From Bacteroidota bacterium (GTDB lineage Bacteria; Bacteroidota; Bacteroidia; AKYH767-A; OLB10), in contig CAUJFJ010000195.1 in NCBI GenBank assembly GCA_963169675.1, positions 1-55,382 of the forward strand: a DNA stretch of 55,382 bases, in the 5' to 3' direction. The notes under the pieces were generated by a model. That model had not been told where the DNA came from, did no database searches, and saw only the letters and a list, made by a program, of their open reading frames with translations. The position numbers were made by a program, and so were the translations under genes. This document shows positions 1-55,382 of the stretch, piece by piece (position 1 is the first letter of the stretch; every line of letters begins with the position of its first letter).

Positions 1-2
1 AA

Positions 3-608
3 AGAAGAAATTTTCCGGATAAGTCAAATGGCGTGCAGTTTATTCAAATTTCTTCTTTTGCAGGGCACAATGGACATGTTTATTCCGTTGAAGCATTACG
101 ACGGTTTTTTGATAAGTATCCCGACAGTAACGCGCGTTTTGTTTTTGGTGGTGGTGGTGCAGTCGAGCTGGATGTTGTTCGTGCTCAGGTAAAAAAATTG
201 AACCTCGAAAATAAAATTCACTTCACGGGAAAAATTAATCCGGAAGAAGTCAGGCAATGGCTCGAGCAATCACACTACTTTATTCACCCAAGTGTTGTTG
301 GCCCCAAAGGTGAAACGGAAGGTCTCCCCACAGCTATCATGGAGGCAATGGCAATGGAACTCCCCATTTTATCAACGTATCATGCAGGCATTCCCGAATT
401 AGTACAACCCGGAATTAATGGCTTGCTCGTTAATGAAAAGGATATTGATGCGTATGTGGCAAAGTTTGTTGAAATTCAGGAATGGAGCTACTGCCCTCAA
501 AACCGGACACGCGTATTTGAAATGTGTGAGATTAAAAGTCATACCAGGCAATTGATATCGGTATATCAGAAAGTTATTCATTTGACCCTTGGAGTTAACA
601 AAGCATAA
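3..608 (+). CDS. Glycosyltransferase family 4 (GT-B), C-terminal part; 5' end lies outside the window
   Basis: Frame is open upstream of the listed GTG at 33 to the window edge (…DKSNGVQFIQISSFAGHNG…). GT4-like C-terminal motifs HPSVVGPKGETEGLPTAIMEAMAMELPILSTYHAGIPELV. Confidence 0.85.
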   Translation, partial: RRNFPDKSNGVQFIQISSFAGHNGHVYSVEALRRFFDKYPDSNARFVFGGGGAVELDVVRAQVKKLNLENKIHFTGKINPEEVRQWLEQSHYFIHPSVVGPKGETEGLPTAIMEAMAMELPILSTYHAGIPELVQPGINGLLVNEKDIDAYVAKFVEIQEWSYCPQNRTRVFEMCEIKSHTRQLISVYQKVIHLTLGVNKA

Positions 609-982
609 GCTCAGTAGAGAAGGAATAGATTTTATTTAATTTTAATGACTTAATTCTGAGTTTATATTTTTAAAGTAGATAAATTTGTTATGTTACTATT
701 TTTGCATGAAGAGTAAAATTTGAATCATTAAAATATTTTCGAATTATATTTTACAGCTTTTTAATTTTAAGTGAGCAGAAGTAATCTGGAATCCTGGCAC
801 ATAAAAACCTTGGATTTTCACTTCCTCCTTTAAAGAAACTAACAGCAAAACAAATAAAACGCCTGGGAAATACTCCTAATTGCTTTTATGAATCCCATTT
901 AAGGGACAAATTCAGTTCAATAGTAATTTATTAGGAAAATTTAATTTTCTTCTGAGCAACAACACATAAATTTTAACCCTTA

Positions 983-2143
983 ATGCTTTTCAAAATGGCA
1001 GAAAATCAAATGACTCAATATGGCGAACTTCTTCACAACCTGAAGGAGAAGATTAAAGTCGCACAAATGAAAGTAATTCATGCAATAAACAATGAGTTGC
1101 TTACAGTTTATTGGGAAATTGGTAATGCAATTTCAACTCAGGAGAAAGCAGCCGGCTGGGGTGGGAAAATAGTGGATAAATTGGCTTCAGATTTAAAGGC
1201 TGAGTTTCCACAAATGAAAGGCCTTTCCCCGCGTAATATTCGCTATATGCGGGATTTTGCAATTGCCTATCCATTCTTCTTGAATGAAGATATCAAAAAT
1301 CCAGAATATATTGAAAATAAAGACGTTATAATTTTGCAGCAAGCTGCTGCAAAATTGCCTTGGGGCCATCATCAATTGCTTTTGACTAAATTAAAGTCAG
1401 CGGATGAAAGGGCTTTTTACATTAAAAAAACGGTTCAAAACGGATGGAGTAGAAGTATTTTGGAATATCAGATAGAAATTGGTTTATTTAAGTCGCAGGG
1501 TTCTTTAGTGAATAATTTCAATACCACTATACCTTCATATGAATGCGATTTAACAACCCAAATTTTCAAAGACCCATATAACTTTGATTTTATCATGTTA
1601 AATGAAAAAGCGAAGGAGAGAGATTTGGAAAATGCATTGATGACGCATGTAACAAAAGTGTTATTGGAGCTAGGGGCAGGTTTTGCTTTTATGGGAAGAC
1701 AAAGGAAATTTGAAATAGGTGGTAAGGAGTTTTTCTTTGATTTGCTTTTTTATCATACAAAATTAAGAAGACATGTAATTATTGAATTGAAAATCGGCGA
1801 ATTTGAACCTGAATATATTGGTAAAATGAATTTCTACCTGAGTATTGCTGATGACCAATTAAAAGGTGTGTATGATGAAGCTGCCATCGGTCTGATTCTT
1901 TGTAAAACTAATCATAAGGTAGTGGCTGAATATGCTCTTCGGGATATCACTAAACCTATTGGGATCGCAGAATATAGAATTACTCAGCAATTGCCAGCTG
2001 ACTTCAAAGATGAACTCCCAAGCATTGAAGATATTGAACAACGAATCGGTGATGAAATAAAGGAAAACCAAAAACCGGAAGAGACAAAGATAAATACCAT
2101 ACTAGATAAATTACATAATTTGAACTCTGGGGAATCTATGTAA
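983..2143 (+). CDS. PD-(D/E)XK nuclease-like protein, YhcG/DUF1016 family
   Basis: N-terminal NNELLTVYWEIGNAIS…GWGGKIVDKLASDLKAEFPQMKGLSPRNIRYMRDFA and C-terminal FFFDLLFYHTKLRRHVIIELKIGEFEPEYIGKMNFYLS, both typical of DUF1016 proteins. Start may instead be 995 or 1010. Confidence 0.85.
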   Translation: MLFKMAENQMTQYGELLHNLKEKIKVAQMKVIHAINNELLTVYWEIGNAISTQEKAAGWGGKIVDKLASDLKAEFPQMKGLSPRNIRYMRDFAIAYPFFLNEDIKNPEYIENKDVIILQQAAAKLPWGHHQLLLTKLKSADERAFYIKKTVQNGWSRSILEYQIEIGLFKSQGSLVNNFNTTIPSYECDLTTQIFKDPYNFDFIMLNEKAKERDLENALMTHVTKVLLELGAGFAFMGRQRKFEIGGKEFFFDLLFYHTKLRRHVIIELKIGEFEPEYIGKMNFYLSIADDQLKGVYDEAAIGLILCKTNHKVVAEYALRDITKPIGIAEYRITQQLPADFKDELPSIEDIEQRIGDEIKENQKPEETKINTILDKLHNLNSGESM

Positions 2144-2315
2144 ACTGCTGAAGTTTTTACTCTTGACACTACAGTTCAGAATGGATATTTCAGGTTGTTT
2201 TCAGGAATTGAGATTTTTTCGGGCTCAGAAAATTAAATACATTTCAATTTAATCAAAGTAATCCATAAATTGCACAGCCATACGAAATAATAGCTTCACA
2301 GACCAAATTGATACA

Positions 2316-3044
2316 ATGAGCACTTATCCCACCAAAAGATTGTATTTGTTCTTATTTCTCTTTTTACAATATTTTTGTTCTAACGCTCAACTTTCAGAAG
2401 GTAAAGTATATCACATAGGAGCAATGCGAAATGTGATGTGGAAAGGTGAGCTGTTTGGGACAATTGACCTTGATTCGTTGAAAGGTATTGCCGGTTTGTA
2501 TGGTGTAGGACCCATTGAAGGTATTGCCGGTGAGCTTTTGATCACTGATGGAGAATGTTTTCAATCAAGGGTGGTTTCCGAATCCGAAATGAAAGTTACC
2601 GCTTCCTTCGATGCCAAAGCACCCTTCTTTGTTTACAGTGTGGTGAATGAATGGAAGTCTTTCGATATTCCCGAAGAAGCAAGAGATATGCGTGCTATTG
2701 AATTATTCCTGGACTCTATTACCATTAAAGCATCCCGTCCGTTCGTTTTTCGCATCGAAGGTATTGCCGAATCAGGATCCATTCATGTTGTAAATTTGGC
2801 TCCAGGTAGTAAAGTGAGTAATCCGGATGAGGCTCATCAGGGACAAATTAATTACCCACTTAATAATGAAGCAGTAGAAATAACGGGTTTTTTCTCGACA
2901 GAACATAAGGCTGTTTTTACCCATCACGATACATTTATGCATATGCATCTTATTACTCCCAACAGGAAAAAAATGGGGCATATCGATTCCCTCAGACTTG
3001 CACCCGGATCCTGGAAGCTTTGGCTACCACTGTCAATATTCTGA
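2316..3044 (+). CDS. Exported acetolactate decarboxylase-like protein
   Basis: Signal-peptide-like N-terminus (LYLFLFLFLQYFCSNAQ). GTIDLDSLKGIAGLYGVGPIEGIAGELLITDG and HMHLITPNRKKMGHID, an HxH-x10-H pattern matching zinc ligands known for alpha-acetolactate decarboxylases. Confidence 0.75.
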   Translation: MSTYPTKRLYLFLFLFLQYFCSNAQLSEGKVYHIGAMRNVMWKGELFGTIDLDSLKGIAGLYGVGPIEGIAGELLITDGECFQSRVVSESEMKVTASFDAKAPFFVYSVVNEWKSFDIPEEARDMRAIELFLDSITIKASRPFVFRIEGIAESGSIHVVNLAPGSKVSNPDEAHQGQINYPLNNEAVEITGFFSTEHKAVFTHHDTFMHMHLITPNRKKMGHIDSLRLAPGSWKLWLPLSIF

Positions 3045-3067
3045 TTTTCAGAACTTATTAGTTTCGA

Positions 3068-3099
3068 TTGGTTCATATCCGAATAATTTAGTACATTTG
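3068..3099 (+). promoter_or_regulatory. Candidate Bacteroidota-type promoter (TTG-N21-TACATTTG)
   Basis: TTG at 3068-3070 and TAnnTTTG match TACATTTG at 3092-3099, 16 nt before the ATG at 3116. Confidence 0.4.
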
Positions 3100-3115
3100 A
3101 TAGGAACTTTCTTTT

Positions 3116-3661
3116 ATGTGGATTCGAACATTAGGTATATTTCTGCTCGCCTCTCTGGTTTTTGTTTTGATGGGCTCTTTTATTGGTTTGCAACTTCAAA
3201 GGAAAGTTGTCAGAAAATCCGTTAAATGGAAAATGCTGGAAGGTATTCCTGCTGATCAGTTGGTTTGTCTCAAATTTTCGAAATCAAACGTGGATGATTT
3301 ACTGTACTGGAAGCACAGCAAGGAATTCAGCTATAAAGAAGAGATGTATGACATCGTTTATAAAAAGGAAACCACGGATTCAGTTTTTTATTATTGTTGG
3401 TGGGATCATGAAGAAACAGCACTCAATAAAAAATTGTCTGCACTCCTTTATGTCGCACTAAATCAAAATGCAGCCGGCAAATCGACAAATGACAAGTTGC
3501 ACTTGTTGTTGCAAGTGCTTTTTTTTCAATCTACATCTAAGCCCGAATTCAATAACTGGTCTCATTTGAGCCGATTTTATTTCCAAGCAGATTTGCTAAC
3601 AACATTAAATCCCGGTATATCCCCTCCAAATCCTCCGCCGGAGACTTTCCTCAGCATTTAA
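3116..3661 (+). CDS. Hypothetical membrane-anchored protein upstream of a TonB-dependent receptor
   Basis: 181-aa ORF with N-terminal hydrophobic segment (LGIFLLASLVFVLMGSFIGLQ), same strand as the receptor gene; no family recognised. Confidence 0.6.
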   Translation: MWIRTLGIFLLASLVFVLMGSFIGLQLQRKVVRKSVKWKMLEGIPADQLVCLKFSKSNVDDLLYWKHSKEFSYKEEMYDIVYKKETTDSVFYYCWWDHEETALNKKLSALLYVALNQNAAGKSTNDKLHLLLQVLFFQSTSKPEFNNWSHLSRFYFQADLLTTLNPGISPPNPPPETFLSI

Positions 3662-3734
3662 TCTTTTGTGGCTGTCCGAATTTTTTAACGGATAAGCTAT
3701 TGCTGCTTGAATTTTAAATCTTAAAAATTGTACT

Positions 3735-6140
3735 ATGAAAAAAATATTATTCATGGTATGGTTGCTGCTTAGTTTTAGTGCTGTGATTGGCCAAACAGTT
3801 ACTGTTACAGATATTAAAACAGGTGCTCCACTCGAAGTGGTTACACTCGTGAGTGAAAATCCGAAAGCAACAGCTATTACCAATGTTTCCGGTAAGGCCG
3901 ATATAAGTGCCTTCGCCGGATCGTTACAAATTGAGATTCGACTGATTGGTTATAAAACAGAACGGATTTCATACATGGATCTGGAAAAAAATAGTTTTGC
4001 ACTTTCAATGAAGCAAACCGAGTTTTCTCTTGATCAGATTGTGGTTTCGGCAACACGCTGGAATCAATCTGCACTTGAGGTGCCTGCTAAGGTGGCTACC
4101 ATCTCTGCTAAAGATGCCGCGATTCAGAATCCGCAAACTACGGCAGATTTACTTTCTAATTCAGGGGAGGTGTTTATTCAGAAAAGTCAACAAGGCGGAG
4201 GTAGTCCCATGATACGTGGTTTTGCCACTAACAGGGTTCTGATTGCTGTTGATGAAGTAAGAATGAACAATGCTATTTTCAGAAGTGGAAATTTGCAAAA
4301 TGTTATTTCCATTGATCCGTTTGCAGTCGAAAATACAGAAGTGTTATTCGGACCGGGATCGGTAATTTATGGAAGTGATGCCATTGGGGGCGTCATGAGC
4401 TTTAAAACTTTAACACCAAAATTTTCAGATACAACCAAGGTGCTGATTTCAGGAAGTGCCGTTGCCAGAACGGCTTCTGCAAATAATGAATTCACCGGTC
4501 ACGTTGATTTTAATGCCGGCTGGGAAAAGTGGGCCATGGTAACAAGTATTTCATTCAATAATTTTGGTGATCTGCGAATGGGTAGTAATGGACACGATGA
4601 ATATCTCAGGCCCTTTTACACTGTCCGAAATAATGGTCTGGATGAGGTAGTTGAAAATGATGACCCTGAAGTGCAGAAACCTACCGGATATTCACAGATT
4701 AACCTGATGCAGAAATTTAGTTTTAAGCCCAATAACAACTGGAAATTCGATTATGCATTCCATTTATCTACTACATCAAATTATTCCCGCTACGATAGAC
4801 TGTTGCGAACCAGAAATGGCCTTCCCCGAAGTGCCGAATGGTATTATGGACCGCAAGAATGGATGATGAATCATTTCACAGTCAGTTATAGCAAGTCAAA
4901 AAAACTTTTTGATGATATGGTGATCAGATTCGCTATACAACGTTTCAAGGAGAGTCGTATCGATCGCGACTTTAATGATCCGGTACAACGAACGCGGGAG
5001 GAATACGTGACAGCGATTAGTCTCTCAATAGACTTCTCAAAGCGAATAAAAGCCAGCCATCATCTTTATTATGGAATAGAAGAAGTGATAAATGGTGTAA
5101 CTTCAGCAGGAACCGATTTGGATATCAGATTTGCTATTCCAAGAGATGGTCCTTCCCGTTACCCGGATGCAATATGGAATTCTTTAGCTGCCTATTTGAG
5201 CTATGAATATCGAATCACCGGTGATCTTACCTTATTGGCCGGTGGTCGATTCAATTCGTTTGCATTGAACGCTACATTCGATGATACTTTTTATCCCTTC
5301 CCGTACGAAAATACAAGTAATTCTGATGGAGCACTTACAGGAAGTATTGGTGCTGTTTATCATCCCGGTGAAAAATTCTCGCTTCGTGCGAATCTTTCAA
5401 CCGGATTCAGAGCTCCCAATGTTGATGATATGGGAAAGGTATTCGATTCAGAACCAGGTTCCGTAATTGTTCCGAATCCGGATCTGGGTGCCGAGTATGC
5501 TTATAATGCCGAGATAGGTGCTTCTAAAATATTTGGGGAGCACATCAGATTTGATATCACCGGCTTTTACACAATTTTAGAGGACGCTCAGGTGCGAAGA
5601 AATTTTGCATTCAATGGTTTGGATAGCATCTTTTATGACGGCGAATTAAGTCAGGTGCTGGCAGTGCAAAATGCTGCAAAAGCAACTGTGTATGGTATTC
5701 AGTCTAGTGTGGAATTGAAATGGGCTTCAGGCATTAATTTTCTGATCAAAGCCAATTATCAGAAAGGTGAGGAGGAACTGGATGATGGAACAAAAAGTCC
5801 GCTTCGCCATGCAGCACCATTTTTTGCCATGTCAAAGATTTCTTTTAAGCACAAAAAATTGTATTTGGAACTCGCAGCTATCTATAACAGTGAGGTTTCA
5901 TTTGATGATCTCCCTGAAGAAGAAAAAGGAAAGGATTATATTTATGCTGTTGATGATCATGGAAATCCTTATTGCCCTGAATTCCTGATTCTCAATTTTA
6001 AATCCCAATATCAGATTTCGAATCATTTTTCTGTAAATGCCGGAGTCGAAAATATTGCTGATATCAGGTATCGTCCCTACAGCTCCGGTATTGTAGCTGC
6101 AGGACGCAATTTTATGCTTTCACTGAAAGCAAGCTTTTAA
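3735..6140 (+). CDS. TonB-dependent outer-membrane receptor, heme/hemoglobin-receptor-like
   Basis: Signal peptide, carboxypeptidase-regulatory-like N-terminal domain, plug (SPMIRGFATNRVLIAVDEVRMNNAIFR…VIYGSDAIGGVMSF), FRAP…NPDL box, C-terminal beta strand ending in F. Confidence 0.9.
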   Translation: MKKILFMVWLLLSFSAVIGQTVTVTDIKTGAPLEVVTLVSENPKATAITNVSGKADISAFAGSLQIEIRLIGYKTERISYMDLEKNSFALSMKQTEFSLDQIVVSATRWNQSALEVPAKVATISAKDAAIQNPQTTADLLSNSGEVFIQKSQQGGGSPMIRGFATNRVLIAVDEVRMNNAIFRSGNLQNVISIDPFAVENTEVLFGPGSVIYGSDAIGGVMSFKTLTPKFSDTTKVLISGSAVARTASANNEFTGHVDFNAGWEKWAMVTSISFNNFGDLRMGSNGHDEYLRPFYTVRNNGLDEVVENDDPEVQKPTGYSQINLMQKFSFKPNNNWKFDYAFHLSTTSNYSRYDRLLRTRNGLPRSAEWYYGPQEWMMNHFTVSYSKSKKLFDDMVIRFAIQRFKESRIDRDFNDPVQRTREEYVTAISLSIDFSKRIKASHHLYYGIEEVINGVTSAGTDLDIRFAIPRDGPSRYPDAIWNSLAAYLSYEYRITGDLTLLAGGRFNSFALNATFDDTFYPFPYENTSNSDGALTGSIGAVYHPGEKFSLRANLSTGFRAPNVDDMGKVFDSEPGSVIVPNPDLGAEYAYNAEIGASKIFGEHIRFDITGFYTILEDAQVRRNFAFNGLDSIFYDGELSQVLAVQNAAKATVYGIQSSVELKWASGINFLIKANYQKGEEELDDGTKSPLRHAAPFFAMSKISFKHKKLYLELAAIYNSEVSFDDLPEEEKGKDYIYAVDDHGNPYCPEFLILNFKSQYQISNHFSVNAGVENIADIRYRPYSSGIVAAGRNFMLSLKASF

Positions 6141-6144
6141 TATT

Positions 6145-6185
6145 ATACGTGTTATTCCGGAGTTTATCTTCGGAATAACACGTAT
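6145..6185 (+). terminator. Hairpin, putative terminator after the TonB receptor gene
   Basis: Perfect 15-bp stem ATACGTGTTATTCCG / CGGAATAACACGTAT with 11-nt loop, directly after the stop codon. Confidence 0.65.
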
Positions 6186-6201
6186 TTGTAAACAATTTAG
6201 C

Positions 6202-6209
6202 TACTTTTG
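6202..6209 (+). promoter_or_regulatory. Candidate -7 element TACTTTTG for the GNAT gene
   Basis: Matches TAnnTTTG 15 nt before the ATG at 6225; no well-spaced -33 TTG seen. Confidence 0.3.
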
Positions 6210-6224
6210 TTTCGTTCTTAGCCC

Positions 6225-7025
6225 ATGAAAATTGAACCGCTTCTTAAGTCTGATATTGCTTCATTGCCGGAATTGCAACCTGCAGATTGGAACGATATTG
6301 TCCCCTCATTCAAATATCATTTATCAAATTCTTTTTCGAATGGAGTGAAATTTAGTGATGGAAATAAATTAGTTGCAGTTGGAGTTGCTATTATTCACGG
6401 TCCGGTAGCATGGCTGGCACAAATTATTGTCCACCCCGATTACAGAAGCAAAGGATTAGGTTATCAACTTACGAATGAGTTATTAATAATTGCTGAAAAA
6501 TTCAACTGCAGTACCGTATTGTTGGTAGCTACACCACTAGGGTATCCTGTTTACCTCAAACATGGTTTTATTGCTGAAGAAACATACACTTTTTACAGAT
6601 CTGAGAAGTTATGGAGTGAAGCAATTGAAAATCCTTTCCTGAAACCTTACAGTAAAACTTTCCGGCAGCAAATTCAATTGCTCGATTTCAAAGCATCAGG
6701 TGAAAATCGCAATTTCCGTTTGGATGAATTTATAGATGATGCAGTGTTGTATGTGGAAAGTAATGTTGTGAAAGGTTACTTCCTTCCCGGGTTTGGTGAA
6801 GGACTTGTTGTTGCTTCTGAAAAGGAGGCTGGGTTAGCACTTTTAAAACACAGGCTGCAATTTAAAAATGAAGTTGTAATTCCTGATCTTAATTTAATCG
6901 CCTCTCAGTTTATGATTGATAATGGTTACAGCGTTTTCAGAACTGCTGTTCGTATGCGTAAAGGAAATCCGGTGCATCCCAATCTCTCCCTGGTGTATGC
7001 GAGGGTCAGTGGTCAGATAGGATAA
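6225..7025 (+). CDS. GNAT-family N-acetyltransferase
   Basis: AWLAQIIVHPDYRSKGLGYQLTNELL, acetyl-CoA-binding motif; GNAT fold followed by a C-terminal extension. Confidence 0.8.
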   Translation: MKIEPLLKSDIASLPELQPADWNDIVPSFKYHLSNSFSNGVKFSDGNKLVAVGVAIIHGPVAWLAQIIVHPDYRSKGLGYQLTNELLIIAEKFNCSTVLLVATPLGYPVYLKHGFIAEETYTFYRSEKLWSEAIENPFLKPYSKTFRQQIQLLDFKASGENRNFRLDEFIDDAVLYVESNVVKGYFLPGFGEGLVVASEKEAGLALLKHRLQFKNEVVIPDLNLIASQFMIDNGYSVFRTAVRMRKGNPVHPNLSLVYARVSGQIG

Positions 7026-7027
7026 AA

Positions 7028-7058
7028 AAAGGCTGCTACACACACTGCAGCAGCCTTT
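7028..7058. terminator. Bidirectional hairpin terminator between convergent genes
   Basis: AAAGGCTGCT…AGCAGCCTTT 10-bp stem flanked by A/T tracts. Confidence 0.75.
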
Positions 7059-7080
7059 CGAAAAGTGATCAATGGCAACT

Positions 7081-8493
7081 TCAATCAATATTATTTTTCA
7101 CGTAGTTTCCTGTTAATTTATTGATATCATTATTTACAGAAAGTATCAACAAGCAGGTTGCAGTACAAAACACCGGACTCGTAATGCAATGGTGTCCACT
7201 CCAGCTGCCATCATTATTTTGAATTTGCAACATCCTTGCGCTGGTTTTATCATACCAGTTTTGCCAGGTATCATCCTTGCTGATAATCATACCCTCACCG
7301 GTTTGTAAGTAGCTTAAGAATTCTTCTCCACCATTATTTCCAAAACCGGAAATTACATTATCATCCTGTGCAAGTTTTTGTGCCGATTTATTAACCTGAT
7401 AAGCAGTTTCATATTTTAATGCAGTCGACTCCGGTAAGCCTGCATCTTTCAGATTAGATACTGTTACATCTTCCGATTGAATCCTCCCTTCTTTTTTTGC
7501 TTTTTTTAAGATTTCTTTTGCTTCTCGAGTTTCCTTTGCCGAAGCCCTCGCCGATCCTGATACGGAGTAAAGAACCACACCTGCTGCTGATTCAGTTGCT
7601 ACACTGTTTGTTTTTACATCCATATTACCTTTCTGGAAATCCCTGGATTTTTCTATCACTTCTTCATTAACTGTAATGCCATTCGATTGTGCCGATTCTA
7701 ATGCGCTTGTTGCAAATGACGATTGCAATACACCTGCCCATCCGGAACCTTTTAAACTACCATCAGCATTGTGATTGTTTTCGATCATGGCTACGCATTT
7801 TTGAATAGCTTGGGTAACCCGGTTTTTCAATGCCGGTTCATTTTCTGTTTCGGAAAGTATGTTGGAAAGAAATTGTGAAGTTAATACTACATCAATATTT
7901 TGTCCCAGCTTCGATTGTGGTTGTGTATAAGTCAGGGTTGTGATATTTGAACTGTTCTTGGGGGTATTTTCAACTGCTTCAAGCAAAAATTCAAGCGCTT
8001 TGTTTAATTGTTTAGAATGAGATCCTTGTTGTAAATTATTTCCGCAACGCTGCAAAGCCATCGCAACCATTGCTGTGGTGGCAGGATCTGATTTAACTGC
8101 ATGTGGGTCTTTGATTCCCTGGTTACGGTTGGATCCTGCTCCCCATCCACCATCATTTTGTTGTGCCTCATCAATCCATTCCAGTCCTTTGTGCATCGAA
8201 GTCATCACTTTTTGTGGTATAGGATGAAAGAAATCCTTATCGAGACCTTCGCCTTCAAAAGCAGTTTTAAAAACACAATGCTTTGGATCATTAGTGAATT
8301 CAGGCGATGGAGTTGGCTTATCTTCAGGCTTCTTTGTTTCCGGTTCTATTTGCTGTAAGGTAGCTGTAGGTGGAGATGTTTGTGGTGTTGTTGAGGTTGT
8401 TTTTGTTGAGGGGAGTTCCGACAGTTCAATGCTTCCAACTACTGTGCCGGCAGCAAACAGCAGTCCGGCAATAATCAAGTTATTACTTTTCAT
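7081..8493 (-). CDS. Exported protein with prenyltransferase/squalene-cyclase-like alpha/alpha-toroid repeats
   Basis: N-terminal hydrophobic segment then Pro/Thr-rich linker; QW-like repeats EAQQNDGGWGAG and QIQNNDGSWSG. Confidence 0.6.
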   Translation of the reverse strand: MKSNNLIIAGLLFAAGTVVGSIELSELPSTKTTSTTPQTSPPTATLQQIEPETKKPEDKPTPSPEFTNDPKHCVFKTAFEGEGLDKDFFHPIPQKVMTSMHKGLEWIDEAQQNDGGWGAGSNRNQGIKDPHAVKSDPATTAMVAMALQRCGNNLQQGSHSKQLNKALEFLLEAVENTPKNSSNITTLTYTQPQSKLGQNIDVVLTSQFLSNILSETENEPALKNRVTQAIQKCVAMIENNHNADGSLKGSGWAGVLQSSFATSALESAQSNGITVNEEVIEKSRDFQKGNMDVKTNSVATESAAGVVLYSVSGSARASAKETREAKEILKKAKKEGRIQSEDVTVSNLKDAGLPESTALKYETAYQVNKSAQKLAQDDNVISGFGNNGGEEFLSYLQTGEGMIISKDDTWQNWYDKTSARMLQIQNNDGSWSGHHCITSPVFCTATCLLILSVNNDINKLTGNYVKNNID

Positions 8494-8655
8494 GATAAAT
8501 AAGTTTTAGATGTTACCAACCCAAGATGTTGGCAATTTCTAAATTCCATAAAGTAGTCGGTTATTTTTTAAGAAAAGAATTACCCGAACTAAATACGGGA
8601 TCCGACACAATAAATTATGGGGTCATTCGTTCCGGTGACAAATGGTTTTTTCGGG

Positions 8656-9135
8656 CTATTTACTTATTTCGAAGTTCCCGCCATTGCCAATCTCTACACC
8701 ATTCACTTTTGCACCGTTAAAAAGCCATTTGTCACAATCGCAGCAGGCATCATCATTCTCTTTATCAAATAAAAGCCGGATATTTTCTATACGAATGGTT
8801 TTAGAACCGTCTTTTAAAGTAATATTATAAATATAGGGAGGATTAGAAACAGCAGAAGTTAGACCAAGTTTTTTCAGTGTCAGATCCCGGTTTGATCCGT
8901 TATAACTTATCAGTAAAGTATTGGCAGTGTCTGCAGATGATATGGTTATTGTCTGCAACAACAAAGTGTCAATTTCCTCATTGGTATATTGACCATTTCC
9001 GGAATTGAAATGTACAATTGTTGTTCCTGAATACACATCGGGCCGGCATTCATCACAAATCTTATTGAAGCATTTGCAACCCGAACTGAACCACATACAT
9101 AATGCTATAAAATAGCAGAGTTTTTTCCCGATCAT
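8656..9135 (-). CDS. Cys-rich putative lipoprotein, function unknown
   Basis: Lipobox-like …WFSSGC; cysteine clusters CKCFNKICDEC and CCDCDKW; 159 aa. Confidence 0.55.
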   Translation of the reverse strand: MIGKKLCYFIALCMWFSSGCKCFNKICDECRPDVYSGTTIVHFNSGNGQYTNEEIDTLLLQTITISSADTANTLLISYNGSNRDLTLKKLGLTSAVSNPPYIYNITLKDGSKTIRIENIRLLFDKENDDACCDCDKWLFNGAKVNGVEIGNGGNFEISK

Positions 9136-9175
9136 AATAATTGGGCTTCAAAGGTTAATACGCTAAGATAGGAAA

Positions 9176-12100
9176 TTAATCCTGAATTTTAGCAATATTG
9201 TCTTCGCTGACCATATCTATCAGTAAATTGATGGGATCAATTCCGGCTTCGTACGGTTTCTCTTCCACAATAACCCTGTAAGTGTTTTTCGCCTTTCTGA
9301 CAGGATGCATTTTTCTGTATAATAGCTTACCGGATTTTTTACCATCCTCCGGTTTAGCAAATACCCCGATTTCTATCCAGTCATTGACTGCAGTCTCACT
9401 TTCTCTGCCAAGAGTATCGGCACGGAATTTCTTACTTTCTGTTTCAATTGTAACTTCATACTTTCCGTTACTTAATGGCTTCGATTTTGCAGCAATGGTT
9501 CTATTGCTGAATAAAGTAATCGTCTCGAAAAGATCGGTAATAATGTATTGAAGCGAGTCAGGAGTATGTGATCGGAAAATAGAAACCGCATGATTTGAAG
9601 TAGGGTACGGCGGCTCCTTGTATGCATATGCAAGCAGAAGCTCCTGTAAGGCTGCATTCAGTTGCTTTTCTCCTATCATCTCCTTCAAGTAATACATCAC
9701 CAGACTTCCCTTTTGGTAATGGATGTATCCCTGATTTTCTACCAATTTCAAAGGAAGCTCTTTAATTCGCTCCGACCCTCGTGATCTCAGATATTCATCC
9801 ATTTCATATTTCAGAAATTTCTTCATGGCATCACGACCATATTCTTTTTCCATTACCATAAGAGCAGAGTATTGTGAAAATGTCTCCGATAACATAGTGG
9901 CACCCTGCATTTCCGAACCAATCAGCTGATGCGCCCAATACTGATGTCCCATTTCATGAGCTACTACATAAAATACCATATCGATGTCATCTTCATCTTC
10001 AATTTTTGCAATAAAACCAATGCTTTCTGAATAAGGCATTGTCCCCGGGAAAGCCTGAGCAAATGAAGCATATTTTGGAAATTCTATGATCCGAACTTGC
10101 TTGTGATAATAGGGCCCGAAATTAGTGATGTAATAATCCAGCGACTTCTTCATGGAGCTTTCCATGTTTTTGATGTTGTAAGCATGACGCTTGTCATAGT
10201 AAACTTCAACATCAATTCCTCTGTGTTTGGAACGGAGTACTTTATACCTGGCAGAAATAAAAGAATAGAAATTGATCGATTTATGATCAAGTTTATAATG
10301 ATAGAAATTTCTGTTACCTTCTTTCCATTGTTTTTGTAAGGATCCGGGCGCAACGGCAATTTCATCTTCTGAAGTGCTGAAGTAAGTTTCTACATCAACC
10401 CAGTCTGAGTTGTTTGTGATGTAGTTACTCATACATGCTTCAGTGCAATTTTGCTGTAACTTCGGTAATCTTGCATTCTCCGGTAATCCATGCTTCTTGC
10501 GCTTATCGCGATCTTCAATTTCACGGCGAGGCTGGTAGCCGATGATCGGACAAAAATCATAGTTGTTAAAGAATGAACCATTATCAACTACGGAATTAAA
10601 GGCTACATCGTTTTCAAAACCTTTTGCATCATATTGAGATTCAAATTGAATTAATATACTGTCACCTGGCATCAATGGCTTTTGGAAACGAAGTATCTGA
10701 TATTGGAGATCTTTATCATCCAGAATTTTAGTTGCTCCGGAAACAGTGATGGTAGTTGTAAAATAGGGAACAATTGTTAAATGCAAAGAATCAATAGGCA
10801 CATTGCTTTTATTCTTAGCCCAGTATTTGCCTTTAATTTCTAATCTGCGATCTTCCGGAAATAAATCTATGTTATAAACAAATGCGGTTGCCCGCGGCTG
10901 TATTGCAGTCTGATACTTTTTATACTTCTGTTCATATTTAATGTTGACTGATTCTATTTCTTCTTCTGTTTGATAGCTGTTGAGCTGCTGTGTGTTGTAA
11001 TAGATGAATCCGGCTGTTACTAACCAAAGAGTAAGAATGGATAGAATCACCGGCTTCCGGGCCCCTTTAAAACCGGTGAGAACAGATTGCATTTTTGTCC
11101 GGAAGGATGTTTCGCGCCCCCTGGTCCATGCATAAATGGTGACAAAAATGATGAGAATACAGAATAATGCCCAGTATATCCTGAACCAGGTAAGTCCGGC
11201 GACATATGGCCCAAACCCATTCATATCAGAGTAAATAAAGTCTGGTGCGCCTGAAAATTTAACCATATGAGATTCTATCTCAAGCATACGCCACACAAAA
11301 GTGTTCAGTAGGAGGAAAATGATGAAAGCAAAATACGCCAGATACTTATTGTTTATTAAAGCATGCATTAACATGGAAATAACTACTAGCATCAGTAATT
11401 TACTGTAATCAATTATAAGTAAATTAATAATATAAACTTCCGGCCTTATATCGGTAAAGCCCTTAGCAAGCTGCACCAAAATACAGGTCAGAATGCAAAC
11501 CGATTGCACAATAAAGATAATTACTGCTAGTGAAGTGAATTTTGAAAGGTAAGAAATGTGAGTAGGGTGGGGAGTGGCATCATAAATTTCGTCAATTTTA
11601 TTTTCGCGCTCTTTCCACACCAACAAACCAGAGTAAATAATTATTATCGCAATAAGAAAAGCATAGAATGCACCCTGAACATTTTCAATCATACTATGCG
11701 TCACAGGGTGTGCCGTTAACCCAAACGGGCCGGTGTTGGAAGCCAGATTAGGAATGAAATTCAGAAGTCCTGCAATCATGATAATCAAAAATGTCGGACT
11801 TTTTAAAATGCCTTTTAGCTCATATTTCAGTCTGGTAGCAAACATGATCCTGGATGCTTTCGAGGAATAAGATGGGTTGACCCGTGGAAGTGGCTTGACA
11901 GATAGTCGTACCACTTCGTCAGATAAAATATTTTTACTTTTTTTGGCTGATCGCGATTTTTCAGTGAAGGAGAATATTTTGACAGTAACTAAAACTAAAA
12001 TCGAACTGATCGCCAACCATATTAGTCTGTTGATCAGCAGCCATCCTTCCATTCCAAGTGTCATGGTATTTTTCTGACTTACAGTCCAGTATTTTGTAAG

Positions 12101-12748
12101 AATGGAAAAGGTCGTTGATCCGTATGGGTCGAGTAAAATTGCCAGCCATTCCTTATCGAGATCTTCTGCAAATGCATCAGCGATTCCCGTAGCGAGCAAT
12201 AAAACAAGTGAGCCTGCAAATGCCGCAAAAGTATTTCTTGTAAGTGCAGCAATCATAAATACTACTGAAGCGCTGAACAATGTATTGGGAACTGCCAGTT
12301 GCAGAAATCCTGCCAGATGTGCCTGAAAATAGAAAGGGCCTATTTTATCGGGATCCATGCCAGGCATCATACAGCCAATAATTATTCCCAGTGAAACACC
12401 TAATAGTGGAATGACAGAAATGGTGACTGCTCCTAAAAATCTTCCCAGCAGGTATTCCGTGCGCTTTACCGGTGTTGTGAAAATTATCTGGTAGGTATTG
12501 TAAGAGAAATCGCGTGTTGTTGAAGCTAGTACAAATGATGTCGTCATAAGCAATGTTATAAACGACATAATCGAATAGTATGTTTGTATAACAAAGGGTG
12601 CATTCTTCATGATATTTCCGAAGGATCCACCTACCGTAATATTTTCACTGTATGTTGCACCAAATATCATAAGTGCATTTATCAGAAAGAAAATATATAC
12701 CATTGGCTGCCGCAGCCAATATTTTATTTCAAACAAATAGAATTTCAT
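9176..12748 (-). CDS. ABC-2 type permease fused to an M1-like zinc metallopeptidase domain
   Basis: Multiple TM segments in the N-terminal half (ABC-2 architecture), then a soluble C-terminal half with VAHEMGHQYWAHQ…LSETFSQYSAL. Start overlaps the ATPase gene stop by 4 nt. Confidence 0.85.
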   Translation of the reverse strand: MKFYLFEIKYWLRQPMVYIFFLINALMIFGATYSENITVGGSFGNIMKNAPFVIQTYYSIMSFITLLMTTSFVLASTTRDFSYNTYQIIFTTPVKRTEYLLGRFLGAVTISVIPLLGVSLGIIIGCMMPGMDPDKIGPFYFQAHLAGFLQLAVPNTLFSASVVFMIAALTRNTFAAFAGSLVLLLATGIADAFAEDLDKEWLAILLDPYGSTTFSILTKYWTVSQKNTMTLGMEGWLLINRLIWLAISSILVLVTVKIFSFTEKSRSAKKSKNILSDEVVRLSVKPLPRVNPSYSSKASRIMFATRLKYELKGILKSPTFLIIMIAGLLNFIPNLASNTGPFGLTAHPVTHSMIENVQGAFYAFLIAIIIIYSGLLVWKERENKIDEIYDATPHPTHISYLSKFTSLAVIIFIVQSVCILTCILVQLAKGFTDIRPEVYIINLLIIDYSKLLMLVVISMLMHALINNKYLAYFAFIIFLLLNTFVWRMLEIESHMVKFSGAPDFIYSDMNGFGPYVAGLTWFRIYWALFCILIIFVTIYAWTRGRETSFRTKMQSVLTGFKGARKPVILSILTLWLVTAGFIYYNTQQLNSYQTEEEIESVNIKYEQKYKKYQTAIQPRATAFVYNIDLFPEDRRLEIKGKYWAKNKSNVPIDSLHLTIVPYFTTTITVSGATKILDDKDLQYQILRFQKPLMPGDSILIQFESQYDAKGFENDVAFNSVVDNGSFFNNYDFCPIIGYQPRREIEDRDKRKKHGLPENARLPKLQQNCTEACMSNYITNNSDWVDVETYFSTSEDEIAVAPGSLQKQWKEGNRNFYHYKLDHKSINFYSFISARYKVLRSKHRGIDVEVYYDKRHAYNIKNMESSMKKSLDYYITNFGPYYHKQVRIIEFPKYASFAQAFPGTMPYSESIGFIAKIEDEDDIDMVFYVVAHEMGHQYWAHQLIGSEMQGATMLSETFSQYSALMVMEKEYGRDAMKKFLKYEMDEYLRSRGSERIKELPLKLVENQGYIHYQKGSLVMYYLKEMIGEKQLNAALQELLLAYAYKEPPYPTSNHAVSIFRSHTPDSLQYIITDLFETITLFSNRTIAAKSKPLSNGKYEVTIETESKKFRADTLGRESETAVNDWIEIGVFAKPEDGKKSGKLLYRKMHPVRKAKNTYRVIVEEKPYEAGIDPINLLIDMVSEDNIAKIQD

Positions 12749-13611
12749 AGACTGATTGCTTTAAAAAATACATCTTCTAGATCTGCTTCCGCTTTTTTAA
12801 ATCCATTACCGGGATCTGTTTCACTATAAATGTGAATGAGCGGCTGTCCCGATACCAATTTCGATGAAATAAGCTGAAATTCTTTTTGATACTTTTCTGT
12901 CTCAGATTTGGAAATCGATTTTTCCCATATTTTTCCTTCTAAGTCAGAAAGCGCTTTCACAGGTTCACCGGCAAACAGTAATCTGCCTTTATCAATAATG
13001 GCCATATTCGGACAAAGTTCCTTGACATCCTGAACGATATGAGTTGACAGAATAACAATTACATTTTCACCGATTTCAGAGAGTAAGTTATAAAATCGGT
13101 TTCGCTCCCCTGGATCAAGTCCCGCAGTTGGCTCATCAACTATTATAAGTTGCGGATTACCAATCAGGGATTGTGCAATTCCAAAGCGCTGTTTCATTCC
13201 ACCAGAAAATCCACTGATTGACTTTTTCTTATGTTGCAGCAGATTAACCCTTTCCAGCAATGCCAGAACCAGATCTTTGCGTTCTTTAGCATTTATAATT
13301 CCTTTTAGCACAGCTATGTGATCAAGCATTTCATAGGCATTGACTCTGGGATATACACCAAATTCCTGAGGTAAATACCCCAGTACTTCCCGGACCCTTT
13401 GTTTGTTTTTAAGTACATCAATATCGCCAAGCATTACCGAACCGCTATCGGCCTCCTGCAGGGTCGCCAGTGTACGCATTAATGTCGATTTACCGGCTCC
13501 ATTTGGACCAAGCAGTCCGAACATGCCTTTGGAAATGTTAAGAGTAATGTTGTCAAGTGCTTTTACCCCGTTTGGGTAGGTTTTGCACAGGTTACTGATT
13601 TGTAATTGCAT
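12745..13611 (-). CDS. ABC transporter ATP-binding protein
   Basis: Walker A GPNGAGKST, signature SGGMKQRFGIAQ, Walker B LIIVDEPTAGLDP. Confidence 0.95.
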   Translation of the reverse strand: MQLQISNLCKTYPNGVKALDNITLNISKGMFGLLGPNGAGKSTLMRTLATLQEADSGSVMLGDIDVLKNKQRVREVLGYLPQEFGVYPRVNAYEMLDHIAVLKGIINAKERKDLVLALLERVNLLQHKKKSISGFSGGMKQRFGIAQSLIGNPQLIIVDEPTAGLDPGERNRFYNLLSEIGENVIVILSTHIVQDVKELCPNMAIIDKGRLLFAGEPVKALSDLEGKIWEKSISKSETEKYQKEFQLISSKLVSGQPLIHIYSETDPGNGFKKAEADLEDVFFKAISL

Positions 13612-13632
13612 ATAATGGGATTTGGGTACAAC

Positions 13633-13672
13633 AAAGAAAGGAATTGCTGATCAAATAGCAATTCCTTTCTTT
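13633..13672 (-). terminator. Strong hairpin between regulator and ABC ATPase genes (terminator or attenuator)
   Basis: Perfect 16-bp stem AAAGAAAGGAATTGCT / AGCAATTCCTTTCTTT with 8-nt loop. Confidence 0.6.
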
Positions 13673-13717
13673 AGGACGAACCGGGTAGTTCTCCGGTTAC
13701 AGCTTAAAAGTATTTTT

Positions 13718-14008
13718 TTAGTTGCCCGGTTTCAGATAGCTTTTGAGGTTCTCCACATAAAGTTCAAATGCTTCCAATCCTTTGGCAGTAATCTTACAGG
13801 TGGTTAAAGGGTAATTGTCACGGAAACTTTTGGTGACTTCAATATATCCCGCATCCGATAGTTTGGTAATTTGAACACTTAGGTTACCGGCTGTAGCACC
13901 GGTTTTTTCCTTTAAAAAAGAAAATTCCGCCTCCTTAACACCTACCAGTAATGAGATCACTGATAATCGCAATTGCGAGTGCAATAAAGGATCAAGATCT
14001 TTAAACAT
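13718..14008 (-). CDS. Small winged-helix transcriptional regulator
   Basis: LRLSVISLLVGVKEAEFSFLKEKTGATAGNLSVQITKLSDAGYIEVTKSF, wHTH pattern with wing; 96 aa. Confidence 0.85.
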   Translation of the reverse strand: MFKDLDPLLHSQLRLSVISLLVGVKEAEFSFLKEKTGATAGNLSVQITKLSDAGYIEVTKSFRDNYPLTTCKITAKGLEAFELYVENLKSYLKPGN

Positions 14009-14026
14009 ATGGTTCAGATTGAAATT

Positions 14027-14617
14027 TTATTTACCGTTTTGCTGTTTTTGGTACCTGATTTTTAACATGTGCCCCGGAATTATGTATCCGGTTAAGACAG
14101 CCAGCGAAATTATCAATAACTGCAGTTCGTAATTTACATAAAAACAAACCACTGCAGCAACCCAGTTAATTATTCCTCCCACTACCAAAGGCATAAATTT
14201 CATAGCACCCCCTGATACAAACAACCAGATGGCATATATAAGTAATACCATCGGATATGTTGCTACACCTAACTTCGGCATCATAACTAATACGGTCAGC
14301 AAAGATGCCAGAAAAGCAATTATCACATATTTCATGATCTCTTCTGTATATGTGGTAACCTTTTGATTTCGTTCATGCTTGTAAGAATATATTCCCGAAA
14401 TGATACCTCCAAGCGGCATTAGTATAGCCCACGGCAGAGTTGGATTATTCGTTTGTGTAATCAACAAAACGTAATTGGTTATAGCTGCAATGAACACCAT
14501 CCAACCCCAGAAGATATAGTAGAAACTATCATCTTTGAAATTCTGCTGAGCTGTTTTGATCATCTTACTGATAACCGCCAGACTTTCATTTTCAGTTAGT
14601 GCTTTTTCGTTTTCCAT
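14027..14617 (-). CDS. Integral membrane protein, unknown function, paired with the wHTH gene
   Basis: Several hydrophobic helices; 18-nt gap to the regulator gene. Confidence 0.65.
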   Translation of the reverse strand: MENEKALTENESLAVISKMIKTAQQNFKDDSFYYIFWGWMVFIAAITNYVLLITQTNNPTLPWAILMPLGGIISGIYSYKHERNQKVTTYTEEIMKYVIIAFLASLLTVLVMMPKLGVATYPMVLLIYAIWLFVSGGAMKFMPLVVGGIINWVAAVVCFYVNYELQLLIISLAVLTGYIIPGHMLKIRYQKQQNGK

Positions 14618-14677
14618 TTTTATTTTATTTATTCTTTTAAGTAGCTTCTTTTTTAATGATATTTTTCAAGCATTGGT

Positions 14678-15346
14678 CTATTGCACTTCTGCCAACGACT
14701 CTTTTGCTTTTTCATATCCCCATGATGGAGCAGTGGCTGATTTCACTTTTGTAGCTTCGAATTTTTTAATCGCCTTTTCAAAACAGGTTCTCGCTTTTTC
14801 TTTACTCCCGCCATATTCTTCCGGAGTATACATCGCTGCTAATCCCTGCAAAAGGTATGGTCGCGGATTATTTTCATCCAGCGCTATTGCTTCCTCCAAA
14901 AGCATATTCGATTTCATCCCATACTCGAAGCCTCTGTTCATCGGATCTATTCCTATTTGCATGCTCAAAATCCAGCTTTTAAGTGTCTTGATTTCTGAAT
15001 TGTTTGCCGAGACTTCTTCAGCAGCATCTGCAGCTTTAATAGCCCGTTCATAATAGCTGTCGGCTGTGGCCGGATCCTTTGATTCCATTCCACAATTCAG
15101 CAGACAATACGATTCGTAATACCGCGTCAGCCATGCTTCCGGATGCGATTTGCTTATTGCTTCAAAGGCGGTCACACCATGTTCCCAAGCCTCTATTCCT
15201 TTAGCAGATTTTAGTTCTTTCAGTTGCTTTTCAATTTGCTGTTGCAATTTCGCATCCATCGCATTTAATGCTCCCGATCCAATCAGAATCAGCACTATCA
15301 GGTAACTGGTTATCTTTTTCATGTTTATCGTTTTTGAACACTGCAA
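14678..15346 (-). CDS. Exported TPR-like protein
   Basis: Signal peptide (TSYLIVLILIGSGALNA) and helical repeats DPATADSYYERAIKAADAAEE / NPRPYLLQGLAAMYTPEEYGGSKEKARTCFEKAIKKF. Confidence 0.6.
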   Translation of the reverse strand: MQCSKTINMKKITSYLIVLILIGSGALNAMDAKLQQQIEKQLKELKSAKGIEAWEHGVTAFEAISKSHPEAWLTRYYESYCLLNCGMESKDPATADSYYERAIKAADAAEEVSANNSEIKTLKSWILSMQIGIDPMNRGFEYGMKSNMLLEEAIALDENNPRPYLLQGLAAMYTPEEYGGSKEKARTCFEKAIKKFEATKVKSATAPSWGYEKAKESLAEVQ

Positions 15347-15439
15347 ACATAAACCAGTTTATAACATAAACCAAATATATTCAATAAGATTATTTGCAAA
15401 TAATTGAAAATCAATGAATAAAAATTTACTTAAGAAAGA

Positions 15440-15916
15440 TTACTTATTCAAATAAGCCGAATACATCCACACCGTTTTCTCTTGTTGGCGGATATAATCA
15501 CTCATTAAGGCATTGGTTCCTTCATCACCGGCATCAGCAGCCAGTTCCAGAATTTTTCTTTCAAGAACCATTAGAACTTTAAAACTGCTTACGATTTCTT
15601 TAACAGCTTTTTTTCCTTCAGAAACATTTTTAAGTTCTTCGATATCCGAAAGTTTGATGTAATCGGAAAATGCATGCACAGGAGTACCTTCCAGTGTTAG
15701 CACCCGTTCGGCAATTTCATCTATTTTTAGAAGTGCATCATTGTAAAGTTCTTCGAATTTCAGATGCAGTTCAAAAAATTTATCACCACTAATATTCCAG
15801 TGAAACCCTCTGGCATTCTGATAAAAAATTTGGTAGTTGGATAATAATTCATTTAATAATTTGACAAGTTTGGCAGATTTGGTAGTATCGAGACCAATGC
15901 GGTTTAATTTTGACAT
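15440..15916 (-). CDS. dps: Dps-family ferritin-like protein
   Basis: LLSNYQIFYQNARGFHWNISGDKFFELHLKFEELYNDALLKIDEIAERVLTLEGTP. Confidence 0.92.
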   Translation of the reverse strand: MSKLNRIGLDTTKSAKLVKLLNELLSNYQIFYQNARGFHWNISGDKFFELHLKFEELYNDALLKIDEIAERVLTLEGTPVHAFSDYIKLSDIEELKNVSEGKKAVKEIVSSFKVLMVLERKILELAADAGDEGTNALMSDYIRQQEKTVWMYSAYLNK

Positions 15917-15947
15917 AGCTTTTAGTATTAAAGTTTGATTAAAATAA

Positions 15948-15974
15948 AAAGGCGGAACAAAATGCTCCGCCTTT
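15948..15974 (-). terminator. Hairpin between the zinc-protease stop and the Dps start
   Basis: AAAGGCGGA…TCCGCCTTT 9-bp stem immediately 3' of the metallopeptidase gene. Confidence 0.65.
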
Positions 15975-15997
15975 GATAGTCTTAGAGAAGCCTGTAA

Positions 15998-16678
15998 TTA
16001 GTCACGGCGTCCCATATATACCATGATGTAGTATGCCAGAGTTGCGAGAGCTGAAAGTGCTGCAACAACATAGGTCATAGCTGCCCACCAGAGTGCGTCT
16101 TTCGACATAGTAAGTTCTTGTGGATTGGCAATGCGATTTGTTTCAAGCCAAACCATTGCTCGTTTGCTAGCGTCGAATTCAACAGGTAGAGTTACAAAGC
16201 TGAACAAAGTTATAACACCAAACATTACGATTCCAATAAGCAACAGAGAAGGGAAGGTATTTACCATTAAAATACCACCAAGTAAAACCCATTGTACCCA
16301 TTTTGAACCGAAACTTACAACCGGCACCAATGCAGAGCGCATTTGTAACCAGGTATAAGCAGTTGCATGCTGCACGGCGTGACCACATTCGTGTGCGGAA
16401 ACAGCAGCAGCAGCGGCACTTCTTCCATAATAAACATCATGGCTTAAGTTCACAGTTTTATCTAATGGATTGTAATGGTCGGTTAATTGACCTTCAACAG
16501 ACAAAACCTTTACATCATTAATTCCGTTGTCGTGTAACATTCTTTCGGCAATTTCTTTACCCGACATTCCTGTTCCGATGGTTACTTCCGAATACTGTTT
16601 GAATTTTCTTTTCAGTTGCATGCTTACCAGCCAGCCGATGAGCATGAAGGCAATTGAAATTACATAGATCCCTATCAT
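15998..16678 (-). CDS. Membrane zinc metallopeptidase, YugP-like
   Basis: AAAVSAHECGHAVQHATAYTWLQMRSALVPV with TM helices. Confidence 0.9.
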   Translation of the reverse strand: MIGIYVISIAFMLIGWLVSMQLKRKFKQYSEVTIGTGMSGKEIAERMLHDNGINDVKVLSVEGQLTDHYNPLDKTVNLSHDVYYGRSAAAAAVSAHECGHAVQHATAYTWLQMRSALVPVVSFGSKWVQWVLLGGILMVNTFPSLLLIGIVMFGVITLFSFVTLPVEFDASKRAMVWLETNRIANPQELTMSKDALWWAAMTYVVAALSALATLAYYIMVYMGRRD

Positions 16679-16842
16679 AGTTTTATTTTATTTGTGCAAA
16701 TTTATGAATTAGCGGCAGAATTTTATGGCGCTTTAACCTTCAACAAAAAATATACCCTATTGTTAGCTGCCAGCATACAGGATTTTTTTGAGCCCGGCAG
16801 CTTAAATTGTAATGATTTAAATATCAATACTATATGATTCAA

Positions 16843-17940
16843 CTACTCCCATCGGAAGAACCGGGTTGCCAAGGCATAAGCAATGACACCCCACAGCAAC
16901 ATGACAAGCAAATGTGACGAAATGTCTGCAAAACCGGCACCTTCAAAAGCTACTTTTCGCAATGCATCATTCAGGTAGGTAAGCGGCAGGGCTTTGCAAA
17001 CTGGCTGTAGCCAGGAAGGAAATGATTCAATAGGGAAAAACGTTCCGGATAGCAGGAATTGCGGTAATGTAATAATGTTTGCAAGCGGAGGAATCATAGA
17101 TTCATTTTTAGCGAGTCCTGAAATAATAAAACCAAAACCCATGAAAACGATGAGTCCGATTGCAGCCAGCAACAACATCATGAGAGCAGTAATAAATCCA
17201 TTCACCAAGGTGAACCCAAATGCAAAGTAACCAATGGCAATAATGAAAATGGCTCCTAACATTGAAAAAACAAGACGACTTAACGCTTCTCCCATTATAA
17301 TAAAAGGCTTACGAATGGGAGTTGCAAAAAATCGTTTGATGACCAGCGTTTGGCGTAAATTAAAAAAGACGAAGGCGGTTCCAAAAACTCCGGTACTTAA
17401 AATAGAGAATCCAAGTTGACCGGGTAAAATAAAATCAATCATCGAGTACTTTCTGCCCTTAACTCTTGACGGGCGCAGCTCTGCAATTTTGGCTGCTGGT
17501 TTTACATCTTTCAGGTTTAGCTGATTCACCAGATTTTCCATTACCGACTGCAGCACGGAACCTTTATCCATCGAGGCTTCTGATGTTTGCATATCCAGAA
17601 AATACCGTGGCCCTTCCGCATCCGGATTCATTCGTATATTCAGGACAGCATCAATCCTTCCTTTTTCCAGTTCCTTATATAGAGCATCATCACTTTTATC
17701 TTCAATCAGTTTAATGCCGGCCATGTTTTTCAAAGCATCATAAACTTCATTTTTCCCATCCGATCCGGAATGAATTCCCAGTTCTAGTGTAATGCCATTG
17801 CCACCTAAAAATCCGAAAACAAGGATGAAGATTAATGGAAACAATAAAGTGAAAACTACTGCAGATGGACTTCTGGTAATAGAACGGAAACTTGCTTTTG
17901 AAATGGCAAGCATTGCAGTAAGCTGACTGTACTTTTTCAT
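16843..17940 (-). CDS. ABC-2 type transporter permease
   Basis: Hydrophobic C-terminal half with FILPGQLGFSILSTGVFG and LPQFLLSGTFFPIESFPSWLQP; paired with an ATPase gene. Confidence 0.9.
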   Translation of the reverse strand: MKKYSQLTAMLAISKASFRSITRSPSAVVFTLLFPLIFILVFGFLGGNGITLELGIHSGSDGKNEVYDALKNMAGIKLIEDKSDDALYKELEKGRIDAVLNIRMNPDAEGPRYFLDMQTSEASMDKGSVLQSVMENLVNQLNLKDVKPAAKIAELRPSRVKGRKYSMIDFILPGQLGFSILSTGVFGTAFVFFNLRQTLVIKRFFATPIRKPFIIMGEALSRLVFSMLGAIFIIAIGYFAFGFTLVNGFITALMMLLLAAIGLIVFMGFGFIISGLAKNESMIPPLANIITLPQFLLSGTFFPIESFPSWLQPVCKALPLTYLNDALRKVAFEGAGFADISSHLLVMLLWGVIAYALATRFFRWE

Positions 17941-18006
17941 ATACTCACGGTTATGGCGGAAGTGGTGCTTATTTTATTGATGAATTTATAATAGCATTAG
18001 AACAAT

Positions 18007-18774
18007 TTATTCTACTTGCCATTCATTTCCGGTAAGGTGAAGAAATACATCTTCCAGATTTGCTTTTTTAACAGATTTGATGCGTTCGAATCCGCTTGCT
18101 ACCAGATTATCGATGAGGTTATCGGGACTATCCAGTGCAATTATTTTTCCTCTTTCCATAATTGCAACACGATCACATAGGTTTTCAGCTTCATCCATAT
18201 AATGAGTAGTAATTACAACTGTAGTCCCTTCATTACGAATATTATTAATCAGTTCCCATAGGTTTCTTCTTGCCTGTGGATCAAGACCGGTAGTTGGTTC
18301 ATCCAGAAAAATAACTTTGGGTTTGTTAATTAAAGTTGTTGCAATTGAGAACCGTTGTTTCTGACCTCCTGAAAGTTCTTTGTATTTGGCCTTTGCTTTT
18401 TCTTCCAGTGCCACCATTTTCAATAATTCTTCCGGATTCGGTTGCTGATTGTATAAGCCTGCGAATAAATCAACCAGCTCAAGCAACGTTAAACTTGGGT
18501 AATAATTAGCTGCCTGAAGCTGCACCCCGATCAGCTGCTTTATTTCGTTTGAATGTGTGGTAGTATCCAGTCCGTGAATCAAAACCTTACCTGATGTTTG
18601 CTCCCGAAGCGTTTCCATAATTTCAAGAGTGGTGGTTTTACCGGCACCATTTGGTCCCAATAATCCGAAAACTTCTCCTTCATAAACCTCAAAACTGATT
18701 CCGTTAACAGCGGTAAGCTGCTGATACTTCTTAGTCAGATTTTCAACTTTAATGACTGCATTTGCTGGCGACAT
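18007..18774 (-). CDS. ABC transporter ATP-binding protein
   Basis: GPNGAGKTTT, LSGGQKQRFSIA, VIFLDEPTTGLDP. Confidence 0.95.
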   Translation of the reverse strand: MSPANAVIKVENLTKKYQQLTAVNGISFEVYEGEVFGLLGPNGAGKTTTLEIMETLREQTSGKVLIHGLDTTTHSNEIKQLIGVQLQAANYYPSLTLLELVDLFAGLYNQQPNPEELLKMVALEEKAKAKYKELSGGQKQRFSIATTLINKPKVIFLDEPTTGLDPQARRNLWELINNIRNEGTTVVITTHYMDEAENLCDRVAIMERGKIIALDSPDNLIDNLVASGFERIKSVKKANLEDVFLHLTGNEWQVE

Positions 18775-18851
18775 ACAGTATTTATTTTTGGTAAAAGTAG
18801 GAAAACCCTATGACATACATGCCCAATATATGTCGTTGCCAGTGCTTACCA

Positions 18852-18881
18852 TTGCTATATGGATCAGTTTTGGTACCTTTG
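18852..18881 (+). promoter_or_regulatory. Bacteroidota-type promoter (TTG-N19-TACCTTTG)
   Basis: TTG at 18852-18854, N19, TACCTTTG at 18874-18881, 22 nt before the ATG at 18904. Confidence 0.55.
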
Positions 18882-18903
18882 GAGGCGATTAAACGCACAA
18901 ATT

Positions 18904-19479
18904 ATGATCCAGATAGGAAATGTTCTTGTTTCAGACGATGTAATCGGTAAACGCTTTGTATGCGATCTGGAAAAGTGCAGAGGTGCCTGTTGTGTGGAAG
19001 GTGACAGTGGTGCTCCGCTTGAAAAAGAAGAGTTGGCCATACTCGAAAAAATTTATCCGAAGGTTGAGCCTTATCTTTCAGAAGACGGAAAAAAATCGAT
19101 TCAGAAGTATGGAAAATATTTAATTGATGATGATGGCGATTACGTTACACCGTTAGTAAATGGAGAGCTGGAGTGCGCCTATACGATTTTTGAAAAAGGA
19201 GTTGCGAAGTGTGGAATAGAGAAGGCTTATGAAGAAGGAAAAATAAAATTCAAGAAACCAATTTCATGTCACTTGTATCCGATAAGAATTGCTAAACTGA
19301 AAAATGGTGATGCATTGAATTATCATAAATGGGATTTGTGTAAAGCAGCATGTTCACTTGGGAAAAAACTGGATGTTCCGGTGTATAAATTTCTTGAAAC
19401 ACCTTTGATTAGAAAGTATGGCAAGAAATGGTACAAAGAATTACAACTTGCTGTTAAATTACTACACGAAAAAGAGTAA
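18904..19479 (+). CDS. DUF3109-family Cys-rich protein
   Basis: MIQIGNVLVSDDVIGKRFVCDLEKCRGACCVEGDSGAPLEKEE; later Cys motifs CGIEK, ISCHLYPIR, CKAACS. ATG at 18904 preferred over 18859, which lies upstream of the -7 element. Confidence 0.85.
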   Translation: MIQIGNVLVSDDVIGKRFVCDLEKCRGACCVEGDSGAPLEKEELAILEKIYPKVEPYLSEDGKKSIQKYGKYLIDDDGDYVTPLVNGELECAYTIFEKGVAKCGIEKAYEEGKIKFKKPISCHLYPIRIAKLKNGDALNYHKWDLCKAACSLGKKLDVPVYKFLETPLIRKYGKKWYKELQLAVKLLHEKE

Positions 19480-19586
19480 TGACTGAAATTATGGCAAATT
19501 TGTCTTTTTTTGCATTATTGCCACTTTAGTTATCAAAGTTCCGACAAAAACAAAGCGTTTCAGGTTATTTTTTTATTAACCCGAAT

Positions 19587-19617
19587 TTGTTCAAAAATTC
19601 AGGTGATTGTTCAAAAA
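19587..19617 (+). repeat. Direct repeat TTGTTCAAAAA x2 in the nrdB leader
   Basis: Identical 11-mers at 19587-19597 and 19607-19617, exactly 20 bp apart. Confidence 0.6.
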
Positions 19618-19793
19618 ATTGAATTGTTTTCACGCTTAATTTTAACAAAGTTTGCAAGGGATTCAACAAGACATCTTTTATAGTAAAACCTGTTGATTCT
19701 CAATCAAAATTTAAATCAATTAGATTACTAAATGGCCTGGTTGGCTAACTGACCGGGCGGGGGAATTGTCAACTTATTAAAAATTAAAGATAT

Positions 19794-20753
19794 ATGGAAG
19801 TTTTGCTTCAGGAGAACAAGGATCGTTTCGTTTTACTCCCAATTAAGTACCCGGAAATATGGAAAATGTACAAGAAGCACGAGGCTTCGTTCTGGACAGC
19901 CGAGGAAATTGACCTTTCTCCGGATTTAAAGGACTGGGAACGTCTCACTAATGATGAGCGTCACTTTATTAAGCATGTTTTGGCATTTTTTGCTGCAAGT
20001 GATGGTATTGTAAATGAGAATCTGGCAGTTAACTTCATGAAGGAGGTTCAGTTACCTGAAGCACGTTGCTTTTACGGGTTCCAGATTATGATCGAAAACA
20101 TCCACTCTGAAACTTACTCCTTATTAATTGATACATATATAAAGGATCCGATAGAGAAAAACAGACTCTTCCACGCAATCGACAGTGTTCCATGTGTTCA
20201 GAAAAAAGCACAATGGGCGCTGAAATGGATTAACGATGGCAGCTTTGCTGAGCGTTTAGTGGCATTTGCAGCCGTTGAAGGTATTTTCTTCTCAGGAAGT
20301 TTCTGCTCTATATTCTGGTTAAAGAAGCGTGGTTTAATGCCAGGACTGTCATTTTCCAATGAGTTGATTTCCAGAGATGAGGGATTACACTGCGATTTCG
20401 CTTGTCTATTATATAGTATGCTCGAAACAAAACTTTCTCAGGAACGCATTCATGCGATTATCAGAGATGCAGTTGAAAATGAGCACGAGTTCGTGACAGA
20501 TGCACTTCCGGTTTCTCTTATCGGTATGAACTCCAAGCTGATGTGTCAGTATATTGAATTTGTTGCCGATCGTTTACTCGTTGCACTTGGCTACGATAAA
20601 ATATACAATGCAACAAATCCGTTTGACTTTATGGAGACCATTTCATTACAGGGAAAGACCAACTTCTTTGAAAAACGCGTCGCAGAATATCAGAAGGCAG
20701 GAGTTATGAACACTAAAGAGCAACAAGAATTCAAGCTGGACGAAGACTTCTAG
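19794..20753 (+). CDS. nrdB: Class Ia ribonucleotide reductase, small (R2) subunit
   Basis: [84 protein letters not shown]. Confidence 0.96.
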
Positions 20754-20805
20754 GATTTTTATTACACAAGAACTTTCAAACCAACATTAAAAACACACCG
20801 CAACA

Positions 20806-23184
20806 ATGATTGTAGTAAAAAGAGATGGACGGAGGGAAACCGTTAAATTCGACAAAATAACATCCAGGATTCAACGCCTTTGCTATGGCCTTTCTCCTGA
20901 ACATGTGGAACCTGTGCAGGTTGCCATTAAAGTTATTGAGGGAATTTATGACGGTGTAACCACCAGTGAACTCGATAATCTTGCTGCTGAAATCGCTGCA
21001 TCACTTACAACCAAGCACCCTGATTATGCTTTGTTGGCAAGCCGCATCGCAATTTCTAACCTGCATAAAAACACTAAAAAATCGTTTTCTGAAACGATGC
21101 GTGATCTGCACGATTATATAGATCCGAAAACAAATCTTCATGCATCACTTATCGCTGAAGATGTGTTCAAGATCATCAATGATAATGCAGATTTGCTGGA
21201 TTCAACAATCATTTATGATCGCGATTTTGGCTACGATTATTTCGGATTTAAAACACTTGAAAAATCATACCTGCTGAAGGTTAATGGTAAAGTGGTGGAG
21301 CGCCCGCAACACATGCTGATGCGCGTTGCTGTTGGTATTCACAAAGAAGATGTGAATGCTGCTATCGAAACATACAACCTGATGAGTGAACGTTGGTTTA
21401 CTCATGCTACTCCAACCTTATTTAATGCAGGTACTCCGAAGCCTCAATTGTCTTCGTGCTTCCTGCTTTCTATGAAAGGCGACAGCATCGAAGGTATTTA
21501 TGATACATTAAAACAATGCGCACAGATCTCACAATCTGCCGGCGGAATTGGTCTGAGCATTCATAATATTCGCGCAACCGGATCTTATATCAGAGGAACA
21601 AATGGTACCAGTAACGGTATTGTTCCAATGTTGCGTGTGTTCAATGATACAGCACGTTATGTCGATCAGGGTGGTGGCAAAAGAAAAGGTTCTTTCGCAA
21701 TTTACCTTGAGCCATGGCATGCCGATGTATTCGATTTCCTCGAATTGAAAAAGAATCATGGTAAAGAAGAACTTCGTGCCCGTGATCTTTTCTTTGCACT
21801 TTGGGTTTGTGATCTGTTCATGAAACGTGTAGAAGAAGAAGGCGACTGGTCACTATTCTGCCCCAATGAAGCACCGGGATTGTCAGATTGCTATGGTAAA
21901 GAATTTGAATTGCTTTACGAACGCTACGAAGCTGAAGGTAAAGCAAGAAAAGTTGTTAAAGCACGCGAACTGTGGGCTGCAATTCTGGAATCACAAATTG
22001 AAACAGGAACCCCTTACATGCTTTATAAAGATGCATGTAATGAAAAATCAAATCAGAAAAATTTAGGAACTATAAAAAGTTCTAACCTCTGCACCGAAAT
22101 TGTAGAGTATACCGATAAAGATGAAGTAGCTGTTTGTAACCTCGCTTCTATCTCATTACCACGTTTTGTAATTGATGGTAAATTCGACCACCAGAAATTA
22201 TTTGATATCACTTATGTGGTAACAAAAAATCTGAATAAGATTATTGATGTAAATTATTACCCTGTTCCGGAAGCAAAACGCTCTAATATGCGTCACCGTC
22301 CAATTGGAATTGGTGTGCAGGGACTTGCAGATGCTTTCATTCTGATGCGTTTGCCATTTGATTCAGAAGGTGCCCGTGCGTTGAATCGCGAAATTTTCGA
22401 AACGATCTATTATGCTGCAATGACAGCTTCTAAAGATCTGGCTAAAATTGATGGTGCTTATGAAACATTCCCGGGTTCTCCCTTATCGAAAGGTATTTTC
22501 CAATTCGATATGTGGAATGTTACTCCTTCTAACCGTTGGGAATGGGATGTTCTGAAAGATGAAGTAATGAAACACGGAGCAAGAAATTCACTGTTGCTCG
22601 CTCCTATGCCAACAGCTTCAACTTCACAAATTTTAGGAAACAACGAATGTTTCGAAGCATACACTTCGAATATTTATACCCGCCGTGTGCTTTCAGGTGA
22701 GTTTGTTGTAGTTAACAAACACCTGCTGCTTGATCTGGTGAATATGGGATTGTGGAATAATGATCTCAAGAATAAAATTATTGCCAGCAACGGTTCTGTA
22801 CAAAGTATTCCTGAAATCCCTGAAGATATTAAGGAACTCTACAAAACTGTTTGGGAAATCAAACAAAAGGCAATTCTTGATATGGCTGCCGACCGTGGTG
22901 CATTCATCTGCCAAAGTCAGTCACTTAACATCTTTATTCCCGACGCGAACTTCGCTAAATTAAGTTCAATGCACTTTTATGCCTGGAAAAAAGGTTTGAA
23001 AACAGGAATGTATTATCTTCGCACTAAAGCAGCTGTGGATGCTATTAAATTCACTGTTGATAGTTCTTACCTCAAACAACCCGGAACCAATAATACCGAA
23101 AAACCACTGGTTAATGAAACAGCCCTGGCTGAAGTCAGTTGCAGCATCGACAATCCCGATGATTGCCTCGCCTGTGGAAGCTAA
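20806..23184 (+). CDS. nrdA: Class Ia ribonucleotide reductase, large (R1) subunit
   Basis: N-terminal ATP-cone ([20 protein letters not shown]), [42 protein letters not shown]-terminal CLAC. Confidence 0.97.
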
Positions 23185-23232
23185 GATTTTTTCCCCATCC
23201 CGCACCGCTTGCGGGAGCTAATTCAAGTAGTC

Positions 23233-23256
23233 AACCCCGGTAGAAATACCGGGGTT
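23233..23256 (+). terminator. Terminator after nrdA
   Basis: AACCCCGGTA-gaaa-TACCGGGGTT hairpin followed by a T-rich stretch. Confidence 0.75.
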
Positions 23257-23362
23257 TGTTGTTAATTTTACAGAATGAGTTTGTGAAATTTGCACAATGA
23301 TACTCCCTAAAATCACTGCTCCATAAAATATATTACCTTTAATTACCTCTAAAATCCTAGAC

Positions 23363-24553
23363 ATGTCCGATTTTCAATTAATTGCCAAAACTACTTATGG
23401 TTTGGAAGATATTCTGGCCGCCGAAATTCTTAAACTTGGTGGTCGCGATATCCAGACTTTAAACCGTGCCGTGCGATTCACCGGTGATCTGGGAATGATT
23501 TACAAGAGTAATTTATGTCTGAGAACAGCATTGAGAATTTTAGTGCCTGTGACCAGCTTTCAGGTTTCAGATGAAGAAAGTCTGTACAATGAAATGAAAC
23601 AAATTGAATGGGAAAAGTATCTCGATGTAACCGATACTTTAGCAATCGATACCGTGTTAAGTACCGATCTTTTCAATCACAGTCAGTTTATTTCGCAAAA
23701 GGCAAAAGATGCCATTGTAGACCGATTTCGGGAACGCGAACAGAATCGGCCAAGTGTTGATCTCGATCGCCCGACTTTACGCATCAACCTGCATATTATT
23801 GATGATGTTTGTGATGTGTCATTCGATAGTTCCGGTGATAGTCTTCATAAAAGAGGATACAGAGATCAAACAAATAAAGCTCCATTAAATGAAGTTTTAG
23901 CAGCTGGATTGGTGCTTCTTTCCGGCTGGCAAAAGCATCGAAATCTGGTTGATCCGATGTGTGGCTCCGGCACAATTCTGATTGAAGCAGCAATGATCGC
24001 TGCAAACATCCCGCCCGGTTATTACAGAACAGAATTTGGTTTTATGCTCTGGAAAAAATACCTGGCGTTTGATGAGAACCTTTGGAATACCATTTATGAT
24101 GCTGTAATAAACAGGATTTCTTCAGAACCTGCCCGGATTTTTGGTGGTGAATTATCGCATCACGTTACCAGAAAAGCAAAGGAAAATGTGAAATTGGCAA
24201 GAGTAGAAGACCTGGTAAATATTAAAGAGTCTGATATGCTCGATTTTGAACCACCGGAAGGAGGAGGGGTGGTTATTCTGAATCCTCCTTATGGCGAACG
24301 AATGGATAAGGATGATATTTTTGAACTCTATAAATCTATTGGCCATACTTTCAAAAAGAAATATGCAGGTTACGATTGCTGGATGATAACTTCAAATATG
24401 GAAGCATTAAAAGTTGTTGGTCTGCGCCCCTCACGAAAAATTAAAGTGTTTAATGGTCCGCTGGAATGCCGATTTGTGAAATATGAAATGTATAAGGGCA
24501 CTAAAAAATTACACAAAATCAGGAATGCGGATGATGCGCAGGATGATGAATAA
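23363..24553 (+). CDS. THUMP-domain class I SAM-dependent RNA methyltransferase, RlmL-like
   Basis: THUMP-like N-terminus, VDPMCGSGTILIEAAMIAANIPPG, VVILNPPYGERM. Confidence 0.92.
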   Translation: MSDFQLIAKTTYGLEDILAAEILKLGGRDIQTLNRAVRFTGDLGMIYKSNLCLRTALRILVPVTSFQVSDEESLYNEMKQIEWEKYLDVTDTLAIDTVLSTDLFNHSQFISQKAKDAIVDRFREREQNRPSVDLDRPTLRINLHIIDDVCDVSFDSSGDSLHKRGYRDQTNKAPLNEVLAAGLVLLSGWQKHRNLVDPMCGSGTILIEAAMIAANIPPGYYRTEFGFMLWKKYLAFDENLWNTIYDAVINRISSEPARIFGGELSHHVTRKAKENVKLARVEDLVNIKESDMLDFEPPEGGGVVILNPPYGERMDKDDIFELYKSIGHTFKKKYAGYDCWMITSNMEALKVVGLRPSRKIKVFNGPLECRFVKYEMYKGTKKLHKIRNADDAQDDE

Positions 24554-24587
24554 AAAAAGCCTTCGGAATTTTCCGAAGGCTTTTTTT
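24552..24587. terminator. Bidirectional terminator between convergent genes
   Basis: AAAAAAAGCCTTCGGAATTTTCCGAAGGCTTTTTTT near-perfect palindrome. Confidence 0.85.
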
Positions 24588-24600
24588 ATGATAATGCAAT

Positions 24601-26316
24601 TTATTGCACTACAAATTTTCCTGCACTAACTACTCCGCTGGTAGTATTGGTGACTTCGTAAATAAACAAACCTGCATGAAGTTTTTCCCGCTTGACAATA
24701 CTTTTTTGACCGGTGGTTGTCTCTGTAAAAATCAACTTTCCTGCACTGTCATATACTTTAATGGCAATAAGATCACCATCAATGTTGCTGAATGAAATTA
24801 TAGCATCCTCTGTAACCGGATTAGGTAATACCTGCACTAAATTGGATGCATCCGGTTCTGCAATACCAACCGGAATCTGATACACAAGTGTATTCAGGGT
24901 TGTGTTGGTAACAATAGCAGGATTTAAATCGAAATAGATATGTGCTGTATTATTTAGTGCCGTGTTATTTGGTAATCCTGTTTTAGTCAAGCAACGGTAG
25001 CGGACAAACCCGTGACTGCCCGGCTCATTCACATTGCTGTCGGGTAATAAAATATTGTTGAAAATGAATTTAGTTCGGCCATTGGTACGTTGCTCTAATA
25101 CCACCGGGTGGCTGCTTGTAATTATTTCAAAAGTATTTAAGTCAAGAATGGAAGCATTCAAAGTATCTAACAACACTACATTGAAAGCGGTATCATTTCC
25201 GGTATTCTGAAAACGAATTACAAAGTCGAGAGTATCCGACATAAGTGTGTAATTCTGAGCCTGAACTCCTGCCGGGATTGCTGTTTTGTCGTTAGGGTCA
25301 TATGAACACAATACAACGTGATTTTGCAATTGTTCATCCTGATACACAACATTGCCGGATGGATTTTGGGCATTTGCCAGTACGCTATTACTTATTTGGC
25401 TTCCTACACCTGGTTGGGTACAGGTTACAATAATATTTCGGGATTCACCAGGCTGTAAGTTTGTGTAATTCCAGGAATAGGTGTTTCCTGTAATGTTGTC
25501 TGGTGTAACAGAGCTTGAAACATAAGTCAGATTATTGCTCTTGATAAACTTTACTTCACCCTGGCTGGTTACTGTTCCGATATTTGTATATGTAATAAAA
25601 TACGTTGAATTTTGGAAGCAACGTGGAGGGGAGCCTCCGGTAATATTAACATCAATTTTATAAGTATCGAATTTTCCTTTAAGGCCAAAGTCGATTCCTG
25701 TAATTGAAGGTGGTGTTACATTTATCGAAACAACACTATCAGTAGTCACATTCCATAAATTTCCGGGCAATACTTTCACAGTCTTAGGCCCCAATAGTGA
25801 AGCAATAGTATACGCGCCGGTATTATTTGTAAAAGTGGTCAGACTATCAGGCAGCAACATAACTTTTATGTTAGTCATTCCATTTTCAATTCCATTCTGA
25901 GTGAGACTGGAATCGCTATCAAAGAATACATTTCCTTCAACTGAAGCATCTCCAATAAAGAAGCCTCCCGGAATAGTATATGAAACCCAACTTCCTATAT
26001 CCCATTGCACCGTATAATTACCCGCCGGTGCATTGGTAGGAATATTCCAGGGAATAGAAACATTGTCATCATCGAGCAAAGTAGACCAATTACTGGGATA
26101 GATGTAGTAATTGTTTAGTTTAAGGTAAATATCATTCATTCCAAACTGATTTGGAAAAGAACCCATAGTGAAAAAAAAGCCTGCCCCCGTAACAGTTGTA
26201 GTTAATGATTGCCCGCGAATTGCTGAATTGGGTGTTATTGACAACAATGACTGACTATAAGATTTTCCCAGACAGATAAAAAGGAAGAAGGCAACAAGTA
26301 GAATGGATTTTTTCAT
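24601..26316 (-). CDS. T9SS secreted protein with adhesin-like domains and type A C-terminal sorting domain
   Basis: Signal peptide; SdrD-B-like VEGNVFFDSDSSLTQNGIENGMTNIKVMLLPD; conserved CSYDPNDKTAIPAG…HIYFDLNPAIVTN domain; C-terminal VLPNPVTEDAIISF…IKVYDSAGKLI…GLFIYEV…GKFVVQ. Confidence 0.85.
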   Translation of the reverse strand: MKKSILLVAFFLFICLGKSYSQSLLSITPNSAIRGQSLTTTVTGAGFFFTMGSFPNQFGMNDIYLKLNNYYIYPSNWSTLLDDDNVSIPWNIPTNAPAGNYTVQWDIGSWVSYTIPGGFFIGDASVEGNVFFDSDSSLTQNGIENGMTNIKVMLLPDSLTTFTNNTGAYTIASLLGPKTVKVLPGNLWNVTTDSVVSINVTPPSITGIDFGLKGKFDTYKIDVNITGGSPPRCFQNSTYFITYTNIGTVTSQGEVKFIKSNNLTYVSSSVTPDNITGNTYSWNYTNLQPGESRNIIVTCTQPGVGSQISNSVLANAQNPSGNVVYQDEQLQNHVVLCSYDPNDKTAIPAGVQAQNYTLMSDTLDFVIRFQNTGNDTAFNVVLLDTLNASILDLNTFEIITSSHPVVLEQRTNGRTKFIFNNILLPDSNVNEPGSHGFVRYRCLTKTGLPNNTALNNTAHIYFDLNPAIVTNTTLNTLVYQIPVGIAEPDASNLVQVLPNPVTEDAIISFSNIDGDLIAIKVYDSAGKLIFTETTTGQKSIVKREKLHAGLFIYEVTNTTSGVVSAGKFVVQ

Positions 26317-26487
26317 GGCTTTGATTTAAAAAGTATGTTAAAAGTAATAGAATGACCGGTTTTGGTGAAATAAATTCGATAGTTTTTGATAAAATGGCAG
26401 TTTAGGTAGGTGAAAAGCACTTATTTATCAGTAAGTTGAGCATCGAGTTGATTTTTAAGTATATTCCTTACAGGTTTATCTGAAAAC

Positions 26488-26520
26488 GAAAAAAGCCCCC
26501 GGAATTACCGGAGGCTTTTC
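26488..26520 (-). terminator. Terminator of the second T9SS cargo gene
   Basis: GAAAAAAGCCCCCGGAATTACCGGAGGCTTTTC imperfect hairpin 3' of the gene. Confidence 0.7.
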
Positions 26521-26538
26521 ATTTTTAAAATTATCCAA

Positions 26539-28239
26539 TTATAACACCACAAATTTACCTTTAGTAGTCTCAGAAGTGGAAGTTTTAGTTACTTCATAAA
26601 TGTATACACCTGTAATGAGAACATTTTCAGAGACTATTACTTTATTATCTCTTGTATTTTCAATAAATAAGAGTCGTCCGGTAGTATCATATACCTTCAC
26701 GGCAAACTCTTCGTTATTGAGGTTTTCAAATGATATGAGCGCATTTTCAGTTACCGGATTAGGAATCACTACCACATTGTTAGAAGAATTTTGCTCTGAA
26801 AGTCCAACAGGAATCTGATAAACTAAAATATTCAAAGTCGTATTGGTAACAATTGCAGGATTGAAATCGAAGTAAATATGAGCCCTGTTATTCAGGATAG
26901 AGTAATCTGGCAAACCGGTTTTTGGCATACAACGGTAACGGATGAAACCATGGCTGGCAGGCTCGTTAACAATACTATCAGGCAGAAGAATGTTATTGAA
27001 TATGAATCGTACTTCTCCATTCGTTTTGCGTTCTACCAAAACAGGATGACTTTGATCGATAATCTGGAAAGTATTCAAATCTAAAATAGCACCATTCAAA
27101 GTATCCAGAATTACAATTTTGAATGCAGTATCATTTCCGGTATTTTGGAATCGTATAACAAAATCGAGAGTATCCGACATCAATGTGAAATGCTGAGGTT
27201 GTACTCCCGGAGGTATTACGGTTTTATCATTTGGGTCATAACTGCAAAGAATGGTCTGTGTATATGTTTGTCCGTCTGTATCCTGAATGGCACCTCCGGC
27301 ATCCTCACCATTAGCATTTACAGTATTGTTAATTACACTGTTTGGACCTGGTAATGTAATTAGTAAATTAATTGTTCTGGTTTCACCAGGCAAGAGACTC
27401 AAATAATTCCAGGTGAATACATCTCCTGCAATGTTATCGGGAACAACAGAAGCGCCAGCATAAGTGCAAGCCGTATCTAAATTCAGAACAATCTGTCCTT
27501 GCGGGAAAGTGAAATTTCCGTCATTTTTATATGTAATCCTGTAACTGGCAGTGGTAAAGCAGCGTGGAAGACTGGTGCTGGTCAATGAAACATCAATGCT
27601 GTAAAGCGGATTCGTTGGCTTAAGTCCGAAGTCAAGGGTGTCGACAACTGAATAAGTAATTAAATTCAGATTGTACTGGGAAGTTCCTGATGGTTGCCAA
27701 ATGGATGTAGGTAAGACTTTTAAAGTTTTGTTACCATTTTGTGAGGAAATGTAGTAATTACCATTAGTATTACTTGAAGTATAAATACTATCAGGTAACA
27801 ATAAAACTGTTTGTCCGGACAATCCAATTTCACTTCCATTCTGCACGCCGTTCGAATCAGCATCGTGATATATCACTCCCGATAAAGCATTACCTCCTAT
27901 ATCAAAACCCCCAGGCACAGAATATTGCGGGAAACCATAATTCCATGTTGCGTCATAATTTCCAATCGGTACATTTAAAGGAATATTGAAATTCATCAAA
28001 ACATTATCGTTATCGATAACACTCGTGCTCGTAGGGTAAATAAATGTTGTCCCATTCCGTAGATAAAAATCAAAAGTGGAAGGGGAAGAACCCAGCAGGA
28101 AATAGAACTGGTCGCCGGTTACCACGGTACTGATTGATTGTCCAATGCCGGCAGAATTCGGAGTAATTGAAAGGAGAGATTGACTGAATCCGATCAGTGA
28201 CCAACATCCGAAAATTAGTGTTAGTAGAATTTTTTTCAT
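26539..28239 (-). CDS. T9SS secreted protein, paralog of 24601..26316
   Basis: Same domain order; CSYDPNDKTVIPPGVQPQHFTLMSDTLDFVIRFQNTGNDTAF nearly identical to its neighbour; C-terminal NPVTENALISF…GKFVVL. Confidence 0.85.
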   Translation of the reverse strand: MKKILLTLIFGCWSLIGFSQSLLSITPNSAGIGQSISTVVTGDQFYFLLGSSPSTFDFYLRNGTTFIYPTSTSVIDNDNVLMNFNIPLNVPIGNYDATWNYGFPQYSVPGGFDIGGNALSGVIYHDADSNGVQNGSEIGLSGQTVLLLPDSIYTSSNTNGNYYISSQNGNKTLKVLPTSIWQPSGTSQYNLNLITYSVVDTLDFGLKPTNPLYSIDVSLTSTSLPRCFTTASYRITYKNDGNFTFPQGQIVLNLDTACTYAGASVVPDNIAGDVFTWNYLSLLPGETRTINLLITLPGPNSVINNTVNANGEDAGGAIQDTDGQTYTQTILCSYDPNDKTVIPPGVQPQHFTLMSDTLDFVIRFQNTGNDTAFKIVILDTLNGAILDLNTFQIIDQSHPVLVERKTNGEVRFIFNNILLPDSIVNEPASHGFIRYRCMPKTGLPDYSILNNRAHIYFDFNPAIVTNTTLNILVYQIPVGLSEQNSSNNVVVIPNPVTENALISFENLNNEEFAVKVYDTTGRLLFIENTRDNKVIVSENVLITGVYIYEVTKTSTSETTKGKFVVL

Positions 28240-28419
28240 GTTGTTGAATTTTAGTAAAATTAATTTGCCATGTAAACATAATCAAAAAAAAGGATAAATC
28301 CGGTGGTTATGGGAAATATGACTGTATGATGGAATCAGATTCAAAAAGTTGCAACACTATGAAAGTTTATTTGAAAAAAGAGTTATTGTTTTAAAAATCA
28401 ATTAATTATAATTGGTTTA

Positions 28420-30471
28420 TCATGGCTTTTCTGCCATTTCTTTTTCAAATGGCCGATCCGCTTTCTCCGATTTAATAAATTCATTTAAAAGGTAATTCGG
28501 GTTTCTGCCTAACTGGAGATTGAGATAATCGGCCAAAACAGAATCTTTGGTCGTTTCCAGGTATTTTTGTGCTTTGCTGAATAAAATCGCCTTCATACTG
28601 TTTCGCCAGGGTTCATTAAATCGTTGCGGATGTGCAACGGCGAGTTCAAATGCCTTGTCGACATTTCCCATATTAAAGTATACTGCAATCAGATTCATTT
28701 TTGTATTCATAAAGTCGGGATTTATGGACTGCACCCGATTGAACATTTCCAGAGCTACTGTGTGGTTTCCGCGTTCTTCTTCTAGTGCACCGTAATCATT
28801 CAAAACCTGCATATGCCAGGGGTTTTGTGCTGCAGCTTTTTTGTAATGGGAGTATGCCTGCTGGTGATTATTCTGATGATATAAAGCATGTCCAATATAC
28901 CACTCAATTGGCGTTCCCGTTATGTCGAGTTGATGAAAAGCACTTTTTGCTTTGGTTGCCTGAAATTGCATTTCGGGAAGATCCTTTTTTAGTTGTGCTT
29001 CTAAAGCATTTCTTACATGCATTTCAGATTTGAAATGTTGAAAATGTATGAATGAAAGAAATGCTGTTACGACAATAATAATTATGTTGAAGGCAGCAGC
29101 GTAGGTGGGACTGGAATCGGATTTATTATTTCCTGAATAAGTAGTTGCAACAGTAGCAATCAGAATCATAAAAATCATCAATGAAAAAAAGCGTTCCTTT
29201 GGATAGCCGAAAAAGGATAACAATGCAAATGAAAAAATGCCAGTTGCAAGAGAAATAATTTTTAATTTATCATTGAAAGTTGCCTCATTTTTGTAGCCTT
29301 TCAGCAGTGCACGAAATGCGAAAAATAGTATCAATAGCCAACAAATCAGACCTATAATACCCGTTTCAGCTAAAATAAAAAGGTACTCATTGTGAGGGTG
29401 TTCGTACCTTAGTTTACCATAGGCCCAGTAACTATTTCCGAATAGCTGGTATTTAGGAAAAAAGATCCGCCAGTTTGCCAAACCGTTTCCTAAAACAGGA
29501 TTTTCGGCGAACATTTTCAAAGAGTTTCTGGCTAAAAACAGGCGATCATAAACACTGTTATTGTTCAGAGAATGTTCCTCCTTGAATATCATTCCAGGAT
29601 TGGTCGCAAAATGGCCAATTGCAGCCATTTTTATTTTAATATCTTCATATTGGATTTTGTCTTTAAATAAAATGAAAACCGAAATTAGTATGGTGAAGCC
29701 AATTATGAAGGCAAGACCTATTTTTTTAATAGAAAAGAGGGGATGAATTGGTTCCTCAGCATTTTTTCTTAGGTAAAGAATCCAACCTAAAAAAAGAAGA
29801 ATCATGAGAGCCAATCCGATGTAAACTGCTACACATTTTAAGACAATTATAATGAGCAAAGAGGAAATCAGTGAAACCAAAGAAAGTGTTCTTTTCCATT
29901 TATGGGAAACTATGGTGTTATAAAGAATAAATGGTAGAGATAGTAAAAGTACTTCAGCGTAAAAATTTTTATTTGATAAGGTTGAATGTACTTTATCTCC
30001 GACCGTGAAGATTATACTCTTTTCGATGGATGTTAATATTAATGGCAAAAGTTGAACAATTGCAATTCCATTAAATAGTACTATGCCACCTGTAATGGCC
30101 ATGCAGAGCTGATTAAAGGAATCTTTTTTACCGGACAAAAGCACCGACATTAAAACAAAGAGCAGCACCATGGTAAGGATTTTGCAAAATTCATAAAACC
30201 CATCACCTGCGTTTACAGATCTGAAAACAGCAACTCCTGCCATCAACCCATACGCCATTACACTAAGCGCAATTGGATTCTGTAAATGTTTGAAATTGAG
30301 TGCTTTTGATTTAAAAATTGCTATTGAAATATACAATAATAAACCTGCCAGACACAAGTATCTAAGGGTGATTTCCGGATCGGTTGTAAAAGGTGAATAA
30401 ATAAACGGAAAGCAAAGAAAAAGTATAATCAGCACTACTTTTACATTGATGGCCGGAAATTTTCTGTTCAT
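28420..30471 (-). CDS. O-antigen ligase/polymerase-like (Wzy/WaaL) membrane protein with C-terminal TPR-like region
   Basis: Many TM helices; NPVLGNGLANWRIFFPKYQLFG…YEHPHNEYLFILAETGIIGLICWLL; C-terminal helical repeats NPWHMQVLNDYGALEEERGNHTVALEMFNRVQSINPDFM. Confidence 0.85.
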   Translation of the reverse strand: MNRKFPAINVKVVLIILFLCFPFIYSPFTTDPEITLRYLCLAGLLLYISIAIFKSKALNFKHLQNPIALSVMAYGLMAGVAVFRSVNAGDGFYEFCKILTMVLLFVLMSVLLSGKKDSFNQLCMAITGGIVLFNGIAIVQLLPLILTSIEKSIIFTVGDKVHSTLSNKNFYAEVLLLSLPFILYNTIVSHKWKRTLSLVSLISSLLIIIVLKCVAVYIGLALMILLFLGWILYLRKNAEEPIHPLFSIKKIGLAFIIGFTILISVFILFKDKIQYEDIKIKMAAIGHFATNPGMIFKEEHSLNNNSVYDRLFLARNSLKMFAENPVLGNGLANWRIFFPKYQLFGNSYWAYGKLRYEHPHNEYLFILAETGIIGLICWLLILFFAFRALLKGYKNEATFNDKLKIISLATGIFSFALLSFFGYPKERFFSLMIFMILIATVATTYSGNNKSDSSPTYAAAFNIIIIVVTAFLSFIHFQHFKSEMHVRNALEAQLKKDLPEMQFQATKAKSAFHQLDITGTPIEWYIGHALYHQNNHQQAYSHYKKAAAQNPWHMQVLNDYGALEEERGNHTVALEMFNRVQSINPDFMNTKMNLIAVYFNMGNVDKAFELAVAHPQRFNEPWRNSMKAILFSKAQKYLETTKDSVLADYLNLQLGRNPNYLLNEFIKSEKADRPFEKEMAEKP

Positions 30472-30575
30472 GAAAGTGTCAGACTTTGAAGAGTTGAAGA
30501 TAGTTAAAATATTAATAGGAGTATTTTTTATTCAAATTTATCTGCTATCTTTCGTGCACAAAATATTACTGGTTT

Positions 30576-31499
30576 ATGAAGCATGAAGATTTTTTATTTC
30601 TGATCAGAAAGCACAGGATCTATTTGATCTTTGTATTTCTGATAGCTGCTATAGTTGGTGTATATATTCTCCGGCCCAAAGTTTTGAAGTATGAAGGAAC
30701 GGCTATATTTTATCTCGCCAATGAGAGTATGGTTAATCCTTCTATTTTTGGAAATCCCGGTCAGGAAGATTTATTACAAGTTAATTTGGCGCAGGAACGG
30801 ATAATACAATTAGCCTACTCCAATCAAATGATGGAGCATCTCATAAAGCAATTTGATTTATATACTCACTATGGTATTGATACTACAAATAAATATTATC
30901 ATCAGCTTGCGGTCAGTAAACTTATCAGAATAATTCAGATCAAAAAAATTTCTGTTGATATTTCCAGCATTACTGTAATTGACAGAAACAATGAAATAGC
31001 AGCCGCAATGGCAAATTCTATTGTCTGGAAACTGGATCAACTCAATAAGTCTTATTTGATAAATAAGTTACAAAATAATTTGACCTTCTACAACAGTTTC
31101 CTGATTGAATCAGAACAAACTGTTGCAATGCAAAATAGAAATCTGGATAATTACATCAAAAGATTAGGAGACCTTCGAGATAATGAAAAATTAAGCACCA
31201 AGTCAATTAATCTGGAGTTCTCAATTTACGAAGCAATTTCTCAGATCCAGAACATTACTGTTCAATTGCTGAAGGCAAAAAATTTATACTCAACAACTCT
31301 TAATACGGCGCAATCTAAAAATCTTCCTTCTCTTGTAATCATCAGATCTGCGATGCCCGATTTCAAATCTAAAAGAATCTATCTGGTAGGGTATGGTTTT
31401 CTTTCCGGTGGATTTTGTGTTACAATTTACATATTACTTTTATATTTCTTTAATTCTTACAGTACCGATTTAAGAATTTTGTTTTCAAGAAAGCATTGA
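30576..31499 (+). CDS. Wzz-like polysaccharide chain-length determinant/co-polymerase
   Basis: N- and C-terminal TM segments flanking a helical periplasmic region; next to a Wzy-like gene; no Walker motifs. Confidence 0.65.
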   Translation: MKHEDFLFLIRKHRIYLIFVFLIAAIVGVYILRPKVLKYEGTAIFYLANESMVNPSIFGNPGQEDLLQVNLAQERIIQLAYSNQMMEHLIKQFDLYTHYGIDTTNKYYHQLAVSKLIRIIQIKKISVDISSITVIDRNNEIAAAMANSIVWKLDQLNKSYLINKLQNNLTFYNSFLIESEQTVAMQNRNLDNYIKRLGDLRDNEKLSTKSINLEFSIYEAISQIQNITVQLLKAKNLYSTTLNTAQSKNLPSLVIIRSAMPDFKSKRIYLVGYGFLSGGFCVTIYILLLYFFNSYSTDLRILFSRKH

Positions 31500-31510
31500 T
31501 TAATCATTTT

Positions 31511-32026
31511 ATGAAAAAGCGAATATTAATTTTACTACTGAGTGTATTTCTATTTTCGTGTTCCTCGAAACCGGATTTACCAGTTGTTGAAAAGGTCGAT
31601 ATCGGTAAATACATGGGCACCTGGTATGAAATTGCGGCACTTCCAATTACTGCCAAGAAGAAATGTACCTGCAACAAAATAGATTTTGAATTGGCTGATG
31701 ATAAAAGCTATATTAGAATAATTGAATCTTGTATCAAAAAGGAAAAGCAAGGAGCAATTCTTGGGAAGGCTTTTGTGGATGAGAGCTCAGGGAACGCCAA
31801 ATGGGATGTTGAACATTTCTGGCCATTTACGGATGAGCTGTTTATCATTGCTCTTGCTGACGATTATTCGTGGTGCATGACAGGAAATCCAAATAGAAAA
31901 GAGCTTTCTATTTACTCAAGAAAATCAGCTTTAGCAGATTCACTATATAATGATTTGGTAAAGCAGGCATCAGATTTAAACTTCGACACTTCCCGAATCG
32001 TAAAAGTGGTTCACAACTGTAATTAA
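31511..32026 (+). CDS. Bacterial lipocalin (Blc-like) lipoprotein
   Basis: MKKRILILLLSVFLFSCSS lipobox; GTWYEIA lipocalin motif; FIIALADDYSWCMTGNPNRKELSIYSR. Confidence 0.88.
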   Translation: MKKRILILLLSVFLFSCSSKPDLPVVEKVDIGKYMGTWYEIAALPITAKKKCTCNKIDFELADDKSYIRIIESCIKKEKQGAILGKAFVDESSGNAKWDVEHFWPFTDELFIIALADDYSWCMTGNPNRKELSIYSRKSALADSLYNDLVKQASDLNFDTSRIVKVVHNCN

Positions 32027-32032
32027 ACAATA

Positions 32033-32653
32033 TCAGGCACTAAAACTGATTATAACCAGCCATTCGGTGAAAAATCCTATCAGGAATCCTGCATACACCT
32101 GATTTGGGTTATGTGCTTTTAGTATTAATCTCGCACTTCCAAGGAAACCCGAAACCAAAATACTGACAAGTATAAATTCAGTCAGACCGGCATTCAATAC
32201 CTGAGATAAGCCCAAAAGCATACCGGTAAAGCCACCTATTCCAATCATGTGTATGCTTACTTTCCATTGGAAGCTCAGCAACCAGGCCATCACAATTGTC
32301 ATTGCAGCACCCATAACCATTAATCCTAAAATTCTTGGTACCGGTAACTGATGAAGAAGGTAATAACACATGAAATAAAATAAAGCTGTTGTCAGAAATG
32401 GAATTTTACGTTCATTCAACGTTTCCATCTCCAGCGACTTTATATACCCTTTCTGTAATAGAATTAATGCTGTTACAACCGGCAATGCACAGGTAGTAAT
32501 AAATACCAGTGAAATAATAATCTTCTGTACCTGCGGCGAAATACTATAGCTGATATAAGTATTTAGTTGCATGATAATAAATACTGCATAAAATGGCATC
32601 AGCAACGGATGAAGGCTGTAAGATAAAAAACGTGCTAACGAAACAGGAATCAT
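32033..32653 (-). CDS. PAP2-superfamily-like integral membrane protein
   Basis: LNERKIPFL, WKVSIHMIGIGGFTG and SARLILKAHNPNQVYAGFLIG resemble diverged PAP2 motifs; about six TM helices. Confidence 0.6.
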   Translation of the reverse strand: MIPVSLARFLSYSLHPLLMPFYAVFIIMQLNTYISYSISPQVQKIIISLVFITTCALPVVTALILLQKGYIKSLEMETLNERKIPFLTTALFYFMCYYLLHQLPVPRILGLMVMGAAMTIVMAWLLSFQWKVSIHMIGIGGFTGMLLGLSQVLNAGLTEFILVSILVSGFLGSARLILKAHNPNQVYAGFLIGFFTEWLVIISFSA

Positions 32654-32690
32654 AGTTTGCAGTTAAAGCAAAATGAAAATAATTGGTAAA

Positions 32691-34175
32691 TTATAACTCC
32701 TTACGAAGTCTCGCAACCGGTATTCCCAATTGTTCTCTGTACTTGGCAATGGTTCTTCTGGCAATATTGTAACCTTTCTCATTTAACAACTTCATAAGCT
32801 TTTCATCGGGAAGAGGTTTTTTCTTGTCTTCATTTCCGATATAATCACTCAGAATTTTCTTAACCTCCCGACTGGAAACTTCTTCACCACTATCAGTTGA
32901 CAAAGCTTCTGAAAAGAAACTCTTTAATAGAAAAGTACCAAATGGGGTTTGAACATACTTGCTGTTGGCTACTCGGGAAATAGTTGATATATCTAATCCA
33001 ACTATGTCAGCAATATCTTTCAGAATCATTGGCTTGAGTTTTTTCTCATCACCTTCCATAAAATATTCCTGCTGGTAATTCATAATAGCAGTCATAGTTC
33101 TGATCAGCGTGATTTGTCTCTGCCGAATCGCATCAATGAACCATTTTGCTGCATCAAGCTTCTGTTTAACAAACATCAAAGCATCTCTGCTCGTTTTATT
33201 CGTTTTCGCTTCTTTGGAATAAGTCTCCAGCATTTCTGAGTATTGCCTGCTGATTCGAAGATCAGGAGCATTTCTCGAGTTAAGGTTTAGTTCCAGTATT
33301 CCATCTGTATTCGAAATCATAAAATCAGGAACAATGTGTTGCGATGATTTTGGTTCATCGGAAAAACTTCCACCCGGTCTCGGATTCAGATGCAAAATTT
33401 CATGGACAGCACTTTTTAATTCTTCAGGCGACAAATCCAGTGACTTCTCAATTTTTTCGTAATGTTTTTTGGAAAACTCATCCATGTAGTCACTCAGAAT
33501 CTTTCTGGCAGTAGCAACTGCTGGTAAATCGTGATTCTTCCGGTCGAGTTGAATCATTAAACATTCCTGCAAATCACGAGCTCCAACTCCTGCAGGATCA
33601 AAAGTCTGTATCACTTTAAGTACATCCAGAATTTCTTCTTCCGTAGTGCTGACATTTTGTGCAAATGCCAGATCATCAACTAATGCACGTACTTCTCTTC
33701 TTAAATACCCGTCATCATCAAATGATCCTACAAGATGCGTAGCAATCAAGTATTGTTTGTCGTCAAAATCACACATCCCTAACTGACTCAACAGCAATTC
33801 GTGAAAAGTATTTCCAACACTCAGTGGAATATCATTTCGCTCTTCATCGGGAGATGTATTGTTGGCATTTAATTTATAATATGGTTCGTCGTCCTGAATG
33901 TATTCAGATATATCAAAATCATCTTTACGCTCCGAATCGTCCCCATTTTCATCAAAATCATTATTGTCCTCATCGCCTTCTTCGCGTTCCTCATCAAGAG
34001 GATCACGCTCATCTTCCTCATTTCCTTCTTCAAGTGCAGGATTTATTTCAAGCTCTTCCTTAATTCGCTGTTCTAAAGCAATAGTAGGAACCTGCAACAA
34101 TTTCATCAATTGAATTTGTTGCGGAGAAAGCTTTTGAAGTAGCTTTTGTTGAAGGGATTGTTTTAAGAAGCTCAA
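32691..34175 (-). CDS. rpoN: RNA polymerase sigma-54 factor
   Basis: N-terminal Q/L-rich region I (SLQQKLLQKLSPQQIQLMKLLQ), HTH, C-terminal RpoN box ARRTIAKYREQLGIP. Confidence 0.97.
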   Translation of the reverse strand: MSFLKQSLQQKLLQKLSPQQIQLMKLLQVPTIALEQRIKEELEINPALEEGNEEDERDPLDEEREEGDEDNNDFDENGDDSERKDDFDISEYIQDDEPYYKLNANNTSPDEERNDIPLSVGNTFHELLLSQLGMCDFDDKQYLIATHLVGSFDDDGYLRREVRALVDDLAFAQNVSTTEEEILDVLKVIQTFDPAGVGARDLQECLMIQLDRKNHDLPAVATARKILSDYMDEFSKKHYEKIEKSLDLSPEELKSAVHEILHLNPRPGGSFSDEPKSSQHIVPDFMISNTDGILELNLNSRNAPDLRISRQYSEMLETYSKEAKTNKTSRDALMFVKQKLDAAKWFIDAIRQRQITLIRTMTAIMNYQQEYFMEGDEKKLKPMILKDIADIVGLDISTISRVANSKYVQTPFGTFLLKSFFSEALSTDSGEEVSSREVKKILSDYIGNEDKKKPLPDEKLMKLLNEKGYNIARRTIAKYREQLGIPVARLRKEL

Positions 34176-34207
34176 AAATTTAAAGGTGTTTTGTGGTTAA
34201 TTGTATT

Positions 34208-35596
34208 TTAAAATTCTGCACTTAGTGGTGTTCGTGGGAATGGAATTACATCGCGGATATTTCCCATTCCGGTAACGAACAACATCAATCGTTCGAAACC
34301 TAATCCAAAACCTGCATGAGGCACAGTTCCGAATTTCCTTGTTTCCAGATACCACCATAGACTTTCTTCGTGAATACCCATCTCAGTTATACGCTGCTTT
34401 AATTTATCGTAGTTCTCTTCACGTTGAGATCCTCCAACAATTTCTCCGATACCGGGGAACAACACATCCATCGCGCGTACCGTTTTCCCATCATCATTCT
34501 GTTTCATGTAGAATGCTTTAATGTGTTTCGGATAGTCGAATAGTATCACCGGTTTTTTGAAATGCTTTTCAACCAGAAATCTTTCATGCTCAGATTGCAG
34601 ATCGGTTCCCCAATCCACTTTAAATTCAAATTTTTCAGTTGTACTTTTTAAGATTTCAATGGCATCGGTGTATGATAATCTGACAAACTTATCTGCTACT
34701 ATGCTATTTAAACGTGTCAGCAATTCATTATCGTACATTTTATTCAGGAATTCGAGATCATCGGAGCATTTTTCAAGTGCATAGGTAACCAGATATTTCA
34801 GCATATCTTCTACCAGATCCATATTTTCTTCCAATTCAAAGAAAGCCATTTCAGGCTCTATCATCCAGAATTCAGCCAAATGTCGTGCCGTATTCGAATT
34901 CTCAGCTCTGAACGTTGGACCAAAAGTGTATATGTTACTTAATGCCAAAGCTCCAAGTTCTCCTTCCAGCTGCCCGCTTACCGTCAAATTGGTTTCCTTA
35001 CCAAAAAAGTCTTCTTTAAAATTTACGGTACCATCTTCGTTGCGGGGCGGACTTCCAGCATCGAGGGTAGTGACACGAAACATGGCACCAGCACCTTCTG
35101 CATCTGATCCGGTGATAATAGGAGTATGCAGGTAGAAGAATCCTCTGTCGTTAAAATATTTGTGAATTCCATATGCCATGGCATGTCGGATACGCAGCAC
35201 AGCTCCAAAAGTGTTGGTGCGTGGTCTGAGATGCGCTATTTCTCTGAGAAATTCCAGGGAATGTCCTTTTTTCTGCAATGGATAGGTTTCAACATCGGCA
35301 GATCCATAAACTAAAATATTAGTTGCCTGAATTTCAACGGGTTGACCACTTCCCTGAGAAGCAACCAGAGTTCCATTAACTGATAAAGAGGAGCCGGTTG
35401 TAATTTGCTTGACCAGTTCTTCACTAAAAGCTGCCGGGTCGGCCACTATCTGTATATTATGAATTGTGGAACCATCATTCAAAGCAATGAACATCACATT
35501 TTTATTGCCGCGCTTGGTACGGACCCATCCCTTGACATTGACTGTCTGGTTTTCAGGACTTACTTGTAAAAGTTCTTTAACTGGAGTTCTTTTCAT
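34208..35596 (-). CDS. asnS: Asparaginyl-tRNA synthetase
   Basis: OB-fold N-terminus ([25 protein letters not shown]); class II motifs [24 protein letters not shown] and [29 protein letters not shown]. Confidence 0.97.
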
Positions 35597-35698
35597 AATT
35601 GCAGGTTGTAGAAGGGTACAAAATTCGTTTATTTGAATGAAGAAGGCAAACGGAATATGTTCTAATCACTCTCTGTGACAACGAATCGTGAAAAAGTC

Positions 35699-37126
35699 TC
35701 AATTTTTAATAATAACAGAATGACTGGGAATAACATTTTTCCCTGATAACTCAAGTAAATACAAGCCTTGAGTTAAGTGGAGGTCGTTGAAATGGAACAA
35801 ATGCAAAGCTTCTCCAGAGCTTATATGGCTGAAAACCAATCGACTCTGAACATCATATAAATTTATTTGAGTAAAAGGTATAGAAGCTTGTATAGTAAGT
35901 TCACTGGTAAATGGATTGGGAAAGACAGATGGATTTATAACGTTCGTAATATTTTCATCATTTTCAGATGTCAGACCGTCAACATCAACCTTGAGCAAAT
36001 AAAAATCATCATCATCTATGGTGGAAGCTCTTCCTGCCACATAATAACCTCCATCAGGAGCAGCAATAATCCTGAATCCGATATCAACCCCGGAATATCC
36101 ATACTCTCTTTGCCAGATAAGATTTCCATTCAGATCAATTTTTAAGATGGTGAGATTCAAAGGATCTGATCCGTTACTGAAAGAATTTCCATATCCGGTG
36201 CCTATAAAATTTCCAGAAGCATCTTCAATGAGATCAAAAAGTGCATTCGATCCGGAACCGCCAAAAGTTGATCTCCATTGAAGATTTCCATTTGTATCAA
36301 CTGAAGAAATAAAATAATCAAATGGTGAGAATTGAAAAATTTCAGTTTCACCATATGTTATCAGATTACCGGATGTGCTTTGAAAAATTCCTTGCGAACC
36401 ATTTTGAAATGGATCAGTGTAAACGGAATCCCATTGAACATATCCGTTAGAATCAGTGCGGAGAATGCAAATGTCATAATCAAATACGCCTCCTCCCAAA
36501 TTTATTTTCCGGTCTGACACCACATAAAATGTGGAATTATTTATCATTACAGATTCAGAGGAGTAATCATTTAATCCTGCACCATATGCACCATCCCATT
36601 GCGTGTTAAATGCACTGTCAAGTTTAAGCACATATGAGTTATTTGACCCAAAACCCGACTGACTTCCTGATAACAGGTAACCGCCATCCGGACATTTTCT
36701 GGCTGAATTAATGTTTTCCATAGAAAGTGTTCCATAGTTGTAACGTGCAGTTTCTATACCTGCAGTATCGGTAACTATTAAAAGTATCTGATCACTGAAA
36801 ATCGGATCATGTGTTGTGCCGGCTAAAACTAATCCGTTATCGGTTGTCAAAACAGAAATCCCAAAATCATCATGCGAAGTGCCCAGAAATCGGGTCCATA
36901 TTAAATTACCGTCTGATGAAATTTTGGAAAGCATAAAATCAGTTCCACCCAATGGACCAATGCTTGTAAAACCTAACATATACACAGACGAATCTGACCC
37001 CAAAATAATTCCATTGCAAATTTGAGTTCCCTGTCCACCAAAAGTCATTTCGAATCCTTGTCCTTTAATATTTTGAAAGGACGTTAAGAGGAATAGCAAC
37101 GAGGTGAATGTTATGCGGGAAATCAT
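35699..37126 (-). CDS. T9SS secreted beta-propeller-like protein with sorting domain
   Basis: Repeated DGGYLLSG / GNLIWQREYG / NGNLQWRSTFG motifs; C-terminal VFPNPFTSELTIQA…INLYDVQSRLV…GLYLLEL. Confidence 0.8.
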   Translation of the reverse strand: MISRITFTSLLFLLTSFQNIKGQGFEMTFGGQGTQICNGIILGSDSSVYMLGFTSIGPLGGTDFMLSKISSDGNLIWTRFLGTSHDDFGISVLTTDNGLVLAGTTHDPIFSDQILLIVTDTAGIETARYNYGTLSMENINSARKCPDGGYLLSGSQSGFGSNNSYVLKLDSAFNTQWDGAYGAGLNDYSSESVMINNSTFYVVSDRKINLGGGVFDYDICILRTDSNGYVQWDSVYTDPFQNGSQGIFQSTSGNLITYGETEIFQFSPFDYFISSVDTNGNLQWRSTFGGSGSNALFDLIEDASGNFIGTGYGNSFSNGSDPLNLTILKIDLNGNLIWQREYGYSGVDIGFRIIAAPDGGYYVAGRASTIDDDDFYLLKVDVDGLTSENDENITNVINPSVFPNPFTSELTIQASIPFTQINLYDVQSRLVFSHISSGEALHLFHFNDLHLTQGLYLLELSGKNVIPSHSVIIKN

Positions 37127-37200
37127 TTAAAAGAATTAATATTTAATAGGTAAAAATAGTAATACCTGGATTTTTTTTAATAAGCTGAGACAGGTGTAAT

Positions 37201-37234
37201 AAAAAAGGCTGTTTGAATTCAAACAGCCTTTTTT
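37201..37234. terminator. Perfect 34-bp palindromic terminator
   Basis: AAAAAAGGCTGTTTGAATTCAAACAGCCTTTTTT, fully self-complementary, 3' of 37252..39147(-). Confidence 0.8.
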
Positions 37235-37251
37235 ATATTCTTCAGGAATGA

Positions 37252-39147
37252 TTATTTTTCAAGAACTACTTTCTTCACAATTACTTGTGAATTAGCTGCA
37301 ACATGAATCATATAAATGCCACTTTGGAATTTGGCAAGATTAATATAAACCTGTGAATTTGCATTAGCAGAAGAAACAAAAGTCTCAACCAATTTACCCT
37401 GAGCATCATAAATTGAAATCACGTTAGAATCACTTTTAACGTTATTCATGTTCACATAAACATCACCGGAAGTAATTGTCGGGAACACTGAAATAGAATT
37501 TAAAGTTTCATTTTCGCCAATGCCGGTTGTAGATTGGATATTGATATCATCCAAATACATATTATTTCCAAAACCAGAAATTGCTTTGAATGCAATTAAT
37601 ACTTCAGTTTGACCTGCAAATGCACTTAAACTTGCACTTTCATTTCTCCATTGAGTTGTGCTACCTGAAGTAGGTGTAAATGCAGTTGTCAAAGCACCGG
37701 AAGTTGTAAGTTGAGGATCAGATTTAGTCCAGATAGTTGTCCAAGTAGCACCGCAATCAGTTGAAGCAACAATATCACACTGATCAATGAAGCCGGTATA
37801 GGATGCTTTCGCTAATTTAAATGTTAACACCGGATTTGTAAGAGTTGAAAGATCAACTTTTGGAGTGTACAGGTATTCAACATCTCCTGCTGCACTGTTA
37901 TAGAAATCCATTTTAGTTGATCCGTTAGCAGCAGTTGCACCAACAGCTGAACGAGTATAGGTAGCAGTACCACCGCCATTAATTCTTGTCCAGTTTACCG
38001 GAGGAAATGTTGTTGCAACAAAGTCTTGAGTAACCGGTGCAACAGAAACATTTACCGGGATTTGATAAAGCGTTACAGAATATGAATTGTTACCGGTTAC
38101 ATAATCACTTCCACCGTTAACAGATGCAACAGAGCAAGTAAATGTGCTTGGGAAGGTAGCAATAGAAATATTAGGTAATGTAATTGTTGCGCTACTACCA
38201 GGTGCAATTGTAGTATTAGCTGTGTAATTTAATACTGAGCCACCTGTTACAGAATAAGACAAATCAACGGAATTGATTGCTGTAGTACCTTCATTAGTAA
38301 TTGTTACAGATGGATCAAATCCGGAAACACATGTAATATCAGCAGATGGTAATGAACAATTTTTCAAAGATGCATCAATTGCAATAGGTAATGGTTCACT
38401 GATACCTGCCTGAAACACCTCTTTAGTTGCATCATTTTGAATGAAAACAACAACAGCAACTTGCTTTAAGTCATAAACGTAAGTAGGAATAGCTGTAGAA
38501 AAAGTAAGTTGTTGTGTTTGTCCGGCTGTCCATGATCCTGCTAAAGCAGTTCCGGTTGCATTAGGAACCATTTTACGCATTACGCCATAAAACTCAGTTT
38601 CTCCATTTGTACCAGGAGCCTGGCAAAAATTAATTTCTTTTTCAACTAACGCAACGCGTAATGAAAAAGTTCCTGAAGTAGCTTGAGTACATGCTATATC
38701 AATAGTCATGTCAACATTTGCATAAGTTGCATCAAAAGAGTGTGATGCACTTAAAGTAAATGGTGATGTCAATGCATATCTGTTATCAATTTTAGTTTGG
38801 TTCCAGTTTGCTGGTGCGCCACTGTAAGAACCACCTGTTTGGGGTGTGCCATCTAAAGTTGCATATGGAACTCCTGAAACGTTATAATATGTAACACGTG
38901 GTCCCACCCAGGTTTGAGTTTGAGTATTCATTGGGTCAACACCTGGCCAGTTTGTTTGGTATTTTAATCCAATTACTTTTTGAGTGTTACCAGCTAAAAG
39001 TGCATTGAAATTTGGGTTTTGTGCTGCACAAGGTCCGCATGAAGCTTGTGTAAATTCTTCCGCAAGTACCATTCGCTGCGACTGTGCAAATGCGGAGCCT
39101 GTTAATAATGTCAGCGCAAGCGCCGTAAGTGAGTAAATTTTTTTCAT
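37252..39147 (-). CDS. T9SS secreted Omp28-like protein with CGPC thioredoxin-like motif
   Basis: Signal peptide; VLAEEFTQASCGPCAAQNPNFNALL; jelly-roll-like region; C-terminal ISVFPTITSGDVYVNM…ISIYDAQGKLV…GIYMIHV…KKVVLEK. Confidence 0.8.
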   Translation of the reverse strand: MKKIYSLTALALTLLTGSAFAQSQRMVLAEEFTQASCGPCAAQNPNFNALLAGNTQKVIGLKYQTNWPGVDPMNTQTQTWVGPRVTYYNVSGVPYATLDGTPQTGGSYSGAPANWNQTKIDNRYALTSPFTLSASHSFDATYANVDMTIDIACTQATSGTFSLRVALVEKEINFCQAPGTNGETEFYGVMRKMVPNATGTALAGSWTAGQTQQLTFSTAIPTYVYDLKQVAVVVFIQNDATKEVFQAGISEPLPIAIDASLKNCSLPSADITCVSGFDPSVTITNEGTTAINSVDLSYSVTGGSVLNYTANTTIAPGSSATITLPNISIATFPSTFTCSVASVNGGSDYVTGNNSYSVTLYQIPVNVSVAPVTQDFVATTFPPVNWTRINGGGTATYTRSAVGATAANGSTKMDFYNSAAGDVEYLYTPKVDLSTLTNPVLTFKLAKASYTGFIDQCDIVASTDCGATWTTIWTKSDPQLTTSGALTTAFTPTSGSTTQWRNESASLSAFAGQTEVLIAFKAISGFGNNMYLDDINIQSTTGIGENETLNSISVFPTITSGDVYVNMNNVKSDSNVISIYDAQGKLVETFVSSANANSQVYINLAKFQSGIYMIHVAANSQVIVKKVVLEK

Positions 39148-39343
39148 AACTCTGGTTATTTTAAGGTTTGAGATTAGCGAAGATAGAACAAATTTTCTTT
39201 ACGTAAAGACTACTTCCGTGTAAAAATTTTGTAAATTTCATAGTAGAGTAGTACATTTTCTACAAAGTAGTCGGTTAAAAATTTGCTTTTCTTTAAAAAA
39301 TGCCGTTATTTTACGCTAATGTTTATACTATAATTAATTTATT

Positions 39344-40039
39344 ATGAAGAAAATCTACTTAATTGCTTTATTTACAGTGTTTTGTATTGGGGTTCAGGCT
39401 CAAAGTCTTACCGCAACTAACGTGTATATCAGTGGCGACCCTACCTTTTTTATGGAAGGTCACGCAACAATCACCAATATTAGCTCTTCCAGCAAGGATG
39501 TCACAGTTCAAAGAACAGTGAATAACCTGTTTTCAGGACACAACAGTTATTTTTGCTGGGTACAATGCTATAGTTCACAAACATCACTTGCTCCTGATAA
39601 TATTACTCTGAATCCCGGAGACAATACTGATATTTTCAGAGGTGATTTGGAAACATTTGCAGTTTCCGGAATAAGCGTGGTATCATATTGCTTTTTTGAT
39701 GTTAATAATACATCCGATTCAGTATGTGTTGACTACATTTATGATGCTACAACCGGTATTGCTGATATTCCTGCAGGAAAGAACTATATTTCTAAAGCAT
39801 ATCCTAACCCAGCATCTGAATTTACACAGTTCTATATCAACCTTAACAAAGGTGTGAAAAATGCTCAGGTGAAAATTTTCAATATGCTTGGTGCTGAAGT
39901 TAAGTCGGTACAAGTAACGGATGCTCGTAACACCTTGAAAGTTAATATCAGTAACCTTAAAGGCGGAATTTATTTCTACTCACTCTTCATTGATGGAAAA
40001 AGCACTTCTACCGGTAAACTAATGGTTTCTAAAAACTGA
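39344..40039 (+). CDS. T9SS secreted protein with type A sorting domain
   Basis: Signal peptide MKKIYLIALFTVFCIGVQAQ; C-terminal KAYPNPASEFTQFYINL…VKIFNMLGAEV…GGIYFYSL…GKLMVSKN. Confidence 0.85.
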   Translation: MKKIYLIALFTVFCIGVQAQSLTATNVYISGDPTFFMEGHATITNISSSSKDVTVQRTVNNLFSGHNSYFCWVQCYSSQTSLAPDNITLNPGDNTDIFRGDLETFAVSGISVVSYCFFDVNNTSDSVCVDYIYDATTGIADIPAGKNYISKAYPNPASEFTQFYINLNKGVKNAQVKIFNMLGAEVKSVQVTDARNTLKVNISNLKGGIYFYSLFIDGKSTSTGKLMVSKN

Positions 40040-40057
40040 TTTTAATCTACTGTATTT

Positions 40058-40091
40058 GAAGTCCCGTTTACCAGCCGGTAAACGGGACTTC
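40058..40091. terminator. Hairpin terminator
   Basis: Perfect 15-bp stem GAAGTCCCGTTTACC-agcc-GGTAAACGGGACTTC followed by T-rich sequence. Confidence 0.8.
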
Positions 40092-40150
40092 TTCATTTAA
40101 GCCGTTTCCGTATTTTTTGAGTAATTTAGCCCCCTTTCACAAAAGTTGTT

Positions 40151-42418
40151 ATGAATAAAAAACAAGACGCATTAGATTATCACGCTCAGGGAAGACCCGG
40201 GAAAATAGAAGTCGTTCCAACCAAACCATACAGTACTCAACGTGATTTGTCATTGGCCTATTCTCCGGGTGTGGCAGAACCATGTCTGAGAATTCAGGAA
40301 AATCCTGATGATGTTTACAAGTACACTGCAAAAGGTAATCTCGTTGCTGTAATTTCAAATGGCACTGCTGTTTTGGGATTGGGAAACATTGGTTCCGAAG
40401 CATCAAAACCCGTTATGGAAGGGAAAGGATTACTTTTCAAAATATTCGCTGACATTGATGTTTTTGATATTGAAATCGATCAGACAGATGTGGAAGGTTT
40501 TGTACAAACCGTGAAAGCAATTTCACCAACATTTGGAGGAATTAACCTGGAAGATATCAAAGCTCCCGAATGTTTTGAAATCGAGAAAAGACTCAAAGCT
40601 GAATTGCAGATTCCGGTTATGCACGATGATCAGCATGGTACAGCAATTATTTCTGCTGCTGCTCTGATTAATGCACTTGAACTGGCTGAAAAAAATATTT
40701 CTGAAGTTAGAATCGTCGTTAATGGTGCCGGTGCTTCTGCAATATCATGCACCCGATTGTTTGTTTCATTAGGTGCTCAACTCACTAATATTGTGATGCT
40801 CGACAGTACCGGAGTGATACGCTCTGACCGTCAAAATCTGGATGAGCAAAAAAGATATTTTGCTACAGAAAGAAATATTCATTCTTTGGAAGAAGCCATG
40901 GTGAATGCCGATGTTTTTATCGGTCTTTCTAAAGGAAATATTCTCAATGCCGATCACCTGCGTGCAATGGCTGCCAATCCGATTGTTTTTGCCATGGCCA
41001 ATCCTGATCCGGAAATTACCTATGAAGCAGCGCATGCATCCCGCACCGATATTATTTTGGCAACCGGTCGTTCCGATTTTCCTAATCAGGTGAATAACGT
41101 TATTGGATTCCCTTTCATTTTCAGAGGTGCACTCGATGTTCGTGCTACGCAGATTAATGAAGAAATGAAATTAGCAGCTGTTCGCGCTATTGCAAATCTC
41201 GCCAAACAACCTGTTCCTGAAATTGTAAATCTTGCATACAATAAAACAAATATACTTTTCGGTCGCGATTACATCATTCCTAAACCATTGGATCCGCGAC
41301 TGATTACTACCGTTGCTCCTGCAGTTGCTAAAGCAGCAATGGATTCCGGTGTTGCACGTTTGAAAATTACTAACTGGGAAGCCTATGAAGAAGAATTATC
41401 AAAGCGTCTCGGTCTCGATAACAAACTGATTCGTGTTATCACTAATAAAGCAAAGCAGAACCCACAAAGAATTGTTTTTGCTGAAGCTGATACTTATAAG
41501 ATTTTGAAATCGGCTCAGATAGTCCGTGATGAGGGAATTGCGAAACCCATATTGCTTGGAAACAAAGAGAAAATTATGCGCCTCATCGAAGAGCATAATC
41601 TCGATCTGGGAGATATTCCGATCATTGATCCAAGAGCAGAATCGTCAAATCTCGATACTTTCGGTGAGTTGTTTTTCAGAAAAAGAGCCAGAAATGGTTT
41701 CAATTATCACGAAGCACGCAAAATTATGCGTGAAAGAAATTATTACGGTGCCATGATGGTGGAAACCGGTCAGGCCGATGCATTGATTTCCGGACTCACC
41801 AGAAAATATGCCGACATTCTCCGACCGGCAATTTATATAATCGGGACTCAGGAAGAAGTTACTCATGTTGCAGGAATGTATATCATGATTACCAAGCGCG
41901 GACCGATCTTTTTTGCCGATACAACAATCAATGTAAACCCAACAACAGAAGAACTGGTCGAAATCGCGTTACTCACCGCTAAGGCTGTGCAGCAATTTAA
42001 TATGAAGCCCCGCATCGCAATGGTTTCATTCTCCAATTTTGGATCTTCTAAAGATCCTCAGGCAAAAAAAGTAAAAGATGCCGTCAAAATACTGCATGAT
42101 AAATTCCCCGGACTAATTGTCGATGGAGAAATGCAGGCTAACTTCGCCTTCAATACACAAATGCTAAAAGACAATTTCCCATTTAGTGAATTGGCTAAAG
42201 AAGGTGCCAACACATTAATTTTCCCGAATCTTGACTCCGGAAATATTGCCTATAAATTAATTCAGGAAATGGGTGGAGCTGAAGCCATTGGACCGGTACT
42301 TTTAGGTATGAAGAAACCGGTTCATATCCTCCAGTTGGGAAGCAGTGTCAGAGAAATTGTAAACATGGTGACCATTGCTGTAGTTGATGCACAGGCCCGG
42401 AAAAATGCAAATATTTAA
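40151..42418 (+). CDS. maeB: NADP-dependent malic enzyme with C-terminal phosphotransacetylase-like domain
   Basis: [57 protein letters not shown]-terminal PTA-like domain. Confidence 0.95.
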
Positions 42419-42421
42419 TCC

Positions 42422-43027
42422 ATGTATCACTATATCAGCGGTAAAATAAGATCCCTGAATCCAACAACAGTTGTAATTGATAATCAGGGCATTGGGTATG
42501 CAATTCAAATCTCCTTGCATACCTATACCAAAATTAAGGATCTGCAGGAAGTACAATTGTTTACGCATTGTATTATTAAGACGGAAAGTCAGGCAACATC
42601 ATTATTCGGAATTTACGGATTTGCCGATGAGCAGGAAAAAAGTGTTTTCATGGATCTGGTAAGTGTATCCGGTGTAGGAAATAACACCGCTCAATTGATC
42701 CTTTCTTCTTTTGAACCAGCTGATTTGATTCAGGCCATTGGCACCGGAAATATTGCTGCCCTGCAAAAAGTAAAGGGAATAGGAAACAAAACCGCGCAAA
42801 GAATCATCATTGACCTTAAGGATAAAATACTAAAAACTGCCGGAGATGTTAAATTTACAGCATCAGCAGGCAATACTCTCAGAGACGAATCGTTAAGTGC
42901 CTTGTTAACGCTCGGATTTAACCGAATATCGGCTGAAAAAGCAATCGACAAAGCTCTCAAAAACAGCTCTTCCGAAACAACAGTGGAGCAAATTATCAAA
43001 ACAGCACTGGGATTCTTGTCATCTTAG
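42422..43027 (+). CDS. ruvA: Holliday junction DNA helicase subunit RuvA
   Basis: MYHYISGKI…GVGNNTAQLILSS…LQKVKGIGNKTAQRIIIDLKDK, tandem HhH. Confidence 0.95.
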   Translation: MYHYISGKIRSLNPTTVVIDNQGIGYAIQISLHTYTKIKDLQEVQLFTHCIIKTESQATSLFGIYGFADEQEKSVFMDLVSVSGVGNNTAQLILSSFEPADLIQAIGTGNIAALQKVKGIGNKTAQRIIIDLKDKILKTAGDVKFTASAGNTLRDESLSALLTLGFNRISAEKAIDKALKNSSSETTVEQIIKTALGFLSS

Positions 43028-43244
43028 CTTTTATGGTTGAAAACAGGCAATTTGAAGCGGTTTGCCGTTCGAAATTTTATGTTATTTTAGCCGCCGGGAA
43101 GCATTGTTTCCTGAAGTTTGGTTAGAATAGTATAAAATTCTGATAATCAATAAGTAAGAAAATTCGGAAAGTTCTGTCCCGGGAAACTTATTGGAGAAAA
43201 ATATGAAGTCAACCAATCAACATCAGTTTTAATTTGGGCCTAAG

Positions 43245-46200
43245 GTGATTTTTAGAAAATTGTTGAAGTTCGGTACTACGGTAGGGTTTGCCCTTCCGGT
43301 ACTCGGCCTCGTTTGGGGATCAACCCCACAGATTACATCAGACAGTTTATTCAGCGACATTTACAATGCTGCCGGAATAGCCATGCCCGACACAGGCAGG
43401 AAAGATTCTACCCAATTACCTTATCCCTGGGATGATAATTTAACGGATCCCTTTTCAAATTCACCCAATCAAAGTCCCATGTACCTTGGAGAACCCTCCA
43501 ACGTAAACCAGTCAATTGAATACGATCCAGAGCAAAATCAATATAATATCAATGAGAAAATGGGGGAACTGTTTTACAGAAACCCATCTTATCTCACCTT
43601 TGATGAATTTGTAAGAGAAGAATTTTCGAAGTCCACTAAAAATTATTGGAAAGAGGTCTCCGAAGGAAATGCTGAAGAACAAAAGCGAAGCATTATCCCG
43701 AAAATTTATGTAGGAGGACAAGCATTCGACAGGATATTCGGGGGTAACACCATTGATATTCGTCCACAAGGTTCTGCGGAACTTACTTTTGGTGTGAATA
43801 TTTACAGGAATGATAATCCTTCAATTCCTGAAAAACAACGTCGTAATGCTACGTTCGATTTCAAGGAAAAAATCCAGATGAATGTGGTTGGAAATATTGG
43901 TGAGAAAATGAAACTCACTACCAACTATAATACTGAAGCCAGTTTCGATTTCGAAAATAAAATGAAACTGGAATACACCGGTTATGAAGATGAAATCATC
44001 AAAAAGCTGGAAGCAGGAAATGTTACGTTGCCTTTATCAGGTTCTCTGATTCAGGGAAGTCAGAGCTTATTTGGTATTAAGGCACAGCTTCAATTCGGTC
44101 GCCTGAAAGTAACCACGGTTATTTCGCAGCAGGAAGGTAAAGCTTCCACCATAGATGTTCCACCGGGTGGGGGACAAATTTCGAAATTTGAAATTCAGGC
44201 TGATCAATACGAAGCCAACAAACATTATTTCCTCGCCAATTATTTCAAAGATAATTACGACAACTCTTTAAAGACATTACCAATCATAAACTCTCCGGTT
44301 AATATCACCAAGCTGGAAGTTTGGGTAACAAATAAAAATAGTAGTACTGACAATACACGTGATATCGTTGCATTCATGGATTTAGGTGAATACAAGATTT
44401 TTAGCAATGCCTTCATTTCACAAGGCAATTCAGTGTTTCCATCAGACAGTATTTCCAATAATCTTTATCAGTTAATGAATAATCAGTATTTACCATCACG
44501 TGATGTAAATGCTGTTTCCCAGGCTTTAGATCCTTTAGCCGGACCCCCTTATAACTTCGCACCACAACAAGATTATGTGAGATTGGTAGGAGCACGTAAG
44601 CTGAATCCAAATGAATATACCTTCAATGCAAAATTGGGATATGTTTCTTTGAATCAGCCTTTGAATTCGAATGAGGTGCTTGCAGTAGCTTTTGAATATA
44701 CGGTAGGAAATTCTGTTTATAAAGTTGGTGATCTTACCACATCCGGTATTAACCCGCCCAAAGCATTATTTGTAAAACTTATAAAAAGTACGAACATCAA
44801 TCCTAAATTGCCAACCTGGGATTTGATGATGAAGAACGTTTATTCAATAGGTTCTTATCAGGTACAACGGGAGAACTTTAAACTGAATGTTATTTATACT
44901 GACAATACAGATGGTTTGAAGAAAATAAATTATCTGCCTGTTCCTGCCAGTGAAAACAGATTGCAAGGGGTTCCAATCATTCAGGTTCTCGGTCTCGATC
45001 GTCTGGATGGAAGAAATGATCCCGTTGCAGATGGTATTTTCGATTTCGTAGATGGTGTTACTGTTAATGCAAATAGTGGAAGGGTGATTTTCCCGGTCAG
45101 AGAACCATTCGGAAGTTATCTGCGTTCACAATTTAATGACAATTTGCTTGCCAATAATTATGTCTATGAGGCCTTGTATGATTCTACAAGAACATCTGCA
45201 CAACAGCTTCCGGAATTAAACAGATTTTCACTTATTGGTAGTTACCAGAGTTCTTCAAGTTCAGAAATTTTCCTGAATGCAACCAGTATTCCTCAAGGTT
45301 CCGTAACTGTGACCGCAGGAGGTGTTCCTCTTACAGAAAACGTGGATTATACCGTGGATTATAATCTTGGTCGTGTAAAAATTATTAATGCAGGAATTCT
45401 TGCTTCTGCAACTCCAATCAAAATTTCTCTTGAATCCAATTCACTATTCAGTATTCAATCGAAATCACTTTACGGTGCACGTTTCGATTATCTGGTGAAC
45501 AAAGATTTTAATGTTGGAGGAACGATTCTGCATCTTAGTGAGCGCCCTATTACAGGGAAAGTAAATATTGGTGAAGAACCAATCAAGAATACTATTTGGG
45601 GTGTTGATGGAACCTATACTACAGAATCGAGATTTATCACCCGCATGGTCGATAAGCTCCCATTCCTGGAAACCAAAGTTCCTTCTAAAGTAACAGTAAC
45701 CGGTGAGTTTGCTAATTTGATTCCGGGCACACCCAAAGCAATTGGTAAAAATGGAAATGCTTATATCGATGATTTCGAAGCGAGTCAGTCGACTATCGAT
45801 ATCAAAAATCCAGGCACCTGGTTCCTTGCATCAATACCACAAGGACAGTTGGGATTGTTTCCAGAATCGGTTTATAACGATTCATTGATTAGTGGATTTA
45901 ACCGTGCTAAACTTGCCTGGTATAACATTGATCAAACAGTTTTCTATCGTTCGAATAATGGATTGTTACCTCCAAATATTTCTGATGCACAATTATCGAA
46001 TCATAACGTGCGTGAGGTTTTGGAAACAGAGTTATTTCCATACAAACAAAATCCAACAGGACAGTCTACTAATTTGAATATCCTGAACCTGGCATATTAT
46101 CCTGCAGAAAGAGGACCTTATAACTTTAATGTTGCCGGTCTGAACGGTCAATCTGGTCTCCTTGCTGATCCTTCCAATTCATGGGCAGGAATTATGCGAC

Positions 46201-49200
46201 GTATTGAAACATTCGATTTCGAAACATCAAATGTTGAGTTTATTCAGTTTTGGGTAATGGATCCTTTTCATGATGAAAGTCTGAATGGTGTGAATGGCAC
46301 TGGTGGTAGTCTCTATTTCAATTTAGGTGACGTCTCTGAAGATATCCTTAAGGATGCCAACCGCTCCTTTGAAAATGGTTTACCATCACCAACCAACAAC
46401 AACACAGTCGATACCACAAGTTGGGGTTTAGTTCCCAATGTTCAAAGTATAGTTAATGCATTCGACAATGATCCGGATTCCCGTAAGGCACAGGATATTG
46501 GTTTGGATGGATTATCAACAGATAATGAACGTAATTTTTTCAAAGCACAATACATCGATGCATTAGTTGCGCAATTTGGTTCCGCTTCTCCTGCTTATAC
46601 CAACGGATTAGCTGATCCATCAGGTGATGACTTTCAATATTTCCGCGGAAGTGGACTCGATAATGTGGGTGCTGATATCTTAACGCGATACAAAAACTTT
46701 AATGGTACCGAAGGTAACTCCAAAACATCGGAGCAATCACCTGAGCCTTTCTCAACCTCAGCTACTAACTTGCCTGATGGTGAAGACATAAATCGTGATA
46801 ACACGATGAATGATTTCGAAAATTATTATCAATACAAAGTTGACCTCACTCCGGCAACTATGGTTGTTGGTACGAATTATATCGTAGATCAGGTAACAAC
46901 AACAGTGCAGACAAAAGACAATACCTCAAAAACCATTAAATGGTATCAATTCAAAATTCCGGTAAATTCACCTACTGAAGTGATAGGCACAGGAGCAGAT
47001 TTGAAATCGGTGAACTTTATCAGGATGTTCATGAAGGATTTTGATGATCCAATGGTATTGCGTTTTGCGAAGCTGGAACTGTTGCGTGGAGAATGGAGAA
47101 AATATCAATATTCTTTATTGTTCCCCGGAGAATATATTCCAACAGATCCGAATGCAACTCCTTTTGATGTTACCGTAGTAAATCTGGAAGAAAATGGTGA
47201 CCGTACGCCAATCCGTTACGTACTTCCTCCGGGAATTGATCGTGAAGTAAATGTTGGAACTACGAATCTGCAACAGTTGAATGAGCAATCACTCAGTCTG
47301 AAAGTCTGCAACCTCGAAGATGGTGATGCTCGTGCTGCCTATAAAAATACTTTGCTCGATGCAAGGAATTATAAGAAGATCAAAATGTATCTGCATGCGG
47401 AAGATGGCAGTGCAAGCGATGAATTACTGGATGGTGAGGTAACTGCATTCGTTCGTTTAGGATCCGACTTCACCACCAACTATTACGAGTATGAAATTCC
47501 ATTAAAAATAACCAAGTTTGGTGCTTCCAGAGATGTGGATATCTGGCCTGAGGCTAACAACATGGAGATTGATGTTGATAAGCTTATTAAAGGCAAATTG
47601 CAACGAAATAATGTTTATGCATCAACAGGTACTGCATCAAGTACGCCTTATATTTTCAGCGATGGTACCAGAAAAATCACCATTGTAGGTAATCCTACTT
47701 TGAGTGAAGTCAAAACACTGATGGTAGGTATCAGAAATCCTAAAAAGGAATTAAATCCTTCGGATGATGGTTCAGCTAAATGTGTGGAGTTATGGGTGAA
47801 TGAACTTCGCATGAATGACTTCGACAACAACGGTGGTTGGGCAGCAAATGCAAGGGTTACCACTAAGCTTGCTGATTTGGGAACAGTAACGCTTTCAGGA
47901 AACAGAAGTACCGATGGATTTGGAAGTCTGGAGAGTAAACTAAACGACAGACAGAAAGAAAATATTACTCAATATGATGTGTCAACATCTTTGGAGTTTG
48001 GTAAATTCTTCCCTCAGAAGACCGGAATTTCATTGCCACTTTATTTTGGATATTCGGAATCATTCACCAATCCTCAATATAATCCGTTAGATCCGGATGT
48101 GCCTTTTGAGGATGCCCTGGATGCTATTGATGACAATGCACGCAGAAGTCAGTTGAAACGAATTGCGCAGGATTACACCAAGCGCCAGAGTATTAACATG
48201 ACCAATATTAAGAAGAACAGAGGAGGAAGCGCTGCCAAGCCTAAGATATATGATATTGAGAATTTCAATCTTTCCTTAGGATATTCCCAAACATATCGCA
48301 GAAATATAAATCTGGAGTATGATAATCAGAAAGAATATGTAGCTGCATTGGGTTATAATTTTATTACGCAACCTAAATATATTTCTCCATTGGCAAAATG
48401 GAAACCAATTCAGAAATCAAAATGGTATAAACCAATTAAAGATTTTAATGTAAACCTTATTCCAAGTAGTTTTACATTCAGAGCAGATGTAAATCGTCAC
48501 TATGGTGAAACGCAGGTTCGCGATATTTCTGACTTCTCATTCAAGCAACCTGCTACTTATAATAAATCGTTCCTGACTACCCGACAATATTCATTGGCAT
48601 ACGATATTACACGATCTATCAAATTCGATTTCAACGCTAATAATATTGCCAACATCGATGAACCTTATGGGAAACTCGATTCCCAGGAGAAGAAGGATTC
48701 TGTAAGAACCAATTTCTTCAATCTGGGACGTAATACCGATTATCGTCATGGTGGTTCATTGAGCTATAATGTACCATTAAATAAGTTCCCTTTAACGGAC
48801 TGGATTTCTGTGAATGCGAAATACATGTTCGATTATCACTGGCAAACCGGTCCATTAGCTGTACTTACAACAACCAGTCAGCTTGGTGTGAACCCATCTA
48901 TCGGAAACACTATTCAGAATTCAAACACCAAACAATTGAATTCTACTTTCACCATGACAACCTTATATAACAAAGTGCCGTTATTTAAGAAGTTGTTAGG
49001 GCCAAAACCACCAAAGCCTGCTGCAAAACCTAAAGTTGAACCAGCTAAGCCGGCAGCCACCGATACAACAGGTGGTAAAAAACCTCCTGTTAAGAAGAAG
49101 GAAAAAACTTATGGAGATTTCCCGAGAGCATTGGCTAAAGTGGTGTTTAGTTTAAAAAATGTTTCTCTGAATTATAGTGAAACAAATGGAACCCTGTTGC

Positions 49201-50501
49201 CAGGATTTAACAGAACATCGGAATTACTTGGACAGAGTTTGTACAATGATGAAAATGGAAAAATGCAGATGGCGCCCGGTTTACCGTTTGCTTTCGGAAG
49301 TCAGAAAGATATCAGACGTGAAGCAGCGATTAACCGTTGGTTGACAACAGATACTGTTTTCAATTCAGCATTTGCACAAACATACACCGAGAATATCACC
49401 GGAAGGGCAACTATTGAACCTACTCAGGGATTGCGTATTGAACTTACTGCAAACAGAAATTATGCCCGCAATACCAGTGAGAATTATCGTGCTACAGTGA
49501 ATGGTGATTACAATGCCTATTCACATATTGAAACCGGAAATTTCAGTATGTCATTTATCTCTATCAAAACTGCTTTTGCAAAAGACAGAAAAGATTACAG
49601 TTCGGAAGTATTCGACAAGTTTGATGAGTACCGAAAAATAATTTCATTCCGTCTTGCTGCCGGAAACCCATTATCAAATGGTATCGATTCGGTTGGTTTC
49701 GCCGATGGTTTTGGTGGCACATCTCAGGAAGTACTTACTTATGCCTTCCTTGCAGCCTACTCCGGAAAAAGTGCTTCATCTGTAAAGCTTACTCCTTTCC
49801 CAAGTATGCCACAGGTGAACTGGCGACTTACATACGATGGATTGTCGAAACTTAAATTTGCTAAGAAACTGTTCAATAGTGTGAACCTTACTCATGGTTA
49901 TCGTTCCTCTTATGGCATTTCTTCATTCAGCACCAGTTTGCTCTTTAAGGAAGATGGCAGTGCCCGCGACCTGAGCAGTAATTTTATTCCAAAACAGGAA
50001 TATAGTCAGATATCTATCAATGAGCAGTTCAGTCCGCTGATTGGTATCGATATCAACTGGAAAAACAACAAACTCACCACCCGATTCGAATACAAACGTG
50101 ACAGAAATCTTTCGCTCACATTTGCCGACATTCAATTATCTGAAATTAAAGGACAGGAATTTGTGTTGGGTGCCGGATATCGTTGGAGAAACTTCAAAAT
50201 GCCATTTAAAATTGGAGGTGGTAAAAAGAAAACAACTACTAATAATGATTTGAACCTTACCGGCGATTTCTCTATACGACGCAATTCAACTATCATCAGA
50301 AAGCTGCTTGAAAATATTGATCAGCCTACAGCTGGTCTTACGATTTTATCGTTCAAATTATCTGCTGACTATGTAGTGAATGAACGATTTAATGTTCGAT
50401 TATTCTTCGATAAAACTATCAATAACCCTCTTATTTCAACATCCTTCCCTACAGCAAATACTGCGGCAGGGATAAGTGTTCGATTTACATTGGCACAATA
50501 A
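43245..50501 (+). CDS. sprA: SprA, T9SS outer-membrane translocon protein
   Basis: 2418 aa; IYVGGQAFDRIFGGNTIDIRPQGSAELTFGVNIYRNDNPSIPEKQRRNATFDF and GNAYIDDFEASQSTIDI are characteristic; C-terminal …GISVRFTLAQ. GTG start. Confidence 0.95.
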   Translation: MIFRKLLKFGTTVGFALPVLGLVWGSTPQITSDSLFSDIYNAAGIAMPDTGRKDSTQLPYPWDDNLTDPFSNSPNQSPMYLGEPSNVNQSIEYDPEQNQYNINEKMGELFYRNPSYLTFDEFVREEFSKSTKNYWKEVSEGNAEEQKRSIIPKIYVGGQAFDRIFGGNTIDIRPQGSAELTFGVNIYRNDNPSIPEKQRRNATFDFKEKIQMNVVGNIGEKMKLTTNYNTEASFDFENKMKLEYTGYEDEIIKKLEAGNVTLPLSGSLIQGSQSLFGIKAQLQFGRLKVTTVISQQEGKASTIDVPPGGGQISKFEIQADQYEANKHYFLANYFKDNYDNSLKTLPIINSPVNITKLEVWVTNKNSSTDNTRDIVAFMDLGEYKIFSNAFISQGNSVFPSDSISNNLYQLMNNQYLPSRDVNAVSQALDPLAGPPYNFAPQQDYVRLVGARKLNPNEYTFNAKLGYVSLNQPLNSNEVLAVAFEYTVGNSVYKVGDLTTSGINPPKALFVKLIKSTNINPKLPTWDLMMKNVYSIGSYQVQRENFKLNVIYTDNTDGLKKINYLPVPASENRLQGVPIIQVLGLDRLDGRNDPVADGIFDFVDGVTVNANSGRVIFPVREPFGSYLRSQFNDNLLANNYVYEALYDSTRTSAQQLPELNRFSLIGSYQSSSSSEIFLNATSIPQGSVTVTAGGVPLTENVDYTVDYNLGRVKIINAGILASATPIKISLESNSLFSIQSKSLYGARFDYLVNKDFNVGGTILHLSERPITGKVNIGEEPIKNTIWGVDGTYTTESRFITRMVDKLPFLETKVPSKVTVTGEFANLIPGTPKAIGKNGNAYIDDFEASQSTIDIKNPGTWFLASIPQGQLGLFPESVYNDSLISGFNRAKLAWYNIDQTVFYRSNNGLLPPNISDAQLSNHNVREVLETELFPYKQNPTGQSTNLNILNLAYYPAERGPYNFNVAGLNGQSGLLADPSNSWAGIMRRIETFDFETSNVEFIQFWVMDPFHDESLNGVNGTGGSLYFNLGDVSEDILKDANRSFENGLPSPTNNNTVDTTSWGLVPNVQSIVNAFDNDPDSRKAQDIGLDGLSTDNERNFFKAQYIDALVAQFGSASPAYTNGLADPSGDDFQYFRGSGLDNVGADILTRYKNFNGTEGNSKTSEQSPEPFSTSATNLPDGEDINRDNTMNDFENYYQYKVDLTPATMVVGTNYIVDQVTTTVQTKDNTSKTIKWYQFKIPVNSPTEVIGTGADLKSVNFIRMFMKDFDDPMVLRFAKLELLRGEWRKYQYSLLFPGEYIPTDPNATPFDVTVVNLEENGDRTPIRYVLPPGIDREVNVGTTNLQQLNEQSLSLKVCNLEDGDARAAYKNTLLDARNYKKIKMYLHAEDGSASDELLDGEVTAFVRLGSDFTTNYYEYEIPLKITKFGASRDVDIWPEANNMEIDVDKLIKGKLQRNNVYASTGTASSTPYIFSDGTRKITIVGNPTLSEVKTLMVGIRNPKKELNPSDDGSAKCVELWVNELRMNDFDNNGGWAANARVTTKLADLGTVTLSGNRSTDGFGSLESKLNDRQKENITQYDVSTSLEFGKFFPQKTGISLPLYFGYSESFTNPQYNPLDPDVPFEDALDAIDDNARRSQLKRIAQDYTKRQSINMTNIKKNRGGSAAKPKIYDIENFNLSLGYSQTYRRNINLEYDNQKEYVAALGYNFITQPKYISPLAKWKPIQKSKWYKPIKDFNVNLIPSSFTFRADVNRHYGETQVRDISDFSFKQPATYNKSFLTTRQYSLAYDITRSIKFDFNANNIANIDEPYGKLDSQEKKDSVRTNFFNLGRNTDYRHGGSLSYNVPLNKFPLTDWISVNAKYMFDYHWQTGPLAVLTTTSQLGVNPSIGNTIQNSNTKQLNSTFTMTTLYNKVPLFKKLLGPKPPKPAAKPKVEPAKPAATDTTGGKKPPVKKKEKTYGDFPRALAKVVFSLKNVSLNYSETNGTLLPGFNRTSELLGQSLYNDENGKMQMAPGLPFAFGSQKDIRREAAINRWLTTDTVFNSAFAQTYTENITGRATIEPTQGLRIELTANRNYARNTSENYRATVNGDYNAYSHIETGNFSMSFISIKTAFAKDRKDYSSEVFDKFDEYRKIISFRLAAGNPLSNGIDSVGFADGFGGTSQEVLTYAFLAAYSGKSASSVKLTPFPSMPQVNWRLTYDGLSKLKFAKKLFNSVNLTHGYRSSYGISSFSTSLLFKEDGSARDLSSNFIPKQEYSQISINEQFSPLIGIDINWKNNKLTTRFEYKRDRNLSLTFADIQLSEIKGQEFVLGAGYRWRNFKMPFKIGGGKKKTTTNNDLNLTGDFSIRRNSTIIRKLLENIDQPTAGLTILSFKLSADYVVNERFNVRLFFDKTINNPLISTSFPTANTAAGISVRFTLAQ

Positions 50502-50523
50502 TCCGGAAACGATTACATTTGAG

Positions 50524-50544
50524 CCCCTTTTATAATATAAGGGG
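50524..50544 (+). terminator. Weak hairpin after sprA
   Basis: CCCCTT…AAGGGG 6-bp stem 20 nt upstream of the gcvH ATG. Confidence 0.35.
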
Positions 50545-50562
50545 TTAATAAAAACTACAATT

Positions 50563-50943
50563 ATGAATTTCCCACAAGAATTAAAGTACACTAAGGACCA
50601 TGAATGGGTAAGTGTACAGGGCGACATCGCTACTATTGGAATTACCGATTTTGCGCAGAGCGAATTAGGTGATATTGTTTATGTAGATATTGAAACAGTA
50701 GGTGAAACAATTGAGCATGAGCAAGTATTTGGTACTGTAGAAGCAGTGAAAACGGTTTCTGACCTTTTTATGCCTGTTTCAGGTGAAATTATCGAGTTCA
50801 ATAAGGCACTTGATACCCAACCTGAACTTGTTAATACTGATCCTTATGGTCAGGGATGGATGGTAAAAGTTAAAATGTCAGATCCGGCGCAAGCAAATTC
50901 GCTCTTAACGGCTGATGCCTATCGTTCACTGATAGGAGCCTGA
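50563..50943 (+). CDS. gcvH: Glycine cleavage system H protein
   Basis: [33 protein letters not shown]…[20 protein letters not shown], lipoyl-Lys motif. Confidence 0.97.
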
Positions 50944-50948
50944 TTCAC

Positions 50949-51329
50949 ATGTTCCGCTATTATCTGGCACCCATAGCCTGGGCAGTTATTATACTGTTTC
51001 TCAGTATTATACCCTCGTCAGAATTGCCGGAATTTTCATTGTGGCGTATCTTCTCATTTGATAAATTGGTGCACGCAGCCATGTATGGTGCATTAACATT
51101 TCAGATTATGAAGGCATGCATAAGGCAATATGCCAACTGGACTTTGCGTTATAATGCAGCGCGCATCAGTTTCATTACCAGCACCATATACGGGGGATTG
51201 ATAGAGCTTTATCAGGAGTTCCTGACCCCTGACCGGTATGGCGATTGGATGGATTTGATTTCCAATATTATAGGCGCAATTATTGGAATCATCTTGTTTA
51301 GAATAATTTTTATTGAGTATATTCGCTAA
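50949..51329 (+). CDS. VanZ-family membrane protein
   Basis: FDKLVHAAMYGALTFQ…YGGLIELYQEFLTPDRYGDWMDLISNIIGAIIG, VanZ-like pattern. Confidence 0.88.
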   Translation: MFRYYLAPIAWAVIILFLSIIPSSELPEFSLWRIFSFDKLVHAAMYGALTFQIMKACIRQYANWTLRYNAARISFITSTIYGGLIELYQEFLTPDRYGDWMDLISNIIGAIIGIILFRIIFIEYIR

Positions 51330-51344
51330 ATAATTATAAAACCC

Positions 51345-52013
51345 ATGGAACCTAAAAAGTCTCCTGAAGCCGATCTTGAGAAGAAAAAAGGGCTATTCCT
51401 GCAAATAGGATTAGTGGTATCATTAGCTGTTACCCTGGTTGCTTTTGAATGGAAAAGCTACGATAAAGTTGAATACGATTTGGGACAACTAAAAGTTGAA
51501 GATGTTCCTGAAGAGATTATTCCGATTACTAAACAGGAAGAAAAGCCACCACCACCACCACCACCACCTGCTCAGGTGATCAATGTGGTAAAGGATGATG
51601 TTAAGATAGAAAACGAAGCTGAAATTCAGGAAACGGAAGTCACACAGGAAACTGTTGTTGAGGTTCAGCCTGTAAAAGAAGAGGTAATTGATGAGCCTGA
51701 AATTTTCCTTATTGTAGAGGAAATGCCATCTTTCCCTGGTGGTGAAGGTCAGCTCGTAAAATATTTGGGCGACAACATTAAATACCCTGCAATCGCGAGA
51801 GAAAACAATATTACCGGAACAGTATTCGTAACGTTTGTAGTTGGTCCCGATGGCTCTGTGAAAGATGTGAAAGTCCTTCGTGGTATCGGTGGCGGATGTG
51901 ATGAAGAAGCTAAGAGAGTTGTTATGGCGATGCCAAAATGGAAGGCCGGAAAGCAACGTGGTAAATCAGTTTCAGTTCAGTATAACCTGCCTATTCGCTT
52001 TACTTTGAAGTAA
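51345..52013 (+). CDS. TonB-family energy transducer
   Basis: One N-terminal TM, Pro run KPPPPPPPPAQ, C-terminal FPGGEGQLVKYLGDNIKYPAIARENNITGTVFVTFVVGPDGSVKDVKVLRGIGGGCDEEAKRVV. Confidence 0.93.
   Translation: MEPKKSPEADLEKKKGLFLQIGLVVSLAVTLVAFEWKSYDKVEYDLGQLKVEDVPEEIIPITKQEEKPPPPPPPPAQVINVVKDDVKIENEAEIQETEVTQETVVEVQPVKEEVIDEPEIFLIVEEMPSFPGGEGQLVKYLGDNIKYPAIARENNITGTVFVTFVVGPDGSVKDVKVLRGIGGGCDEEAKRVVMAMPKWKAGKQRGKSVSVQYNLPIRFTLK
51546..51569 (+). repeat. (CCA)n microsatellite coding for poly-proline
   Basis: Seven CCA codons then CCT within the TonB-family gene. Confidence 0.85.
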
Positions 52014-52032
52014 GCTAAAGTCATATAATTGT

Positions 52033-52064
52033 AAAACCCCGACCTTTTTAAAGGCCGGGGTTTT
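52033..52064 (+). terminator. Terminator between two TonB-family genes
   Basis: AAAACCCCGaCCTTT…AAGGcCGGGGTTTT hairpin plus T tract. Confidence 0.8.
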
Positions 52065-52159
52065 TTTATGTTGCAATATTGAAGCAATCATCAATGTTTT
52101 GTGGATATATGGAATTATCGAATTCCTGCATCTAACACAAGCAACTAAAAAATACTATT

Positions 52160-52855
52160 ATGGACACCTTCGAAAAACCCCACAGAAGTCTTGAAAGAAA
52201 ACGCGGTCTGTTCTTAAGAATCGGATTGGCTTGTTCATTACTTATCACATTTGTAGCCTTTGAATGGCGAACTCCTGTTTCGCGTGAAGAAATTCTAATT
52301 GATGATGATCAATGGTCAGATATTGAGTATGAAGAAATGCCAATCACCTACAGAAGAGAAGAACAGTTAATGCCTCCGCCACCTGTACCAATCAACAGAA
52401 ATTCACCGCCTCAACCGCAACCAGGACCCGGAGACATCCATATTATTCCCGATGGTGAACCGGTTGTCAATCTTCCTTCTGATTCAGGACTTTTTATTAT
52501 AGATATTCCCAGAATAGAAGAAAAAGACACCGCAGAAATCCCATTAATGCGTATGCCCGAAGTTGAACCGGAATTCCCAGGTGGTGAAGCAGCATTAATA
52601 AAGTTCATTCAAAGCAGCGTTCGTTACCCCGAAAATGCCAGGGCAGAAGGTATTCAGGAAAATGTTTATGTGAATTTTATAGTGGATGAAAAGGGAAAGG
52701 TTACCAATGTTGAATGCATGGGTAATCCGAATAAATGGCTCAAGGAAGAAGCACTCAGGATTATAAATCTGATGCCTGTCTGGAAGCCAGGAAAACAAGG
52801 AGGCCGGCCGGTTCGTGTAATTCTCAATCAGCCAATATACTTTAAATTAAAATAG
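52160..52855 (+). CDS. TonB-family energy transducer, paralog of the preceding gene
   Basis: N-terminal SLERKRGLFLRIGLACSLLITFVAFEWRTPV mirrors LEKKKGLFLQIGLVVSLAVTLVAFEWKSY; C-terminal FPGGEAALIKFIQSSVRYPENARAEGIQENVYVNFIVDEKGKV. Confidence 0.88.
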   Translation: MDTFEKPHRSLERKRGLFLRIGLACSLLITFVAFEWRTPVSREEILIDDDQWSDIEYEEMPITYRREEQLMPPPPVPINRNSPPQPQPGPGDIHIIPDGEPVVNLPSDSGLFIIDIPRIEEKDTAEIPLMRMPEVEPEFPGGEAALIKFIQSSVRYPENARAEGIQENVYVNFIVDEKGKVTNVECMGNPNKWLKEEALRIINLMPVWKPGKQGGRPVRVILNQPIYFKLK

Positions 52856-52879
52856 TAGTTAATTGATTTAGGGATTTTC

Positions 52880-52917
52880 AAACCATCCGGAGTATTGCAG
52901 ACTTCGGATGGTTTTTT
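52880..52917 (+). terminator. Terminator after the second TonB-family gene
   Basis: AAACCATCCG…CGGATGGTTT stem followed by TTT. Confidence 0.75.
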
Positions 52918-52966
52918 ATTTTCGATTTTAGCATATTTGATGTACTTTTACTCTGAATTATTAATT

Positions 52967-53752
52967 ATGTCAGAATATTCAAATGGTACTTATCCTGCCT
53001 ATGAACTGAGTCCCAAAGATGAGTCGCAGTTTTTACAGGAGCCTCAAACCCGTTGGAATAATTTCCGGTTTGCCTTTAGAGTTTTCTTGCAATTCATGAA
53101 AGGATTAAGAGCACTACACTTTGTAGGACCATGTATTACTGTGTTTGGTTCTGCACGTTTTAAGAGTGATCACAGTTATTATCAGAAGGCATACGAATTC
53201 GGAAAAGCAATTGCTGAAATAGGAGGGACAGTAATGACCGGGGGTGGCCCGGGTATTATGGAAGCAGCAAATAAGGGAGCATTTGAAAATGGTGGTTTTT
53301 CTGTCGGATGTAATATCTGGCTACCACATGAACAGCATGCAAATCCTTACATGCATCGCTGGGTGATGATTCGTTATTTCTTTATCAGGAAAGTGTTATT
53401 GCTGAAGTATTCCTATGGTTTTGTAGTCATGCCCGGTGGTTTCGGTACAATGGATGAATTATTCGAAACATGCACTTTAATTCAAACACGTACCATCCGT
53501 AATTTTCCTATCGTTGTTTATGGAACGGAATACCATAAACCATTGAGGGAATTTTTTGCTCAAATGATTGTAGCCGGTACTATAGCTGAAGCAGATATGA
53601 AGCTGGTGCTATTCACAGATGATGTGCAGGAGGGAATGGATCACATTCAAAAATATTTACGCGAAAACTTCAATAAAAAGCCTATCAAACCTTCACCCTG
53701 GTTATTTGAAAGTAAATTAATCAGAACGGTGTTCCGAAAGACTGCTCCGTAA
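52967..53752 (+). CDS. LOG-family (TIGR00730-type) Rossmann-fold protein
   Basis: GSARF, TGGGPGIMEAANKGAFENGG, MPGGFGTMDELFE. Start at 52967 preferred because the listed 52895 start lies inside the upstream terminator. Confidence 0.9.
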   Translation: MSEYSNGTYPAYELSPKDESQFLQEPQTRWNNFRFAFRVFLQFMKGLRALHFVGPCITVFGSARFKSDHSYYQKAYEFGKAIAEIGGTVMTGGGPGIMEAANKGAFENGGFSVGCNIWLPHEQHANPYMHRWVMIRYFFIRKVLLLKYSYGFVVMPGGFGTMDELFETCTLIQTRTIRNFPIVVYGTEYHKPLREFFAQMIVAGTIAEADMKLVLFTDDVQEGMDHIQKYLRENFNKKPIKPSPWLFESKLIRTVFRKTAP

Positions 53753-53757
53753 AAAAT

Positions 53758-54663
53758 TTAGTCTTTGGAAAAATAATCAGGAGACTGATAAACTCCTGTT
53801 TCCATTTTTTGAAGTTGCATCAAAAGGTCATTAGCCAATGAGCTTGCGCCAAACCGGAAATAATCGGGACTAAGCCAGGCTTCCCCAAGCGTCTCCTTAA
53901 CCATAACCAGATATTGAATAGCAAGTTTTGCTGTTGCAATTCCTCCGGCAGGTTTCATACCAATCATGATTCCTGTTTCATAAAAATAATCCCGAATAGC
54001 TTCGAGCATTACCAGAGTTACAGGTAGTGTTGCTGCTGGTTGTACTTTTCCGGTTGAAGTTTTTATAAAATCAGCTCCGGCCATAATTGCCAGATCAGAT
54101 GCTTTCCTGACATTATCGAGTGTACTTAACTCTCCTGTTTCAAGAATAACCTTCAAATGGGCTGCACCACAAGCTTCTTTAACTGCTGCAATTTCATCAA
54201 ATACAAAATTGTAATCACCTGCTAAAAAATGACCTCGTGAAATTACCATATCAATTTCATCGGCTCCTTCGGCTACGGCAAATTTAGTTTCCCGAAGCTT
54301 TACATCGCGTGTCGACATACCACTTGGGAAGGCTGTGGCTACTGCTGCTACTTTGATCTTTGTTCCTTTCAGTTCATTTTTTGCTATTGAAACCATGTTT
54401 GGGTAAACACAAACAGCTGCAGCTGATGGTATCCCTTCCATTGTATCATGCGGACGGATTGCTTTGGCACACAATTGTCTGACCTTTCCGGGAGTATCTT
54501 TGGCATCCAGAGTTGTCAAATCCATCATACTGATGGCTAATTTCAATGCACTGACCTTAGATTTGTTTTTGATACTCCTTTTGGTGAGCCTGGATACCTT
54601 TTCATCGATTCCCACCAGATCAATAGCCGGGCTGTTGGAAACGATTTGTCGCGGTGAAGCCAT
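53758..54663 (-). CDS. deoC: Deoxyribose-phosphate aldolase
   Basis: TTLDAKDTPGKVRQLC, EIDMVISRGHFLAGDY, GADFIKTSTGK (Schiff-base Lys), KPAGGIATAKLAIQYL. Confidence 0.95.
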   Translation of the reverse strand: MASPRQIVSNSPAIDLVGIDEKVSRLTKRSIKNKSKVSALKLAISMMDLTTLDAKDTPGKVRQLCAKAIRPHDTMEGIPSAAAVCVYPNMVSIAKNELKGTKIKVAAVATAFPSGMSTRDVKLRETKFAVAEGADEIDMVISRGHFLAGDYNFVFDEIAAVKEACGAAHLKVILETGELSTLDNVRKASDLAIMAGADFIKTSTGKVQPAATLPVTLVMLEAIRDYFYETGIMIGMKPAGGIATAKLAIQYLVMVKETLGEAWLSPDYFRFGASSLANDLLMQLQKMETGVYQSPDYFSKD

Positions 54664-54836
54664 AAGATTTGAATTATTTTTCCGAAGGCATAAAATTAAC
54701 GATTTTCCGGATATTACAAAAAAGGAGTGAATTTCTCAAATCTTGTAAAATATGAAGTCATTTTATTTATTTTTATCCCATTCCTGAAAAAGTCGGGTTT
54801 TTGAATGTTTTTAAGGTTTTAAATGTAATATTTGAT

Positions 54837-55382
54837 ATGAAGCATTGTTTACTTTTATTAATTACCACCTTTTTTTCTGCAACAGGGGTAGCGCAGAATC
54901 TGAAGTATCGTCAAAGAACATTCGATTGGCCTGCAGCGCAGGTGCAAAAAATCCCTGTTTCAGAGGAGTTTAAAAATGAAGACATAGTTATTTTGGATGA
55001 AAATCTGGAATTGTTTATTCAGGATGGTAAAATGAGGACCAATTGGAATAATGTGTATTTTAAAAAGCACATGAGAATTAAAGTGATGACAAAGGCTGGA
55101 GTCCAAAAAATTTCTACCATTAATCTTCCCGAATCTATGAATCCTGTTGCTGATCAGATTCGTCTATCTTTTACAAAGCGAAATCAGATTCACAGGCCCA
55201 AAGGCGATTATGATTGTATGGATTATTTTGCTGCCAGAATCATAAAACCTGATGGAAGCATTATCCCCGCAGTATTCAAAGACTCAATTTCAACAGAATC
55301 AGAAATATTTAATCTTAATCCGATTACTTCTTACGCATTTCATTTCCATATTAAGAACCTCGAACCGGGAGATGAACTGGAA
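54837..55382 (+). CDS. Exported DUF3857-like protein, N-terminal part; 3' end lies outside the window
   Basis: My translation from ATG 54837: MKHCLLLLITTFFSATGVAQNLKYRQRTFDWPAAQVQKIPVSEEFKNEDIVILDENLELFIQDG…; open to the window edge and so absent from the ORF track. Confidence 0.65.
   Translation, partial: MKHCLLLLITTFFSATGVAQNLKYRQRTFDWPAAQVQKIPVSEEFKNEDIVILDENLELFIQDGKMRTNWNNVYFKKHMRIKVMTKAGVQKISTINLPESMNPVADQIRLSFTKRNQIHRPKGDYDCMDYFAARIIKPDGSIIPAVFKDSISTESEIFNLNPITSYAFHFHIKNLEPGDELE

Follow-up and report, generated by a model that had tools for sequence, protein, structure and literature searches.

A seven-gene cluster of a Bacteroidia genome probably comprises a predicted HTH_34-regulated unit and a neighbouring ABC-2-type transporter with an M1-like domain

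Introduction

A 3.87-Mb genome, of the class Bacteroidia judging from its named relatives, carries seven consecutive minus-strand genes on contig C195. From the 5′ end, these encode an exported TPR-like protein, a membrane protein, a winged-helix regulator, an ABC ATPase, a permease fused to an M1-like domain, a Cys-rich putative lipoprotein and a toroid-like protein. Does such a cluster represent one exporter-peptidase system, as the original prediction proposed, or do separate units stand side by side? Analysis of the window (the whole stretch of 55,382 nt) and of its relatives indicates that the locus probably consists of two functional units, accompanied by two loosely linked genes, and is not one system. 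Unit A comprises the TPR, membrane and regulator genes, and unit B the ATPase and permease-peptidase genes. Instead of naming a seven-gene system on adjacency alone, we thus put two separate units in its place: a regulator with a precise predicted binding site at one operon, which can be followed through an order of Bacteroidota, and a family of transporter-peptidases that spans several phyla, keeps the M1 zinc site and lacks the aminopeptidase residue.

Results

Gene content of the locus

An ORF check of the window confirmed all seven ORFs at the predicted positions and with the predicted spacings: the ATPase and permease genes overlap by 4 nt, whereas 18 nt separate the regulator and membrane genes and 40 nt the permease and lipoprotein genes; the gap between the regulator and ATPase genes is 106 nt. 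The seven genes, in addition to the promoter and terminator elements described below, all lie on the minus strand. Comparison of the two species of the genus gave dN/dS values of 0.04-0.18 for all seven, indicating purifying selection and therefore real, selected genes. One boundary has to be moved: the TPR start was originally placed at TTG 15346, a codon that sits inside the -7 box TATGTTTG (15351-15344) of the promoter, so the start is likely ATG 15322. The TPR, membrane, lipoprotein and toroid proteins gave no PHROGs match.

Unit A and its predicted operator

The first gene of unit A (14678-15322) encodes a 214-residue protein with a signal peptide-like N-terminus and a weak TPR/TAtT match (5e-4). 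Its orthologues in relatives lie either 5′ of the membrane/wHTH pair or 3′ of a TonB-dependent receptor gene. The second gene (14027-14617) encodes a multi-TM protein of 196 residues that matched no Pfam family, with the residues W37, G38, G70, G136, G148, P181 and G182 being invariant among 19 homologues. In relatives it is located immediately 5′ of the wHTH gene, and we consider the protein the likely partner or sensor of the regulator. The third gene (13718-14008) encodes a 96-residue HTH_34 winged-helix regulator (2.9e-29), with orthologues of 56-100% identity in 23 of the 42 genomes; nothing on HTH_34 was found in the literature searched.

Bacteroidota promoters take the form TTG-N20-TATGTTTG. 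Such a promoter precedes the TPR gene (15344-15374) and overlaps a predicted HTH_34 autoregulatory site, GTTTAT-N3-ATAAAC plus a third half-site, the palindromic operator spanning 15344-15372. This arrangement is kept in the sister species, and in relatives it stands 5′ of the gene that opens the unit, be it the TPR gene, the membrane gene or, in G027, the TonB receptor gene. A pattern search of the 42 genomes, allowing up to three mismatches and using the reversed pattern as control, matched 21 genomes, essentially once each, compared to two matches in all for the control. The matches fell in 21 of the 23 regulator-bearing genomes, whereas the 19 that lack the regulator gave none (Fisher p 9e-10, a value that ignores kinship). 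G030 and G040 carry the regulator and gave no match; G040 has a degenerate form at L223. A conserved palindrome in its own promoter that co-occurs with the regulator is what would be expected of an autoregulated HTH_34 operon.

We propose that the HTH_34 regulator binds the palindrome overlapping its own promoter and thereby represses unit A, with the membrane protein as the likely sensor for its release. Unit A would accordingly be an autoregulated envelope-sensing operon.

Several local variations were observed around unit A. In G027 (L213:9162-11321), as well as in L186, L187, L189, L190 and L192, a CarboxypepD_reg/TonB-dependent receptor gene is directly followed by the TPR orthologue; in G027 the operator lies 5′ of the receptor gene, giving a receptor-TPR-membrane-wHTH operon. 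Between two genus members, the segment 14027-14677 carrying the membrane gene has a dS of 1.39, compared to 0.19-0.47 for its neighbours, and the gap between the TPR and membrane genes is likewise divergent; the segment looks as if it had been swapped by recombination in one species. In the window, a ferritin-like (Dps-type) gene (15440-15916) that is missing in the sister species separates the unit A promoter from a Zn-peptidase gene.

A terminator-like hairpin between the two units

The original prediction noted no hairpin between the regulator and ATPase genes, missing a strong one at 13632-13673, with a 17-bp stem, an 8-nt loop and a U-rich 3′ arm. The 106-nt gap folds at -30.9 kcal/mol (z -5.9) and is identical at 102 of 106 positions in the sister species; in L216 and L217, too, similar hairpins are readable 3′ of the regulator. 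Although absent from the output of the terminator scan, which probably missed it since the T run forms part of the stem, the hairpin at 13632-13673 is read here as an intrinsic terminator. A dispersed repeat was considered and rejected, as the stem-loop pattern occurs once only in the genome. The strict conservation of the gap makes an attenuator conceivable in place of a plain terminator, possibly one that acts on unit B. Since a promoter scan found no promoter before the ATPase gene, transcription of unit B may rely on read-through that starts in unit A, and both units would then be coupled. At the other end of the cluster, an intrinsic terminator with a 14-pair stem followed by a T run (7027-7059) stands after the toroid gene, and the gap there is identical at 51 of 55 positions in the sister species.

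Separate conservation of units A and B

All seven genes were found in the same order in one same-genus genome (G011/L224), there without the ferritin gene that precedes the TPR gene in the window. Outside the genus, no seven-gene synteny was found by tblastn, blastp and HMM searches of 80 permease loci or by protein searches of 42-247 genomes. An HMM search of 1,189 ORFs around the 80 loci placed wHTH, membrane and TPR homologues near the same-genus locus L003 only; apart from it, they adjoin the ABC core in 0 of the 79 other permease loci. Toroid homologues were placed near L003, L063 and L075 only. The expectation that the neighbourhood of all seven families would be conserved across Bacteroidota was therefore not borne out, and the cluster characterises a lineage and is no conserved system.

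Each unit by itself is recurrent, as the original prediction rightly held. Unit A, either as TPR-membrane-wHTH or as membrane-wHTH, stands without the ABC pair in many of the order's genomes; several of these relatives have it at the same chromosomal place, with ATP2-ABC2-Zn-peptidase genes upstream and different genes after the regulator. The ATPase-permease pair recurs at 80 loci, distributed over Bacteroidota, Acidobacteriota, Planctomycetota and other phyla, and its neighbours vary.

G014, from another genus of the family, carries the regulator, the toroid gene and the ABC pair on one 11-kb contig. Such proximity suggests that the cluster may predate this genus, and it counts against the two-unit reading. 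Only part of the cluster is seen there, however: the order differs, other genes lie between, the permease gene is followed by a CPBP-like gene (read from the sequence) instead of the lipoprotein gene, and neither a lipoprotein nor a TPR gene was found at this place.

These data bear on the alternative of one lineage-specific seven-gene system, in which an ABC-M1 exporter was recruited under membrane/wHTH control and the TPR, lipoprotein and toroid proteins serve as envelope accessories. Both species of the genus carry all seven genes intact and in the same order, with purifying selection acting on each, no promoter was detected for the ATPase, membrane and toroid genes, and the proximity in G014 fits as well. 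Nevertheless, units A and B are apart in other relatives, G014 itself has a different order with intervening genes, a terminator-like hairpin separates the two units, and the full operator occurs in this genome only before the TPR gene. One system thus appears quite improbable. The joint system also fails the refuting condition set out with the original prediction: outside the genus the unit A genes do not adjoin the ABC core at the permease loci, and unit A has its own conserved promoter and operator. No promoter was found for the ATPase, membrane and toroid genes. Altogether, the original reading is partly supported, and two adjoining units with two loosely linked genes remain our preferred interpretation.

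Unit B, a predicted ABC-2-type transporter with a periplasmic M1-like domain

The ABC ATPase (12745-13611; 288 aa) is a GldA/DrrA-like nucleotide-binding domain (ABC_tran, 1.6e-28) with Walker A, Q-loop, signature, Walker B and H-loop motifs. In nearly all loci with enough sequence its gene lies directly 5′ of the permease gene, usually 10-20 nt apart. The permease-peptidase (9176-12748; 1190 aa) has 13 predicted TM helices followed by a periplasmic M1-like domain, with matches to ABC2_membrane_2 and Peptidase_M1 (8e-12). The motifs of the ATPase together with the ABC2 membrane domains identify an ABC-2-type transporter. Literature on M1-ABC permease fusions was not found in the literature searched. 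Two permease-M1 copies adjoin each other in L017, G129:C10 and G093:C24, each with its own ATPase gene in L017.

The AlphaFold model (pLDDT 80) shows 13 long hydrophobic helices, arranged as two six-TM halves plus a 13th helix. After these come a β domain, a catalytic domain and a second β domain at the C-terminus. By the positive-inside rule, which most of the charged loops obey, the last 600 residues lie outside. Structural similarity search using Foldseek gave IRAP and ERAP2 as the best PDB matches (E about 1e-16), and the Peptidase_M1 score of 45.7 bits exceeds the Pfam gathering cut-off of 27.7 bits, assigning the domain to the M1 family at the domain level. The zinc motif HExxH-x19-E is formed by H931, E932, H935 and E955; these residues, in addition to Y1011, are invariant in 41 of 41 homologues. 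The ERAP2 segment PDFAPGAMENWG aligns with PKYASFAQAFPG at the GAMEN motif, where the glutamate position (Ala899 in the window protein) is occupied by Ala in 37 and by Ser in four of the 41 homologues. It is just in this GAMEN-equivalent stretch (residues 891-919) that the model has low confidence. An invariant residue near this place, Glu908, might take over the role of the GAMEN glutamate.

The tethered extracytoplasmic peptidase of the original prediction holds as to domain and topology, which fit an extracytoplasmic M1 domain, but the aminopeptidase signature is missing. How the domain acts can be weighed on this basis. An ordinary aminopeptidase trimming exported peptides would agree with the Pfam score, the fold match to ERAP2 and IRAP, and the complete zinc site with its transition-state tyrosine. 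It is nonetheless unlikely, given that the GAMEN glutamate that would bind the substrate N-terminus is Ala or Ser throughout, and that the ERAP2-type C-terminal helical domain is missing. Recognition of the N-terminus has been ascribed to the GAMEN glutamate (PMC10343166), and replacing the corresponding E271 in LTA4H abolished activity (PMC3405069). As this residue binds the free N-terminus, we do not call the domain an aminopeptidase. A structural or substrate-binding domain without peptidase activity in the cell would explain both the loss of the catalytic-specificity motif and the zinc motif enlarged from x18 to x19, but is even less probable: the zinc ligands, the general-base glutamate and the tyrosine are invariant in 41 homologues, most of them ~44-50% identical to the query, and a non-catalytic domain would not need such a site. 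Judging from sequence and model, unit B is therefore likeliest an envelope transporter whose periplasmic peptidase differs from the classical aminopeptidases.

We propose that the ATPase, as a dimer, powers the two fused halves of the permease, and that the tethered zinc domain processes an exported or membrane-extracted substrate. In eleven Flavobacterium-type loci the pair lies between PspC/Toastrack, DUF2807 and usually transglutaminase-like genes on one side and another DUF2807 gene on the other, with the neighbour domains checked in L060 only; this setting speaks, by analogy, for a role of unit B in the envelope. More tentatively, the ABC-M1 pair could typify a widespread, undescribed class of transporters, in which a periplasmic zinc peptidase without the aminopeptidase determinant cuts exported or membrane-extracted peptides elsewhere and serves envelope stress homeostasis, a role suggested by the PspC/Toastrack neighbourhood in Flavobacterium.

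The lipoprotein and toroid genes

The two genes that follow unit B may share its transcript; they are not conserved partners of it. The putative lipoprotein (8656-9135; 159 aa, nine Cys) is a genus-level orphan for which no domain match was found: both species of the genus have it, and elsewhere in 247 genomes there was a single marginal match (1.5e-4).

The last gene (7081-8493) encodes an exported α/α-toroid-like protein of 470 residues with a squalene-cyclase C-terminal repeat (SQHop_cyclase_C, 2.1e-6). DPH, DPATTA and GHHCITSPVFCTA are invariant in four homologues; the structure model, built from four sequences, has a pLDDT of 50 and is too poor for comparing folds. The gene is present in 14 of 42 genomes of the order and 36 of 247 of the class, mostly standing alone. 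In L185 (G020:C30:21122-22301) and G001:C21:29336-30541 it is broken by stops.

The toroid gene and the ABC pair share genomes more often than expected by chance: the pair is present in 20 of 36 toroid genomes versus 40 of 211 others, and by genus in 9 of 14 versus 28 of 121 (p 0.003). They lie 5-30 kb apart in one other genus, and likewise in L063 and L075. A functional link was considered and rejected: in L063 and L075 a DnaE and an MBL-fold gene (names read from the sequence, not from a family search) lie between them and the orientation is opposite, and in the near-complete genomes G191 and G250 they are far apart. The co-occurrence most likely reflects lineage linkage.

Comparison with known systems

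The toroid protein resembles squalene-hopene cyclase and TED toroids in its QW-like repeats, which match SQHop_cyclase_C and TED_complement. It differs in being exported and in scoring far below the cyclase-model cut-offs (NCBIfam hopene cyclase, 23.3 versus 431.1 bits).

Unit A shares with the HAAS-PadR pairs the combination of a small membrane protein and a stand-alone wHTH protein, whereas its regulator is of the HTH_34 type instead of PadR-like and its membrane protein has no HAAS match, so that it does not belong to these pairs. Such membrane-protein/wHTH pairs have been described alongside PSP-type envelope-stress loci (PMC11237479), which supports, by analogy, a sensor/regulator function of unit A. 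The PSP-type loci themselves are defined by PspC/Toastrack and DUF2807-type domains (PMC11237479). The ABC-M1 pair stands beside such genes in the Flavobacterium-type loci, whereas the window locus is without a PspC gene.

Compared to ABC-2 exporters with a GldA/DrrA-like ATPase, unit B has an ATPase that scores best against the models of GldA (187 bits) and DrrA (179 bits) and a permease with ABC2_membrane domains, but both permease halves are in one chain here, followed by a periplasmic zinc domain. The gliding-motility ATPase GldA itself is a different protein, as the score against TIGR03522 was 187.4 bits versus an NCBIfam cut-off of 402.6.

A further likeness is to the M1 (gluzincin) aminopeptidases ERAP2, IRAP, PepN and LTA4H, which share with the zinc domain the HExxH...E motif, the later tyrosine (YxKG), and the N-terminal β and catalytic folds. 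By contrast, the domain of the window protein is placed behind an ABC-2 permease, has x19 in place of x18 between H935 and E955 (both invariant in 41 homologues), carries no GAMEN glutamate and is without the C-terminal ERAP1-type helical domain. If active, such an M1-like domain would widen what M1 peptidases do.
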